Assembly: GCA_021797915.1 (NCBI GenBank)
Contig: JAJZYT010000007.1
Span: 1-64,000 of the forward strand
Origin: Thermoplasmata archaeon
GTDB taxonomy: Archaea; Thermoplasmatota; Thermoplasmata; Thermoplasmatales; GCA-001856825
DNA: 64,000 nt
Direction of reading: 5' to 3'
Shown: positions 1 through 64,000 of the stretch, in pieces
How positions within the stretch are numbered: the first letter of the stretch is position 1
Layout: every line of letters starts with the position of its first letter
Notes under the pieces: model-generated
Database searches by the model: none
Seen by the model: only the letters and a program-made list of their open reading frames with translations
What the model was told of the DNA's origin: nothing
Position numbers and translations under genes: made by a program

Positions 1-277
1 CCCCCACTCTTCTGAAGAAGTTGCCGTACGCCTTATCCAATCTCCTTGCAACGTCCTGAAGAACCTGTGAGTGAATACTGCGGCATTCAGGAAATGCATT
101 CTTTATTTCAGGTATTTCGTCCTGCTGTGAGTTGTAGTTTATCTTCCTTCCCAATTTATAAGCATATATCCTCTGCTGGAGCATTGCGTTGTACAGTTCA
201 CGGCACAGATTGATGGTGGATTCGAGCATACTGATCTGTCTATTGGAAGGATATATCCTGAACCTATAGGTCCTCAT
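1..277 (-). CDS. tnpB: IS605-type TnpB (OrfB) N-terminal part, cut by window edge
   Basis: Reverse complement from ATG at 277 reads MRTYRFRIYPSNRQISMLESTINLCRELYNAMLQQRIYAYKLGRKINYNSQQDE..., a typical TnpB N-terminus; overlaps the 3' end of tnpA. Confidence 0.85.
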   Translation of the reverse strand, partial: MRTYRFRIYPSNRQISMLESTINLCRELYNAMLQQRIYAYKLGRKINYNSQQDEIPEIKNAFPECRSIHSQVLQDVARRLDKAYGNFFRRVG

Positions 278-686
278 TGCGTTTTATCTCCTGCGAATCC
301 ACATATTTCTTCAAAACATCAAGGGTAACCTGCCCGGAGGTTGCAAGAAAGTATGAGGGTGACCAGAACTTTCCCTCCCAGAGTTCTTTCTTCACATCAG
401 GGAAGTTACGCTGTATCTCCCTTGATGTTATCGTCTTGACAGCGTTGATGAATTGTGGTATATTGAGACGTGGTGAAGCTTTGAAAAGCATGTGGAAGTG
501 ATCCTTGTCGCATTCTATGTCCAGTATGTTCACATCAAAGGTATGTGCGATTTCCCTTGTCTTTGTCTTGAGAAGATCCACAATGGCATCATTGACAAAT
601 ACCTTCTTCCTGTATTTCACGACCTGGATGAAGTGGTAGTATAACGAATATACAGAGTGTGCCCCCTTATCCAGTTCGTAAGACAT
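264..686 (-). CDS. tnpA: IS200/IS605 family Y1 transposase TnpA
   Basis: HFHMLF (HUH motif) and typical IS200 fold sequence (YHFIQVVKYRKKVF..., DHFHMLFKASP, KFWSPSYFLATSG). Confidence 0.93.
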   Translation of the reverse strand: MSYELDKGAHSVYSLYYHFIQVVKYRKKVFVNDAIVDLLKTKTREIAHTFDVNILDIECDKDHFHMLFKASPRLNIPQFINAVKTITSREIQRNFPDVKKELWEGKFWSPSYFLATSGQVTLDVLKKYVDSQEIKRNEDL

Positions 687-939
687 AGTTACTGCAGTAG
701 TTCATTCACTATAACTATTTCGCTCGCATAGTTAAAACCATTTTCCAATAGTCCTTCAGAGATATCGGACCCTTGGAAGAGTTTGCCTGGAAGTCCGGAG
801 CTCTGTCTCCAATCTTAGGTATCTGTGTAGTCACATTCGTTTCTGCTGTCATTGAGATTTTAGCCTACCTAAAATTAAAAATCTTTTGTATGCTTTATTG
901 CAAAATCGTGACACCGTCTAAAACTGAATTTTCTAATTT

Positions 940-2193
940 TCAACTCTTATTTAGACTATGATTTTCGTTAGATGTTTCCGACTTCTTTTCCCAGTTTCTA
1001 ATTACTCGGTAGTAAACTACGGATCCAACGATCTGAAGGGCTCCTCCGACCAGCAATGGAGATGCAATGTATGTGTCCATCAGATAACCAGAAATGCCGG
1101 ATGTTGTTTGTGAACCCCTAGTTGCTATTCCCTGAAGACTGGATGCAGTACCGTAGTCCTCATTCCCGATTCCCCGGACATTTATTGCTGTTCTCATGGG
1201 CATTCCCATGCCTGCAACTGCGCTTCTGATCGCATATAGAGAGAAGGCTATTGGAACAATTGGAGAAAGGGCCATTCCTATCAACAAAAGTCCCTGGAAC
1301 AATCGGGTCACTGATGAGACTGTTATTGCCCTCACCCTTTCTGAGTTTAGATACCTTCCAGCGATGTATGAACCGAACGCAGTCGCTGCGTATGCTAGTG
1401 TGAAGACTTCTCCAATGTAAGAGATTGAGACGTGGAACCTTAGTTCGAACCAGAGTGTTAGCAGCGGGGAGAAAATACCGATCGCTGCTCCGTTTATTAC
1501 GTTGGGGAACAGCACTCTCAGGAGGTATGAGAAGCTCTCAACCTTCATGATCCTGCTCGTTTTCTTCGGTCTCTTTCTCTCTTTCAAGAAAAGAAGTGAA
1601 ACGAAGGAAACGAGGAGTACGAAAGAAGAGATCCCAAACAGGAAACGGAAGCTACCAGTTATCCCGAAGTACGGATTGAGATATCCGTGCACGACAAGTA
1701 GGGAACTTCCCACTATGGACGAAAGGGAAGCGATCACACTCATATTTGCAATCCTTCTCACTCTGTCGGCTTCATCAGGCCAATTGCTTGCAACAAAAGC
1801 GGTCGTTCCTGGTGAGAAGGCTCCCCTCATTCCGCCAGCAGTTCCTGTTATGCCAGTGATCACCGCAGAAATGGCGATGACATCTATGTTTGTGGATATG
1901 GTCAGTCCTGCGAGGCCAAGAAGTGGCAGTACCTCCCCGATAACGAGAGCTCTCCCATAACCGTACCTGTCTCCGAGGATACCTAGAAACAGGGAGAAAA
2001 TCACGTTGAACAGAATAATTGGAAGAAAGATCAAACCGATGAATACCAGACCATATCCGAGATTGTAGAGGTAGAGGGAGAAAGCTAGCGTGACGAACAT
2101 GAGAGATATGCTTCTTGCTGATCTGGAAACTAGTAGAAATTTGAACGATGAATCAACCTTCTCCTGCGATTCACTGAACACGAAAATGGACAT
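940..2193 (-). CDS. MFS transporter
   Basis: 417 aa, about 12 hydrophobic segments, GDRYGYGRALVIGE-like loop 2-3 motif. Confidence 0.85.
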   Translation of the reverse strand: MSIFVFSESQEKVDSSFKFLLVSRSARSISLMFVTLAFSLYLYNLGYGLVFIGLIFLPIILFNVIFSLFLGILGDRYGYGRALVIGEVLPLLGLAGLTISTNIDVIAISAVITGITGTAGGMRGAFSPGTTAFVASNWPDEADRVRRIANMSVIASLSSIVGSSLLVVHGYLNPYFGITGSFRFLFGISSFVLLVSFVSLLFLKERKRPKKTSRIMKVESFSYLLRVLFPNVINGAAIGIFSPLLTLWFELRFHVSISYIGEVFTLAYAATAFGSYIAGRYLNSERVRAITVSSVTRLFQGLLLIGMALSPIVPIAFSLYAIRSAVAGMGMPMRTAINVRGIGNEDYGTASSLQGIATRGSQTTSGISGYLMDTYIASPLLVGGALQIVGSVVYYRVIRNWEKKSETSNENHSLNKS

Positions 2194-2315
2194 TGCGTCT
2201 TTATATTAATAAATGAACAATCAAAGTGCTTCACATTGAAACTGTTGATGGGAATAGCAAGAAGTGGCCTAATATTTTCCGGACCTTTGAAAAGGTAGGT
2301 TCGGAGAGATAGTTA

Positions 2316-2386
2316 TGCGAGTGCCGGGATTCGGACCCGGGTTAAAAGCTTGGGAAGCTTTTGTGCTACCGCTACACTACACTCGC
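2316..2386 (-). tRNA. tRNA-Gly (anticodon CCC)
   Basis: Reverse complement GCGAGTG TA GTGTAGCGGTAGCAC AAAGC TTCCCAA GCTTT TAA CCCGGGTCCGAATCCCGG CACTCGC A folds as a cloverleaf. Confidence 0.93.
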
Positions 2387-2480
2387 GGTAGGAAAGAAAA
2401 TTTTTCGAGATATATCAACTTATCCTGTTTCAAGAGAACTTTTCTAGCACTGATATTTTTCAGCGCTCCAAAAGACTGCA

Positions 2481-2492
2481 AAATACTTTTAT
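2481..2492 (+). promoter_or_regulatory. Putative TATA box of the A-ATPase operon
   Basis: AAATACTTTTAT about 28-39 nt upstream of the first ATG (2520), consistent with an archaeal promoter and short leader. Confidence 0.45.
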
Positions 2493-2519
2493 TCTCTCAT
2501 ACATGCACTCCTGATATTA

Positions 2520-2750
2520 ATGGTGGTTACGACTACTGATGCGCTATTTGCCATCGCCGCCTCGATCGCCATGGCTGGTGGACTTATAGGTACAGGAATG
2601 GCACAAAGCGGAATTGGTGCTTCGGGTATGGGAGTAATAGCAGAAAAGCCGGAAAAATTCGGACAGGTTCTGTTCTTCTTCGTTATACCGGAGACATTAT
2701 GGATAATCGGATTTGTGCTCGGACTGATCCTACTCCTGCATATTCTGTGA
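2520..2750 (+). CDS. atpK: A-type ATP synthase subunit K (proteolipid, 76 aa)
   Basis: Two-helix hairpin rich in Gly/Ala with carboxylate in helix 2 (VIPETLWIIGFVLGLI). Confidence 0.9.
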   Translation: MVVTTTDALFAIAASIAMAGGLIGTGMAQSGIGASGMGVIAEKPEKFGQVLFFFVIPETLWIIGFVLGLILLLHIL

Positions 2751-2754
2751 GCTT

Positions 2755-3324
2755 ATGCCGTTAGAAGAAATTCTCGACAGAATACAAAAGGACACGGAAA
2801 AGGAAGAGCAAGCTCTCATCAGTAAGAGTGAAGAGGAAGCAAGGAAAATAATTGAAGATGCAAAGAACAAGGCGTCTGCAATAAGGGCCAGCTATGATGA
2901 GAAGGCAAGGGAAGACGCCGAAACTGAAAAGAGACAGAGAACTTCTTCGGCAACTCTTGAGGGTAGGTCTTTCCTAGAACAGGAAAGGGAAAAGATCGAG
3001 AATAATTATCAGGAAGCCCTTCGATCTAAGTTAGTGGATTTACTGAAAACAGACGAGTACTTGGAATTCCTTAAGAAGGCGATTGGCAACTCTAAGAAAA
3101 TACTGGGCCAGGACGCTGTGGTGTACCTGAACAAGGACGATTCCGCGAGGATGATGGAAAAGGGGATCGCATCGAGCAAGACTTCGGACAAGATCGGTCA
3201 ACTCGGAGGAGTCATAGTCACTTCTGCAGATGGGAAGATGATCATAGATCTGACTTTTTCAGAGATCGTGAGGAACAATAGCGACAAGATAAGAAAGGTT
3301 GTAAGGGACCACATCAACGGGTGA
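2755..3324 (+). CDS. atpE: A-type ATP synthase subunit E
   Basis: N-terminal coiled coil plus GGVIVTSADGKMIIDLTFSEIV C-terminal motif; position in operon. Confidence 0.9.
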   Translation: MPLEEILDRIQKDTEKEEQALISKSEEEARKIIEDAKNKASAIRASYDEKAREDAETEKRQRTSSATLEGRSFLEQEREKIENNYQEALRSKLVDLLKTDEYLEFLKKAIGNSKKILGQDAVVYLNKDDSARMMEKGIASSKTSDKIGQLGGVIVTSADGKMIIDLTFSEIVRNNSDKIRKVVRDHING

Positions 3325-3328
3325 TCTT

Positions 3329-4390
3329 TTGCAGAATTCTTTCGGTCTTCCTTTTGGTACCCTGAAAGTCACCAAGACGCAGTTTCTCCAGAGGAAGGAC
3401 TTCGAAGAAATGTACAGACTCTCCAACCCGGAAGATTTTGTTTCCTACGTCAACGGACACGGCTACAGTGAAGACATTTCAGAGTCATCAGATTACAAGG
3501 GACTGGACCTCCTGGAATCAGCCAACAACCTTCACCTTGCAAAGATGAATAGACGTGCTCTGACGGTCACCCCACAGAATGGTAAAGACCTGATAGTTTC
3601 GTTCCTCACCAAGTGGGATATACAGAACATCAAGACGATTCTGGTTTCCAAGAACCTCAATCTGAAGATCGAGGAGAACGCTCTTTATCTCGTTTCGGAG
3701 ACCAACACCCAGCTGGGAGTCTTTGCAGGGCTCCTGGACAGGAACGACTACCACAACCTCATCGCAATGGACAACGTGGAGGACATCATCTCCTACACGC
3801 TCAAATTTGGATATGGAAAGGCGCTCCTCGCTTATATGGACGAGTACAGGAAGACGAACAACATTGCAGCCCTGCTCCTTTCGCTCGACCTCTACTATTT
3901 CGACCTGATGAAGGAGAGGTTCAGATTTTATTCAGGGAGTGAGGGACCGATATTCAGATTCATAAAGAGGACGATAGACGTAAAGAACATAATGACAATC
4001 CTGAAGTTCATCGAGTTCAAGGCGAACCACAACGTCTCAAACTACCTTTTGACGGGAGGCAGCCTGTCGAGCCAAGTGGTGGATGATCTCGCCAAGAGCA
4101 CCGACGTAGAGGAGCTCAGCCAAAAGATCAAAGGGTATACTGACTTTTCCAAGGGATTCGATTTCTACAAGAGAAAGGGTTCGCTTGTTGGCATCGAGGG
4201 TGAGCTTAACAGGAACCTCTACTGGGAGTTCGTTAACATCATGGAAATGAGTGCCCTCTCACTGAACAACATAATCGCATTCCTGCTGAGAGCGGAGGCT
4301 GAGTGGAAAGATATCAGAAATTTGGCATTCAGCAGATACTATGCCATAGACGATGAAACAATTAAAATGACAACAATCAATCTGGGGTGA
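3329..4390 (+). CDS. atpC: A-type ATP synthase subunit C
   Basis: 353 aa, vATP-synt_AC39-like, TTG start; operon position. Confidence 0.88.
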   Translation: MQNSFGLPFGTLKVTKTQFLQRKDFEEMYRLSNPEDFVSYVNGHGYSEDISESSDYKGLDLLESANNLHLAKMNRRALTVTPQNGKDLIVSFLTKWDIQNIKTILVSKNLNLKIEENALYLVSETNTQLGVFAGLLDRNDYHNLIAMDNVEDIISYTLKFGYGKALLAYMDEYRKTNNIAALLLSLDLYYFDLMKERFRFYSGSEGPIFRFIKRTIDVKNIMTILKFIEFKANHNVSNYLLTGGSLSSQVVDDLAKSTDVEELSQKIKGYTDFSKGFDFYKRKGSLVGIEGELNRNLYWEFVNIMEMSALSLNNIIAFLLRAEAEWKDIRNLAFSRYYAIDDETIKMTTINLG

Positions 4391-4731
4391 AAAAAATGGT
4401 GAAGGATGAACGGTTTGGAAGAATTGCTTTCATAGGGGAAAGGGAACTGGCCATCGGCTTCAAGCTGGTGGGCGTCGAGGACACATTCATAGTCGACAAA
4501 GATTCCTATGCAGACAAGCTCAGGGAGCTTTACCATTCCGGAAACTTCGGGTTGATCCTTGCGTCAAACAGCTTTGCTGGGACCCTGGACAAGAAATTCA
4601 CGAGTCTACTCTACAGCAGCGTTTCACCTCTTGTCGTTTTCATACCCGTGACAGAGGGAGCTGAGGAAGAGGGTATTTCAAACCTCGCAAGAAGGGTATT
4701 GGGTATAAACATGGACCTAGGAGGAATGTAA
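4387..4731 (+). CDS. atpF: A-type ATP synthase subunit F
   Basis: IAFIGERELAIGFKLVGVEDTF... typical subunit F; ATGA-type overlap with subunit C. Confidence 0.93.
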   Translation: MKKMVKDERFGRIAFIGERELAIGFKLVGVEDTFIVDKDSYADKLRELYHSGNFGLILASNSFAGTLDKKFTSLLYSSVSPLVVFIPVTEGAEEEGISNLARRVLGINMDLGGM

Positions 4732-7700
4732 ATGGGAAAGATATTGAGAATTGCTGGACCAGTCGTTATTGCGGAAGATATTGAGAATGCAAAGATGTAC
4801 GATGTCGTCAGAGTCGGAGAACTGGGGCTCCTTGGAGAGATCATCGGCATGGAGGCAGATAAGTCGACCATCCAGGTCTACGAAGATACGAGCGGTATCA
4901 AACCCGGAGAGAATGTTGAGTCGACGGGAAAGCCCCTGTCGGTCGTTCTGGCGCCGGGATTGCTCTCATCAATCTATGATGGAGTTCAGAGGCCCCTCGA
5001 TGTTATAAGGGCTCAGGGAGGGGATTTCATAAAAAGGGGGATTTATCCGACACCGGTGGATATGAAGAAAAAATGGAAATTCAATCCAACCGTCAAGAAG
5101 GGAGACAAGGTGTCTGCAGGAGATATAGTCGGCATAGTGAAGGAAACTTCGCTGATAGACCACAGAATAATGGTACCTCTTGGTATCGAAGGAACGATTG
5201 AAACGATTGAAGAGGGAGAGTTCACTCCACTACAAACAGTAGGTACTGTTTTGTCAAAGTCCGGAATCAAAGAAATTCCGTTGGGTCAGGAATGGCCAGT
5301 GCGTCTACCGAGACCCGTCAAGAGCAAACTCCCTCCAGAGATTCCGCTGGTTACGGGGCAAAGGGTTATAGACTCGTTCTTCCCCGTCGCAAAGGGAGGA
5401 ACTGTAGCGGTCCCCGGACCCTTCGGGTCAGGAAAGTGCGTGACAGGAGATACGCCGGTGCTCTTGGGCAATGGAACCCTAATAAAGATAGAAGACCTGT
5501 ATAAGAAGTACGAAAAAACATCGAGCAAGATCATAGATAAGGATGGAGAATACCTTGAACTTGTTCAACCGATAGACCTGTTTTCATACAAAGGAAACAA
5601 TATAGTCAAAAGCAGATCTAAATTAATATTCAGAGGCAAGAGTGAGAGTGTCTTTAAGATCAGAACTCGAACTGGAAGGGAAGTCAGAATAACTCCTGTT
5701 CATAAGTTATTCAAAGTTAACGAAAGAGGAAAAATAGAGGAGACTATGGCCAAAGACCTATCTCTTGGAAACTATATCTTATCGGCCAAAAAAATTGCCA
5801 TCAATAACCAAGATTCAGAGATCGATTTGTACAGTCTACCCGAAGTCCGAGTCCTGGATGAGGATATCAGAAAGAACGTATCGGAATTGTTGAAAAGAGC
5901 TTCATCAGAAAACATCAGAATTGAACTCCCGAAGAATGTACGGTACAGTTTGACAAGAGCTACAAAATCCGTTGCTCCAAAACTGAAGTGGGTAAAGATC
6001 ATTTATGAGACTATGGGGTTGACTGCTCCCCTACCTAGAGCTCTGATCGGGGATAGACGAAGCTCTACTGTAACTATCCCATCCAAAGTCACCAAAGAAC
6101 TGGCCGAATTCATCGGCTATTATGCCTCTGAAGGTTACATCAGGGGAGACGAAACGGTGGTCTTTACGAATTCCGACAAGTACCTGCTAGAAAGGTTCTC
6201 AGAACTTACATCTCTTGTCTTTGGACTGGATTCCAAGCTAGGACTACAGCAAGATAAGACTCCGAACGTCTTGGTACACAGTTCCGTACTGGTAAAATTC
6301 TTGGACTCACTTGAAGTAGGCAGGACAGCGTCAACCAAACAAATTCCAAACATTTTGTTGAAATCTAGCCAGGGAATTCTGAATGCATTCCTCGAAGCCT
6401 ATTTTATGGGGGAAGGATCATTCAGCAACGGGGAAGTCGAACTTTCAACTGCGAGCTTTCAACTAAGAAACCAGTTGTCCTATCTCTTGACTAGACTTGG
6501 AGTGATCCATACCTTAGGAACCAGAACGATTGAGGAAAAAACGTACTATAGGATATTTGTAAGGAGCATTGTCAATCTGAAGGAGTTTTCATCTATTTTC
6601 TCCAAGAATCTCGCAAAGATTTCATCGATTGCAAAATACGTCAATTCAAAGAGACGCGGCTTTGATTCAATCGATATTGCCCCAGTTTCAAAAGAATACA
6701 TGGCGGAAATGTACAGGAACACTACTTATTCAAAGCTGCTTAAGAACGGAATGGAGATTTATGACTACATAGGGAACAATGAAAACATGAGCATGAATAA
6801 ACTTACAAATTTCATGCAGATAGTGGAAGAAGCGAATCCTCAATTCCCAGAGGTTGATAATTCAATAACTGCCTCATCCGAGTCCGTCTACAGCGATGAG
6901 ATTTCAAGTATTGAAAGGGAGAATGGGCCAGTATGGGTGTATGATGTATCGGTTCCGGATGATGGACAGAATTTTGTTGGTGGGTATGGAGGAATCATAC
7001 TGCATAACACCGTAGTTCAACAACAGCTTGCGAAATGGTCCGATGCAGATGTTATAATATACACCGCATGTGGAGAGAGAGGAAACGAAGCCACGGAAGT
7101 GTTGACAGAATTTCCTAGATTGACGGACCCAAAGACAGGGAAGCCCCTGATGGAGAGGACGACCCTGATAGCAAACACTTCAAATATGCCTGTGGCGGCA
7201 AGGGAGGCCAGCATATATACCGGTATTACCCTTGCAGAGTACTTCAGGGATATGGGCTATGATGTGGGACTGATGGCCGACAGTACTTCTAGGTGGGCAG
7301 AGGCCCTTAGAGAAATTTCTGGGAGACTTGAAGAAATGCCCGGAGAAGAAGGTTACCCTGCATATCTCGGAAGAAGGATCGCGGAATTCTACGAAAGAGC
7401 AGGCAATGCCAGAGTCGTATCGAGCGATCAAAGAAGGGGATCTATTACCGTAATCGGGGCGGTATCGCCTCCTGGAGGGGACACTTCGGAACCGGTTTCC
7501 CAAAACACTTTGAGAGTCACCAGAGTCTTCTGGGCTCTCGACGCATCACTGGCGCAGCGAAGACATTTTCCATCGATAAACTGGTTAAACAGTTATTCGC
7601 TGTATTCCCAAGAATTGAGCAAGTGGTTCAACAAGAACGTTTCGGAGGATTGGTACTCTGCATATCAAAAGAGCATGACCATTCTGGAAAAAGAGGCGGA

Positions 7701-8058
7701 ACTGCAAGAAGTCGCACAACTAGTTGGGTACGATGCCCTTCCTGAGAACGAAAAGGAGGTACTAGATATTGCAAAGTCTCTCAGGGAAGACTTCCTCCAG
7801 CAGAGTGCATATGACGAGGTAGATACATACTGCTCTTTGAAGAAGCAATACCTGATGCTCAAATCCATCCTTGCCATGGACGAAATGGAGAAATATGCAG
7901 TGACAAAGGGGATGACAGTCTCAGAATTGGATTCGCTCGCATTCAAAGAGAAGATCTCAAGATTCAAGGAAGTGAAGGAAAGTGAAATTGACAGTTACTA
8001 CGGTGCTCTTATCAAAGAGATGGAGTCTGAAATCAAGGGAAGGGCTGATAAGCAATGA
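4732..8058 (+). CDS. atpA: A-type ATP synthase subunit A precursor with in-frame intein
   Basis: Extein V/A-ATPase A motifs ([34 protein letters not shown]) interrupted inside the P-loop. Confidence 0.97.
5437..7008 (+). mobile_element. Intein (524 aa) with LAGLIDADG-type endonuclease domain at the VMA-b (P-loop GSGK/T) insertion site
   Basis: Begins Cys ([10 protein letters not shown]), block B TPVHKLF, LAGLIDADG-like [14 protein letters not shown] and [14 protein letters not shown], block [17 protein letters not shown], ends ...GGIILHN followed by Thr. Confidence 0.96.
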
Positions 8059-9437
8059 ATGCTGATATAAGATACAAGACAGTTTCAAAAATTGCGGGAC
8101 CTCTGCTCTTCGTGGAGAAGGTGGACAACATTGGATACAACGAAATGGTTGAGATCACGCTCGGAAACGGAGAGGTACGACAGGGACAGGTTTTGGACAC
8201 GATGAAAGGTACTGCTGTAGTACAGATTTTCGGGGCAACTACAGGACTGGACACGGCGAATACCACGGTGCGTTTCAGGGGAGACATCGCAAGGATTCCG
8301 GTCTCTGATGAAATGATTGGGAGAGTGTTCAACGGGTTGGGAGAGCCACTTGACGGAATGAGCCCAATAGTTTCGAACGAAAAGATAGAGATTGTGGGGA
8401 ACGCAATAAATCCCTACTCAAGGGAAGAGCCGTCTGAGTTCATAGAAACAGGAATTTCAACAATCGATGGGATGAATACCCTGGTCAGGGGACAGAAGTT
8501 GCCAATTTTCTCGGGATCTGGACTTCCTCACAATAAACTCGCCGCACAGATTGCGAGACAGGCCAAAGTGCTGAGCTCTTCGGAAGGTTTCTCTATCATA
8601 TTTGGTGCGATGGGGATCACATCTGAAGAGGCCAACTTCTTCATAGATGAGTTCCGGAAAACAGGGGCCCTGATGAGGTCAGTTCTTTTCCTCAACCTAG
8701 CATCCAGCCCATCCATGGAGAGGATTATCCTTCCAAGGGTCGCACTCACTGCGGCTGAATATCTGGCTTACGAGAGGGAAATGCACGTCCTTGTCATCCT
8801 GACAGATCTTACAAATTATGCCGAAGCGCTACGCGAAATATCGGCCGCAAGGGAAGAAGTTCCGGGGAGAAGAGGCTATCCTGGGTACATGTACACCGAT
8901 CTCTCAACGATCTACGAAAGGGCAGGAAAGATCAGAGGAAAAAATGGTTCAATCACACAGCTTCCGATCCTTTCCATGCCCTCCGATGATATGACTCACC
9001 CAATCCCAGATCTGACAGGATACATTACGGAAGGACAGATTTTCGTGAGCAGGGAGTTGCACAGGAAAGGCATCTATCCCCCAATCAACGTTCTTCCTTC
9101 GCTATCCAGGCTCATGAATCAGGGCATAGGGAAGGGACGAACGAGAGAAGATCACAGAGGCGTCGCCGACCAGCTGTACTCTGCTTACGGTAGGGGAACA
9201 GACCTCAAAAGCCTGAGCGCCATAGTCGGGACTGAGGCGCTCGGCAAGGAAGACAGGCAATACCTAGATTTTGCAAATCTATTCGAAGACAAGTTCGTTA
9301 ACCAGGGATTCAACGAAGATAGAACGATAGAGAAAACATTGGATATCGGATGGGATGCCCTGTCTACGCTACCAGAAAGGGAAATGAAGAGAGTGAAGAG
9401 AGAATTCATTGACAGGTACGGAAAATGGGGGAAGTGA
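8055..9437 (+). CDS. atpB: A-type ATP synthase subunit B
   Basis: 460 aa; [21 protein letters not shown] and [35 protein letters not shown]. Confidence 0.97.
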
Positions 9438-9438
9438 T

Positions 9439-10080
9439 TTGGAAACATCCAACATTCGCCCCACCAGAATGGAGCTCCTGAAGACAAAGGGAAGAATCAA
9501 ATTGGCCAAGAGAGGGCTTGACCTACTCAAACTGAAGAGGTCTTCGCTCATACTGGAATTCTTCTCCATATCCAGGGAAGTGAAAGGGCTCAAGGGGAAT
9601 GTAACGGAACTGATACAGAAATCAATTGCAAGCGAGAGACTGGCCGAAATAGTATCGGGAAAACTCATCATAGAAAACACTGCCTTTTTCCAGCCTGGAC
9701 TGAAGGTTGATGTCACATCCAAGAACGTGATGGGGGTGAAGATCCCACAAGTATCTATGGCCAAACAGAACAGTTTCATGGACCAACTATACGAGCTTAT
9801 TTCACTTCCGACCGCGCTGATGGAGACGAGGGAAAACTTTGTAGAACTTCTGAACAGGCTGCTTGTGATTGCTGAAAAGGAGGTCGCAATGAGGAGGCTG
9901 CTCATAGAGATAGACAAGACAAAGAGAAGAACTAACTCGATAGAAAATGTGCTGATCCCAAGGCTGACTGAAACGGCCAGCTACATCAAGATGAAACTTG
10001 ATGAAATTGACAGGGAGACATTCATCACGCTCAAGGTCATAAAGGCCAAGATTGGGGAGAGGGGTGAGGAGAGCGTATAG
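9439..10080 (+). CDS. atpD: A-type ATP synthase subunit D
   Basis: IRPTRMELLKTKGRIKLAKRGLDLLKLKRSSL; start placed at TTG 9439 (ORF track opens at 9409 inside atpB). Confidence 0.93.
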   Translation: METSNIRPTRMELLKTKGRIKLAKRGLDLLKLKRSSLILEFFSISREVKGLKGNVTELIQKSIASERLAEIVSGKLIIENTAFFQPGLKVDVTSKNVMGVKIPQVSMAKQNSFMDQLYELISLPTALMETRENFVELLNRLLVIAEKEVAMRRLLIEIDKTKRRTNSIENVLIPRLTETASYIKMKLDEIDRETFITLKVIKAKIGERGEESV

Positions 10081-10192
10081 GTTCGCAAATCCCATGCAAA
10101 GAAAATTCTTCCTCGTGACCAGACTGATCCTGATTGCGAACGTGCTCATGTTCATGCTGGCTTTGATTATCATAGTGGAGGTTTTATCGTGA
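10064..10192 (+). CDS. Small membrane protein (42 aa) within the A-ATPase operon, absent from the ORF track
   Basis: GTG start; MRRAYRFANPMQRKFFLVTRLILIANVLMFMLALIIIVEVLS*; overlaps end of atpD by 17 nt and start of the next gene by 4 nt (GTGA); one predicted TM helix. Confidence 0.75.
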   Translation: MRRAYRFANPMQRKFFLVTRLILIANVLMFMLALIIIVEVLS

Positions 10193-10506
10193 CAAATGAA
10201 ATGGAAACCCTAAAGGCAATAAGAGAGAAGGAGATTGAATCGCAGAAGAGGATCGAGAAAGCAAGATCCAGAGGGGAAGAGATAGTCAAGAACGCAGCCG
10301 AAGAGGCAAAGAGAATCATAGCAGAGGCGGAAGCGATTTCGAAGAGGGCGTACGACGATCACGTTCGGAAGGAGTTGGAGGCGGCTTCTCTTGAGACCCT
10401 GCAGATCAAGAAGAGGTTCGGAGAACAGGCAGGCAAACTCAGGAAGGAAATTTCAGGGGAAATAGTCGAAAAAATTGCAAACATTGTGATGGAGAATAAC
10501 GATTGA
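10189..10506 (+). CDS. atpH: A-type ATP synthase subunit H (peripheral stalk)
   Basis: 105 aa charged coiled coil (KNAAEEAKRIIAEAEAISKRAYDDHV); GTG start; between D and I. Confidence 0.88.
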   Translation: MTNEMETLKAIREKEIESQKRIEKARSRGEEIVKNAAEEAKRIIAEAEAISKRAYDDHVRKELEAASLETLQIKKRFGEQAGKLRKEISGEIVEKIANIVMENND

Positions 10507-10507
10507 G

Positions 10508-12496
10508 ATGCTGGTTCCCAGGAAGATGAAGAAGGTCAGGATCTATTCTGTCAGGAAGAACGAGGAGGCCATCCTCTCTGCTCTTCATGACCTGGGCATC
10601 TTCCAGGTTGAGCCGGTTTCCATATCGACCGAACTCGTTTCGTCTATGCCTCAGAGCGAGTCGTATGCCAAACTGAGCGAACTTTCGAGAAAGATAAGGG
10701 ATCTTGAGATCTCCCTTTATCCCAGTGAGTCTGTCGACAAGAAACTCTTCAAGAATGTCAGAGAACTCGTTGACGCCGCCAAACAGATAGACATTTATGA
10801 TAGGATGAAGAAGCTCAAGGAAAATGAAGGGGCAGCGCTCTCTTCACTAAAGGTCCTCAACGAGAGCATTGCGACTCTCGAAAAAATATCGTTCTACGAT
10901 GGAGACCTCAGCTATCTCAACGGATCAAACGTCTCGTCGTATGTCATAAGGAATGACGAAGAGACTCTGGAAAAATTGCGCAGTTTTGGAAGGTTGTTCA
11001 TCTTCACTGGAAAAGATTACCTCATCTCTGTCGTGTCAAAATACGACCAGAGCAAGTTTGGCGAACTCTGCAAGAACGAGAAGATAGATGTAATTCCCGT
11101 TCCCTCCCTAACGGGGAGCGTTAAGGACTCTCTCTCTTCGGAGGAAAAAAGGAGGGATGATACTCAGGGAAGGCTGATCGGAATCAGGGATGAGATTGGA
11201 AAGATCTCGAGGGAGAATTATGCGAACGTCGCAGCCATACGAGAACAGCTTGAGATTGAACTCAAGAAAATTGACGTCACCTCAAAACTCTCCGGAACGG
11301 ATAGGGCGTTCATCATGGAAGGCTGGGTCCCCCACGACCAGCTCGGAATAATGAATGCCGCCCTGCACGGCGTGACGGATGACGAGATCATAATTGAAGA
11401 ATTGGAGACGGAAGAGACTCCTCCTACTTCCCTGAAGAATCCTAATGGAATCAGGCTGTTCCAGTTCTTCATTCGCTTCTACTCCCTACCTCAGTCCATA
11501 GAAATCGATCCAACGCTGATATTCGCGCTCGTATTCCCGATATTCTTTGGGCTTATGATTGGAGATGTTGGTTACGGAGTAACCATCCTGATAATCTCAG
11601 TGTGGTTGATCAGGAGGGTGGATCACCCACCGAAGAAATCTCACGTACCCAAATTCCTCGCAAGATTTGTCCTCATGATGATGAGCAAGAGAAGCCTGAA
11701 GATACTTGCCAAGGCGATGTTACCGGGTGCAATAATTGCAATCGCACTGGGAATAATATTTGACTCCTACTTTGGATTCACATTCCCTATTCCAGGCACT
11801 CCTCTACCGGGAGATCCTTATGCCACCTACGCTCACATAAATGTACTCAGCAGATTTGCCCTGGGGAAACTGCTCCTCATTTCCGGTTACACTGGAGTTG
11901 CAATGGTCAGCCTTGGACTAATCTTCGGCTTCATAATAAACTACGTCCATGGCCATATGAAGGAAGCAATCGGAAAGATTGGCTGGCTGATGGTTGCGTA
12001 CTCCATAGTGATACTGGGACTTGAAGTGATATATCACAACTCTGGAGGACTGAACCCCATTACCAATCATCTCGCGCTCTTGGCCTATCCAATGTTGGGA
12101 ATAGGACTTGGAGTCGTTATTTATTCGGAAAAGGCCCAGGCGTTGCTGGAAGTGACTACCATAATTTCACACATCCTCTCGTACACGAGGCTGGTGGGAA
12201 TACTCCTGGCTTCCGCTGGGCTGGCTTTCGTATTTGATTACCTCTTCAGGGGTTCACTCCATCATTCCATCCCGTTCATGATTCTGGGTTTCGTGATCCT
12301 GATAGTTGGTCAGCTGCTGAATCTGATAATAGCTATTTTTGAACCGGGAATTCAGGGTGCAAGGCTAATCTATGTGGAATTCTTCAGCAAGTTCTACAAG
12401 GGGAACGGGAAGGAATTCAAACCATTCGCATCTCCGCGAAACTATACCATAAAGCAATTTTCACTGGAGCCACTGGACGGAAACAGCAAGAAATAG
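10508..12496 (+). CDS. atpI: A-type ATP synthase subunit I
   Basis: 662 aa; large soluble N-terminus then FGLMIGDVGYGV and SHILSYTRLVGILLASAGLAFV. Confidence 0.96.
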   Translation: MLVPRKMKKVRIYSVRKNEEAILSALHDLGIFQVEPVSISTELVSSMPQSESYAKLSELSRKIRDLEISLYPSESVDKKLFKNVRELVDAAKQIDIYDRMKKLKENEGAALSSLKVLNESIATLEKISFYDGDLSYLNGSNVSSYVIRNDEETLEKLRSFGRLFIFTGKDYLISVVSKYDQSKFGELCKNEKIDVIPVPSLTGSVKDSLSSEEKRRDDTQGRLIGIRDEIGKISRENYANVAAIREQLEIELKKIDVTSKLSGTDRAFIMEGWVPHDQLGIMNAALHGVTDDEIIIEELETEETPPTSLKNPNGIRLFQFFIRFYSLPQSIEIDPTLIFALVFPIFFGLMIGDVGYGVTILIISVWLIRRVDHPPKKSHVPKFLARFVLMMMSKRSLKILAKAMLPGAIIAIALGIIFDSYFGFTFPIPGTPLPGDPYATYAHINVLSRFALGKLLLISGYTGVAMVSLGLIFGFIINYVHGHMKEAIGKIGWLMVAYSIVILGLEVIYHNSGGLNPITNHLALLAYPMLGIGLGVVIYSEKAQALLEVTTIISHILSYTRLVGILLASAGLAFVFDYLFRGSLHHSIPFMILGFVILIVGQLLNLIIAIFEPGIQGARLIYVEFFSKFYKGNGKEFKPFASPRNYTIKQFSLEPLDGNSKK

Positions 12497-12545
12497 AACA
12501 TCGTCCCTCGACAACACATTTTTAAACTCGGTCCGATAATGATTA

Positions 12546-13028
12546 TTGAAACGATACATGCACCGTCTTGAAACCAATGGCCCTAACAGTTTGATTGGTT
12601 TGCTCGAAATTCTGGAAGACATCGGAAAACCAACCGACATAGCGAAGCTCGATGATTCCCTCGATGAAGAGAGGACAATGTTGATGAATCTTCTTGACGA
12701 TGCAGAAAGCCTGAAGCTCATAGAGATTTCAAATGGAGACGTTTCCATAACAGAGACTGGAAAAAAGTTCCTCGGTTCAAGCATTGAACAGAGAAAGAAG
12801 TTGCTGCACTCTCTGGTCAAGGATGTTGAACCATTCCACACTCTGATCGCCTACTTCAATACGCTCAATACGAAGGAAGTCCCGAAGGACGATGTGGGAA
12901 GGTATCTCAACGAAGTATTTCCTCCAGGACAGAGCGACGATATCCTCAAGATCCTCCTGAACTGGGGAAGATATACAAAGCTCTTCACTTATGACAGCGA
13001 CATTGGCAACATCGTGTTGAAGGATTAG
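12546..13028 (+). CDS. AAA-associated C-terminal-like domain protein (usually attached to NitT/TauT ABC ATPases)
   Basis: 160 aa winged-helix-like sequence; ...AESLKLIEISNGDVSITETGKKFLGSS...; next to an ABC transporter. Confidence 0.65.
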   Translation: MKRYMHRLETNGPNSLIGLLEILEDIGKPTDIAKLDDSLDEERTMLMNLLDDAESLKLIEISNGDVSITETGKKFLGSSIEQRKKLLHSLVKDVEPFHTLIAYFNTLNTKEVPKDDVGRYLNEVFPPGQSDDILKILLNWGRYTKLFTYDSDIGNIVLKD

Positions 13029-13780
13029 TCAGAAGACATCAATTTTACAACGCCGTCTACTACTGCGTAGAATTCCTCGCTCCTGGTGTTCCTTGGCCTA
13101 GGGAGTTCTATCTTCACCTCTCCGAGAACCCTTGACGGTCTGTGGCTCATAACTACGATCTTGTCACTCATCTGGACCGCCTCGTCCACGTTGTGGGTCA
13201 CCATCAGAATCGTATTAGGAGGGAAGGTGGGCGATTCCCAGAGATCAAGGAGTTCTTCCCTGAGCGCCTGGGCTGTGAAAACATCCAGTGCAGCAAACGG
13301 TTCGTCAAGGAGCAGGAGATCGGGGCCAGTGGCTAGTGCACGCGCTATAGAGACCCTCTGCTTCATTCCACCAGAGAGCTCTCTCGGATATGCTTCCTCG
13401 AAACCATCTATTCCAACTATTTTTATGAACTTCTCAGATGTCTCCTTAATGTACTTCTCGTCCTTTGTCAACGGTTCCAGGGCGATCTCAACGTTCTTTA
13501 GGACGTCAAGCCAGGGGAACAGGGCTGCGTTCTGAAAAACCACAGATATCTTTGGATTTGCTTCCCCCAAGGGTTTTCCCCCTATCGTAACGGTTCCCGT
13601 CGATGGACGTAGCAGTTCCAATAGTATCTTGATTATGGTGGATTTTCCGGAACCAGATGGACCTATAATGGAAACGAACTGATTTGTATCTACAGAGAAG
13701 GAGATGTTGCTTAGCGCCTGGAGTTTCTTCCCATTGGACTCGAATTCAACTCCTATGTCCCTCAGGTCGAGGAAGGCCAT
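13025..13780 (-). CDS. NitT/TauT-type ABC transporter ATP-binding protein
   Basis: Walker A GPSGSGKST, signature LSGGMKQRVSIARALA, Walker B LLLLDEPFAALD, VTHNVDEAV. Confidence 0.95.
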   Translation of the reverse strand: MAFLDLRDIGVEFESNGKKLQALSNISFSVDTNQFVSIIGPSGSGKSTIIKILLELLRPSTGTVTIGGKPLGEANPKISVVFQNAALFPWLDVLKNVEIALEPLTKDEKYIKETSEKFIKIVGIDGFEEAYPRELSGGMKQRVSIARALATGPDLLLLDEPFAALDVFTAQALREELLDLWESPTFPPNTILMVTHNVDEAVQMSDKIVVMSHRPSRVLGEVKIELPRPRNTRSEEFYAVVDGVVKLMSSD

Positions 13781-13928
13781 CGAATCAGAAGGTCATGATG
13801 TTATAAAACGTTCTGCTAACCGTTTCTGTCTTTTCCTTTCTCACTCTTCGACCATCATATTTCATGGAATACAGATTTTATTTACCTTAAGAAAAGCATT
13901 TCTACGGTCCTTTTATAAGGGGGGAGCC

Positions 13929-15554
13929 ATGGTAAGCTTCGCCCTCCTGCTGCTTATTCTCGAGGCCACGGGTGTCACGTTTCTTAGATTATGGATTCTA
14001 ATGGCCGTTTCAATACTTCTCGCACTCGTTTTCGGTATCTTGGCTGCAAGGGTGAGGATTGCTGAGTTGATTCTCATACCGATCGTCGATGTTTTGGAAG
14101 CAATTCCTGTAATCTCTTTTTTCCCGATCGTGTTGGTTTTTTTCCTGAAGGATATTGGGGGACCCCTTGGAACAGAACTCGCGGTCGATGTTCTGATCAT
14201 CACAGCCCTTGTTTGGAACCTCATAACAGGAGTATACCAGGCTGTTTCACACATCCCGTTGGAATTAATGGAGTCTACACGCGCAATCAAGATGACGCTC
14301 TGGAAAAAACTCAAGTATTTGTACATCCCTGCGAGTTACCAGAAGATTGTCGCAAATATTATGCCAAGTTTTGCTAGTGGACTGTTCTACATCACACTTG
14401 CAGAGGTCATATCGCTTGGGACCCAGAATTACCATGTTTTCGGTATTGGGCAGGTGGCGGTAGCACTTTCTCAGCGCCAGGATCTTTTTGGTACTCTTTT
14501 GCTGATTCTGGTGATGATAATAGTGATCATACTGAACTCTCAGCTTATCATAAATCCACTCATAAGACGCGTCGAAAGATTCACCTTTGAGACGGAATCG
14601 GGGAACCAAAACCAGAAGAAAACTAGAAGAAAGAGCGAGTTAATGACTTCCATCTCCCAGAGAACTACTCAGGTAGCGGGATCTCTAACTCAGTTGGTGT
14701 CCTCGGTTGGAAAAATGTCATCTAAGCTGTCAACAGTCAGTACGGGAGGAAAGAAATTGAATCCGTCATCCAGAGTCCTAAATGTTATGATTGGTTCGTC
14801 TCTCATATTGATACTCATAGTGGCTCTCTACCTTATCGCCCAATCAGGATTCGCCGCCGCCTTTACGCTCTACGTGGTGAAACCGTCGTTCCTAAAAGAA
14901 GCGAGCATAGGTACGGCTTACGACCTTCTCAGAATTGCGATCGTCTACTTCATATCATTGGCAACAATGGTCCCACTGGCAATCATAGCGGGCAAGAAGG
15001 GTAGAGAGGGGGACATGATAAACGGAGGTATGCAGGTTCTCTATTCTGTCCCTGCCCCGATATTTTACCCATTAATCCTCGTCTACCTTACTCCGTTCCT
15101 GATGAGGGCATTCAGCTACGACTTTTCGCTGAACGTTGACGTATTGATTATAACATTCCTTTCAGCTGCTTCTTACATTTTCTTCAATGTTTTCGGCGCT
15201 GCAAGGAGTATTCCTGCTGAGTACGAAATGGTTGCATCTACGATCAAACTCAAGAGGTTCGCAAGGCTGAGGTACCTCACGTTGCCGGCAATAATACCTG
15301 CGTTAATCACGGGTTCAATGTCGGCCATTGGAAGTTACTGGGCTGGACTAATGGTCGCGGAATATGCAAAGCTTCCCAGCGGGACGTATACAGTCTCCTA
15401 CGGTCTTATGAAGTTGATAGATGAATCGATAGCCCAGGGAAATCTGCCCTACACGGATGCTATAGACATCTTCATGATCGTTGTGATCATAATCATGAGC
15501 TACTTATTGTGGATCAGACTCTTTGACTATTCGAAAAAGAGGTTCACATTTTGA
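13929..15554 (+). CDS. NitT/TauT-type ABC transporter permease, two fused permease domains
   Basis: Two BPD_transp_1-like halves with EAA-type loops (ESTRAIKMTLWKKLKYLYIPAS; EMVASTIKLKRFARLRYLTLPAIIPALITG); ORF opens at 13704, start uncertain. Confidence 0.85.
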   Translation: MVSFALLLLILEATGVTFLRLWILMAVSILLALVFGILAARVRIAELILIPIVDVLEAIPVISFFPIVLVFFLKDIGGPLGTELAVDVLIITALVWNLITGVYQAVSHIPLELMESTRAIKMTLWKKLKYLYIPASYQKIVANIMPSFASGLFYITLAEVISLGTQNYHVFGIGQVAVALSQRQDLFGTLLLILVMIIVIILNSQLIINPLIRRVERFTFETESGNQNQKKTRRKSELMTSISQRTTQVAGSLTQLVSSVGKMSSKLSTVSTGGKKLNPSSRVLNVMIGSSLILILIVALYLIAQSGFAAAFTLYVVKPSFLKEASIGTAYDLLRIAIVYFISLATMVPLAIIAGKKGREGDMINGGMQVLYSVPAPIFYPLILVYLTPFLMRAFSYDFSLNVDVLIITFLSAASYIFFNVFGAARSIPAEYEMVASTIKLKRFARLRYLTLPAIIPALITGSMSAIGSYWAGLMVAEYAKLPSGTYTVSYGLMKLIDESIAQGNLPYTDAIDIFMIVVIIIMSYLLWIRLFDYSKKRFTF

Positions 15555-15647
15555 TCTGCCGTATATCTCAAATTCTGAAAATTTGACTGGACTTTTTCTG
15601 GAGCATAGTGAACAAGAATTAATATACGGTTCCAAATCCAGAAAACA

Positions 15648-17570
15648 ATGAACAAAGAAGAGAATTTCAATAGGAGCCCATACCTGGAGGATCACAAGAC
15701 TGACCCGGTAAAATGGAACGTCTGGGGGGATGACCTGTTTGAGAAGTCAAGAAAGGAAGACAAACCACTCTTCATCACTATAGGTTATTCGACCTGCCAT
15801 TGGTGCCACGTGATGCAACGGGAATCATTCAGGGACGAAGAAGTCTCAAAGATACTGAACGAAGATTACATCCCAGTCGTTGTTGATCGGGAAGAGAGGC
15901 CAGACGTTGACTCCTTTTACATGAATGTTTCCCAAGTGATGAACGGGAGCGGAGGATGGCCATTGAACGTAATTGCAATGCCGGATGGGCGACCCTTCCA
16001 GGTGTTCACTTACCTTCCTGCGAGGGATTCTGACAGCAACGGTGGGATGGTTGGTATCCTAAATGCGATTTCCCAGATCTGGAAAAATGAGCGAGGAAGG
16101 ATCATCGAAGCGACCGATCAAGTCTCGTCCATCATCCTCAGTCCGGATAAAGAGATGGAGGGAGAGATAAGGTTCGAGGACTCTGTTGAGACTCTCCAAA
16201 GCATGTACGACAGGAAGAATGGTGGCTTCGGGGAGGCGCCGAAATTCCCCAATTTCCCGTACTTGCTGTTTCTCATGAACTATATGCATACCAAGAGGAC
16301 CAAGAATCTATCGTACATCTTAGAGAAGACGCTCAAGAACATGCGTAATGGAGGAATATACGATCAGGTCGGCCACGGTCTGCACAGATACTCGACTGAT
16401 TCTGAATGGAAGCTTCCCCATTTTGAGAAGATGCTCTATGACCAGGCACTGGCCATTCAGACATTTACTCAGTTCTATAGATTTACTGGTGACAATGGTT
16501 TTCTTGAAGTAGCTGGAGAGATCTTCGATTTCGCAGACAGGGAAATGAGAAATTCTGACGGATTTTATGCGAGCGGACTGGATGCAGATTTCAACGGGAA
16601 CGAGGGAGAGTATTACACTTGGAGTGAAAAGGAACTGGAGGAAAACTTTGACCTCCAAACAAGGAAACGGATCGAGGAGAGCTATTATTTCGATAGAGAT
16701 GCAGAAAATAGGATAGTGTTCAGAAGGAGAGAGCTCTTCAATGTTTCAAAGGAAAAAATAAAGACTCTGAGGGAATTAAATCTGGTAATTCTTGAAGCTA
16801 GAAACAAAAGAGGAATTCCCAAGAAGGATGATAAGGCGATACTTTCATGGAACTGCATGCTTCTTTCTGCAGAACTTGCATTTTCAATGTCGAGTTCAAA
16901 GAGGCATTTTAAAGAGATAATCGAGACATCTCGAAAAGTTATTGAATTGTTTTCCAAGGGAGACTCTCTCTACAGAACTGTGCGAAACGGGAGGAAAGGT
17001 GTAGACGGTTTGCTCGAAGATTACGCTTATTACTCCGCACTGATGCTTGATCTGTATGAATACACGGGGGACAACAAGTTCCTTTCAGAAGCGATCGAGA
17101 AGATTAATTCTGCTAGAGAAAAGTTCTTCGACACCAAAGATGGAGGATTCTTTACCAGTGGGGAAGGAATGTACAAATCCATATCAAGGAACAAGGACAG
17201 GCTGGATATCATTTATCCTTCAGGCGAGTCGATCATGTATGCGGTGCTTGAAAAACTATACATGGCAACCGGAGTAGAAGAATACAGGGATTTAAGCGAA
17301 TCAATACTTCACTCGAGGAGAAACGAAATGATTAGAAATCCTCTCTCCTCTGTTTACCTTCTATCTGCGCTCTTGTTCAGAGGGAAACAAAAGAAGATCG
17401 AGACTCCTGAGATATTCAGGGAGCAATTTCTATCATATCTGGGGAAGACTTTCCTGCCGGAAGTCTTACTAATACCTGGAATTGACAATATTCAGGTATG
17501 CGATGATAAGTCCTGCCAATTCACCGGCAAGGAAATTAATGATGCTTTAGAGTTTATCTCACATAAATAG
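15648..17570 (+). CDS. Thioredoxin-fold DUF255 / YyaL (SPATA20)-like protein
   Basis: NRSPYLEDHKTDPVKWNVWGDD...YSTCHWCHVMQRESF...VDREERPDVDSFYM...GGWPLNV. Confidence 0.95.
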   Translation: MNKEENFNRSPYLEDHKTDPVKWNVWGDDLFEKSRKEDKPLFITIGYSTCHWCHVMQRESFRDEEVSKILNEDYIPVVVDREERPDVDSFYMNVSQVMNGSGGWPLNVIAMPDGRPFQVFTYLPARDSDSNGGMVGILNAISQIWKNERGRIIEATDQVSSIILSPDKEMEGEIRFEDSVETLQSMYDRKNGGFGEAPKFPNFPYLLFLMNYMHTKRTKNLSYILEKTLKNMRNGGIYDQVGHGLHRYSTDSEWKLPHFEKMLYDQALAIQTFTQFYRFTGDNGFLEVAGEIFDFADREMRNSDGFYASGLDADFNGNEGEYYTWSEKELEENFDLQTRKRIEESYYFDRDAENRIVFRRRELFNVSKEKIKTLRELNLVILEARNKRGIPKKDDKAILSWNCMLLSAELAFSMSSSKRHFKEIIETSRKVIELFSKGDSLYRTVRNGRKGVDGLLEDYAYYSALMLDLYEYTGDNKFLSEAIEKINSAREKFFDTKDGGFFTSGEGMYKSISRNKDRLDIIYPSGESIMYAVLEKLYMATGVEEYRDLSESILHSRRNEMIRNPLSSVYLLSALLFRGKQKKIETPEIFREQFLSYLGKTFLPEVLLIPGIDNIQVCDDKSCQFTGKEINDALEFISHK

Positions 17571-17632
17571 AACTCGCATAGTCAGAAGCTTTAGTGGATC
17601 TATAAAATAGTCTTCGAGTCAGATTCCTATTT

Positions 17633-19039
17633 TTAAATTGTTTTCGTTTTACTAGGGTCTGGCATCTTTTCACCACAATAAGGACAGTACTTTGTCCCAT
17701 CAAAAGGTAGTTTTCTTCCGCATTCTGGACAGAATTTCAACGATTCGCCCTTTGAGGAGTCTGCGGTGGAATTATCCGTATTTGAGTTGTAATGGCTTGT
17801 CTCTGGAATCTCTTCCTCCTTCGTATCTCCGCTACCTGAGAAGTTCACTTTTTTCTCTTTGAAGGGCTGATCAAGAGGTCTCTTAACAGATGACTGTGGG
17901 TGAAAGGGCTCACCTGATTTTGCTTTGTTGTTATTTCTATTTGATGAAATGGGCTGTTTTTTCCTGTCAATCGATGAACCACAGCTATCACAGAAATTTG
18001 ATTTCGGATTCAAAATTTTTGATCCGCAAGTTGTACAAAAAACATCTGTGGCTATTCCGTGCGGGCTAACAACGTCGTTCCTTTGGTTCTCATTTTTACC
18101 ATACTTGCTTTTTCCTGAGTAGCTTCGGGAATCGATATTTCCACTTGCATTGTTTAAGACTGCTGTACCTGTCCTGTTCGAATACAGAGGGACTACATTC
18201 AGAGGGTCTACATCCTCGACAAGGCACGGAGTAGGAACTGCTTCACCGGTGTAACCTTGACTCTGACCACACCAGGTACAAACCTTAGTTCCCAGCGGCA
18301 TCTCCGATTGACCGCACCTCAGGCATGTGACGAATTTTGCGGGATTATCCTTCCTCACCTTCTCGAGGAGTTCTGAATATTTTGAAACTTGCTCAGTGAA
18401 GGTCTGTATTCGCTGTTGGCTGAATTTCAGGTAATTTTGAGTCCAGTTGAGTTCATTGACCGCCTGCTGATCAACCACCTGTCGTTGCATCGGAAAAACC
18501 AAGAAATCGTATGAAAATGTACCTGTGCCCCCAAAAGTGCTGACCGGATTGTAAGTATTACCAACTATCGGTGCTGGTGTTATCACAGTCTTGGTGGTCT
18601 GAATACTTCCCAAACCTTTCTGTGCAGCTGACACACCGTCCATACCTGCTTGCAGATAGGCCTTGGAAAACGTAACTATCCCTCTGATGAGCTGTGAAGG
18701 CCATTGGTCCACATCGATCTTTCTCTTTATGAGACCGTCCACAAGATCGAAGTGTCTTTTGCACAAAGAGAGACCACCAGGTGTGGTAAACTGGACTTGG
18801 TCGATGAACTGCGCAGCAGGGAAAAAATTGGGAACATCCTTTTCTGGATATAGTTGTAGCCTACATACATGGCATATTGTCTGCATGTAGTAGCTTGCCC
18901 CCCATATTTGGCCAGCTGTGCCACCAAATTCTGGGCTGAGATCCCTCTGAAGTTTAGACGGGTCCCGGTGGTACATGTCAAATCCCTTCGGGAAATTGGA
19001 CTGGGAATTTGCTGGGGGTCGTTCCTTAAAAAGAGGCAC
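17633..19039 (-). CDS. Multi-zinc-ribbon protein
   Basis: 468 aa with CHVC, CLRC-CTWC, CTTC-CDSC and CPEC-CPYC knuckle pairs. Confidence 0.75.
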   Translation of the reverse strand: MPLFKERPPANSQSNFPKGFDMYHRDPSKLQRDLSPEFGGTAGQIWGASYYMQTICHVCRLQLYPEKDVPNFFPAAQFIDQVQFTTPGGLSLCKRHFDLVDGLIKRKIDVDQWPSQLIRGIVTFSKAYLQAGMDGVSAAQKGLGSIQTTKTVITPAPIVGNTYNPVSTFGGTGTFSYDFLVFPMQRQVVDQQAVNELNWTQNYLKFSQQRIQTFTEQVSKYSELLEKVRKDNPAKFVTCLRCGQSEMPLGTKVCTWCGQSQGYTGEAVPTPCLVEDVDPLNVVPLYSNRTGTAVLNNASGNIDSRSYSGKSKYGKNENQRNDVVSPHGIATDVFCTTCGSKILNPKSNFCDSCGSSIDRKKQPISSNRNNNKAKSGEPFHPQSSVKRPLDQPFKEKKVNFSGSGDTKEEEIPETSHYNSNTDNSTADSSKGESLKFCPECGRKLPFDGTKYCPYCGEKMPDPSKTKTI

Positions 19040-19083
19040 TTTACAAATATCTAAGCAAGAAAGCCACTGAGCTTGCGATGTAG

Positions 19084-19275
19084 ATGAATTGCGAAACTCT
19101 TAATATGGCAGGAAATATATCGAATCAAGTACCGCAGGGCATGCGGGATTTGAAGCCTGATAAGCTGCCCGGAAGGGACAGCGGGAGACAGAGTAAGACC
19201 TTCGGATCGAATGAAGGAGGCGCTGTTGATGAAGCAGGAACCTCCAATCCTTCAGGATGGAGAGGATGTCAGTTA
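19084..19275 (+). mobile_element. Decayed IS605 right-end: TnpB C-terminal tail plus omegaRNA/RE hairpin relic
   Basis: Frame reads ...VPQGMRDLKPDK...GGAVDEAGTSNPSGWRGCQL (TnpB-tail-like); hairpin CTCC-A-ATCC-TTCA-GGAT-GGAG then AGGATGTCAG. Confidence 0.6.
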
Positions 19276-19808
19276 GCTCCCACAATTTTGTAATTGTGAG
19301 CTTTGATTCCGTCTTTAACTAGATGATTGAATGGCAGGTACGTGAAAATGGCAATGACAATGACCTCTGCAACCGTTATCCACGCTCCTGCGATTACATC
19401 GAAAATAAATGCTATCACTATTGCAGCAGTTGCAAAGTAAAGTGCTTCCTTGTCACCATCAAAGAAATCATAGACCGCTGCAGCAGAGAGGAATGTGAGT
19501 AATAGGTCAAGTCCAAATCCTATCCTATTTCCGATTATAGCGTTGGCTATAACCAGATAAAAATTTGCTAGAGCAGTTAAGATCCAGACTATTGCAGCTA
19601 ATGTGGCAGTCCAGTGCCTCTTGAGTACGGTGATAGTGGACTGCGCCTGTGTTTGGTTTGAATTACTTGGCTGTGCTTCAAATTTTCCCTGTCTATCATC
19701 TTTCTTGTTTTCTGTTTGAGCATCCTGAGGGGATGAAAGGGAAGCTCCACATCTCGCACAAAAATTTGCTCCAGAACGGTTTTCGTAACCGCATCTTGAA
19801 CAGAACAC
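19269..19808 (-). CDS. Zinc-ribbon membrane protein
   Basis: N-terminal MFCSRCGYENRSGANFCARCGAS zinc ribbon, low-complexity linker, 4 hydrophobic segments. Confidence 0.75.
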   Translation of the reverse strand: MFCSRCGYENRSGANFCARCGASLSSPQDAQTENKKDDRQGKFEAQPSNSNQTQAQSTITVLKRHWTATLAAIVWILTALANFYLVIANAIIGNRIGFGLDLLLTFLSAAAVYDFFDGDKEALYFATAAIVIAFIFDVIAGAWITVAEVIVIAIFTYLPFNHLVKDGIKAHNYKIVGAN

Positions 19809-20070
19809 GCTTAAATACTTCCGTCATCTATTTAAGCTTTCTTGCCTGCATTAATATTTTTAACTTGGTTAAAGTGTCTGGATCATTTGTTATTGATCAC
19901 TGCTGAATTTTCGGTCAACTTATTTGAACTACTTTGTAGCTTCATTTGTTCACTTTTTATATAGGTATTCAAGTCATTTACAGACACTGTTGATACGTCT
20001 TAATTTACTATGCAAACAGCTATTCGCTGCAAAGCTTTTAATGGAGGTTCTCGATTAGCCCGAATAATCG

Positions 20071-23000
20071 GTGGACTTGATGGATTCAATGAGCAGAATA
20101 AAGGTGCTGAAGAACTCCTTAACAAACATGAGCACTGAGACGAAGACTGGAATTATCCTTGCGATAACATTCTTCTTCTCCCTGTTTCTGAGTTTGTACT
20201 TCGTTATCGGTCCTTCGGTAAAGGCGCAGTACGCTGTTTCCGGAGGTTCTGATGCATACTACAACATGAGAATTGTTCAGTACATACTGTCCACCCATCA
20301 TCAGTTATTGTTCGATCCTAGTCTCAATTTTCCAATCGGTCTTGAGAACCCGAGACCGCCGTTATTCCACTGGCTGATAGTCCTGTTAGGCTATGCATTC
20401 TCCCCATTCCTTGGAGGGGTGTTCAAGTCTACCATGACCATGTTCATTGCTAGCACAGCAATAGGAGGAGCGTTCATCGTTTTCCCTACCTACTATCTTG
20501 GAAAGGAATTGTTCGGGTACAAGGTTGGATTGTTGGCGGCTGTACTTGTGGCTATGTCTCCACTGACCCTTATGAAGAGCATCGGGACTATCGGGCTCTT
20601 CGATATTTACACGGCACTGTTTGGATTGATGTTCATATATTTCTTCCTTCGCGCTGTCAATACTTTCAAATTCGATGCTCCTGACATGCCAATAGTCAAG
20701 AGCATAGTTCCATCCATAAGAAGCAATCCAATTTCAGTTATCTACGCGTTGCTAGCAGGAGTTTCCCTAGCTGCATCGCTACTCACCTGGGTAGGCTCAA
20801 TATCGCTGATGCTAATACTCGTGGGAGCTTCGGTATTACAACTGGCAATCTTTGCAATCAAGAAAAAGAACTCACTCGGAATATTCGTCTCAAATCTCTT
20901 CTTTGGTTCGGCATTCATCATAGCTTTCCCATGGTATTATGTCGCACACTTCATCCCGATCAGGTTCGACTACCCATTAATGATGTGGGGTATCCTGCTT
21001 CTTGTGTCCATATATTTCCTTTTCTTACAGAAGAGACCGTGGTTGTTGTCCATCGGACTTTTCATCGTTCTCGCAGCAGCTGGAATTGCATTGCTTTACA
21101 AATTTGATAACACCATCCTTAAATCGATACTTTCCGGACAGCACTACTTCGTCAAGAACAAGATATACGATACGATTGCTGAAGCCCAGGCACTTCCCTT
21201 GGGAGAGGACCTCCTGGAATTCGGTGCTTTTACTTTCTTCGCCTCTTTCATAGGCCTCGCATACCTGGTCTACAAGTGGATAAGAACTGCCACATTCAAT
21301 ATGACTCTGGCTATCCTCTACTTCGGCGGCATCATTGTCATAAGCATGATAGCTTCAAAGTTCCTTTACTTCGGTGCTACTGCAGCTTCAATACTTACAG
21401 GCTACATCGTTGTCAGGGCTTTCGAGCTACTGTCGTTCAAAGAGGCAGTCGACAAGTCGAAGGGAAGATCCATTAAGACTGCTCTTAGGAGAGAGTTCAA
21501 ATTTGCCCATTATGCAGCCATACTCATCGTAGTCTTCCTCCTTATCGTTCCAACAACATTCTACGCTGTCGATTCAGCCATTCCATACAACAACAAGACT
21601 TCCTATGATCGCCAGCTTTACAACGATACCCCTAACTTCCTGAAACCTGCAAACTATTCTGCCCCGTACTATCTGGGGGCGTTCGGCGCAGCCATGGCTA
21701 CTCCACAACAGCCGTGGAACAGGGCACTAGTGTGGTTCCAGAACCAGGATGCTAACCAGTCGCCTAACCAACGTCCCGCTTTCATATCCTGGTGGGACTA
21801 TGGTTTCCAGACGCTGGAACAGGGGAACCATCCTGTAATGGCCGATAACTTCCAGGACGGAGTCTATCCTGCCGCCCAGATACTGCTGGCCCAGAACGAA
21901 AGTGAAATGCTCTCCGTGATGATTACTCAGATGCTCTACAATTACACGGTAACGGGCAACTTTAACAATTCGCCTATTCTGCCTCTCCTGAATGATTACC
22001 TCGGTCAAAATGGCACAAACCTTGTAATGAGCTACATGGCTAATCCGAGCAACTCACATCAGGATGGAATGATAGCACAGATCAACGCAAACCCTTCCTA
22101 CTATGGTCAACACCAGTCAATTCAGAGAGGAGATGCTGTTTACATAATAATGGAACATTTCCTGACGAACACATATTCACTTGCTACTCTGATCAACCTG
22201 TACTCAGCCGTTGAGCAATTCATGAGCAAGTACATGAGTTACGTAGCGGTGGACTACAGCCTCTTCCCGTTCAATGGAACGAATACGGGAATATTCTACG
22301 CTCCTTCGTATCTAGGTGATTTCCCGTACGTCAATGCATCTGGGGAAATAGTTCCGACAGAATTTTACAACATAAACGTCACGGACACTTCCGGCAACAC
22401 TTACGCAATACAGAATTTCCCATCTGGAGATACAGCGGCCAGCTACAACATCTCATATACGCCACAGTTCTACAACACTACTATCTACAGAGGGTTCATC
22501 GGATACCCACCGTCCACAATTGGATCTACCAACGGTATACCTGGGTACTCTAGCGGCCTGAGTTCGTATCCCGCCATGCAGGGATGGGGGATGTCCAACT
22601 TTGAAGTTGCCTACAAGACAGTTTTGTGGAATCCATATACAGATTATCAGAACCATTCCTCTGCATGGAAAGAGGTTTCCCTAGAGCAGGGATACCAATA
22701 TCTGAAGAACCACGACGGCACAACGGATCTATTCCCGCCGTCCTATATCCTATCAAGTGACGTGGTTTTCCTGCAGTACTACCCCGGTGCAATCATCAGT
22801 GGTAGAGTGTATGACAATAGCGGGCAACCTGTTCAGGGAGCAAGAGTAACAGTGACAGACCAGTACGGAATCCCACACGAAACCGTCCTGACGAATTCTA
22901 CAGGATATTACTCAATCTATGCAGTTGCAGGGAACGATACCATCACCTATTCCACTGGAGCATACAACCAGCTGTACATGGTCGGAAGCAAGACTCTGGG

Positions 23001-26000
23001 ATACTACAACGTCACGATCTCCAATGCTCAGGCAGATAGGTTGAGCTACAACAACTATGGGCCGACCTGGAATATCACACACAATCTGGTTATCAACTCA
23101 ACAGACGTCAATGGTCTTGCATTTCTGAACATCGCTAAGATCAGCACATTCACTAATCCCGACCAACCAATAAATGGAACGGTCAAATTTTACAACCTAA
23201 CATACAACAGGGCCTACTACACCACTACATCACCAAATGGAACATACCACTTCTCAAACGTCGCTCCATACAGCTACGAAATTTCCGTATACACGGAAGG
23301 GAAATGGTATAACAACATCTCCTCTGTCACTGTCTCGGATTCCACCGTTTCACATGACATCCCCATGACGTACGGGACGTTGAACGCCACGCTTGCAGGC
23401 GGGAACTCAATCTCTCCTGGTGCAAATATAACCTTCAGTAGAGGGAATTATAGCAAGACATACAATCTCACCAAGCCTGCACAGCTATTTGAGCTGCCTC
23501 CGGGAGTGTTCAATGTCAGCGCAACTAGCTCCGGACAATGGGATAATTTCACGACAAGAGTGACAAACAATACGACCACTCGTCTGGATCTATCGTTCTC
23601 CAGAACGTACAAAATCACTTTCATCACTGAGGTCGATGGTCACGTTGTAAGTGCACCCATTCAAATCAACAACGGTTCGGGTAATCTGAGTACTCAGACA
23701 GTGCTGACAAATTCTCAGGGCATCGGATATTACAGTTCACCAGTCTCCACCAATACATTCTATACGGATATTCTCTTCGATGGCTCATACTACTCTGCTT
23801 CGGGGATCTTGAACGTTTCTGGGGCGAAGACTGTTTTACTTAACCTTCTGAGGTCTTATCTTGTAACGGGCCAGTACACAGTTAGTAATACAACCCAGAG
23901 CTACACACACATCTCAATCACCGGAAGCAATACTCTTGTCAGCCTTTACGGCAACAACACAGGTCACTTCGCAATCTATCTGCCTCCAGGCGACTATAGC
24001 GTGGTGACGCACTCGCAATATAACGCTTCACTCTACGTCGCATCCTTGTACTTCACGCTGGGTGACCAAACCCAGTACCTGAACCTTAAAGGAAATCTAG
24101 GACAGCAGCTGGATGGGACAGTCACAAGCAATGGTACGACGGTAAAAGGTCTTCTGACTACCCAGATGGGAAGTGGTCCGTATTACGACTCGTTCGTTGG
24201 ATCCAACGGTTCATACTCAATATACCTCTATGATGGAGCGAGTTTGAGCAGCACCGGCTTCATTTCTCCGGGTTATACCGTACAGTCCTCTTCACCAACC
24301 AATATTGAACTTCAGGCTCTGCCGGTGAATGTTTCCGTCTATGCGTCGTACTCCGGAAGCGTTCCAATCAATCTCTATCTGAATGGCACACAGGATTACG
24401 TGATTTCGGGCACTCACTACTTCAACCTCACAATGTTACCAGGAAACTATTCCATGACTTTCTCTCATCCAGGGACGGGTGTCACTTCCTCCCAGAATAT
24501 CATTACTGTTGGTCCTGGGGCTTCGCCTCAAGGCTTTACCGCTAGCCTGTCAGTGATGGCCAGATTGAATGTCGACCCGGTCCAGGAGGTCTATGTCTTC
24601 AGTAATGGTACTCTCGTATCCACAACGCTAAACACCACACTGCCGGTAGGTACCTATACGATCTATGCTTATAGCGGGACAACTGCAGCACTCGAAAAGA
24701 TATACCTAACAAAAGACACGAACATCTCACTGAATTTTAAGACGGCCTATAACGTCACCCTTTCTGCTTCTCCGTCGGGTAACGTCAACATAGGTTCGTC
24801 GTCCGGAAATGTGAGCTGGGGGGGCTCCATTCTTCTGCCAAAAGGAACTTATTCCTTTACCCTTGAAAAGAACTTCAACACCTCCTACATCTATTATGCC
24901 TCCACTACAAGTTACATTTCTTCCCCACAATCCATCACACTCAAGGGTGTACTTGTTGAAGCGCTTTCCAACGTTTCTATGAACTTTACTTATGGTGGAT
25001 CAACACTCAACGCAGGAACATATTACATCCAGGGACCAAAGAACGTGACAGGTATGGTGGGTTCTGAAACGATATCATTACCCCGAGGAAACTACTCCAT
25101 CTACGTGACCTCTGGCAATCTCGCATATTTCGGCGGGTTCGATCTCAAGAGCACGGGCCTCAACTTGAACATAGCCCTACATAAGGCGTATCCCCTTAAC
25201 TATGGAACATACCTGAACAATTCATCATATTCAGGGATGGTTTCGATCAAGAGCGATGCACCTTATTATCTCCATTCATCGGGAATCATAAATCTGCCTA
25301 ACGGCACTTACACATTCAGCGCCACCACGACCTATTCGAACTACGGGTATCTGGACAACTATTCGATCAACCAGAATGTAAAAGTGTCGGGTATAAGCTC
25401 TGCCACGCTAGCCTTCAAGCTAAACCTGATTGTGAAGGCATCATTCTATGCGGAATCGGGTCAACCGCTTCTCTCTGCGGGCCAGTCTTATACCTTCCCG
25501 CTCCTAATAACGAACCACGCAAATGTCCCCTTGAAATTCACGATCGGTAATTCGTCGACATTCTACGTAAGCGGCAATGCAATAACGCTGCTACCGAACA
25601 CTTCAGGGGAGACCAACGTAACGATCAAGATTCCATCTGGTGCGACCGCCGGCTCACAGAGCGTCGATGTTAGGGTCTATTTCGGAAACACGTTCCAGAA
25701 TGTCCAAGTCAATTTCACGGTAAATAAAGTTCAGGACATAACTGCAAAGTTGAGCAACAGCACCGGCAAGGTCGTTGGAAATGTGCTGGAGATCCCTCTG
25801 ACAATATACAACACTGGGAACGTACTGACCGCAATAAATGCATCGATCCTCGATCAAGGACTGTTGACCTCGAATGGCATAATGGCGACCTTCAACAATT
25901 CTGGAAACTTCACCACTTACCTTGCATCAGGCAGAAACAACACGACGTACATCTTCATCAATTCTACCTCAGGAAAATCACTGGCTGGTCAGGAAATTTC

Positions 26001-26211
26001 CGTGCTGATAAGCTATGGAAACACCACAAAGATCGTCACAGTCACGCTTGCAACTCCGCAGCTGAAGCTGAGCACCGGGACCGGAACTGGACATGACCTT
26101 TCCCCGTACTCTCACCTCACCCAAGACTATTACATCTACGCTTTCTCTGCCTTCATCGTGCTCGCAATGGTAGCGGTAATGTTGATATTCAGAAGGAGGT
26201 TCAGATCGTGA
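20071..26211 (+). CDS. aglB: STT3/AglB-type oligosaccharyltransferase with a C-terminal extracellular extension of over 1100 aa
   Basis: GGSDAYYNMR, multi-TM N-half, SWWDYGFQTLEQGNHPVMADN (WWDYG); CarboxypepD-reg-like ISGRVYDNSGQPVQGARVTVTD from about 22790; C-terminal TM and RRRFRS. Confidence 0.93.
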   Translation: MDLMDSMSRIKVLKNSLTNMSTETKTGIILAITFFFSLFLSLYFVIGPSVKAQYAVSGGSDAYYNMRIVQYILSTHHQLLFDPSLNFPIGLENPRPPLFHWLIVLLGYAFSPFLGGVFKSTMTMFIASTAIGGAFIVFPTYYLGKELFGYKVGLLAAVLVAMSPLTLMKSIGTIGLFDIYTALFGLMFIYFFLRAVNTFKFDAPDMPIVKSIVPSIRSNPISVIYALLAGVSLAASLLTWVGSISLMLILVGASVLQLAIFAIKKKNSLGIFVSNLFFGSAFIIAFPWYYVAHFIPIRFDYPLMMWGILLLVSIYFLFLQKRPWLLSIGLFIVLAAAGIALLYKFDNTILKSILSGQHYFVKNKIYDTIAEAQALPLGEDLLEFGAFTFFASFIGLAYLVYKWIRTATFNMTLAILYFGGIIVISMIASKFLYFGATAASILTGYIVVRAFELLSFKEAVDKSKGRSIKTALRREFKFAHYAAILIVVFLLIVPTTFYAVDSAIPYNNKTSYDRQLYNDTPNFLKPANYSAPYYLGAFGAAMATPQQPWNRALVWFQNQDANQSPNQRPAFISWWDYGFQTLEQGNHPVMADNFQDGVYPAAQILLAQNESEMLSVMITQMLYNYTVTGNFNNSPILPLLNDYLGQNGTNLVMSYMANPSNSHQDGMIAQINANPSYYGQHQSIQRGDAVYIIMEHFLTNTYSLATLINLYSAVEQFMSKYMSYVAVDYSLFPFNGTNTGIFYAPSYLGDFPYVNASGEIVPTEFYNINVTDTSGNTYAIQNFPSGDTAASYNISYTPQFYNTTIYRGFIGYPPSTIGSTNGIPGYSSGLSSYPAMQGWGMSNFEVAYKTVLWNPYTDYQNHSSAWKEVSLEQGYQYLKNHDGTTDLFPPSYILSSDVVFLQYYPGAIISGRVYDNSGQPVQGARVTVTDQYGIPHETVLTNSTGYYSIYAVAGNDTITYSTGAYNQLYMVGSKTLGYYNVTISNAQADRLSYNNYGPTWNITHNLVINSTDVNGLAFLNIAKISTFTNPDQPINGTVKFYNLTYNRAYYTTTSPNGTYHFSNVAPYSYEISVYTEGKWYNNISSVTVSDSTVSHDIPMTYGTLNATLAGGNSISPGANITFSRGNYSKTYNLTKPAQLFELPPGVFNVSATSSGQWDNFTTRVTNNTTTRLDLSFSRTYKITFITEVDGHVVSAPIQINNGSGNLSTQTVLTNSQGIGYYSSPVSTNTFYTDILFDGSYYSASGILNVSGAKTVLLNLLRSYLVTGQYTVSNTTQSYTHISITGSNTLVSLYGNNTGHFAIYLPPGDYSVVTHSQYNASLYVASLYFTLGDQTQYLNLKGNLGQQLDGTVTSNGTTVKGLLTTQMGSGPYYDSFVGSNGSYSIYLYDGASLSSTGFISPGYTVQSSSPTNIELQALPVNVSVYASYSGSVPINLYLNGTQDYVISGTHYFNLTMLPGNYSMTFSHPGTGVTSSQNIITVGPGASPQGFTASLSVMARLNVDPVQEVYVFSNGTLVSTTLNTTLPVGTYTIYAYSGTTAALEKIYLTKDTNISLNFKTAYNVTLSASPSGNVNIGSSSGNVSWGGSILLPKGTYSFTLEKNFNTSYIYYASTTSYISSPQSITLKGVLVEALSNVSMNFTYGGSTLNAGTYYIQGPKNVTGMVGSETISLPRGNYSIYVTSGNLAYFGGFDLKSTGLNLNIALHKAYPLNYGTYLNNSSYSGMVSIKSDAPYYLHSSGIINLPNGTYTFSATTTYSNYGYLDNYSINQNVKVSGISSATLAFKLNLIVKASFYAESGQPLLSAGQSYTFPLLITNHANVPLKFTIGNSSTFYVSGNAITLLPNTSGETNVTIKIPSGATAGSQSVDVRVYFGNTFQNVQVNFTVNKVQDITAKLSNSTGKVVGNVLEIPLTIYNTGNVLTAINASILDQGLLTSNGIMATFNNSGNFTTYLASGRNNTTYIFINSTSGKSLAGQEISVLISYGNTTKIVTVTLATPQLKLSTGTGTGHDLSPYSHLTQDYYIYAFSAFIVLAMVAVMLIFRRRFRS

Positions 26212-26975
26212 GAACATTCATTGTGAGCCTGATAATTATCGCTCTTATTGCTGGTTCAGTAATAGCCGTGGGTGCGAATGCCACCAATCAAACCACAACC
26301 GGTCCGGTGACAGTCACAGGTCCTTCATCGGTTGCAATCAGCTCAAACTTCACTTATAGCATTAACGTGCAGCAGATCTTCAAGAACTACTCGATAACGA
26401 TGATCATCTCCGGGTACAACCTGACTGGTGCATCCCCTATATCTCCCACGTACAGGACCGACATCAGGGCTGGTCCTACAGTTTTCAATGTCACTGCACC
26501 TTCGGTTGAAACAACTATGAGACTCCTGTTCCAGGTTACTGGTTACATGACAAACGGACAGATCTTCGTTTACAACATGACATCGAAAGTCACAGTAGAG
26601 CAATACACAACACTCAAAGCAACCATCAACAACACTTCCGACTTCAACCTGACTGCGATCAGCGTGACATTCAATGTCAACGGGAAATATGTAGGGAGTG
26701 AATTGGTGAACGTTTCCAGCCATTCCACGAAGAACATTTCATACAAATGGGTATCGGGAGTACTCCCTACTGGGGTCTATACCGTTTCTATCATTCTCAA
26801 CAACAGCATAGCAAATCTTCAGAACGGAAACTCCTATACATTCCAGATCCAATCAGGGAACCCATACGTGATCTACATCTACATCGGGATCATCGCTTTC
26901 TTCGCAATCATCATCGCAGTTCTCTTCATCGCAAGCTACTACGCACGTAAGAGAAGACCAAAGTGGAAGAAGTGA
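26208..26975 (+). CDS. Secreted/membrane-anchored sequon-rich protein
   Basis: 255 aa, N-terminal signal-like helix, many N-X-S/T, C-terminal TM and basic tail; GTG start overlaps stop of the STT3 gene. Confidence 0.8.
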   Translation: MRTFIVSLIIIALIAGSVIAVGANATNQTTTGPVTVTGPSSVAISSNFTYSINVQQIFKNYSITMIISGYNLTGASPISPTYRTDIRAGPTVFNVTAPSVETTMRLLFQVTGYMTNGQIFVYNMTSKVTVEQYTTLKATINNTSDFNLTAISVTFNVNGKYVGSELVNVSSHSTKNISYKWVSGVLPTGVYTVSIILNNSIANLQNGNSYTFQIQSGNPYVIYIYIGIIAFFAIIIAVLFIASYYARKRRPKWKK

Positions 26976-27523
26976 TCAGAGAGGATATCGTCGCTCAGGG
27001 CAATGTTGATCGCGGAACCAAAATCCTCTCCCCTCTTTATAGTCCTAGAACTTCCGCTCTCATCAACTATCTGCAATCTGAAGTCCACCAAGCTCCGGAT
27101 GATCTGGTTCCTGTATCTCCTGTCCCCGTTACCTACCTTAATCAAAAAGCTGCTGAACTCGCACTCTCTTCGGACCTTGGAAACGTAGTGTCTTATCTCC
27201 CCGACGTCGTAGATGCTGCGCTTGTCGATAACCACATTATTTGCCAGCGTTGCAACCCCTGGGGTAGGACCCGGGTCTATGCCAACAACTATTTTTTCAG
27301 AGTTCTTTGAACGAACCAGCTGTTTCAACCTGAATTCATCTACCCCTTTCGTTTGGAATACGTTTCTTCCCCTGAGCTCCATGTCTGTGAAAACTACGTC
27401 GAATCCGGTGAAATTGTCTTCTGGTCGCAGAGATATGAAGGGCTCATTCATGCCCTTGAGCAGAGTCAGTAGTCTGTTATAAACCCTGAAATCCTTTGCC
27501 ATGACTCCTAACTTCAACGACAA
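26939..27523 (-). CDS. Uncharacterised protein with possible RNase H-like (RuvC/YqgF-type) core
   Basis: VVGIDPGPTPGVATL, later LIKVGNGDRRYRN and acidic residues; family assignment tentative. Confidence 0.6.
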   Translation of the reverse strand: MSLKLGVMAKDFRVYNRLLTLLKGMNEPFISLRPEDNFTGFDVVFTDMELRGRNVFQTKGVDEFRLKQLVRSKNSEKIVVGIDPGPTPGVATLANNVVIDKRSIYDVGEIRHYVSKVRRECEFSSFLIKVGNGDRRYRNQIIRSLVDFRLQIVDESGSSRTIKRGEDFGSAINIALSDDILSDHFFHFGLLLRA

Positions 27524-27584
27524 TACATGGCAAATGGTTAAAAATATTTTCCGTTGGTATTTATTTGCGGCACCTAGGAGTATG

Positions 27585-27884
27585 CTAAAAGACGTAATCT
27601 GCTTTCTTTTCCTTCTCTATTGCTTCCAATTTGTCATTTGTCTCTATGTATATTATGTCTCTCATATTTATGAGGTAGTTCTTGTCCTTGTCTGCCAGGT
27701 AAAGGAGTGGCTGGAATGTATCGGATAACCCCTTAAATTCTCCTTCAAGCGCCATTATCTCGTTTCCCGACCTCAGGTATATCTTCACTTTGGAACCTTC
27801 CTTCAGGCTGAAATTCGGAAACTCTTTCATGCCATCTGATAGTTCGGGGTAATAAAAATTTATTTCACGATCAGGACTGCACAT
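27585..27884 (-). CDS. Small conserved-type hypothetical protein
   Basis: Compact beta-rich sequence (KVKIYLRSGNEIMALEGEFKGL...); true start may be ATG near 27830. Confidence 0.55.
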   Translation of the reverse strand: MCSPDREINFYYPELSDGMKEFPNFSLKEGSKVKIYLRSGNEIMALEGEFKGLSDTFQPLLYLADKDKNYLINMRDIIYIETNDKLEAIEKEKKADYVF

Positions 27885-28354
27885 TCTGAGTTTGCAGCTA
27901 CCCTTTGGCTCACGGAGCCTAGGAATACTCCTCTCAGGAATCCCCTCTTTCTGTTCCCTATGACAATGAGGTCCGGATTTGTGGCTTTAGCAAGGTCAAG
28001 AATTTCTCTCGCAGGATCTCCCTGCTTGAGATATGTCTTGAGCTTCATTACTCCATTGGAGATGGAATAATCCTTGGCGTGATTTAGTATGGTCTGTCCC
28101 CCCTCTTTTAGGGTCGCAAGTCTTTCAACAATAGTCAAGTCCCCGGTCGGGTTTTCTCCAGTCACGTATTGAACTGGATAAGGGACCACCATCACTATTT
28201 CCACTTCCAGGCCAGATTGCACCTTTGCTAGGCTTATTCCCATATCTAGCGCTCTCATAGAGGGCTTGGTACCATCTATTGCGACAAGAATCTTGGACAA
28301 AGGCAGTATGCCTCTAGTCTTTTGATCCATGCGTAAATAATGATTACATGACAT
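27860..28354 (-). CDS. Universal stress protein (UspA family)
   Basis: KILVAIDGTKPSMRALD and GNRKRGFLRGVFLGSVSQRVAANSECAVLIVK. Confidence 0.93.
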   Translation of the reverse strand: MSCNHYLRMDQKTRGILPLSKILVAIDGTKPSMRALDMGISLAKVQSGLEVEIVMVVPYPVQYVTGENPTGDLTIVERLATLKEGGQTILNHAKDYSISNGVMKLKTYLKQGDPAREILDLAKATNPDLIVIGNRKRGFLRGVFLGSVSQRVAANSECAVLIVK

Positions 28355-28414
28355 ATAAAATGTGCCCTGATCATCCTGAAATATTATAATACCAAAGACT
28401 GATTTGACTCAAAG

Positions 28415-29041
28415 ATGAATGCCAACCTCATTCTTGACAGGATAGAGAAGATGGTCGATCCCCACATTGCGATCTGGGATGATGCATTCAGGATACTGAT
28501 AACTGGAATTATGTCTACGAGGACGAAGGACGAGGTCACGGACAGGGCCAGTATTAGACTTTTTTGCAGATTCCCGTCAATTGAAAAACTCTCCAGAGCT
28601 TCTCCCGCTGTCGTTGAGGGTTTGATAAAACCAGTTGGATTCTACAAGAATAAGGCAGTAGACATAATCGAAACTTCAAAGATGATTATAAGAAAATTCG
28701 ATGGAAGGGTTCCGGATAGCATGGAAGAGCTTTTGGAACTGAAGGGAGTTGGACGAAAGGTCGCAAACATAGTTCTTTCGGAGGGAGTGGGTAAGTATGG
28801 ACTGGCTGTAGATACCCACGTCCAGCGAATTTCATTCCGGTTGGGACTCACAACTTCCGAAAAAGCTGAGGACACAGAGTTGATTCTCAAGAAAAGAATA
28901 CCAAAGCAAAGGTGGAACGAGGTAAACTCTTACTTTGTAGAATTTGGCAAGAAGATTTGCAAACCAATCACCCCCTTGTGTGACCTGTGCAGTCTGAAAA
29001 AAGATTGCAAGTACTGGAGAGATCATGAAGATAGTCGTTGA
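28415..29041 (+). CDS. nth: Endonuclease III
   Basis: LKGVGRKVANIVLSEGVGKYGLAVDTHVQRISFRLGL (HhH-GPD) and Cys cluster CKPITPLCDLCSLKKDC. Confidence 0.95.
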   Translation: MNANLILDRIEKMVDPHIAIWDDAFRILITGIMSTRTKDEVTDRASIRLFCRFPSIEKLSRASPAVVEGLIKPVGFYKNKAVDIIETSKMIIRKFDGRVPDSMEELLELKGVGRKVANIVLSEGVGKYGLAVDTHVQRISFRLGLTTSEKAEDTELILKKRIPKQRWNEVNSYFVEFGKKICKPITPLCDLCSLKKDCKYWRDHEDSR

Positions 29042-29516
29042 TGCCTCATCACTCTTTTATGGCTTTCAGGTTGAAGGCAGTAATGAATACATGATCACCT
29101 CAGCCGTGCTGGATGAAGTGAAAGGGAGGAAAATGAAAGGAAGCCTTGAAACAGTAATTGAATTGTTCAAAATCATTGAACCTGACAAATCAACAATCGA
29201 AGAAGTCAGGAATAAGGCAAAAGAGACCGGTGATCTGGATCAACTGAGCGTCACAGATATAGAACTTATAGCCCTGGCAAAGGATTCTGATGCGACCCTC
29301 TTGACAAATGATCTATCCATACAAAACGTGTGCAAGAGAATGAAGATCAACTATCAATCATTCGGAGGGAAATCCATCAACACAGAGATAGAGTGGGGTT
29401 ATAGATGCATTGGCTGCAACAGAAAGTTTGATAGATCGTTTAAAGAGTGCCCTCACTGCGGAAATGAATTGAAAAAATATCCCAAGAAGAGAAGGCCTAT
29501 AATCGATTCCACTTGA
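29025..29516 (+). CDS. Nob1-like rRNA-processing endonuclease (PIN domain plus zinc ribbon)
   Basis: VVDASSLFYGF, DATLLTNDLSIQNV, YRCIGCNRKFDRSFKECPHCGNEL. Confidence 0.92.
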   Translation: MKIVVDASSLFYGFQVEGSNEYMITSAVLDEVKGRKMKGSLETVIELFKIIEPDKSTIEEVRNKAKETGDLDQLSVTDIELIALAKDSDATLLTNDLSIQNVCKRMKINYQSFGGKSINTEIEWGYRCIGCNRKFDRSFKECPHCGNELKKYPKKRRPIIDST

Positions 29517-30276
29517 TCTCAAGGAATAGTATTTCTCTCTTCTTTTCCAAAAAGCATGCCTGAACAAATGTCTTCCTGACGGACTGAGCAATTCTAACTT
29601 TGGCAGCGAGGTCACGGGCAAGAGAGATTGATCCGAATGTCATCAGATATCTGGCGTGCGACGAGTCTTTTTTATATATTCTAAATTCTGAACCGAACTT
29701 CAGTCCGCTTGCGACCTTCAATCCCCTTGATTCAAGCAGATCTATCAATCCCTTATGCTTTCTGCGCTCGCTGACCGCTCCCCTCGAATCGTTGAATTCC
29801 ATTTTTCTTTTCATAGGAAGCCTGCTGACAGAATACAACAGGCAGCTTCCTTCTGAGTCCGTTATGGCCAAATAACAGGACCTTGTTCTCACGTTTTCGA
29901 AATTGATTCTTTCACTGTCCCGAAAGACCATAACTCTTGTACCGGAAGAGAACAGGGATCCTTTCTTGATCACTGGTTTCAGTCCCTTGATTTTCAGAAA
30001 ATGGTAAGCCGTTGCGACTTTCATTTCGTCCTGAGACAACATCTTAACGATGTGGTCCGAAGTAACTTGTTCCGTTCTTCTCCTTACCTCTATCTTCTTC
30101 CTCAGGAGAAGATCAAGTGATGTCATGAGGTCTAGGGAGAGCTTCTGCCCGATATTTCTGCCTAAAAATCCCTTATTCCTTAGAGTGGAGGCATCTGCTT
30201 CATTCTCAATCATTACCCTTCTGTTTCTCAACTTTCCCTGGATCATCCTAAGTGAGCACCATATCAGACAGATCAA
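29497..30276 (-). CDS. endA: tRNA-splicing endonuclease
   Basis: C-terminal GSEFRIYKKDSSHARYLMTFG...RDLAAKVRIAQSVRKTFVQA with catalytic Tyr/His/Lys pattern. Confidence 0.92.
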   Translation of the reverse strand: MICLIWCSLRMIQGKLRNRRVMIENEADASTLRNKGFLGRNIGQKLSLDLMTSLDLLLRKKIEVRRRTEQVTSDHIVKMLSQDEMKVATAYHFLKIKGLKPVIKKGSLFSSGTRVMVFRDSERINFENVRTRSCYLAITDSEGSCLLYSVSRLPMKRKMEFNDSRGAVSERRKHKGLIDLLESRGLKVASGLKFGSEFRIYKKDSSHARYLMTFGSISLARDLAAKVRIAQSVRKTFVQACFLEKKREILFLEIKWNRL

Positions 30277-30718
30277 GCATTAGCTGCTTGATGTTTTCTC
30301 CAGTCTTTGAGGAGACCGGAACGACTTTTATGTTCTTCTTTCCCAAGATTTTCTTGACGTCATCCACCCAGAAAGCAGCCGAGTAATGCAGATCTGCCAT
30401 ACACAGTGCAATGATTACCTTTTTGTCTGAAATAAGTGATAAAGTGTTTGGAAGATTTTCGATATCACTCTTGCTATTAGAATTAAGAGTCAAAATGTAC
30501 GCAGATTTCTTTTCTGTTGTGGGAAGATTATTTACCTCTTTGAAAAGGAAGGAAACGCTATCTCCGTCCCCCCTTGAAAAACTGAACTTCAAAAACTGCC
30601 CAGGTACCTGCCCGCATTCATCGGTTGAGTCATAGATCATTCTGCACAGTAGACTTGTCTTTCCCGAACCTTTTGGACCTACGACTAGCACCTTGGAGAT
30701 GCTGGGAGACGCCTGCAT
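30248..30718 (-). CDS. Small GTPase-like P-loop protein
   Basis: GPKGSGKTSLL Walker A, SSKTGEN (G5-like); degenerate G4 (ALCMADLH). Confidence 0.7.
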   Translation of the reverse strand: MQASPSISKVLVVGPKGSGKTSLLCRMIYDSTDECGQVPGQFLKFSFSRGDGDSVSFLFKEVNNLPTTEKKSAYILTLNSNSKSDIENLPNTLSLISDKKVIIALCMADLHYSAAFWVDDVKKILGKKNIKVVPVSSKTGENIKQLMLDLSDMVLT

Positions 30719-30915
30719 ATAAGGTTCGAATCTAACCTCGTATAAAATACTTGTCGCTGAATATTTTAATTATTTTGATCGAAGTCAACGCGGAGTGCGT
30801 GTGCTTTTTTCTCTCTTTTTTCTGATGAATAATATGTCGTTCCCGTCTAGCAAGATACGGGGAAAAATTTTAGGGGAAAGACTGAATTTTCTTTTCTTCT
30901 TGATTCCTTATTTTA

Positions 30916-31854
30916 TCACTTGCTCTCAGCCATCTTCGTACGTTGCAACGCAACGCTTTCCCTGTATCCCATGTACAAACTACTCATTCCAATTACTCCA
31001 ACCACCATTATGACAAGTACTGTCGCTACACCTATGGAACTGAGATTGGGTATAGGATTGCCTGTGTTGATGGCTATTCGGTCTATGAAGGGGAATCCCA
31101 GTACGAGCGCCCCTATTGCAGCAAACGCGATCCCTCCTAGGTAGAGAGTTCGTGCAGCTGTGGACCTGCCAACATATTTTATCTGTTCCAAAGAGAGCTT
31201 TTTGACTCTCATTATGTTTGCAAAGGTCGCGCCAATAACCACTTGCATAACCATGGTTCCGAGACCAAAGAGAGCACCTACTAGGGGAGCGTAAAATATG
31301 CTTGGCATCTGAGGGGCTAGTATGAAGGTTATGATCGTCGAGAATCCCCCAAACCCCCATCCAGCTATGAAACCATGGAGGAAAGCCATGTTCGCTGGAA
31401 CAGCTTTGACATTGCTTTCTACTTCCTGTATCGGAAGTCTCTCTGATTTGGTTGAGTGATGTACATGCCCTCCTAATAATCTATCTAGAGGGATGTGTAA
31501 ATCCGTTCCTTTGAGCAAATAGTACCCCACGATGAACATTACTACCCCCACTAGAACGTACACAGGACCGTCAAGGTTGAATTTGATGTAAATAGTTGCA
31601 AGTCCGACAAATCCTAATGTGGTGAGTATTGCCCTCTGAACTGTGAATCCAGAGGAGAAGATAAAACCAGACTTCATACCCCCCTTCGTGCTGTAGCTTC
31701 CGATCGAGTAACTGAAAGTGATAGGCCAGGTGTGTTCATCTGGTGTGATACCGTGCATCAATCCCAATATGAATGCTATCAGAAGTATGAAATAGACAGA
31801 GAGACCTGTCGGAGGGTTCAGAATAAAGCCTAGAAAAGACATTTTATTCCACAC
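30916..31854 (-). CDS. NicO/UreH-like nickel-cobalt transport type membrane protein
   Basis: HGITPDEHTW motif in TM1 region, multi-TM, downstream of a DtxR-like gene with ATG overlap. Confidence 0.75.
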   Translation of the reverse strand: MWNKMSFLGFILNPPTGLSVYFILLIAFILGLMHGITPDEHTWPITFSYSIGSYSTKGGMKSGFIFSSGFTVQRAILTTLGFVGLATIYIKFNLDGPVYVLVGVVMFIVGYYLLKGTDLHIPLDRLLGGHVHHSTKSERLPIQEVESNVKAVPANMAFLHGFIAGWGFGGFSTIITFILAPQMPSIFYAPLVGALFGLGTMVMQVVIGATFANIMRVKKLSLEQIKYVGRSTAARTLYLGGIAFAAIGALVLGFPFIDRIAINTGNPIPNLSSIGVATVLVIMVVGVIGMSSLYMGYRESVALQRTKMAESK

Positions 31855-32260
31855 CGATAATTGGTTTGCCGTGCGGACACATTTTAGGATTACCGATTGT
31901 ACGCAATATTAACCGTGCGTTTCTAGCTGGGATTATAAAATCTACTTCTGCGGCCTCTTCGCAAGCAGAGTTCTCTGACACCCCGCTCTTGCATAGCAAA
32001 GATTCGTATGTCCTGTGAACCAGCAGAATCCCGTCCGCAATCTTCTTACCAGAATCTGTAAGTAGAGTCATTCCATCTACTGATTTTGCCAGCCCCTTCT
32101 CTTCCAACCTTTTAATCACATTTAGAGCAGTTGGTGGCTTGATGCCAAGGGTTGAAGCGATTTGGTGCAAACGCATAGGGAAACCATCCTGGGAATCTTC
32201 CTCGAGAGCGATTAAACAGTCTCTTTCACGTTTTGTAACCGTATTAGTATTATCTTCCAC
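31844..32260 (-). CDS. DtxR/MntR-family metal-dependent regulator
   Basis: wHTH LHQIASTLGIKPPTALNVIKRLEEKGL and CEEAAEVDFII...NPKMCPHGKPI. Confidence 0.9.
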   Translation of the reverse strand: MEDNTNTVTKRERDCLIALEEDSQDGFPMRLHQIASTLGIKPPTALNVIKRLEEKGLAKSVDGMTLLTDSGKKIADGILLVHRTYESLLCKSGVSENSACEEAAEVDFIIPARNARLILRTIGNPKMCPHGKPIIGVE

Positions 32261-32263
32261 TTG

Positions 32264-32278
32264 TTAGTATTATACTAA
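32264..32278. promoter_or_regulatory. Palindromic operator candidate for the DtxR-like regulator
   Basis: TTAGTAT-T-ATACTAA perfect inverted repeat, 4 nt upstream of the GTG start; TTAGTATTAT repeats at 32244-32253, 20 bp away. Confidence 0.65.
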
Positions 32279-32441
32279 TATTATTAAACCTTTTGTTTCG
32301 ATACATTAGATTAGAGGATCATTCTATTGACCTGATAATCCTCATTGCTAGATATCAAGTGGCACAATCGTGTTGAGATATCTGAGTTGTTAAGTTAGAA
32401 TGTTAGAAAAGGATAAAACCGAGATGTAATTTACCACTGAA

Positions 32442-32984
32442 ATGCCGTCAATGGTGCCTCGGAAAATATTCTTCGTTAAAGGAGTAGGGACACATCGGAG
32501 CCAACTGGGATCTTTCGAAAATGCCCTAAGGGACGCAGATATCGCAAAATACAATTTGGTTGAGGTAAGCTCAATTTTTCCACCATATGCAGAAATGGTA
32601 GACAGGGAGGAGGGACTCAAACTGCTGAAACCTGGACAGATACTTCACTTGGTACTGGCAAGAAATAGCTCAAACGAGCTCAATAGATTGATTGCTGCTT
32701 CTGTGGGATTTGCAATTCCCAGAAACAGAACTATGTATGGATATCTTAGCGAACATCACAGTTTTGGAGAGACATCGGAGGTGGCGGGTAAGTTCGCAGA
32801 GGAGCTTGCGGCAGAAATGCTTGCAAGCACTATGGGATTGAATTCTTATCGGGTCGATGAAAATGGGAAGTTCAGACTGAATGATGCAATTTTGCTCACA
32901 AGCAACATAACGGCGTCCTCGACTGTGAAGAATGAGGATGAGTGGACAACAGTAGTCGCCGCAGCAGTGATGATTCTGGACTAA
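32442..32984 (+). CDS. pdaD: Pyruvoyl-dependent arginine decarboxylase
   Basis: [39 protein letters not shown] with Ser processing site. Confidence 0.95.
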
Positions 32985-32993
32985 GGTGATCTG

Positions 32994-35705
32994 GTGACAT
33001 ACGATTTCAATGCTTTAGAGGAAAAATGGTTAAAGAAATGGAGAGATGAGAGAGTCTTTGAGCCCAGACCTGACGGAAAGAAATTCATGCTAACGGTACC
33101 CTGGCCGTACTGCAATGGTGCCCTCCACATAGGTCATGGAAGAACTTACACGGTCGGAGACATTATTGCAAGGTACAGGAGAATGGCAGGATTTAATGTT
33201 CTTTATCCAATGGGATTCCACATTTCTGGTACACCCATATTGGCATTCAGCAAGAAGATAGAACACGGCGACGTGCCAACAATAAACCTTTACAAGAGTT
33301 ATCTAGAACTTTACGGGGACGACCCCTCGAGAGTCGCAGAGTTTTCAGTGCCTTCAAACATCGCATCATACTTTTCAGAGAAAATAATCAATGATTTTAC
33401 GAACATGGGATTCTCTATAGATTGGACGAGGAAGTTCACTTCGGGAGAACCCATCTACAACAAGTTTATAGAATGGCAGTTCGGCATCCTCCAGGAAAAG
33501 AAACTGATCAAGATCGGGGACTATCCTATACTCTATTCTGAAGAAGAGGGAAATCCAGTTGGTGAGGATGACATCCTTGAGGGCGATACGGATAAAGTCT
33601 CGATCACCCAATTCACGGGGGTCTTCTTCTATGTGGAGAATGACATCCTGCTTGCATCTACGGTCCGACCCGAGACGCTCGACGGAGTCACAAACCTATT
33701 TCTCAATCCAGACGGAAAGTACTGCCGTATAAGGATGAGTGGACAGTCATTTATTGTTAGCAAGAGGGCCTATGAGAAATTGAAACATCAGAGGGAAGTA
33801 CAGTTTGTTGGAGACGTCGATATCAAGAATTACTTCAATAAGAAGGCAAGGGAACCTCTCTATTCCAGGGAAATTCCTATTTTCCCCGGCCAGTTTGTGG
33901 ATCCTGATATAGGAACGGGGGTCGACTATTCAGTGCCAGCGCATTCCATATGGGACCACGTAGGGTTGTCGGCTATATCGGAGAAACCGGAGTACATTCA
34001 GGTGATAGAAACATTGGGTCACAATCTTGACATGGAAGAGGTAAGGAAGAAATTTGGAATTGCAAATCTTGACGATAGAGAGAAATTGGTTGAAGCTACC
34101 AAGTTCGTGTATGAACAGGAGTTCTACCACGGCAAGATCATCAGGGGAAAGTTCAAGGGAAGTGTCGTGAAGGATGTCAAAGACAAGATTACCGAAGATC
34201 TTATGCGGATGGGAATTGCAATACCGGTGTACGAAACGTCCAGAAAGGCTGAAACCCGTGAAGGGAACCCGGTAGTAGTTGCGGTCATCAAGAACCAGTG
34301 GTTCATCGACTATTCGATTGAGGAGTGGAAGGAAAAGGTCAGGGAGCTCATAGGAAGAATGTATCTGAGACCAGACAATCTGAAGAGTCAATTCCTGCAA
34401 ACAGTAGACTGGATAAAGGAAAGACCTTGCGCAAGAAAGAGGGGACTGGGGACCAAACTCCCGATGGATAAGGAATGGGTAATAGAGAGCCTGAGCGATT
34501 CCACGATCTACACTGTTGTCTATACGATCATGCCCTTCCTGAGGAAGATGAGGTTCGAGGAAATAGACGGAGAGTTGTTCGATCACATATTGCTCGGAAG
34601 GGGTAACCTATCCGGGAAGAGCGAAGAAACGAGAGGACTCGCTTCTGAGGCGAGGAAGGAATTCCTGTACTGGTATCCTGTCGACCTCAGGCACACCAGT
34701 TATCCTCACATATCCAATCACCTCACATTCTACCTTTTCAACCATGTAGCAATTTTTCCACCTGAAGAGTGGCCAATTGGGATATCTACCGGTGGAATGG
34801 TGAATTCGGAGGGGCAGAAGATGAGCAAGAGCAAGGGGAACGTCTATCCCCTACTGACGATCAAACGGAAGTACGGAGCGGACCTCTTCAGAATGTACCT
34901 CGCTTCAAATGCTGACGTGTGGTATGACGTTGACTGGAGGACGGGAGAGGTGGAGAATTATTCCAAGAAACTCGAAAGATTCTATTCCCTCCTCGAAGAG
35001 GCAAGAAACGTTGAAGGGGAACCCGACGAGAGGGACCTGTGGCTAGCATCTAGGATGATCGATAGGATCACAGCGAGCTCAAAGAGTTATGAATCCATGA
35101 GAGTGAGGGAGGCCACTGTCGAATTATTCTTCAACGCACTGAATGATGTGAGGGACCTGGAGAACTTTTCTGGAAAGGAAAGGGCACTCAGGGTCGTAAA
35201 AAAATTCGCAAAAGAGTGGGCACTCAGTCTTTCACCAGTAGTGCCTTTCCTTGCTGAAGAGATATACGAGATGTACGGCGGAAATGGGTTTGCGTCGTCC
35301 CAAATTTATCCCTCAATGGAGAATCATTACAATATACATGAGTCGGAGTGGAATTTCGTAGAATCAATTATCGAGGACTTCCGCAGCATAACGAAGGTTT
35401 CCACCGTTCAACCTAAGAGAATGGTGATCGGAACTGCGGAAGAGTGGAAGTGGAAGCTCTTGGAAGAGTCGAAATCAAAAGACATAAAATTGATGATTAA
35501 GGATGCAAATCCTGAGGAGAGAGATTTCCTCATTACACTAATCAAGAAGAAGGATCTGACCCAGAAAATAAGAGACGAAGGCAAGATTCTGGAAAAGTAT
35601 AGGGACGATCTTTCGAGATATCTCAACGTTGAGGTAGTAATATCTCAGGATCCGGTTTACTCCAAGAAAGCGTTGCCTGGTCGTCCAGCCATCAGGCTGG
35701 AGTGA
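32994..35705 (+). CDS. leuS: Leucyl-tRNA synthetase
   Basis: PWPYCNGALHIGHGRTYT, GMVNSEGQKMSKSKGNV; archaeal LeuRS architecture, 903 aa. Confidence 0.97.
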   Translation: MTYDFNALEEKWLKKWRDERVFEPRPDGKKFMLTVPWPYCNGALHIGHGRTYTVGDIIARYRRMAGFNVLYPMGFHISGTPILAFSKKIEHGDVPTINLYKSYLELYGDDPSRVAEFSVPSNIASYFSEKIINDFTNMGFSIDWTRKFTSGEPIYNKFIEWQFGILQEKKLIKIGDYPILYSEEEGNPVGEDDILEGDTDKVSITQFTGVFFYVENDILLASTVRPETLDGVTNLFLNPDGKYCRIRMSGQSFIVSKRAYEKLKHQREVQFVGDVDIKNYFNKKAREPLYSREIPIFPGQFVDPDIGTGVDYSVPAHSIWDHVGLSAISEKPEYIQVIETLGHNLDMEEVRKKFGIANLDDREKLVEATKFVYEQEFYHGKIIRGKFKGSVVKDVKDKITEDLMRMGIAIPVYETSRKAETREGNPVVVAVIKNQWFIDYSIEEWKEKVRELIGRMYLRPDNLKSQFLQTVDWIKERPCARKRGLGTKLPMDKEWVIESLSDSTIYTVVYTIMPFLRKMRFEEIDGELFDHILLGRGNLSGKSEETRGLASEARKEFLYWYPVDLRHTSYPHISNHLTFYLFNHVAIFPPEEWPIGISTGGMVNSEGQKMSKSKGNVYPLLTIKRKYGADLFRMYLASNADVWYDVDWRTGEVENYSKKLERFYSLLEEARNVEGEPDERDLWLASRMIDRITASSKSYESMRVREATVELFFNALNDVRDLENFSGKERALRVVKKFAKEWALSLSPVVPFLAEEIYEMYGGNGFASSQIYPSMENHYNIHESEWNFVESIIEDFRSITKVSTVQPKRMVIGTAEEWKWKLLEESKSKDIKLMIKDANPEERDFLITLIKKKDLTQKIRDEGKILEKYRDDLSRYLNVEVVISQDPVYSKKALPGRPAIRLE

Positions 35706-35707
35706 TC

Positions 35708-36427
35708 TCACCTCTTCAGGAACTTTTCTAGGGTGACTCTTGCTGCAGGCGTCTGCAGCACCTCTCCGAATAGCTTTTCCTCTTTCTCGGATGAATAGAC
35801 GTCCTGGGCGATCAGCGCCTTGATCCTCTTTATGCTCTCCACAGATTTTTGAGATAAGGTAGCTGCAAGGTCTTCAGAAAACTTGACAGGGCTTTCCGCA
35901 AGATAGCTCAGTATGCCGAGTCTGTATGCCTCATTACCGTCGAGTATCTTTCCTGTGAGAGCAACGTATCTTGCAGTGCCTGCTCCAGCGACCCTTATCA
36001 ACCTCTTCATTCCACCCCATCCTGGAATCAGGCCAAGGTTGACTTCGCTGAGCCCGATCTTTGCTTGAGGGGAAGCTATTCTCAGATCGCAGCTGAGAGC
36101 CAATTCGAGTCCTCCTCCGTAAGCTCCTCCTTCGATCGCTGCAATAGTAATTGCCCCGTAATTCTGGACGAAGTCTGCGAATTCATTTCCAATTTTTGAA
36201 AACTGGAATCCTTCTTCTTCAGACGCGGAAAACATTACCGAAAGATCCCCTCCTGCGGAGAAAAAGCCACCTTCTCCTCTGATTATCACCACTGCTACTT
36301 CTTCAAGTGACTCGAAGGCACTCCTGATGTCCTTGATAACTTCTGGAGAGAGTGCATTTTTTTTCTCAGGTCTGTTGATGACAATCTGTGCTACCCGTTC
36401 TTTCTTCTCGACTCTCACAAGACTCAT
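35708..36427 (-). CDS. Enoyl-CoA hydratase/isomerase family protein
   Basis: GGFFSAGGDLSVMF, AIEGGAYGGGLELALSCDLRIAS, LGLIPGWGGMKRL. Confidence 0.95.
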   Translation of the reverse strand: MSLVRVEKKERVAQIVINRPEKKNALSPEVIKDIRSAFESLEEVAVVIIRGEGGFFSAGGDLSVMFSASEEEGFQFSKIGNEFADFVQNYGAITIAAIEGGAYGGGLELALSCDLRIASPQAKIGLSEVNLGLIPGWGGMKRLIRVAGAGTARYVALTGKILDGNEAYRLGILSYLAESPVKFSEDLAATLSQKSVESIKRIKALIAQDVYSSEKEEKLFGEVLQTPAARVTLEKFLKR

Positions 36428-36435
36428 ATAAAAGC

Positions 36436-36990
36436 CTAGCCGATCTTGAATTTGAACGAGGCTTCTTCGCTGGTGACCTTCTTTTCTGTGATAGTAAGTG
36501 ACTTCCCTGTTTGATCCAGTACAGCGGTAACGTAACCATCAGCCACGTCTAGGAAATTCTCGCCGTTCTTTCTTGCCGTTACCCTAAGTATAGTGACGTG
36601 CTTGGATAGCTCGTTTACTGAAGATTTCACAAAAGGGACATCCGTTATGATGCCGTCTTCAATCAGTCTTACTAGCTGCTTGGGTGTGGAGAACCTAGCT
36701 ATGAACTTGGTCATCTTTGCTCGATCTCCCAGAGCATAACCAAGCTGATTCAACCTTGTCTTGAGGTCTCCCCCAAGAGTAACGGCGGCGGCCTCAATGA
36801 GCTTCTTGTAGATTTCTTCTCTGAAAACCTGAGTCCTGCCGATGTTGGTCAGAGTGGTGAATAGTATCGATGGCTTGTTCAGTTCGTTTAGCAACACCCT
36901 AACCCCGCTCTGTCCTCTCTTCTGCTTTACATATTCTATTATGAATTTCAAGTCAGAACCAGTAGCCTCTTGCATTAATATCCCAATCAA
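36436..36990 (-). CDS. Hypothetical protein
   Basis: 184 aa ORF with good coding composition, adjacent to the previous gene. Confidence 0.7.
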   Translation of the reverse strand: MIGILMQEATGSDLKFIIEYVKQKRGQSGVRVLLNELNKPSILFTTLTNIGRTQVFREEIYKKLIEAAAVTLGGDLKTRLNQLGYALGDRAKMTKFIARFSTPKQLVRLIEDGIITDVPFVKSSVNELSKHVTILRVTARKNGENFLDVADGYVTAVLDQTGKSLTITEKKVTSEEASFKFKIG

Positions 36991-37137
36991 TATAAATTAC
37001 TGTTTATTATGACTTTCTGTGTCAACACACTGATGTTTACGTAGATTTCAGATTTCGATTAGTGACACACAAATAGGATCCAGATACGACCCTCCAATTA
37101 GCGAGTTTCTCATTTCCATCATAAAAAGTCACTCGAT

Positions 37138-38034
37138 TCAGACGTAATCGCTGATTGATTTTATCTCACCAGTGAATCCGTCCATAACAAGCACGGAAGA
37201 AGAATAAATTGGATAGAAACAGGTGTTGATGAACGTCACCTTTATTGTGTCCTCCAGTGGTTTTACTCGGCTCCTTGAGTAGATTATGAAACCCGCTGTT
37301 TCACTCTTTTCCAGGACCTCTGTCTCGAGGCTGTCACCTGCCCATCTCTTAGCCCTTTCCATAGAAGCCAGTGGTTCCCACTTCGGGTCCAAATCCCTGT
37401 GAGTTGTCGGCCAAGAATCGAGTAGCTCATAACCGTTTATCGATCTGTAGACCTTTCCATTTACTGCATTGATCATTGCAGTCCCTTCCTTGGTCGCAAT
37501 GTTGTCCCCCTCCAACACCTTCATGGAGTAGGAAACGAAATGATAGGGAACAAAGATAAGATCTGAACGCAGGCCGATTGAGCCTGTGACCACCTCCCCC
37601 GTAACCACTGGTCGAATGTACTTTGGATTGTTTCCTTCCTCTAGATAGACTAATATGAAGTCCTTGTTCTCGCTCACCTGCTGGACCTCTGGTCTTTTCG
37701 CAGTCTTCTTGGCCAAGTGCATGTCGATAAGTGTCATTCCAAGCATCTTTGCAGCCTCATTTCTCGTGACTGGGGTGATCTTGTGTCCCTTGCAGTACGA
37801 AAGTATCTCCTTGTTCGGACCGTCAAAGAGCAGGAAAAGAAATCTCTCCCCTGGGAATGAAACAGTAGATGAATTGTACTCCCTTATCTTTTCCATGTCG
37901 TCATTTTCTAGGAGCATTATGACCTCTCCCGACCCGTCACCATGATCCACCCAGATGTAATCCTCCGGATACCCGGGGTAAGTTCTGTACCCCATGTTCT
38001 TGACAATTTCGTCGATGAGTATCCTTACGTCCAT
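37138..38034 (-). CDS. Hypothetical protein
   Basis: 298 aa ORF, no family recognised with confidence. Confidence 0.75.
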   Translation of the reverse strand: MDVRILIDEIVKNMGYRTYPGYPEDYIWVDHGDGSGEVIMLLENDDMEKIREYNSSTVSFPGERFLFLLFDGPNKEILSYCKGHKITPVTRNEAAKMLGMTLIDMHLAKKTAKRPEVQQVSENKDFILVYLEEGNNPKYIRPVVTGEVVTGSIGLRSDLIFVPYHFVSYSMKVLEGDNIATKEGTAMINAVNGKVYRSINGYELLDSWPTTHRDLDPKWEPLASMERAKRWAGDSLETEVLEKSETAGFIIYSRSRVKPLEDTIKVTFINTCFYPIYSSSVLVMDGFTGEIKSISDYV

Positions 38035-38226
38035 TTCCGTTTGGTATAAACTTACAGATAATATTATTATTGTTTTTAATTCAAGTTAGGTTATGTTAAA
38101 TTCAATGATTTTGTGGATTGAAATCATCATTAAACCTCGAATAATCCAATGTCTACAAGATTTAAGTGCACCTAAAATTCCTAATGTCTTTTTATAACAT
38201 CGTGCACTATTGGATTAGTGTAAGAT

Positions 38227-38772
38227 ATGTACGAAATAAGGTTCCACGGTAGAGGTGGACAAGGGGCGGTCACTGCCTCTAAAATTCTTGCTACGGCTGC
38301 ATTCCTTGAGAGCAAGTGGGTGACCTCCTTTCCCTTCTTTGGTACGGAGAGAAGAGGTGCGCCTGTAACAGCCTTCACCAGAGTTGACGATCAGAGGATC
38401 GAACTCAGGAGCCAAATTTATGAACCAGATGCAGTGATAATTTTGGACAAATCACTGATGAACGGCGTGAACGTCACCGAGGGACTGAAGAACGATGGCA
38501 TTATCGTTGTGAATGGCAAGGGCGGTAACCTGAAGGAGGCAGGAAAGTACAGGGTGGCTAGCGTCGATGCAACCAGCATCGCACTCAGGAATGGTCTTGG
38601 AGATCCATCTCACCCAATAGTCAATACCGCTATCCTTGGGGCATTCGCAAAGATATCTAATCTAGTTTCACTTCAATCAATTAAGAACGCAACCTCCGAC
38701 ACAGTTCCTTCAAGAAAGAAGGAAAATGTCAATGCTATACAGGAAGCGTTCGAAGAGACGGAGTTGAACTAG
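38227..38772 (+). CDS. porG: 2-oxoacid:ferredoxin oxidoreductase gamma subunit (POR/VOR type)
   Basis: RFHGRGGQGAVTASKILATAA...FFGTERRGAPVTAF. Confidence 0.95.
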   Translation: MYEIRFHGRGGQGAVTASKILATAAFLESKWVTSFPFFGTERRGAPVTAFTRVDDQRIELRSQIYEPDAVIILDKSLMNGVNVTEGLKNDGIIVVNGKGGNLKEAGKYRVASVDATSIALRNGLGDPSHPIVNTAILGAFAKISNLVSLQSIKNATSDTVPSRKKENVNAIQEAFEETELN

Positions 38773-38774
38773 GC

Positions 38775-39065
38775 ATGCCCTTTCTCCCAATAACTTACGC
38801 TTCAACATCTACAAAAATACTTTCCTCCTGGAGGACCAGCAAGCCAGTGATTGATTATACCAAGTGCACGAGATGTGCAATTTGCTGGAAGTTCTGCCCA
38901 GACGTTGCAATTGACCTTGTCGTTGACTCTAGCCTGAAGTCGCCGAATGAGAAATTCTCATCTCTAGAGGCACCTTCAATAGACTACGATCACTGCAAGG
39001 GATGTGGGATATGTGAAACAGAGTGCCCATTCGGTGCCATAGAGATGGTCAGGGAGGAGGAGTGA
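38775..39065 (+). CDS. porD: 2-oxoacid:ferredoxin oxidoreductase delta subunit (2x[4Fe-4S])
   Basis: CTRCAICWKFCPD and CKGCGICETECPFGAIEM. Confidence 0.95.
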   Translation: MPFLPITYASTSTKILSSWRTSKPVIDYTKCTRCAICWKFCPDVAIDLVVDSSLKSPNEKFSSLEAPSIDYDHCKGCGICETECPFGAIEMVREEE

Positions 39066-39066
39066 A

Positions 39067-40242
39067 ATGGAATCGATGCAGTCGTCCAGACGTATAATGA
39101 CTGGAAACGAGGCTGTCGCAGCTGGCGTCAAATTATCAAATGTAAAGGTCATAGCTGCTTATCCAATAACTCCACAAACCACCATTGTTGAGAAACTGGC
39201 AGAGATGGTGGCCAATGGCGAATTGAATTCGAAGTTCATCGAAGTCGAAAGCGAACACAGTGCAATGTCAGCTGTTACTGCAAGCGAAATGACGGGCGTG
39301 CGATCTTTTACAGCATCTTCCTCACACGGCCTACTGTATATGCACGAAGCACTTCACTGGGCAGCTGGAATGAGGTTGCCACTGGTCATGACTGTCGTAA
39401 ACCGTGCGATAGGCCCACCGTGGAGCATATGGGGTGAGCATACTGATTCCTTCAACCAGAAAGATACGGGTTGGCTTCAGATGTACTGTGAGACAAATCA
39501 AGAGGCTATGGACAGCATACTTCTTGGATACAAGATTGCGGAGAACAACAAGCTGTTACTCCCCGTTATGAATATGCTGGATGCATTCACCCTCTCTCAT
39601 ACGTCCGAACCTGTTGAAGTTAGAAGTCACAGTACGGCAGCAGATTACCTGGGTGAGCTTGAGCTGGAATCGAAAATGGATTTCAATAATCCCGCTGGAT
39701 ACGGATCAATTGTACCCCCCGATGGTCCCTTTATGGAAATGAAGAAGGACATGAGGGACAGCATGTATAATGCCACAAACGCGATCAAGAAAGAGATTAC
39801 CACCTTTAATGATCTATTCAATGCAGAGCTTCCGGGACTCACTGAGAATTTCATGATGGAAGATGCAGATTATGCGCTGATTACGTTGGGAGCTATTTCC
39901 TCTACCGCAAAATACACTATAAGGAAACTCAGGGAAAGGGGTCAGAAAGTGGGGCTCATTAGGCTATATTTCTACAGACCTTTTCCAGGAGAGGAAATTG
40001 TCAAAGCCGTCAAGGGTCTCAAGGGACTTGGCGTGGTAGAAAGAAACCTCTCGTTCGGTCAAAGGGGACCCACGTTTGAAGATGTGGCTACCGCCATTTA
40101 TGGAAGGGTGGACGTCCCGATGAGGAATTATGTGGTCGGATTGGGAGGAAGGGACGTTAGAGTCAAGGATTATGAACTGATGTTCGAAAATCTGGTAGAG
40201 GGCAATAATGAGATAGAGTGGGTCAATGTGGGGGCGAAATAA
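39067..40242 (+). CDS. porA: 2-oxoacid:ferredoxin oxidoreductase alpha subunit
   Basis: GNEAVAAGVKLSNVKVIAAYPITPQTTIVEKLAEMVANGEL. Confidence 0.95.
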   Translation: MESMQSSRRIMTGNEAVAAGVKLSNVKVIAAYPITPQTTIVEKLAEMVANGELNSKFIEVESEHSAMSAVTASEMTGVRSFTASSSHGLLYMHEALHWAAGMRLPLVMTVVNRAIGPPWSIWGEHTDSFNQKDTGWLQMYCETNQEAMDSILLGYKIAENNKLLLPVMNMLDAFTLSHTSEPVEVRSHSTAADYLGELELESKMDFNNPAGYGSIVPPDGPFMEMKKDMRDSMYNATNAIKKEITTFNDLFNAELPGLTENFMMEDADYALITLGAISSTAKYTIRKLRERGQKVGLIRLYFYRPFPGEEIVKAVKGLKGLGVVERNLSFGQRGPTFEDVATAIYGRVDVPMRNYVVGLGGRDVRVKDYELMFENLVEGNNEIEWVNVGAK

Positions 40243-41124
40243 ATGCCTCTCACAATACCGAGGGAAGAATACATGGAACAGGGACATACTGCTTGCGCGG
40301 GATGTGGAGCAGCCCTCTCGATGAGGTATATGCTCAAGGCAGCCGGTCCCAAGACTGCACTTGCAATCCCAGCCTGCTGCTGGTCAGTAGTCCCGGGAGA
40401 GTTTCCGGCCACCAACCTGAAAGTCCCGTTGCTTTACACTCCTTTCGCGGCTGCCGGCGCAGCAATATCCGGTTTGAGAGAGGGACTTGATGCACAGGGG
40501 AAGGAAGACTACAATGTGTTTGCATTCGCAGGCGACGGAGGAACTGCTGATATCGGTCTGCAGGGACTGAGTGCCGCTATGGAAAGGGGCCACAACGTGA
40601 TCTATATCATGTACGATAACGAGGCATACATGAATACCGGAATCCAGAGAAGCGGCAGTACTCCTTACGGAGCATGGACAACTACGACTCCTGTCGGAAT
40701 GAAAAGAGATTTCAAGAAACAGAACAAGAAGTTTGTAGCGGACCTCATGATAGCACAGAATGTTCCCTATGTTGCTACGGCTACGATCGGGTACCCGGAA
40801 GACCTAGAGAGAAAGATATCAATAGCCAAGTCGATCAAGGGCCCAAAGTTCATACAGATTCTCTCACCATGCCCGCCAGGATGGTATCACAATTCGGCTG
40901 ATACCGTAAAGATCTCCCGACTTGCGGTTGAATCAAAAGTGTTCCCGCTCTATGAATTCAAGAATGGTAAATTTTCTCTATTCAAACCCAGCAAGACAGC
41001 TCGGTTGACGGATTACCTGTCTCTGCAGGGGAGATTTGCACACCTGAAGGAGGACGAGATCAAGGTGATCGAAGAATCGGTCAACGAGAGATGGTCATAT
41101 CTCCTGAAAAAGGAGCAGTCGTAG
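40243..41124 (+). CDS. porB: 2-oxoacid:ferredoxin oxidoreductase beta subunit
   Basis: GHTACAGCGAALSMRYML; TPP motif GDGGTADIGLQGLSAAMERGHNVIYIMYDNEAYMNTG. Confidence 0.95.
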   Translation: MPLTIPREEYMEQGHTACAGCGAALSMRYMLKAAGPKTALAIPACCWSVVPGEFPATNLKVPLLYTPFAAAGAAISGLREGLDAQGKEDYNVFAFAGDGGTADIGLQGLSAAMERGHNVIYIMYDNEAYMNTGIQRSGSTPYGAWTTTTPVGMKRDFKKQNKKFVADLMIAQNVPYVATATIGYPEDLERKISIAKSIKGPKFIQILSPCPPGWYHNSADTVKISRLAVESKVFPLYEFKNGKFSLFKPSKTARLTDYLSLQGRFAHLKEDEIKVIEESVNERWSYLLKKEQS

Positions 41125-41125
41125 A

Positions 41126-42952
41126 ATGGCATACGACTTGCTTCTTGGTTCTGAGGGAAAAATGGAATTTCTCCTTGGAAACGAAGCAGTCGTAAGGGGA
41201 TTGTACGAAGCTGGAGTGTCTGTCGCAGCAGCTTATCCAGGTACTCCAAGTTCGGAAATAGGCGATGTTCTCTATAAGTTATCGGACAGGATTGGAATAA
41301 AATTCGAATTTTCTACAAACGAAAAGGTTGCTCTGGAGGTAGCTTCCGCAGCATCTGCTGGAGGACTGAGATCATTCGTTTTCATGAAGCACGTGGGTCT
41401 GAACGTCGCGATGGATTCGTTCGTCTCACTGTCTGGAGCAGGGGTGAAGGGAGGCATGGTCGTCTTCTCTGCTGACGACCCTTCCATGCATTCGTCCCAG
41501 AACGAACAGGACAACAGATTCTTGGGAAAATTTGCACGGACCATAGTAATAGAACCATCGAGCCCGCAGGAGCTCAAGGACTATATCGTTCACGCTTTCG
41601 ATATTTCAGAAGAGATTGGACATCCTGTCTTGATCAGGAGTGTCACTCGTATTTCGCACGTAAGAGCCCCGGTTAGACTTGGAGAGAGGAGGGAAAAGAA
41701 CGAGTGGAAATACAAGAAGAGTGCTTCATTAGTTTTGTTGCCGGAAAATGCCTACAAGGCACAGATGTCAATTGCGAACAGACTTGAAAAAGTCAGATCT
41801 TCTAAATATAACGGTATCCTGAACAGTGTGTACGGCGATTCCTCCACGCTGATAATTACGTCTGGAGCTGCCTACAACTACATAGATGAAGCGCTCCAGA
41901 TGCTTAACTTGAAGGCTAGAATCTTGAAGATCGGACTGAGCTTTCCCCTCGACCAAGAAATGATCCTCAAGGAGGTAGAGAAAGCCGAACGAGTTATCTT
42001 CATCGAAGAAGGTGGTCCCTTCTTGGAGGAACAAGTTCTATCGCTCTGCGCTATTCGCTCGATCAACAAGAAATTCTATGGGAAGATTAACGGGAGCATT
42101 TCCACTTCATACGAAATGGATGTCGACCGTGTGGCAGGTTTTCTCTCCGAGATATACGGTATCCCGTTCCAAACGAAAACCCAAAATTTGAATCTTCCGG
42201 AAAGAGCGCCAGTACTTTGTCCAGGTTGCCCTCACAGAGCGACTTATTATGTGGCAAAGTTGGCCATGAAACAGAGGGGAATCCAGAACGCTATCGTACC
42301 AACTGACATCGGCTGTTATTCCCTCGGATATTACGAACCGTATCAACTCGGAGACTACTGCTTCTCTATGGGTTCTTCGGTCGGGTCCTCTAGCGGATTC
42401 ACGATAGAGGCAAAAGAAAGGGTCGTCAGTTTCATAGGAGACAGCACCTTCTTCCACGCTGGAATCCCTGGTCTTATCAACGCATACCACAACAATCACA
42501 ACTTCGTCTTGGTCATCATGGACAATTACGTCACTGCGATGACCGGCGGACAGCCTACCCCTGAAACGACCCCACCCTTCAAGAGGGTCGACATCGAGAG
42601 CGTGGTGAGGGGCATCGGAATCAAGAACGTATACTCGATGGATCCTTATGACCTCAAGAATTCACTCGACACATTCAAGAAGGCCCTAGATTCCAATGAA
42701 CTTGCTGTCATTATAAGCAAGAGGGAGTGTGCCCTAGAAGTAGACAGGAAGAGAGCGCCCTCTGAGGCGAAGGTCTTCCAGATAAACCAAGACAAGTGCA
42801 ATCTCTGTTACAACTGTGTGAAGAATTTCACTTGCGCTGCCTTTTATGTGGATGAGGGCAGAGTTTACATCGATCCCGAACTGTGCGACGGTTGCTCAGT
42901 CTGTTCAGAGCCACTCGTCTGTCCGTTCAACGCCATCGAGGTGAAACCATAG
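41126..42952 (+). CDS. iorA: Indolepyruvate ferredoxin oxidoreductase alpha subunit
   Basis: GNEAVVRGLYEAGVSVAAAYPGTPSSEI; C-terminal ferredoxin-like Cys motifs. Confidence 0.95.
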   Translation: MAYDLLLGSEGKMEFLLGNEAVVRGLYEAGVSVAAAYPGTPSSEIGDVLYKLSDRIGIKFEFSTNEKVALEVASAASAGGLRSFVFMKHVGLNVAMDSFVSLSGAGVKGGMVVFSADDPSMHSSQNEQDNRFLGKFARTIVIEPSSPQELKDYIVHAFDISEEIGHPVLIRSVTRISHVRAPVRLGERREKNEWKYKKSASLVLLPENAYKAQMSIANRLEKVRSSKYNGILNSVYGDSSTLIITSGAAYNYIDEALQMLNLKARILKIGLSFPLDQEMILKEVEKAERVIFIEEGGPFLEEQVLSLCAIRSINKKFYGKINGSISTSYEMDVDRVAGFLSEIYGIPFQTKTQNLNLPERAPVLCPGCPHRATYYVAKLAMKQRGIQNAIVPTDIGCYSLGYYEPYQLGDYCFSMGSSVGSSSGFTIEAKERVVSFIGDSTFFHAGIPGLINAYHNNHNFVLVIMDNYVTAMTGGQPTPETTPPFKRVDIESVVRGIGIKNVYSMDPYDLKNSLDTFKKALDSNELAVIISKRECALEVDRKRAPSEAKVFQINQDKCNLCYNCVKNFTCAAFYVDEGRVYIDPELCDGCSVCSEPLVCPFNAIEVKP

Positions 42953-43545
42953 TGGTCTCCTTGGTCTTAGCAGGTGTAGGAGGACAGGGAATAATAACGG
43001 TGGCCAACATAGTTGGAAAGGCAGCTTTGATTGAAGGTAAAAATGCTCTAATGACAGAACTGCATGGCATGGCACAGAGAGGAGGAAAAATAGTGGTAGA
43101 AGTCAGGATCGGAGACTACAAGAGTGCCATTATCCCAGCGAGATCTGCGGATATCATGCTCGCATTCGAGGAACTCGAGGGGGCCAGAAACCTATCAAAG
43201 TTGAAAGAATCCGGAGTGATACTGTTGAACAGAAGAATGATACATCCCGTTTCCCTCACAATGAAGATACAGGATTACCCTGAAGGGATCGTTGCGGAGG
43301 CACTGAGCAAGTACAAGACGATCAACGTGGAGGCAGACCAAATCGCAATGAACTTAGGAAACAAGAGGGTAGCTAACACTGCCATGATTGGTGCGACCTT
43401 TTCAACCGGGCTGCTGAACCTCGGAGAAGAGAGCCTGATAACCGCAATCAAGGAATCGTTACCGGAAAAGCACTGGGACATCAACATGAAGGCGTTCGAG
43501 CAGGGTAAAATTCTCCCCGCATTCGAGACGGCAAAGGTCGCATGA
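42952..43545 (+). CDS. iorB: Indolepyruvate ferredoxin oxidoreductase beta subunit
   Basis: VLAGVGGQGIITVANIVGKAALIEG; GTG start at 42952 overlaps iorA stop (ORF track opens at 42883). Confidence 0.93.
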   Translation: MVSLVLAGVGGQGIITVANIVGKAALIEGKNALMTELHGMAQRGGKIVVEVRIGDYKSAIIPARSADIMLAFEELEGARNLSKLKESGVILLNRRMIHPVSLTMKIQDYPEGIVAEALSKYKTINVEADQIAMNLGNKRVANTAMIGATFSTGLLNLGEESLITAIKESLPEKHWDINMKAFEQGKILPAFETAKVA

Positions 43546-44411
43546 AAATAAACATAATTGGCGCAGGTTCGATGGGCATAGTTCTGTCTTACTTCCTCCA
43601 CAAGAAAAATGAAGTAGTGCTGACGGTCAAGCGTGGGGAAAAGAAGTACTACGAAGATGGTCTCGTGTTGTGGTACAATGGGAAAGAGGAGAAGTTTGTT
43701 GTAAAAATCTCAGAAGGAATAGAGGACTCCGATCTCACGATAATTGCGGTAAAGTCTTATGACCTGCAAAGGGTATACGCGAGCTATAATCTCAAGGGTA
43801 AGGTGATCCTAATCCAGAACGGGCTGACCCACATCAGCACTGAAATAGACGGAGTTTTGAAAATATATGCGGTCACAACCTGGGCTTCGAAGAGACTATC
43901 TAAGGGAGTCGCTGAACTCACTGGAAAGGGTTACTTCAGACTAGGAAGCAAATCCGGAGAGATAGACCTGAGATTTTTGAGGGAATCGGGAATTGAAGCC
44001 GAATGGGTGAATGACATAGAACTGGAACTGTACAGGAAAGCTGCAATAAACGCAGTGATAAACCCCATAACATCCCTATTCGGCGTGAAGAATGGACAGC
44101 TACCGCGTGTTAAAGAGCTGTGGAGCATAGCTTCGGCTACCATAAATGAACTTGAAGAACTATTTTCGAAAATGGGTTACAGACTAGAAGTTGAGAAGAA
44201 CGTTTTGGAGACCTGCAAGGTTACTGCCGACAATGATAGCAGCATGCTTCAGGACATAAGACAGGGAAAGCGGACCGAGATTGATTCAATAACGGGAGAA
44301 CTGATCTCGCTTGGCCTGAAGAATGGAGTTGATATGAAGACCAACGTCTTCCTTTACGATTCCATAAAATTTCTGCAGTCCCACCAGAGCAGCAAGAAAA
44401 ATAATTTCTAA
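43542..44411 (+). CDS. Ketopantoate reductase (PanE/ApbA) family protein
   Basis: INIIGAGSMGIVLSYFLHKKNEV; KAAINAVINPITSLFGVKNGQL. Confidence 0.9.
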   Translation: MKINIIGAGSMGIVLSYFLHKKNEVVLTVKRGEKKYYEDGLVLWYNGKEEKFVVKISEGIEDSDLTIIAVKSYDLQRVYASYNLKGKVILIQNGLTHISTEIDGVLKIYAVTTWASKRLSKGVAELTGKGYFRLGSKSGEIDLRFLRESGIEAEWVNDIELELYRKAAINAVINPITSLFGVKNGQLPRVKELWSIASATINELEELFSKMGYRLEVEKNVLETCKVTADNDSSMLQDIRQGKRTEIDSITGELISLGLKNGVDMKTNVFLYDSIKFLQSHQSSKKNNF

Positions 44412-44423
44412 ATGTACCGCAGC

Positions 44424-45830
44424 TCAGTGACTTCCAATTCTCACGGGATACTTGTCATTAAGGCAACCGAGGCACAGATTTTCTTTTCCTAGGCTAGTAG
44501 CCTCGATAAGTCCTTCCAGGGAAATGTAGCGAAGACTGTCAGCCCCTAGTTTTGCATTTATTTCCTTGAGGCTCCGGTTTGCGGCTATGAACTGGTCCTT
44601 TGTTTTCATGTCTATTCCGAGGTAACAGGGAAAACGCACTGGTGGACACGCTATCCTCAGATGGACCTCTTTCGCACCGTATTTCTTCAGCATCTTTACG
44701 ATCTTTCTGGTGGTGTTCCCCCTTATGATACTGTCATCGACCAGGACCACTTTCTTTCCCTCTATCAGCTGTCTTATCGGATTCAGTTTTATGTCGAGCT
44801 CACTTTCCCTGCCTGCCTGCTCTGGCATGATGAAAGTTCTGTCCACATATCTGTTCTTGATTAATCCTTCCGTGAGTGGTATTCCTGATTCTTCGGCATA
44901 TCCCTGCGCGTGGGTTCTTGCAGAGTCCGGAACCGCAACTACGCAGTCGGCTCCCTTTACTGGACTCTCCCGAGCGAGAATCCTGCCGAGTTCCATCCTT
45001 GTCTCGAATACGCTCCTTCCATCAACCACGCTGTCAGGTCGTGCAAAGTAAACATACTCAAACATGCAATGAGCGGTCTTCGAAGATTCATTGTACATGA
45101 AGGAATCGAATTCATTCTTCTTGATCTCCACTATTTCTCCGGGGCGGACATCCCTTATCATCTTTCCGTTGAGCTGATCGAACACCACGCTCTCTGATGC
45201 AGCGCCATAACCAAATTCTGTAGTCCCAACTACAAGTGGCCTGATTCCATTTGGATCACGAGCAACGAAAACACGCTGATTGATCATTAAGTTTAGGGAG
45301 TATGCTCCAACCAATTTTTTGAATGTGTTCTTCATTGAGAGAACAGGATCAGACGTTTTGGATAGTTCAATCGAGAGCAATTTCATCACGACTTCTGTAT
45401 CAGAATTAGTTGCAAACGAGTACCCCTTGCTCTCAAGCGACCTTTTGAGCTGGAGAGCGTTGACTATCTCGCCGTTATGCCCGATAGCTATCTCAAACTT
45501 TCCGATGTTTGCGTACAGGGGCTGGGCATTCTCAAGTGTGGAAGAGCCTGCCGTGCTGTACCTGATGTGCCCTATTCCTATACCAGTATCTTTCTCTATC
45601 TTCACGCCCGAAAAAACTTCGTTGACAAGACCCATTCCCTTATAGTTCTTGAGAACTTTTCCGGTGTTTATAGAAATTCCAGAAGATTCCTGTCCCCTGT
45701 GTTGGATTATCCTCAGTGACTGTACTAATCTGTAACCGACCGGGATGCTCTCTGCAAGAGCCACAATCCCGCAGGATTCACCTAGACTTCGCCCAGTTAT
45801 AACTTCTGATCCGTGAGTCTGGGTATCCAC
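44424..45830 (-). CDS. purF: Amidophosphoribosyltransferase
   Basis: CGIVALAESIPVGYRLVQSLRIIQHRGQESSGIS; VVLVDDSIIRGNTTRKIV. Confidence 0.97.
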   Translation of the reverse strand: MDTQTHGSEVITGRSLGESCGIVALAESIPVGYRLVQSLRIIQHRGQESSGISINTGKVLKNYKGMGLVNEVFSGVKIEKDTGIGIGHIRYSTAGSSTLENAQPLYANIGKFEIAIGHNGEIVNALQLKRSLESKGYSFATNSDTEVVMKLLSIELSKTSDPVLSMKNTFKKLVGAYSLNLMINQRVFVARDPNGIRPLVVGTTEFGYGAASESVVFDQLNGKMIRDVRPGEIVEIKKNEFDSFMYNESSKTAHCMFEYVYFARPDSVVDGRSVFETRMELGRILARESPVKGADCVVAVPDSARTHAQGYAEESGIPLTEGLIKNRYVDRTFIMPEQAGRESELDIKLNPIRQLIEGKKVVLVDDSIIRGNTTRKIVKMLKKYGAKEVHLRIACPPVRFPCYLGIDMKTKDQFIAANRSLKEINAKLGADSLRYISLEGLIEATSLGKENLCLGCLNDKYPVRIGSH

Positions 45831-45939
45831 AGTGTGCGCACCTTTTATGCGTTACGTTGTAAGAATGCTGGCCACATCTTCTACACTTTATATGGACTTT
45901 TATCCTGTTTCTCCTTCCCATTGAAGGGGTTCCTCTCAT
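45778..45939 (-). CDS. rpl37e: Ribosomal protein L37e (53 aa, not in ORF track)
   Basis: MRGTPSMGRRNRIKVHIKCRRCGQHSYNVTHKRCAHCGYPDSRIRSYNWAKSR*; CxxC...CxxC zinc ribbon; follows Lsm. Confidence 0.95.
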   Translation of the reverse strand: MRGTPSMGRRNRIKVHIKCRRCGQHSYNVTHKRCAHCGYPDSRIRSYNWAKSR

Positions 45940-45940
45940 C

Positions 45941-46177
45941 TTATATCGCCTCCGAAGGTGAAATGTAGACTACTACGTCTCCTCTGACTACCATTATGGG
46001 GAATGTCCCCCTGCTCTTGTTTTCCACTACCTCCTCGGCATTCTTGATGACAAGGTTGAGGTGTTGGTCATAACCATCCAGCAGTCCCCTATACTCTCTG
46101 TTCCACTTAACCTTGACCAGTACGTACTGGTTCAGGCTATTTCCTAGAATGTTAAGAGGACGTAGCTTGCCTTCCAT
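45941..46177 (-). CDS. Lsm (Sm-like archaeal) RNA-binding protein
   Basis: RPLNILGNSLNQYVLVKVKWNREYRGLLDGYDQHLNLVIKNAEEV...IMVVRGDVVVYI. Confidence 0.96.
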   Translation of the reverse strand: MEGKLRPLNILGNSLNQYVLVKVKWNREYRGLLDGYDQHLNLVIKNAEEVVENKSRGTFPIMVVRGDVVVYISPSEAI

Positions 46178-46369
46178 GAAACCAGATTGTTACCTCATAT
46201 ATAATAATGATTAGTTTTGGCGTCGGGCTGATAGTGTTGGTAATACTGGAGGAAAGCCAATATTCGTCCCCTTGATTGAACTACTCGTTCATTGGTGATA
46301 TTTTTCTCCGATCTGTAGTTCAGCAAACCATCTGGGCTAAGAAAACGTTATTTGGATTGGAGAACCTGA

Positions 46370-46458
46370 TTTAAGCCCATGGAGATCGGAGCTCTGCCAA
46401 TGGCAACTCCGGTCGCTGAAACGGGAAGCCCCATGCGTTAGCTTGGGGAGGATGTCAC
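46370..46458 (+). mobile_element. Decayed IS605 right-end: TnpB C-terminal tail plus omegaRNA/RE hairpin relic
   Basis: Frame 46370-46441 reads FKPMEIGALPMATPVAETGSPMR* (TnpB tail); hairpin CCCCA...TGGGG followed by AGGATGTCAC. Confidence 0.7.
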
Positions 46459-46479
46459 GAAGTAATGAGTTAGAAATTG

Positions 46480-48075
46480 CTAACCACTTTTTTTCCGCAA
46501 CTCGTCCATTGCATACTGCGCGAGTTTCCCAGGATTCATCATATTTGAAATGTCTACAAGCTCCTCTTTGGTTATGGCTTTTGAAGCTAACAACAACCCC
46601 AGGTAACTAAGGCCATAAGCAAGGAACAGACCTATCATGATGAAGATCGACATCCTGTTGTAACCGTGAAAGAAATAATAGAACAATCCACCAAGGAGTA
46701 TTGCCATTACCGCGCTCCTTGCAGATTGGTAAGTCACTTTTATTTTTACTTCGAAGAGCAGCGCTATTATGGACGTCAGGAGTAGAGCAATGCCAGAAAT
46801 AAGATATGAGTAAGCCCCACCAACTACACCCAAACCCCCAAGATGGACATCTGCCAATGTCCTTGGAATGAGGACTATGCTCAGTACAATCCATAGGACA
46901 TAACCCACGTTGGTCAGCAAGGCTGTAATTTTGGTTTTCGCAACTGCGTTAAAGTGGGTCCAAAATGGAATTGCCATAGTCCAGAACCAGGACCCAATAA
47001 GCATTACTTGAAGGGGGAAAGTGAAAGCAATCAATGCAGAGTTCCAAAGGTTGAGAATTGGCGCAGCGAAGATTATCGCAAACACGGTAAGGGGGGTTAC
47101 GAAGAGTGTCAGGTACTTAATCGATAATCCCATGGTCTTTCCGTAATCTCCGTTAGATGCAAATTGAGAGGTCAGAGAAGGGAGTATAAGGACAGTGACG
47201 GACATGGTGAATCCTGTCATCATTAGTATCAACCTGTAATCGGTTGCAAATCCTCCTGATTGGAATGACCCAAAAGCGATATAGACTAGCACCTGGGGCA
47301 CATTGGTGGATATTGCGGTCGCGATGGAAACTCCGATAAGAGGATATGAATATTTCAGGTAAGTTCTGATCGTTTCCAAGCGGGGCCACTTGAAATTCCA
47401 CGGCATTCCTATGACAAAGCTCACGACTGCATACACAGTGTAAGAGATGGAGTAGGAAACGGCTATCAATATGGCCATTTCGGGAATTCCAGAACGTGAG
47501 GTGGGGAAGTGGAAGATGTTGAAGTGCAGGAATATAACGATAGATGCAAATCTTGCTACAGACTCTATTATGGGAGGGAGAGACATCTTAAATGCTTCCC
47601 GAGTTCCTGTGAAAAAGGCTCGGTTAGCCTGGATGTATGGAAGACCCACGAAATATGGAATCAAGAAGAGTATGCTGATGTATATCAACGGGGATTGGAA
47701 GTGCTGATGGAGGACCGTTGTCCATACAAAAACAGCAAGAAGTATGATGCCGACGTAAATGATCGTGAGAATGACCTTCATGAAAATCAGGGCATTGTTG
47801 TATTCGTTTCGGTATTTTCCCAGAGCGATCATTCTGGTATGAGCCGTGTTTATTCCAAAGTCGGAAACGAACGAAAACACTAGACCAAACGAAAGCGCCG
47901 TGGAAAAAATTCCCCACGAGCTGATCCCTGCATCCCTCAGGATTAAGAGCATCGTAAGGAATCCAACTATCAGGCCGAAACCATTCTGCAATAGAATCCA
48001 CGCAGGTTTGGCAGTTTCCATCTCTGTGGCCGTAGTAGGCAAGTGTAGAAAAATGTTGGTATAATGAGAAATCAT
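46480..48075 (-). CDS. Oligosaccharide/polysaccharide flippase (MATE/Wzx-like)
   Basis: 531 aa, about 14 TM, MVF/Wzx-like pattern. Confidence 0.85.
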   Translation of the reverse strand: MISHYTNIFLHLPTTATEMETAKPAWILLQNGFGLIVGFLTMLLILRDAGISSWGIFSTALSFGLVFSFVSDFGINTAHTRMIALGKYRNEYNNALIFMKVILTIIYVGIILLAVFVWTTVLHQHFQSPLIYISILFLIPYFVGLPYIQANRAFFTGTREAFKMSLPPIIESVARFASIVIFLHFNIFHFPTSRSGIPEMAILIAVSYSISYTVYAVVSFVIGMPWNFKWPRLETIRTYLKYSYPLIGVSIATAISTNVPQVLVYIAFGSFQSGGFATDYRLILMMTGFTMSVTVLILPSLTSQFASNGDYGKTMGLSIKYLTLFVTPLTVFAIIFAAPILNLWNSALIAFTFPLQVMLIGSWFWTMAIPFWTHFNAVAKTKITALLTNVGYVLWIVLSIVLIPRTLADVHLGGLGVVGGAYSYLISGIALLLTSIIALLFEVKIKVTYQSARSAVMAILLGGLFYYFFHGYNRMSIFIMIGLFLAYGLSYLGLLLASKAITKEELVDISNMMNPGKLAQYAMDELRKKSG

Positions 48076-48101
48076 TATATTTTGCTAAACTCTCGCAGAA
48101 C

Positions 48102-48647
48102 GTGATACCATCGTTCATCACCTCCCTCGTCCTCTTCATACCGGCATTCATAGCCAACCCAAGCGCAGTAATCACGGGCGGAAAGTTAGTCATAGATGGA
48201 GGCAGAAGCTGGAAGGGGAAGCGAATATTTGGCGATCACAAGACCTGGTCTGGGCTAGCCGGTGGGGTATTCGCAGGATCCCTAGTAGGTCTAATCCTGA
48301 ACTATGTATTTCTTTTCACCAATGTCGGGGAATTGACTTTTTCGAATCAGTTAGGTACTGCATTTGAGATGGTGCTGGTTCTTTCGTTCTTCTCAATGTT
48401 TGGCGATTTAGTGGGATCTTTCATAAAGAGAAGAATCGGAAGGGCTCCTGGTGCGGAATCTCTATTCCTAGATCAGTATCCATTTGCCCTTTTTGCGCTC
48501 GCATTCTTTTACTTATTTTTTGGAAGTAAGGGAGTAGGGCTGTTCCCATGGCCTGGAGTAATTGCAATTCTGGTAGTCACTCCATTGATCCATAGGGCAG
48601 TCAACATTATAGGGTATAAACTCAAGATGAAGAGTGTCCCATACTAG
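48102..48647 (+). CDS. carS: CDP-archaeol synthase
   Basis: IANPSAVITGGKLVIDGGRSWKGKRIFGDHKTWSGLAGG; FGDLVGSFIKRRIGRAPGAESLFLDQYPF. Confidence 0.95.
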   Translation: MIPSFITSLVLFIPAFIANPSAVITGGKLVIDGGRSWKGKRIFGDHKTWSGLAGGVFAGSLVGLILNYVFLFTNVGELTFSNQLGTAFEMVLVLSFFSMFGDLVGSFIKRRIGRAPGAESLFLDQYPFALFALAFFYLFFGSKGVGLFPWPGVIAILVVTPLIHRAVNIIGYKLKMKSVPY

Positions 48648-50479
48648 TCCAGGAAGGCATTTGTCTCGGATACCACGTCTTTGCTCAGATAGAGGTTTGG
48701 CAGTTCTGGCCTGAATTTCTTCGCTCTAGAATCGAGTATGATTGCCACCCCCTTTTCCTCGGGGCTCCTTATCAATCTGCCTATCGCTTGTCTTATCCTG
48801 GTAGCTGCAACAGCGTCATAAGCGTACTCCCACCCCCTCCTAAATTTCATTTCATAGAAGAGTTCCATTGCCGATGTTTCCGGGGAAGGTGGAGGATAGG
48901 GAATACCTGTAAGAACAGCCATCTCGACCAGTTTACCGGGTAGGTCTATTCCCTCTGATATGCGTCCGTTGATTACGGCGAAGAGATTGCCGCCTTTCTG
49001 TTTGAAGTTGGTTATAAGGTTGACGAATTCCTCATTGCTCATGCCCTTCCTCTCAAAGAATATCTTTCCCTTCATGTCTATCTCTAGGAACGAAGATAGT
49101 TGTTCGTATGATGTACAAAAAATGATCTTGTTGTGCTTGACATTTTCCACTATGTCTCTGATGTAACCATCTATTCTCTCCCTCGATTCATCCTTCATCG
49201 TGTACTTTGAGGTGACATCATCCACGAACAGTACCTTGAGGTTCCTCTCAAGGTAATCTGCTTTTATGACAACTTTCTCAGGATCCTTAACCCCGACCTC
49301 GTCAATGAACTTACTGAAAGGAGATATGGTCCCAGACATAAAATAGGTCCTATAGGATTCTCCGAAAAAGCGTAGAATTTCATAGGTCTCCAGATTCATT
49401 ATGCTGATACCAGATGGTTCCTCGTTGTGAGAAATCATAACACTGTACCCTTCATCATCATCCATGAGCCTGGAACCTAGGACTGATGCATTGTATATGT
49501 AGCTCCTAGGGAGCTTCCCCTCCGCGCTCTTGGATTCCTTTATCGATAGTCCAAAATTTGCAGCTAGGTTCAGGAGATTCTTGATGTCTAAAGAGTTCAT
49601 CTGGAATGAATCCATGTAGGCCTCTGTGACTTCCTGAGTGGTGATGATCCTATCTCCCTCTTTCAGTAAGGTACCCAGAGCTTTGTTAAGGGATTCCACG
49701 ATGTACGAAACATTCACCTTATTGATCAGCAGATCTCCAAACTGATCTATCTCCTTGGAACAGTTGGAGAGCGTATTGAAAGTGAGCTTCTTGGAGAGCA
49801 GGTTTCTTGTAAGGTCAGGGATGTTGTGTGCCTCGTCGGCTATCAGTATGATGTCCTTCAATTCTGCCTCCATCCATCCAAGGAATCTCTCCCTGATGAA
49901 CGGATTCAGAAAGAATGAGTATGAGGTGACAAGCACATTCGCATCTGCTGCCAAACTCTTCTGAGCAAAGTATGGACAGTATTCCTCTTTTCCAAGGTTC
50001 AGAAAGTCTTCCTGAGACATTATGGTCTTCTTCCAGTCTCTTTCAAAGTTGGTTTCGTACTGGCACCCTCCCTTTCCACTCTTGTGCATCTCGACCAAAA
50101 CCCTGCAAAAACTACTCTGCTCTTCTGGAGTGCCCTGTGACATCTCGGACGCCTGTTTCTTGTAAAGACACATCTCCCCCCTCCCAAAAAAAGTCATTAC
50201 CTTCTCAAGCCCTAACGCTCTTGCCTCCCTCAGCAAATTCTCTCCCTGCGAATTGGTTCTAGTCAGGAACACAACCCTCCTATCGGGATACTTCGATACC
50301 GCGTGGAATAGTACGGATACTGTCTTTCCGGATCCCGTGGGACTTTCGAGTATGGTGGACCTCTTTTCACTCTGGCCCAGTTTCTGAAATATCATCTCCT
50401 GCCATGGGTATATCTCATACGGAAACTTTGGTGCATCTTTCAAGGAACAAATCCACCTCCTTGACCAAAGGAAGTCCAA
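48644..50479 (-). CDS. XPD/Rad3-like Fe-S DNA helicase
   Basis: ESPTGSGKTVSVL, DEAHNIPDLTR, four-Cys Fe-S insert (MCLYKK...FCRV...GGCQYE...EYCPYF), AIGRLIRSPEEKG; start may be TTG at 50443. Confidence 0.93.
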   Translation of the reverse strand: MDFLWSRRWICSLKDAPKFPYEIYPWQEMIFQKLGQSEKRSTILESPTGSGKTVSVLFHAVSKYPDRRVVFLTRTNSQGENLLREARALGLEKVMTFFGRGEMCLYKKQASEMSQGTPEEQSSFCRVLVEMHKSGKGGCQYETNFERDWKKTIMSQEDFLNLGKEEYCPYFAQKSLAADANVLVTSYSFFLNPFIRERFLGWMEAELKDIILIADEAHNIPDLTRNLLSKKLTFNTLSNCSKEIDQFGDLLINKVNVSYIVESLNKALGTLLKEGDRIITTQEVTEAYMDSFQMNSLDIKNLLNLAANFGLSIKESKSAEGKLPRSYIYNASVLGSRLMDDDEGYSVMISHNEEPSGISIMNLETYEILRFFGESYRTYFMSGTISPFSKFIDEVGVKDPEKVVIKADYLERNLKVLFVDDVTSKYTMKDESRERIDGYIRDIVENVKHNKIIFCTSYEQLSSFLEIDMKGKIFFERKGMSNEEFVNLITNFKQKGGNLFAVINGRISEGIDLPGKLVEMAVLTGIPYPPPSPETSAMELFYEMKFRRGWEYAYDAVAATRIRQAIGRLIRSPEEKGVAIILDSRAKKFRPELPNLYLSKDVVSETNAFLD

Positions 50480-51347
50480 AGCTCGATACTTGATTCTCGA
50501 GGTCCTTCTTACTGATGGAAGTGGTAAATTTGTAGGAATTCAGGCTGTTGAATACATCTCTTTCTCCAACACCAATCAGCTTGCCAAGATCCTTCGAAAT
50601 TGCGTGCTTCTCCCTTATCGTTAAATCTGACTCAACGTTGCTCTCGTACCTTTTCAAGAAAGATGAGACCGATTGTCCCGGGTTCCCAACTGTGAAGAGA
50701 CAGCAGCAAATTCCATCGCTTTCTGTTTTCAAACCTCGACGCATTGTGAGGTACGGCTCCCATATCTGAGCGGCGTCGATCTCCTTGCCCTTATATGCTC
50801 GGATAATGTCTTCGATGCTCTTGTAATAGACCTGCTCGTAGTTCCCTGAATTCCTGGAATCTTTGTCCATCCTCGACAAAGGAGTAGTGCCTATCCGACC
50901 CGAGGAATGCCTTCGAATCGTTCCGGACCCACCCGATGCAATTCCCGCAACAGGGGAAATTTTCCTGTCGATGAGGTAGAAAAAGTATCCGGAAATGAGC
51001 GGGCTTGCAACTATGTCCTCCGAACCAGTCATCAGTTCCTTGAGGGCTTCCAGGCTGTTATCGTAGACATTCACTCTGAAAGGAATGCGGTTGCCCAGCT
51101 GGTTCAACGTAGCGACAACATTGATGTATTCTGCACTCCGTAGTATTCCTACTCTCAGTGTCCTCGAATGATTTAGAGCGACAAGGATAGTTCGCTGACT
51201 TACCTTCTTCCTTAGGATAAGTTTCTCTCTTTCCAACTTACCAAGTACTTCAGACATTCGAGATCTCGAAGACTTGAGTCTCAAAGTGAGTTCCTTCTGA
51301 GTTACATTTTCTTTGAAAAGTATTTCAAGTACTTTTTCTCTCAACAT
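50415..51347 (-). CDS. Winged-helix regulator fused to an apparent NMT1/SsuA-like substrate-binding domain
   Basis: N-terminal wHTH (QKELTLRLKSSRSRMSEVLGKLEREKLI); then LRVGILRSAEYINVVATLNQLG...DAAQIWEPYLT; no signal peptide. Confidence 0.65.
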   Translation of the reverse strand: MLREKVLEILFKENVTQKELTLRLKSSRSRMSEVLGKLEREKLILRKKVSQRTILVALNHSRTLRVGILRSAEYINVVATLNQLGNRIPFRVNVYDNSLEALKELMTGSEDIVASPLISGYFFYLIDRKISPVAGIASGGSGTIRRHSSGRIGTTPLSRMDKDSRNSGNYEQVYYKSIEDIIRAYKGKEIDAAQIWEPYLTMRRGLKTESDGICCCLFTVGNPGQSVSSFLKRYESNVESDLTIREKHAISKDLGKLIGVGERDVFNSLNSYKFTTSISKKDLENQVSSFGLPLVKEVDLFLERCTKVSV

Positions 51348-51352
51348 AGGGT

Positions 51353-52573
51353 TCAGATTTCAAACTCTTCCCCATTCTTCGGTAGGACGATCTTGGGCGA
51401 GGTGAGATCTTTTGCCAATTCCTCTCTCTTCTCCCCGTGCATTAATACAACTTTGTCGGGTTTAGATCCCTCAATGAATTCAACAAGTTCCTTGTGTCCA
51501 GAGTGTGCAGAAAAGTCGAAGAACTTCACGTCCATGTTCACTTTTGTTGTCACACCTGCCAGATTGATGCTACCTGTTTCCAGAAGCATCCTTCCATTGG
51601 TATCTTCAACCTGGTATCCGGTTAGGAAAAGGCCGTTCTTTTGATCGTTGAGATTAGAAATGTAATTGAGGACAGGTCCGCCATCTAGCATTCCACTTGT
51701 GGTTAGAATCACGTCTCCGTTAAGCGCTTTTTCTCGATCTGACTTGCTCCGTACAAATCTTACCCTCCTAAGCATTTTCTTGTATCTTTGGTAGTTCTTT
51801 ATGTACTTCGGGAAACTGAGTAGGACATTGGAAACAGTCCTGCCCATTCCATCGATCCAAATTTCATAGTCTGTGTTTTCAAGAACCATCAATAACTCTT
51901 GAGAACGGCCGATTGCGAAAGATGGCACCACAGCTACCCCATCACCCTCTACTACTTTCTGAATCGAGGATAGGAAATTCTCTTCGACGCTAGGTCTCGG
52001 AGGATGCTCCTTTCCCGCGTATGTACTTTCAACAACCAACACATCGGTACTGATCGGTTTGATACCGAAAGTCAGGTGGGTGTCTATGCTCTGGATATCG
52101 CCCGTGAAAACTATGCTGCTCTCATTCTGGACACGGTACATGGCACTTCCTACGAGGTGACCGGTAGAATGAGAAGTAATGTCCTGGTCTTTGAACTCCA
52201 TAGTCTCACCATAGTTCAGAGGCGTGAATGTTTCTATTATGCTATCTACATCGAATTCTTCGAAGGGAAGACTATTCCCTTCCAGGTTCGCTATCTTGAC
52301 CGAGTCGTAGAGAAGAATGGGTACCACCGAGAGTGTCGGCGGTGTTGCATAGACATTGGCCCCTCCATTCTTGTTCAGCCAAGGTAACATTCCTACATGA
52401 TCAAGGTGTGAATGTGTCACGAATACCCCATCTACTTTTGGTGCAAGCATCGGGAAAGTTGGAGGTTTCGTGGGATTCATCCCGTAATCAAAGAGGAATT
52501 TGTATCTGTCAGTTGAGAGGACCATTCCCAATCTGCCAACCTCGTCTCCCCCTCCCAAAAACCTGGCTTTCAT
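51353..52573 (-). CDS. MBL-fold CPSF/RNase-type nuclease
   Basis: MKARFLGGGDEVGRLG, HSHLDHVGMLPWL, FTGDIQ, FDFSAHSGHKELVEFI; start set at 52573. Confidence 0.93.
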   Translation of the reverse strand: MKARFLGGGDEVGRLGMVLSTDRYKFLFDYGMNPTKPPTFPMLAPKVDGVFVTHSHLDHVGMLPWLNKNGGANVYATPPTLSVVPILLYDSVKIANLEGNSLPFEEFDVDSIIETFTPLNYGETMEFKDQDITSHSTGHLVGSAMYRVQNESSIVFTGDIQSIDTHLTFGIKPISTDVLVVESTYAGKEHPPRPSVEENFLSSIQKVVEGDGVAVVPSFAIGRSQELLMVLENTDYEIWIDGMGRTVSNVLLSFPKYIKNYQRYKKMLRRVRFVRSKSDREKALNGDVILTTSGMLDGGPVLNYISNLNDQKNGLFLTGYQVEDTNGRMLLETGSINLAGVTTKVNMDVKFFDFSAHSGHKELVEFIEGSKPDKVVLMHGEKREELAKDLTSPKIVLPKNGEEFEI

Positions 52574-53343
52574 AGTCCAGCCTCCTTGAGGTGAAGACCA
52601 CATTTGCATGTTCTTCCGGCAGATATTCTTGGTATAGCGTTTGTCAATACTTTCTTTATATTTTCTTCGTTCTCTTTCATAACCCTAATTACTTCCTTTG
52701 AATTTACTGGTATATCGGCCCAGACATCATAATCCGTCACAGTTGCAAGTGTCAAGTAGCACATCTCCTTCTCCCTGGCCAGGTTGATCTCCGGTACGAG
52801 TGTCATCCCTATGATATCCCCCACCCCCCTGAAAAACTTGCTCTCAGATCTTGTGGAGAACCTTGGACCCTCAATGCAGACATAGGTTCCGCCCTTCTTC
52901 GACTTGATCCTTAGATCGATTAGACTCTTGTGGAATGTATCCAAGAGCTCGGGACAGAATGGATCTGCCATCGAGATGTGTACAACTTCCGGTCCATCGA
53001 AAAAGGTATAATCCCTACCCTTGGTGTAATCAAAAAACTGATCCGGCAGAGCAATCGCTCCCGGTTCGATATCTTTCTGAAGCGACCCAACTGCAGAAAC
53101 TCCTATTATTCTTTCCACTCCAACTTCCTTAAGTCCATATATATTGGCTCTGAAGTTTATTTTGTGCGGCGGTATCTTGTGTTCCTTTCCGTGCCTATAA
53201 AGTACTGCAACCTCCTGTCCCCCTATCTTTCCAAGTTCTATTGGTGAAGACATTTCTCCATAGGGGGTGTTGAGTTTGACGACTTCGGCATTTTCTAGTA
53301 ACTTTCCAGTAACCGAACCGCCTATTAGTCCTACTTTTGCCAT
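52570..53343 (-). CDS. mtnP: S-methyl-5'-thioadenosine phosphorylase family
   Basis: KVGLIGGSVTG...VAVLYRHGKEHKIPPHKINFRANIYGLKEVGVERIIGVSAVGSL. Confidence 0.95.
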   Translation of the reverse strand: MAKVGLIGGSVTGKLLENAEVVKLNTPYGEMSSPIELGKIGGQEVAVLYRHGKEHKIPPHKINFRANIYGLKEVGVERIIGVSAVGSLQKDIEPGAIALPDQFFDYTKGRDYTFFDGPEVVHISMADPFCPELLDTFHKSLIDLRIKSKKGGTYVCIEGPRFSTRSESKFFRGVGDIIGMTLVPEINLAREKEMCYLTLATVTDYDVWADIPVNSKEVIRVMKENEENIKKVLTNAIPRISAGRTCKCGLHLKEAGL

Positions 53344-53759
53344 CGGAACTATATATTTGGCAGTCTAAAAATGTGTTGGAATGGCAAACTGCAGCTAAGT
53401 TTGGTTTAGCAATTGGATATCTTTTACCTCCATCTTGCAGCTCTTTTACTTACATTTTCGATGCTTACGGAGTTGCATTTAAAATCGCATTTCGAAAAAG
53501 GAGCCTTTATCACATTTTTCTAGTAGGAAGATAAGGATGGAAACTTAAGGATCTACTATGATACTGCTGCAGATTCATACTTATTCGTGGTTGGTACGGT
53601 ATGTATCTGAGTTTGTTCTCGTGTGCAAAGGATATTCCGAAGCACGAGTTCGTCGACATTCTTCGCATTTTCAACGCAAAAAAGTAGCTAAAGTAAGAAT
53701 TTGATGAGCTCAAAAGGAAGTCTCAATAATGTTTTATCTTACTCATACATCATAAATTT

Positions 53760-54158
53760 GTGCCAGTAGAAAGCCTAGATCATACTGCCGATGTGAGACT
53801 CAGAGCCTGGGGTAGATCGTTTCAAGGTACACTCCTGGAACTGTCAAATTACATGCTCAGAATGATCTACTCTGACATTATTAGACCAGAGGTGTTGTTG
53901 AGTTCTACTATCGAATATGATACTGATGAGGGATGCGTCACCAGATTGCTGAATGATCTGATATACAAGTCTGAATCAGCACAACTCGCCATAAAGATGA
54001 GGAAAATTACTGTATGTGAAGGAAAAGTTAGATGGGACGGTATGGGGGAGCCTTTTAGTAAGAAGGAGAGAGGGTCAATTCTTGTGAAGGCTGCAACCTA
54101 CGACAGACTGATTGTGAAGAGGGCCCCTGCTCTAATTGAAATTACTCTAGACATTTAG
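53760..54158 (+). CDS. Archease
   Basis: ESLDHTADVRLRAWGRSFQGTLLELSNYMLRMIYS. Confidence 0.92.
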   Translation: MPVESLDHTADVRLRAWGRSFQGTLLELSNYMLRMIYSDIIRPEVLLSSTIEYDTDEGCVTRLLNDLIYKSESAQLAIKMRKITVCEGKVRWDGMGEPFSKKERGSILVKAATYDRLIVKRAPALIEITLDI

Positions 54159-54208
54159 CTAGAAGGTGTCACAGCAATAGCTATTATATGACTTTGGTAT
54201 AACATCTC

Positions 54209-54550
54209 ATGGCCAAAGACGAAAATTTCATCTTGGAGGATTCAAAGAAACTAATGATTTCAGACGAAATAATTGTTCAGGCTATTCAGGAAATCTACAA
54301 GGACGAAATCAAGGAAAGAATCAAGGAAAAACTGAAGGAGAATCCTAGGATGGAAAATGAGCTGAAGGACTCTATTCGGGATTACACTCGAGGGAAGCTC
54401 CTAGAGGCCGGGGCCCAAGCAAAGATGTTGAAGGTAGTGGCGGAACTTGGACTGATCTCGATCCCGGAATCTTTCAGGGACGAGATGGTCAAGTCGATAC
54501 TCAAGGCCATAGGCCCAGAACTCGATACTCTTCTAAAGAACACGCTTTGA
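54209..54550 (+). CDS. Hypothetical protein
   Basis: 113 aa, directly abutting the downstream transporter. Confidence 0.7.
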   Translation: MAKDENFILEDSKKLMISDEIIVQAIQEIYKDEIKERIKEKLKENPRMENELKDSIRDYTRGKLLEAGAQAKMLKVVAELGLISIPESFRDEMVKSILKAIGPELDTLLKNTL

Positions 54551-55615
54551 ATGAAGTTAACAGTAAATAAAATACTGCTTCTTGTCTTGGGACTTGCGTA
54601 TTTTGTTATCATCTTAGTTAAAAGAAACCTCTATTCTCCTGGACTGGTCGACTGGAATACTATCGCCATCCTTTCTACCCTAATTGTGGTTAATACAGGC
54701 TTAATGTATTCTGGTGGTCTGAACTACGTTGCTTACCAGATAATTAAGGTAACTGACGGTAGGAGGAAGTTGATGATCATATCTATACTTTTGACTGCTT
54801 TCTTGGCCATGTTTCTCACGAATGATGTTTCTCTTCTTGTATTGATTCCAATCACAATTGCGATAGGGAAATTTTCTGGAAAAAATCTTGATGATGTCAT
54901 TATATTTCAGGCAATTGCTGCTAATGTTGGATCACTTCTGATGCCTTTCGGAAATCCCCAAAATATCATATTGTTTCGACTTTATTCACTCAATTTTTTT
55001 ACATTTGTCAAAACAATGGCACCAATCTTCCTGGTATCAATTGCAATTCTGATCGTATTTTCCCTCGTTTTCAAGAATGAAAAGCTCCCTCCGAACGACG
55101 TTAAGGAAAAACCACGATTTTATTTCTTCATTTTTTATCTATTCCTGTTAGTCGCAACAATAGTGGGGATGCTGCTCAATGCGACAATTTTTCTGTTCAT
55201 CGCTCTGATAGCTATTGCCCTGGTATCACTACTATTCCTGGAACCACAAGCTGTCGCGAGAGTCGATTACGTGTTGATAGTGGTCTTCATTCTAATTTTC
55301 CTGGTTATGAATTCCATTAGGTCAATGATATCTCTCCCCTTTACAGGAGGAGGGATACTGACTTACTTCGCTTCGATAATGTTCTCACAGGTTATATCCA
55401 ATGTTCCGACAACTGTTCTCTTTGGCAAAGTCTCTTCGTGGGCAGTTCTATCATACGGAGTGAACATTGGCGGGAACGGCACAGTCATTGCATCGCTGGC
55501 CAACATCATAGCTCTGAGGAATCTTTCTGGAAAGAATTTCTTGAAATTCAACAAATATTCTTTCCTCTTTCTCCTGATAACTGCATTAGCGGGATTTCTG
55601 ATTCTCTTCAGATAG
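54551..55615 (+). CDS. ArsB/NhaD/CitM (ion transporter superfamily) permease
   Basis: MFLTNDVSLLVLIPITIAIG, ANVGSLLMPFGNPQNIIL, NVPTTVLFG, GVNIGGNGTVIASLANIIAL. Confidence 0.9.
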   Translation: MKLTVNKILLLVLGLAYFVIILVKRNLYSPGLVDWNTIAILSTLIVVNTGLMYSGGLNYVAYQIIKVTDGRRKLMIISILLTAFLAMFLTNDVSLLVLIPITIAIGKFSGKNLDDVIIFQAIAANVGSLLMPFGNPQNIILFRLYSLNFFTFVKTMAPIFLVSIAILIVFSLVFKNEKLPPNDVKEKPRFYFFIFYLFLLVATIVGMLLNATIFLFIALIAIALVSLLFLEPQAVARVDYVLIVVFILIFLVMNSIRSMISLPFTGGGILTYFASIMFSQVISNVPTTVLFGKVSSWAVLSYGVNIGGNGTVIASLANIIALRNLSGKNFLKFNKYSFLFLLITALAGFLILFR

Positions 55616-55643
55616 GATAAATAAGAAAAAGCAATAGCAACGC

Positions 55644-56927
55644 ATGCAAATCCTGTTGAAGGACGGCATTTTACTCACTGAAGATCACGCACCAAAGAGG
55701 ATGGACTTATTCATCGATGGGAATTCTATTTCTCAGATTTCTGAAAAAATAAGCGTTGAAGCAGAGTACGTCATTAATTGTTCCAACAAGATTATCTCCC
55801 CCGGATTTGTAAACATGCACAATCACGTCGCAATGACAAACATGAGGACCCTCTTGGACGATATTCCTTTTTCCGAGTTCCTCGATACAGGATTCAAACT
55901 TGATTCCGTCAGAACGGACGAAGAGGTCTATTATGGAAGCAAACTGGGTATCGCAGAAATGTTGAGGAAAGGGACCACCACTTTCTTGGATATGTATTAC
56001 GGGGAAGATATGGTAGCACGAGCTGCTCAGGAAGTTGGGATACGCTCGTATCTGGGTTGGAGTATCGTGAACAAGAACCTGACCACCCAGAAAGGCGACC
56101 CTCTCAAGAATGCAGAACAATTTATTTCAAAGTTCAAGGGAAGCGAACTGGTCACTCCTCTCCCTGCACCACATGGAATCTATTCGTGTGACAGAGATGA
56201 TCTGATTGCTTCGAAGGAACTTGCAGACCGGTACGATCTTCCGTATACTATACACCTGAGCGAAAATAGGAGGGAGGTATATGACATCGTCAAGAAGGAA
56301 AAGAAGAGGCCGGTAGAATATCTAGATGCCTTCGGGTTTTTGAGTGACAGGCTGATTGCGGCTCATACGATCTATGTTACCCTGAATGAGATTAAGATTA
56401 TGGGGAGGAACAAGGTAACAGCAGTGAACAACCCGGTGAGCAATATGAAACTTGCAAACGGAAATTTCGTCCCAGTTCTCGAAATGATACAGCATGGAGT
56501 TAACTTGACACTTGGGACCGATTCTGCCGCTACTGGAAATTCCCTTGATATGCTTGAAAATGCAAAGCTTGCTTCATTGCTTCAAAAGAATTACAGAGAA
56601 GAAGGGCAAATTCTTCCACCATCCCAGGTTATAGATTTCATGACCAAGAACCCTTGGAAAGCGCTCGATAAGAAATCGGGAGTCTTGAAGGAGGGGGCCC
56701 TTGCAGACATCACAGTGGTTGGCGGGGGCGTTGGACAGATTCCGCTGAGAAGGGACAACGCTGAAAACATTCTGATTTATTCGTCCAATGGAAATGACGT
56801 TGAACAGACGATTGTAAATGGTAAATTGCTGTACTCAGAGGGAGACTTCTTTGGCTTGAACTTGGATGAACTCAGAAAGAAAAATGAGGAGATATTTGAC
56901 CGCTACAGTTCATTGATAAAATCGTGA
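55644..56927 (+). CDS. Amidohydrolase (SAH/MTA deaminase-like)
   Basis: ISPGFVNMHNHVAMTNMRTLLDDIPFSEFL...MLRKGTTTFLDMYYGE; TDSAATGNSLDMLENAKLASLL. Confidence 0.92.
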   Translation: MQILLKDGILLTEDHAPKRMDLFIDGNSISQISEKISVEAEYVINCSNKIISPGFVNMHNHVAMTNMRTLLDDIPFSEFLDTGFKLDSVRTDEEVYYGSKLGIAEMLRKGTTTFLDMYYGEDMVARAAQEVGIRSYLGWSIVNKNLTTQKGDPLKNAEQFISKFKGSELVTPLPAPHGIYSCDRDDLIASKELADRYDLPYTIHLSENRREVYDIVKKEKKRPVEYLDAFGFLSDRLIAAHTIYVTLNEIKIMGRNKVTAVNNPVSNMKLANGNFVPVLEMIQHGVNLTLGTDSAATGNSLDMLENAKLASLLQKNYREEGQILPPSQVIDFMTKNPWKALDKKSGVLKEGALADITVVGGGVGQIPLRRDNAENILIYSSNGNDVEQTIVNGKLLYSEGDFFGLNLDELRKKNEEIFDRYSSLIKS

Positions 56928-57649
56928 ACATTTTTTCCTTTTCTCTTTGCCATTCTCGCCACCACATCTTTGAACCCGGAAGAGTACTGTGCAGCTTTCT
57001 TCTGTTTCCACACTATCTCCTTATCCAGTTTAATTCGAGAGGCAGTCGACCTAAGAATGTACTTTCTAGAACCATTCTGGACCTTGAGGTCATACGGAAT
57101 TCGAGAGGCCACATCTACAACACTTTTGTGGAGGTACGGATACAGAAGTTCTTTTCCGTTGTATGAAGCGATCTTTCGCTCCATCGGTACGACGTAATTC
57201 ACAACCCTGTCAAGATCTTCCTTTGATGTGTCTTTGGTCTCATATTTCTTGTATCCTAAGAAGAGTTCATCCGCTCCCTGGCCAGTGGCAAGTTTGTGAT
57301 CAGTGGAGAATTTGGTGGTGAAATAGAGAGGAAGCTCTATCAGAATCGAAAGAGCTGATGTCTGTCCAGTAATCTGTTTGATGCTCCTAATACCTTCCAA
57401 AATGTCACTCTCGTGTTCACTCAAGAAGTTAACCTGCATATCCATTGATTTGGCTGCTATCGGTGCCCAGATTGAGTCGTGGGATCCGTCACTTCCACAG
57501 ACATACAATCGTACTTCCTTTCCTTCTTTCTTTGAGAGGTACGCAATCAAGGAACTATCTAGTCCGCCTGAAAAAAGTATTCCTACTTCATTGGGTAATT
57601 CTAGAACTGATTTCGTTAGTGATACTTCTAATTCGCTTTCCCATTCCAT
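56903..57649 (-). CDS. Asparagine-synthase-like ATP-pyrophosphatase domain protein (no glutaminase domain)
   Basis: LFSGGLDSSLIAYL, ATGQGADELFLGYKKYE; only 248 aa. Confidence 0.88.
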   Translation of the reverse strand: MEWESELEVSLTKSVLELPNEVGILFSGGLDSSLIAYLSKKEGKEVRLYVCGSDGSHDSIWAPIAAKSMDMQVNFLSEHESDILEGIRSIKQITGQTSALSILIELPLYFTTKFSTDHKLATGQGADELFLGYKKYETKDTSKEDLDRVVNYVVPMERKIASYNGKELLYPYLHKSVVDVASRIPYDLKVQNGSRKYILRSTASRIKLDKEIVWKQKKAAQYSSGFKDVVARMAKRKGKNVHDFINEL

Positions 57650-59271
57650 GGGTCGGATCCTAGATAACGCGGAATATCTTCGATCTTGATTCTTATTTGT
57701 TCCCTAGTATCTCGATGTCTGATAGTCACATCTCTATTCTTGATTGTATCATAATCTATCGTGATGCAATACATGATTCCAACTTCATCGTATCTTGAAT
57801 ACCTCTTGCCTATCGATCCTGAGTCATCGTACAGAACCGAGAACTTACACTTGAGTAGGTCTTCAAAAATTTTACCTGCACTTGCGTCCATTCCGTCCTT
57901 ATTCATTAAGGGCAGTATTACCGCATCATAAGGGGAGATTGAGTAGGGTATTTTCAGGTAAGCATAACCTGAATCTTCCCTGGACGAGAGATTGTGGTCC
58001 AGTATAGTGTACAGGATTCTGTCAAGTCCAAATGCTGGCTCTATTACAACTGGAACGAAACTCTCCCTGTCGACAACAACTTTCTCCTCCCGTTCTGTAG
58101 TGAATCTGTCGAGTTGGATGTTCTTGTCATCTATTGTTACCTCGGTCTTTCCTTCCTTCATTGCTGTTATTATTTTGGAAGAGATATCGGGATATTCCGA
58201 TTTCACCTTTTCGTAGTCTATTTCCTTGACCTTTTGAAATTCTTCTCTCTTTGGAATTATCCTTTGAGCATACAGGTCTTTCCCGGATGATCTTATGTGG
58301 TTGGTCAAATCGAAGGTACCCCTGTGGGAGTTTCCGGTTATCTCTATCCAACCTATGTCGGTCAACGCCTCTGCATCCCAGGTTTCTGAAGAATAGTGTG
58401 CTCTCTCCTCCTTTTTGTGTTGTCTGTACCTGATCTTCTCCAAGTCGATACCCACTTTTGAATAAAATCTAAGTGCAAGGCCAAAGAAATATGCCATTGG
58501 CTGACTCTTAACAATTCCCTTGTCATACACTTCCTTTGAAGTCGCCTTGATCTCTTTACCCTCATTTGTAAGGAATGTCACCTTGATTTCGTTATCGGGT
58601 TCACGGACCCACTTTTCGTTCTTGGGATCAAAGAAAGATTCGCACTCCATCATGTTGAACTCCCTAAGTCTGAAAATGGCTCTTCTTGGCGATATTTCAT
58701 TTCTGTAACCTCTACCAACGGTGATCATAGCAAACGGCAATTTTTCCCTAAAGAACCTATAGTATTCCTTGAAGTTTACAAACATGCCCTGGGCAGTTTC
58801 GGGCCTCAGGAACAGTGGCTCTAGGTTTTCCCCCTGCTCAACTGGGAACATTAGTTTCTGTATCTTCACTTCCCCCAGATCTCCTTTGCACTTCTCGCAC
58901 TTTATCCCCAATTCAAGAATCTTATCCTGAAGCCACTTCTTGTCGAGCGTTGCTGCTACTCCCATTTTTTCAATTAGGTCGTCAGCGCGGTACTTAGTGT
59001 GGCATTTTGTGCACTCTATCGAATAGTCAAAAAACCTGTCGTAATGACCAGAAGCCTTCAGAACCTGTGTGTGAGTGATAGTGGTTCCATCGAACTCCGC
59101 GATGTTCCCCTCACTCAACATGTTCTCCTTCCAGATTCTAATGACCTTATCCTTTATACGTGCGCCATACGGACCGTAATCGTACAACCCGGATAATCCA
59201 CCGTATATTCCAAATCCCTGGAAATAAATTCCCCTTCTCCTAGAGACTTCTTCTTGATCCACACCCTTCAT
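57628..59271 (-). CDS. glyS: Glycyl-tRNA synthetase (dimeric, archaeal type)
   Basis: RRGIYFQGFGIYGGLSGLYDYGPYGARIKDKVIRIWKE; FLRPETAQGMFVNF. Confidence 0.97.
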   Translation of the reverse strand: MKGVDQEEVSRRRGIYFQGFGIYGGLSGLYDYGPYGARIKDKVIRIWKENMLSEGNIAEFDGTTITHTQVLKASGHYDRFFDYSIECTKCHTKYRADDLIEKMGVAATLDKKWLQDKILELGIKCEKCKGDLGEVKIQKLMFPVEQGENLEPLFLRPETAQGMFVNFKEYYRFFREKLPFAMITVGRGYRNEISPRRAIFRLREFNMMECESFFDPKNEKWVREPDNEIKVTFLTNEGKEIKATSKEVYDKGIVKSQPMAYFFGLALRFYSKVGIDLEKIRYRQHKKEERAHYSSETWDAEALTDIGWIEITGNSHRGTFDLTNHIRSSGKDLYAQRIIPKREEFQKVKEIDYEKVKSEYPDISSKIITAMKEGKTEVTIDDKNIQLDRFTTEREEKVVVDRESFVPVVIEPAFGLDRILYTILDHNLSSREDSGYAYLKIPYSISPYDAVILPLMNKDGMDASAGKIFEDLLKCKFSVLYDDSGSIGKRYSRYDEVGIMYCITIDYDTIKNRDVTIRHRDTREQIRIKIEDIPRYLGSDPWNGKAN

Positions 59272-60113
59272 TTGATCAAGGAAGATATTACGTCAAAGTC
59301 ATAAACCATTCCGCTCAGTTCATCATCTACGTCTCTGACGGGTAGCTGGGTGAACTTGTTTTTCTTCATGATCTTCGCTGCATCATATGCAGAAGCTCCC
59401 TCAAAGATTGAAATCGGGTTCTTTACCATAATCTTCTCGACCTCAACGTTTGGGATCTCCAAGTCCCTTATTGTGTAGTAGAAAGTGTATACATCCCTAA
59501 GGCTTTCCCAGCTCCACGCATCATCATCTTCCCCTATTCCGAGTTGAGTTGATACCGTCTTCGAATCGAGGTTTGCTCCGTTCAGCAAATCCCTTTCTGT
59601 AACTAGTCCTTTCAAATTCCCATTGTTGTCGAGTACGGGGAATGCAGTAACTTTCGTCAGCTTTATGACTCTCTCGACCATTTTAGCAGTTGACTTTGTG
59701 TAGATGGGTATTGCCGTCCTGGTTATCAGCTTCGATATTGGTGTTTCGAGTTTCTTTGCAATAACCGCATCGAGAATATCGTACGGGGTTAGGATTCCGA
59801 CTACCTTCTTGTTGTCAACGACAGGCAAATGTCTTCGTAATATCTTGGTGAATAGCGTAACTGCCTTTTCCAAAGGTTCCTTGGAAGTGAGGGTGGGTAG
59901 ATCCGTTCTCATAAGAAGCGATAACTCGTCTTCCTTCGGATGTTCCAAGATGTCCCTCCTTGACACAATACCAGCAAAGTTTGTTTTAGGATCTATTATA
60001 GGCACAGCGGCAACGTCCTTGCTTGCCATAATTTGCATTGCATCAGAAACAGATGCCGGAAGTTTCAGGGTAAACGGTTTCTTGGTCATATATGCTTCAA
60101 CGGTGAAATTCAT
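59268..60113 (-). CDS. CBS-domain protein (four CBS motifs)
   Basis: Repeated (A)xxIMxxxxVxxxPVxD patterns over 281 aa. Confidence 0.93.
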   Translation of the reverse strand: MNFTVEAYMTKKPFTLKLPASVSDAMQIMASKDVAAVPIIDPKTNFAGIVSRRDILEHPKEDELSLLMRTDLPTLTSKEPLEKAVTLFTKILRRHLPVVDNKKVVGILTPYDILDAVIAKKLETPISKLITRTAIPIYTKSTAKMVERVIKLTKVTAFPVLDNNGNLKGLVTERDLLNGANLDSKTVSTQLGIGEDDDAWSWESLRDVYTFYYTIRDLEIPNVEVEKIMVKNPISIFEGASAYDAAKIMKKNKFTQLPVRDVDDELSGMVYDFDVISSLIK

Positions 60114-60569
60114 TCACATTCCCTCAGGAGTTTCGTGATGTAAGAGATTCTGATTACTTTAATCTTATCGTCGTTGGGGATGGGGGGGATTACTTCTTTC
60201 CCCATCTATTTGCACGAATTTAAGAATTGGAAACTTCATCTTATACCTTAGAGGAATGCAACGCCAACGGCTTGGCAGAGTAGAAATGCATCGCGAGGAG
60301 TTCCTGTCGAATACAGTACCATATCCTGTACGTATTTATGGGTAACCCATTGGGAGAACATGGGAATGTGCTCCCACTTCCTCGGTGTAAGACTGACTAG
60401 TGGATCAGCGGGCCTACTACGATTAGGACAAGAGGCAATCCGATTATGAGAACCATTCTATAATTGAATACCCGGATCTTCAGACATTGAGCACGACTAG
60501 ATGCTATACGTTAAATTGCTCCGTTGTTGCAGTAAGAATATATAACAAGCAATGTTATCGTTCGTTCAC

Positions 60570-60644
60570 GCTCCGGTAGTGTAGTCCGGCCAAGCATATC
60601 GGCCTTTCGAGCCGACGACCCGGGTCCAAATCCCGGCCGGAGCA
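60570..60644 (+). tRNA. tRNA-Glu (anticodon TTC)
   Basis: GCTCCGG TA GTGTAGTCCGGCCAAGCATA TCGGC CTTTCGA GCCGA CGA CCCGGGTCCAAATCCCGG CCGGAGC A; cloverleaf. Confidence 0.93.
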
Positions 60645-60926
60645 CTCTTCAAATTATCTTGTGAATCAACTTGGATTGAATCAGAATATAGTGATGGGTC
60701 TATATATTAAGATGAGTAATTGCAAATCTTACTCCTGCTAAAATTCAATTTCTTGAGCCTTTAAATCTTTTGAGGGTATTCTCAACTGATCGTAGTTAGG
60801 AAGGTTTTCTCCATTATCCAGAGGAAGAGCGTTTATTGGGAATATCAAAACTTATGAAATACCTGAAAATTGGGAAGTCTTCGGATAATATACCACACAA
60901 ACGGACTAATTTGTCTCTAGAAGCAA

Positions 60927-61526
60927 GTGTTTAATATGGAATTCAAATCTGAACGCGTGTTTCTGAGTGGTTCTTACGTTGTCCTTGTTGGCTATGTTCT
61001 CGGACTATCTCTAGCAGCTCCCCCGGGACCGGTCAACGCCGTGATAATGAATGAATCCTCAAAAACTATCCTCCACGGAACTAGCGTTGGGATCGGGGCT
61101 ATGACTGCGGACTTCATTTATCTCATTGTTCTATATTTCGGGAGAGCAGCAATTCCTCCTTTCGCTTTCAAATATCTCTATATTTTCGGTGCTGCAGTAA
61201 TGGTCTATCTAGCGATCTCAGTCATTAGATCCAGAATGCCTTCAAAAACCCCGAAAGGGAACTACTTTGTTGGTCTGACAATGGGGATAACAAACCCATT
61301 CCAAATTATATGGTGGGTAACAGTTGGACTATTCTTGATCGAAAAAATGACCCTCCTTTCAGTGGCCGGATTTTTTGTAGGGATACTTACCTGGATCACA
61401 GTATTTCCTTATGCCATGCACAAGGTTGGAAGCAGATATTCACCATTACTGAGAGTTTTCTCTTTCATAATCCTGGTTGCATTCGCTGTTGGAATGCTCT
61501 ACTATGGGGTAAGGTCATTTTTCTGA
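60927..61526 (+). CDS. LysE/RhtB family exporter
   Basis: LSLAAPPGPVNAVIMNES...GTSVGIGAMTADFIYL; GITNPFQIIWWVTVG. Confidence 0.9.
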   Translation: MFNMEFKSERVFLSGSYVVLVGYVLGLSLAAPPGPVNAVIMNESSKTILHGTSVGIGAMTADFIYLIVLYFGRAAIPPFAFKYLYIFGAAVMVYLAISVIRSRMPSKTPKGNYFVGLTMGITNPFQIIWWVTVGLFLIEKMTLLSVAGFFVGILTWITVFPYAMHKVGSRYSPLLRVFSFIILVAFAVGMLYYGVRSFF

Positions 61527-61766
61527 TGCATTAATTGGATTTCACTCCGCTGATGCCGATGATTGCTCAACAGACAAAATCACCCAGTCAGGCTTTTGTA
61601 AATGGAATATTTCACGTTGAGGTAATCTGAAACCGTTCTTCATTCGCATATATTGCATTTGACAGTCATTTCTTGGACGATTGGAAGAAGTTGATTAGAA
61701 TTACACGCCATTTCCAATTTTAGCTTAAAGGTTTAATATTTCATATTGAATACTGTCTTGATACAA

Positions 61767-62372
61767 ATGCCAGCAACAGAGCAACCGAAGGACTGGTTTT
61801 CTAAGCTTGAGGAGCAACTTTCAAAGAAAGAGAAGGAAGTAATGAAGGAGAGTTCCCAGACCACCGGAAAGAAATCGGAATTCAACAAGAGGATTCTGAC
61901 AGACCTGTGGCAAACTTGGGTTAGATTCAATAAGCAAAATATTCACTTCACGATAGACCCTCCCCCGAATAAGTGGCTTGAATTCACTAGTTACCCTGAG
62001 AAATTCCAGCTGAGCAACGATTTCTTTTTTGAGAACGTCAGCAACATAACTTTCAAAGACACAGCCGGGGAAGTTGAAAGAGTGGGAGACAACTTGAAGA
62101 TAATCTACAAGAAAGAGGAAAATGAATCCATTTCCGCAATGTTCGAGTTTTCCGAGGGGGAGAAGTACGACAGGTATACAGGCTGGCACCGGTATTTCAC
62201 TCAGTACATCCTTTATCAATCTCCAATGAAGGGTGCAAAGGTCGAGGAGTTGGAGGAGATACTGCTGAACGTCTTTGCCAAGTGGTACGAGAGCCAGTTG
62301 AGAAGGAACAGAGACCTAATAATCGAGGAGATAAAGAAGAACTACACCAAAGGTGAAACATTCATTGAGTGA
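61767..62372 (+). CDS. Hypothetical protein
   Basis: ORF opens at TTG 61746; likely ATG start 61767; abuts alaX. Confidence 0.7.
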   Translation: MPATEQPKDWFSKLEEQLSKKEKEVMKESSQTTGKKSEFNKRILTDLWQTWVRFNKQNIHFTIDPPPNKWLEFTSYPEKFQLSNDFFFENVSNITFKDTAGEVERVGDNLKIIYKKEENESISAMFEFSEGEKYDRYTGWHRYFTQYILYQSPMKGAKVEELEEILLNVFAKWYESQLRRNRDLIIEEIKKNYTKGETFIE

Positions 62373-63042
62373 TGGAGGTTCGTTACTGTACCTCCATGGC
62401 ATAGAAGGCTCATACATTAAAGAGACAGAAGTCAAAGTTCTTGGATACGCGAATGGAGGGTACATCCTCGATAGAACAATATTGCACTACCAAGGGGGTG
62501 GGCAGCCTGGAGACCGGGGGATGCTATTATCGGGGGATTTGAAGATACCTATCTACAACGTAAGAAAGAATGGTAAGAACGTCCTGCATCTATCCACTGT
62601 AGAAGCACCCATAGTTAGCGCAAAGTTGGTCTTGGACTGGGAAAGAAGATACAGGATCATGAAAATGCACACTCTTCAACACGCAATCTCTGCCGTTGTT
62701 TTCAAGACAGGCTTTCCATCATTGGTTACGGAAGTTTTTCCAGGATATGGGTACATCGAGAGCGATTCGAGCAGCATCAAGGTGAATGGCGAGGGATACA
62801 CAATAAACAAGACCGCAAGAAACGTGAAGAGATACGAGGTCAAGCGTGACGACCTTGAACCAAAGTTGATGGCTAGATGCAACCTTGACAAGCTTCCTAA
62901 GTCGGTAGAAGAAATTTCGGTGGTAGAGATAGAAGGACTTGACTCCTGTGCCTGTGCAGGCACTCACGTAAAGAACACTTCAGAGATTGGAGATTACTGG
63001 TTGAGAGCGCCAGGGAAGAGAATCGAATTCGGATTATTTTGA
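62353..63042 (+). CDS. Alanyl-tRNA editing protein AlaX
   Basis: HYQGGGQPGDRG, MKMHTLQHAISAVVF, CACAGTHVKNTSEIG. Confidence 0.92.
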   Translation: MKHSLSDGGSLLYLHGIEGSYIKETEVKVLGYANGGYILDRTILHYQGGGQPGDRGMLLSGDLKIPIYNVRKNGKNVLHLSTVEAPIVSAKLVLDWERRYRIMKMHTLQHAISAVVFKTGFPSLVTEVFPGYGYIESDSSSIKVNGEGYTINKTARNVKRYEVKRDDLEPKLMARCNLDKLPKSVEEISVVEIEGLDSCACAGTHVKNTSEIGDYWLRAPGKRIEFGLF

Positions 63043-63049
63043 AGCAGGT

Positions 63050-63745
63050 TCATTGAAACAGTTCTGATTTTGCAAGGATCTCTATTCCATTTGATCCGAT
63101 GCTGTATGGTCTGGCTTTTCTGTCGTGATTGGTCAGCCTCATCTTAAGAACTCTTATTATGCTCGTTGTGGAACCTATGCTGTCGTCGTACCTGTTCTGT
63201 AGTGAGATTACTCCGTCTGAAACGAATTCAGCTAGCCCGTCTCTGCTGGAGTAGGGAATCGAGACGTTTGATTCCGCCAAGAGGAAAGATGTGACATTCA
63301 GATCTCTCAGCGCATTGGAGAGATTGATTATCACGTTCCGTTTCAGTACATCATTTTCTGCCACCATCAGTATCAGTGATATGCTGTCTATCACAATTCT
63401 CTTAGGCTTCAGAGACTCAATACTGGCCTTGAAATTCCCCTCAGACTTCAACATCTCAACGAATTCGACTGTGCCCGGATTCAGAAGGAACAGGTTCTTG
63501 TCTAAGTAGGGGCTGAAATCCTTGTTGTATGATTTGGAGGCTAGAATTATGCCCTCCTTCCTCTCCTCAAGGGTGAAATAAACGACGTTCTCGCCATTCA
63601 ACGCCCCTCTGTGTGCAAAGTGTATGCCCATGGTTGTCTTACCAGCGCCATAGCTACCAAGCACGAGCGTAGAGCTTCCAGAAGGGATCCCTCCTCCCAG
63701 CATCGTGTTTAGTCCGTCCACTCCAGTGTCTACATTCTCCATCAT
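63050..63745 (-). CDS. KaiC/RadA-like P-loop ATPase
   Basis: GLNTMLGGGIPSGSSTLVLGSYGAGKTTMGIHFAHRG; RIVIDSISLIL. Confidence 0.93.
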   Translation of the reverse strand: MMENVDTGVDGLNTMLGGGIPSGSSTLVLGSYGAGKTTMGIHFAHRGALNGENVVYFTLEERKEGIILASKSYNKDFSPYLDKNLFLLNPGTVEFVEMLKSEGNFKASIESLKPKRIVIDSISLILMVAENDVLKRNVIINLSNALRDLNVTSFLLAESNVSIPYSSRDGLAEFVSDGVISLQNRYDDSIGSTTSIIRVLKMRLTNHDRKARPYSIGSNGIEILAKSELFQ

Positions 63746-63981
63746 TTCACCTTCGTAGTGTTGAGTACTATCATTCCAGTCTTGAAATCAAATTCGGTGT
63801 CAAATCGTTCTATCTTCTCCCTCTCAATCAGAGGCAGCACTCCCGTAAATCTGGGGATTGACATGTACCTCTTCCTCTTGCTTGATCTTTCCATGCTGTT
63901 CCATTCAAAGAGGAGCGTCCCGTCAAATATCTCCATCAAAACATACTCGGCCCTTTTCTCGATTATGTTTGCAGTCATCAA
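63742..63981 (-). CDS. Hypothetical protein, coupled to the KaiC-like gene
   Basis: 79 aa; stop overlaps the start of the KaiC-like gene. Confidence 0.6.
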   Translation of the reverse strand: MMTANIIEKRAEYVLMEIFDGTLLFEWNSMERSSKRKRYMSIPRFTGVLPLIEREKIERFDTEFDFKTGMIVLNTTKVK

Positions 63982-64000
63982 AACATATACTATTGAATTC

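Follow-up and report, generated by a model that had tools for sequence, protein, structure and literature searches.

Analysis of the window (the complete 64,000-nucleotide stretch of DNA under study) revealed an A-type ATPase operon with the gene order K-E-C-F-A-B-D-[microprotein ORF]-H-I on the forward strand, with subunit identities taken from Pfam. The atpK gene for the proteolipid of the c ring (positions 2520 to 2750; PF00137, E = 7.4e-13) is followed by atpE, atpC, atpF, an intein-bearing atpA, and atpB (2755 to 9437; PF01991, PF01992, PF01990, and PF00006). The atpD gene, encoding subunit D, is located at 9439 to 10080 (PF01813, E = 1.5e-49); its longest ORF begins at 9409, and the TTG codon at 9439 is the inferred start. 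The gene for the peripheral-stalk subunit, atpH (10189 to 10506), was assigned by its position and by a match to PF16999 (E = 1.5e-5) that lies slightly below the curated cutoff. It is followed by atpI, which encodes membrane subunit a/I (10508 to 12496; PF01496, E = 1.2e-28). The atpA gene (4732 to 8058) carries a LAGLIDADG intein at the P-loop (GPFGSGK / CVTGDTPV ... GGIILHN / TVVQQQ), and its intein matches the intein splicing and LAGLIDADG_3 domains of Pfam. A 140-aa ORF on the reverse strand at 264 to 686 resembles, by eye, an IS200/IS605-type transposase.

Between atpD and atpH, a 42-codon frame on the forward strand (10064 to 10192) is bounded by a GTG start codon (10064 to 10066) and a TGA stop codon (10190 to 10192). 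The deduced product is MRRAYRFANPMQRKFFLVTRLILIANVLMFMLALIIIVEVLS. Since atpD ends at 10080, 17 nt are common to atpD and the microprotein ORF, and since the GTG start codon of atpH is at 10189, 4 nt (GTGA) are common to the ORF and atpH. Without the ORF, the interval between atpD and atpH would be 108 nt, while the remaining junctions of the operon range from -4 to +4 nt. Just upstream of the GTG start codon, within the end of atpD, the sequence contains a purine-rich stretch, gattggggagaggg (10050 to 10063, forward strand), that may represent a Shine-Dalgarno-like element; the region 5' of the microprotein start is kept G/A-rich in relatives. In ten same-genus genomes an in-frame GTG is found at either -16 or -7, always exactly one, and both occur together in 0 of 10. 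The initial annotation of this locus had described a GTG-initiated 42-aa ORF that overlaps both neighbors and fills a 108-nt gap in an otherwise abutting operon, and had assigned to its product a basic N terminus and one hydrophobic helix. The coordinates and overlaps were exact, the gap was confirmed, and the protein has an N terminus with a net charge of +6 and a single hydrophobic segment.

The coding potential of the ORF was analyzed across the ten same-genus genomes. No stop codon was found in the microprotein frame, in contrast to 50 and 4 stops in the other two forward frames. On the stretch that is free of overlap with either neighbor, the microprotein frame had a pN/pS ratio of 0.38, while the other forward frames gave 0.79 and 1.98. 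This degree of purifying selection is close to that of the start of atpH (0.40). Several of the closest informative genome pairs gave dN/dS values of 0.02 to 0.12, and the numbers of variable columns at the first, second, and third codon positions were 24, 13, and 31. Stops or frameshifts in close relatives, which the initial annotation had regarded as evidence against a gene, were looked for and none was found, and the codon dN/dS comparison that it had suggested revealed purifying selection. An antisense gene was ruled out by the presence of 6, 7, and 42 stops in the reverse frames. By all signs in the sequence, the microprotein ORF is a genuine, selected protein gene.

Loci of atpD were gathered from relatives, from the class, and from the phylum Thermoplasmatota (n = 131) and were inspected for an ORF that begins no more than 60 nt from the atpD stop codon and encodes a strongly hydrophobic segment (Kyte-Doolittle, 19 residues, ≥1.9). 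Such an ORF was detected at the 3' end of atpD in 109 of 131 loci and, when the cutoff was lowered to 1.7, in 111 of 131 loci and 26 of 41 families; percentages derived from these counts are only descriptive because the loci are a sample that was partly selected by the atpD match score. The background for the same criterion was 1.2% at random same-strand positions and 0.8% in shuffled downstream sequence. Within the order of the window organism, which comprises six of the families, the ORF was carried by 55 of 56 atpD loci (cutoff of 1.7). Across the whole set, the ORF and atpD overlap in 88 of 111 positive loci. The locus set appears to include Thermoplasma acidophilum, T. volcanium, Ferroplasma, and Aciduliprofundum boonei. 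The syntenic hydrophobic ORF that the initial annotation had expected in relatives is thus present throughout the order and the class, and the proposed wiring into the ATPase operon proved to be both real and old.

The placement "between D and H" that had been proposed for the microprotein gene holds for the Thermoplasmatales, where H and I come downstream of it, but not elsewhere. In at least six families, including the Aciduliprofundum-like one, atpD is the last gene of the cluster and no atpH follows, and the microprotein gene is still found behind atpD. Its presence where atpD ends the operon indicates that the gene follows D and is not a filler of the D-H gap. The conserved rule is therefore "directly after D," and the position between D and H is an arrangement of the Thermoplasmatales only. 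An ancestral order H-I-K-E-C-F-A-B-D-(microprotein) would fit both arrangements. Two genomes possess two atpD loci each, and a separate, divergent microprotein gene is located behind every one of these atpD copies.

Members of the Thermoplasmatales type are defined by a short polar/basic N terminus, one C-terminal helix, and a conserved F..N pair. The motif F-x10-N is invariant in 31 of 31 aligned sequences from the window's branch (A2) and the Thermoplasmatales branch (A3), and the window protein, with F15 and N26, belongs to the family by this definition. Profile-to-profile comparisons were evaluated against 100 permutations in which columns were shuffled separately within and outside the helix. 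A2 and A3 were linked with P of about 2e-6, and the Aciduliprofundum-type group (A4) was linked to the deep branch (A1), whose members carry an (F)(D)TPEKKAKL motif preceding the helix, with P of 2e-9 to 3e-8; both scores were above 100 of 100 controls. The bridge between A3 and A4 was weaker (P = 9e-4, reached by 0 of 100 controls). The direct link between A2 and A1 was weak (P = 1.2e-3, a value that 2 of 100 controls reached), so the window's branch is tied to the deep branch via the intermediate A4 group. Direct comparison of the A3 and A1 profiles was not significant. Taken at the profile level, the whole set of post-atpD microproteins likely has a common ancestry. The best explanation is that single-helix membrane microproteins form an old family, in which the microprotein of the window represents the Thermoplasmatales branch and whose ancestral position would have been directly after atpD.

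The predicted structure of the window protein consists of one continuous helix spanning residues 10 to 41 (block-mean pLDDT of 91 to 98, overall mean of 88). Its hydrophobic core covers approximately residues 22 to 40, with a net charge of +6 before the core and 0 after it; according to the positive-inside rule, this distribution predicts an N-in/C-out topology. In this topology the invariant residue of the Thermoplasmatales type, Asn26, is near the cytoplasmic third of the helix; most Aciduliprofundum-type sequences have a Gln at the position that, by eye, corresponds to it. Identity with a known family was also considered and rejected. Ten diverse members gave no match above the curated cutoffs of Pfam and NCBIfam, and 22 members of A1 gave none above that of Pfam; the best curated-family score was that of one member to DUF2768 (21.6 bits versus a cutoff of 23). 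Searches of the PDB with the family profiles returned only subthreshold or unrelated matches.

Family members were also found away from atpD. Among genomes lacking the ORF at atpD, the deep-branch profile detected single copies in five (E values of 4e-13 to 8e-7) and weaker ones in two more, and a broader profile added copies in a further two. Off-atpD members therefore occur in at least seven genomes, or in nine if the weaker matches are counted. Their neighbors are mixed, unrelated genes, so the link to the ATPase is not universal. No constant alternative partner was identified: tatC is nearby in only 2 of 9 unlinked copies, with the microprotein gene upstream of tatC in both. In one genome (G233), the gene that follows the atpD-microprotein pair is, by eye, pyrB, encoding aspartate carbamoyltransferase. 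One of the unlinked copies (G060) is likewise followed by pyrB, as identified by Pfam, which suggests that the ATPase operon moved off and left the microprotein gene behind. Three families yielded no detectable member at atpD or elsewhere in profile searches and appear to lack the microprotein altogether. In the genome of the window itself, no convincing second copy was found (next match, E = 0.55).

Taken together, the A-type ATP synthase probably has an overlooked membrane subunit or assembly factor in this microprotein, which resembles AhaG of Methanosarcina; the gene and its genomic setting are observed, and the role in the ATPase is inferred from them. The initial annotation had likewise proposed a small accessory or assembly subunit of the rotary ATPase. 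The gene and its old operon wiring bear out this proposal, while the role itself is the best reading of the sequence. According to the mechanism that we favor, the protein would most likely sit in the membrane in the N-in/C-out orientation, with a basic cytoplasmic N terminus and one transmembrane helix. The conserved polar residue (Asn or Gln) near the cytoplasmic third may mark a helix face for packing, and by this face the microprotein could pack onto the membrane sector, either at subunit a/I or at the proteolipid ring. Such packing would help to assemble or hold the membrane sector, with the microprotein either present in the enzyme as a small stoichiometric subunit or acting as an assembly factor, and the coupling of its translation to that of atpD and atpH would keep it in register with the complex. 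Should either role apply, current models of the archaeal ATP synthase would be incomplete.

The sequence alone cannot separate a subunit from an assembly factor. That the protein is an integral subunit of the A-type ATP synthase, homologous to AhaG and present in most of the phylum, is a tentative proposal; if it is true, the archaeal enzyme would have one subunit beyond the current nine-subunit lists. In a narrower version of the favored explanation, which we consider rather doubtful, the protein would serve solely as an assembly factor or chaperone of the membrane sector and would be absent from the finished enzyme. It would be comparable in idea to Vma21 or bacterial AtpI and would be needed during the buildup of the c ring or subunit a. 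The small size, the one helix, the uneven occurrence, and the ability of the gene to leave the operon are as expected for a trans-acting helper without fixed stoichiometry, but the tight overlap with atpD and with atpH within the order also suits a stoichiometric subunit.

It is unlikely that the protein is a general membrane microprotein with a function unrelated to the ATP synthase, for which the old transcript is merely common ground. The mixed neighborhoods of the off-atpD copies, 2 of 9 near tatC, and the A-type ATPase genomes without a detectable member are consistent with this explanation. However, the position directly after atpD has been kept in 26 families despite rearrangements of the operon, and second atpD loci have their own microprotein copy. 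The overlaps at both ends of the ORF could alternatively reflect a translated spacer that acts only in cis, coupling the translation of atpD to that of atpH through a dispensable peptide. This possibility is disfavored and very improbable, since purifying selection acts at the amino acid level, residues are invariant, and the microprotein is present where atpH does not follow. Moreover, copies elsewhere in genomes that lack the microprotein at atpD argue against a cis-acting spacer and indicate that the protein probably acts in trans. A chance open frame within an intergenic gap, as might be supposed for a short, GTG-started ORF without a database family, is refuted by its occurrence at about 85% of loci versus about 1% expected and by the frame and selection across the ten genomes.

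The favored reading, a small subunit or assembly factor of the ATP synthase, was compared with known systems. Eukaryotic V-ATPase subunits e and f (RNAseK) contain two helices each. They resemble the microprotein in being small and hydrophobic and belong to the membrane sector of a related rotary ATPase, but they form a two-helix hairpin, whereas the microprotein has one hydrophobic segment and a single helix (residues 10 to 41) in the model. Moreover, the A1 and A2 profiles matched no rotary-ATPase chain in the PDB, including e and f of solved V-ATPases, up to an E value of 1. The analogy to e and f drawn in the initial annotation is therefore weak. NtpH of Enterococcus hirae is a small product encoded after ntpD and, by this description, shares its size and gene position with the microprotein. 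MtrI of Methanosarcina mazei, which binds to a large membrane complex of archaeal energy conversion (PMC12774963), sets a precedent for a small protein on such an assembly, although the complex is a different one.

AhaG, which the initial annotation overlooked, is a closer parallel than e and f. In M. mazei, the gene that comes behind ahaD and closes the ahaA-ahaG operon encodes AhaG, a protein of 6.3 kDa; it yields two tryptic peptides above 900 Da, one of them very hydrophobic, and its membership in the complex was left unresolved (PMC4350412). In the Methanothermobacter cluster, too, ahaG is listed at the ahaD end (PMC3087415), whereas Methanosarcina clusters are elsewhere given as ahaHIKECFABD, with G omitted (PMC2838876). 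The gene list of the Methanomassiliicoccales contains nine genes without ahaG (PMC4153887), and AhaG orthologues were stated to be absent from T. acidophilum and from the Thermoplasmatales of acid mine drainage (PMC3750248). The ATP synthase gene lists of both the Thermoplasmatales and the Methanomassiliicoccales end at nine subunits, with AhaG counted as a tenth, and yet nearly every Thermoplasmatales genome examined has a small hydrophobic gene at the AhaG position. Annotation can miss a gene this short, and, judging from its peptide pattern, the product is easily missed by mass spectrometry. Members of the family have masses of 5.0 to 6.6 kDa, and each of six members gives one hydrophobic tryptic peptide above 900 Da; the T. 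acidophilum-like member (6.6 kDa) gives exactly two peptides above 900 Da, one of which is the helix. Compared with AhaG as published, the microproteins share the gene position right behind the gene for subunit D (111 of 131 Thermoplasmatota atpD loci), the mass of about 6 kDa, and the single very hydrophobic tryptic peptide. Contrary to the published absence, a positional and physical counterpart of AhaG is in fact present in the Thermoplasmatales. If the microprotein is a subunit or assembly factor, the old question of whether AhaG is a genuine component of the enzyme would become testable in organisms such as Thermoplasma or Aciduliprofundum.
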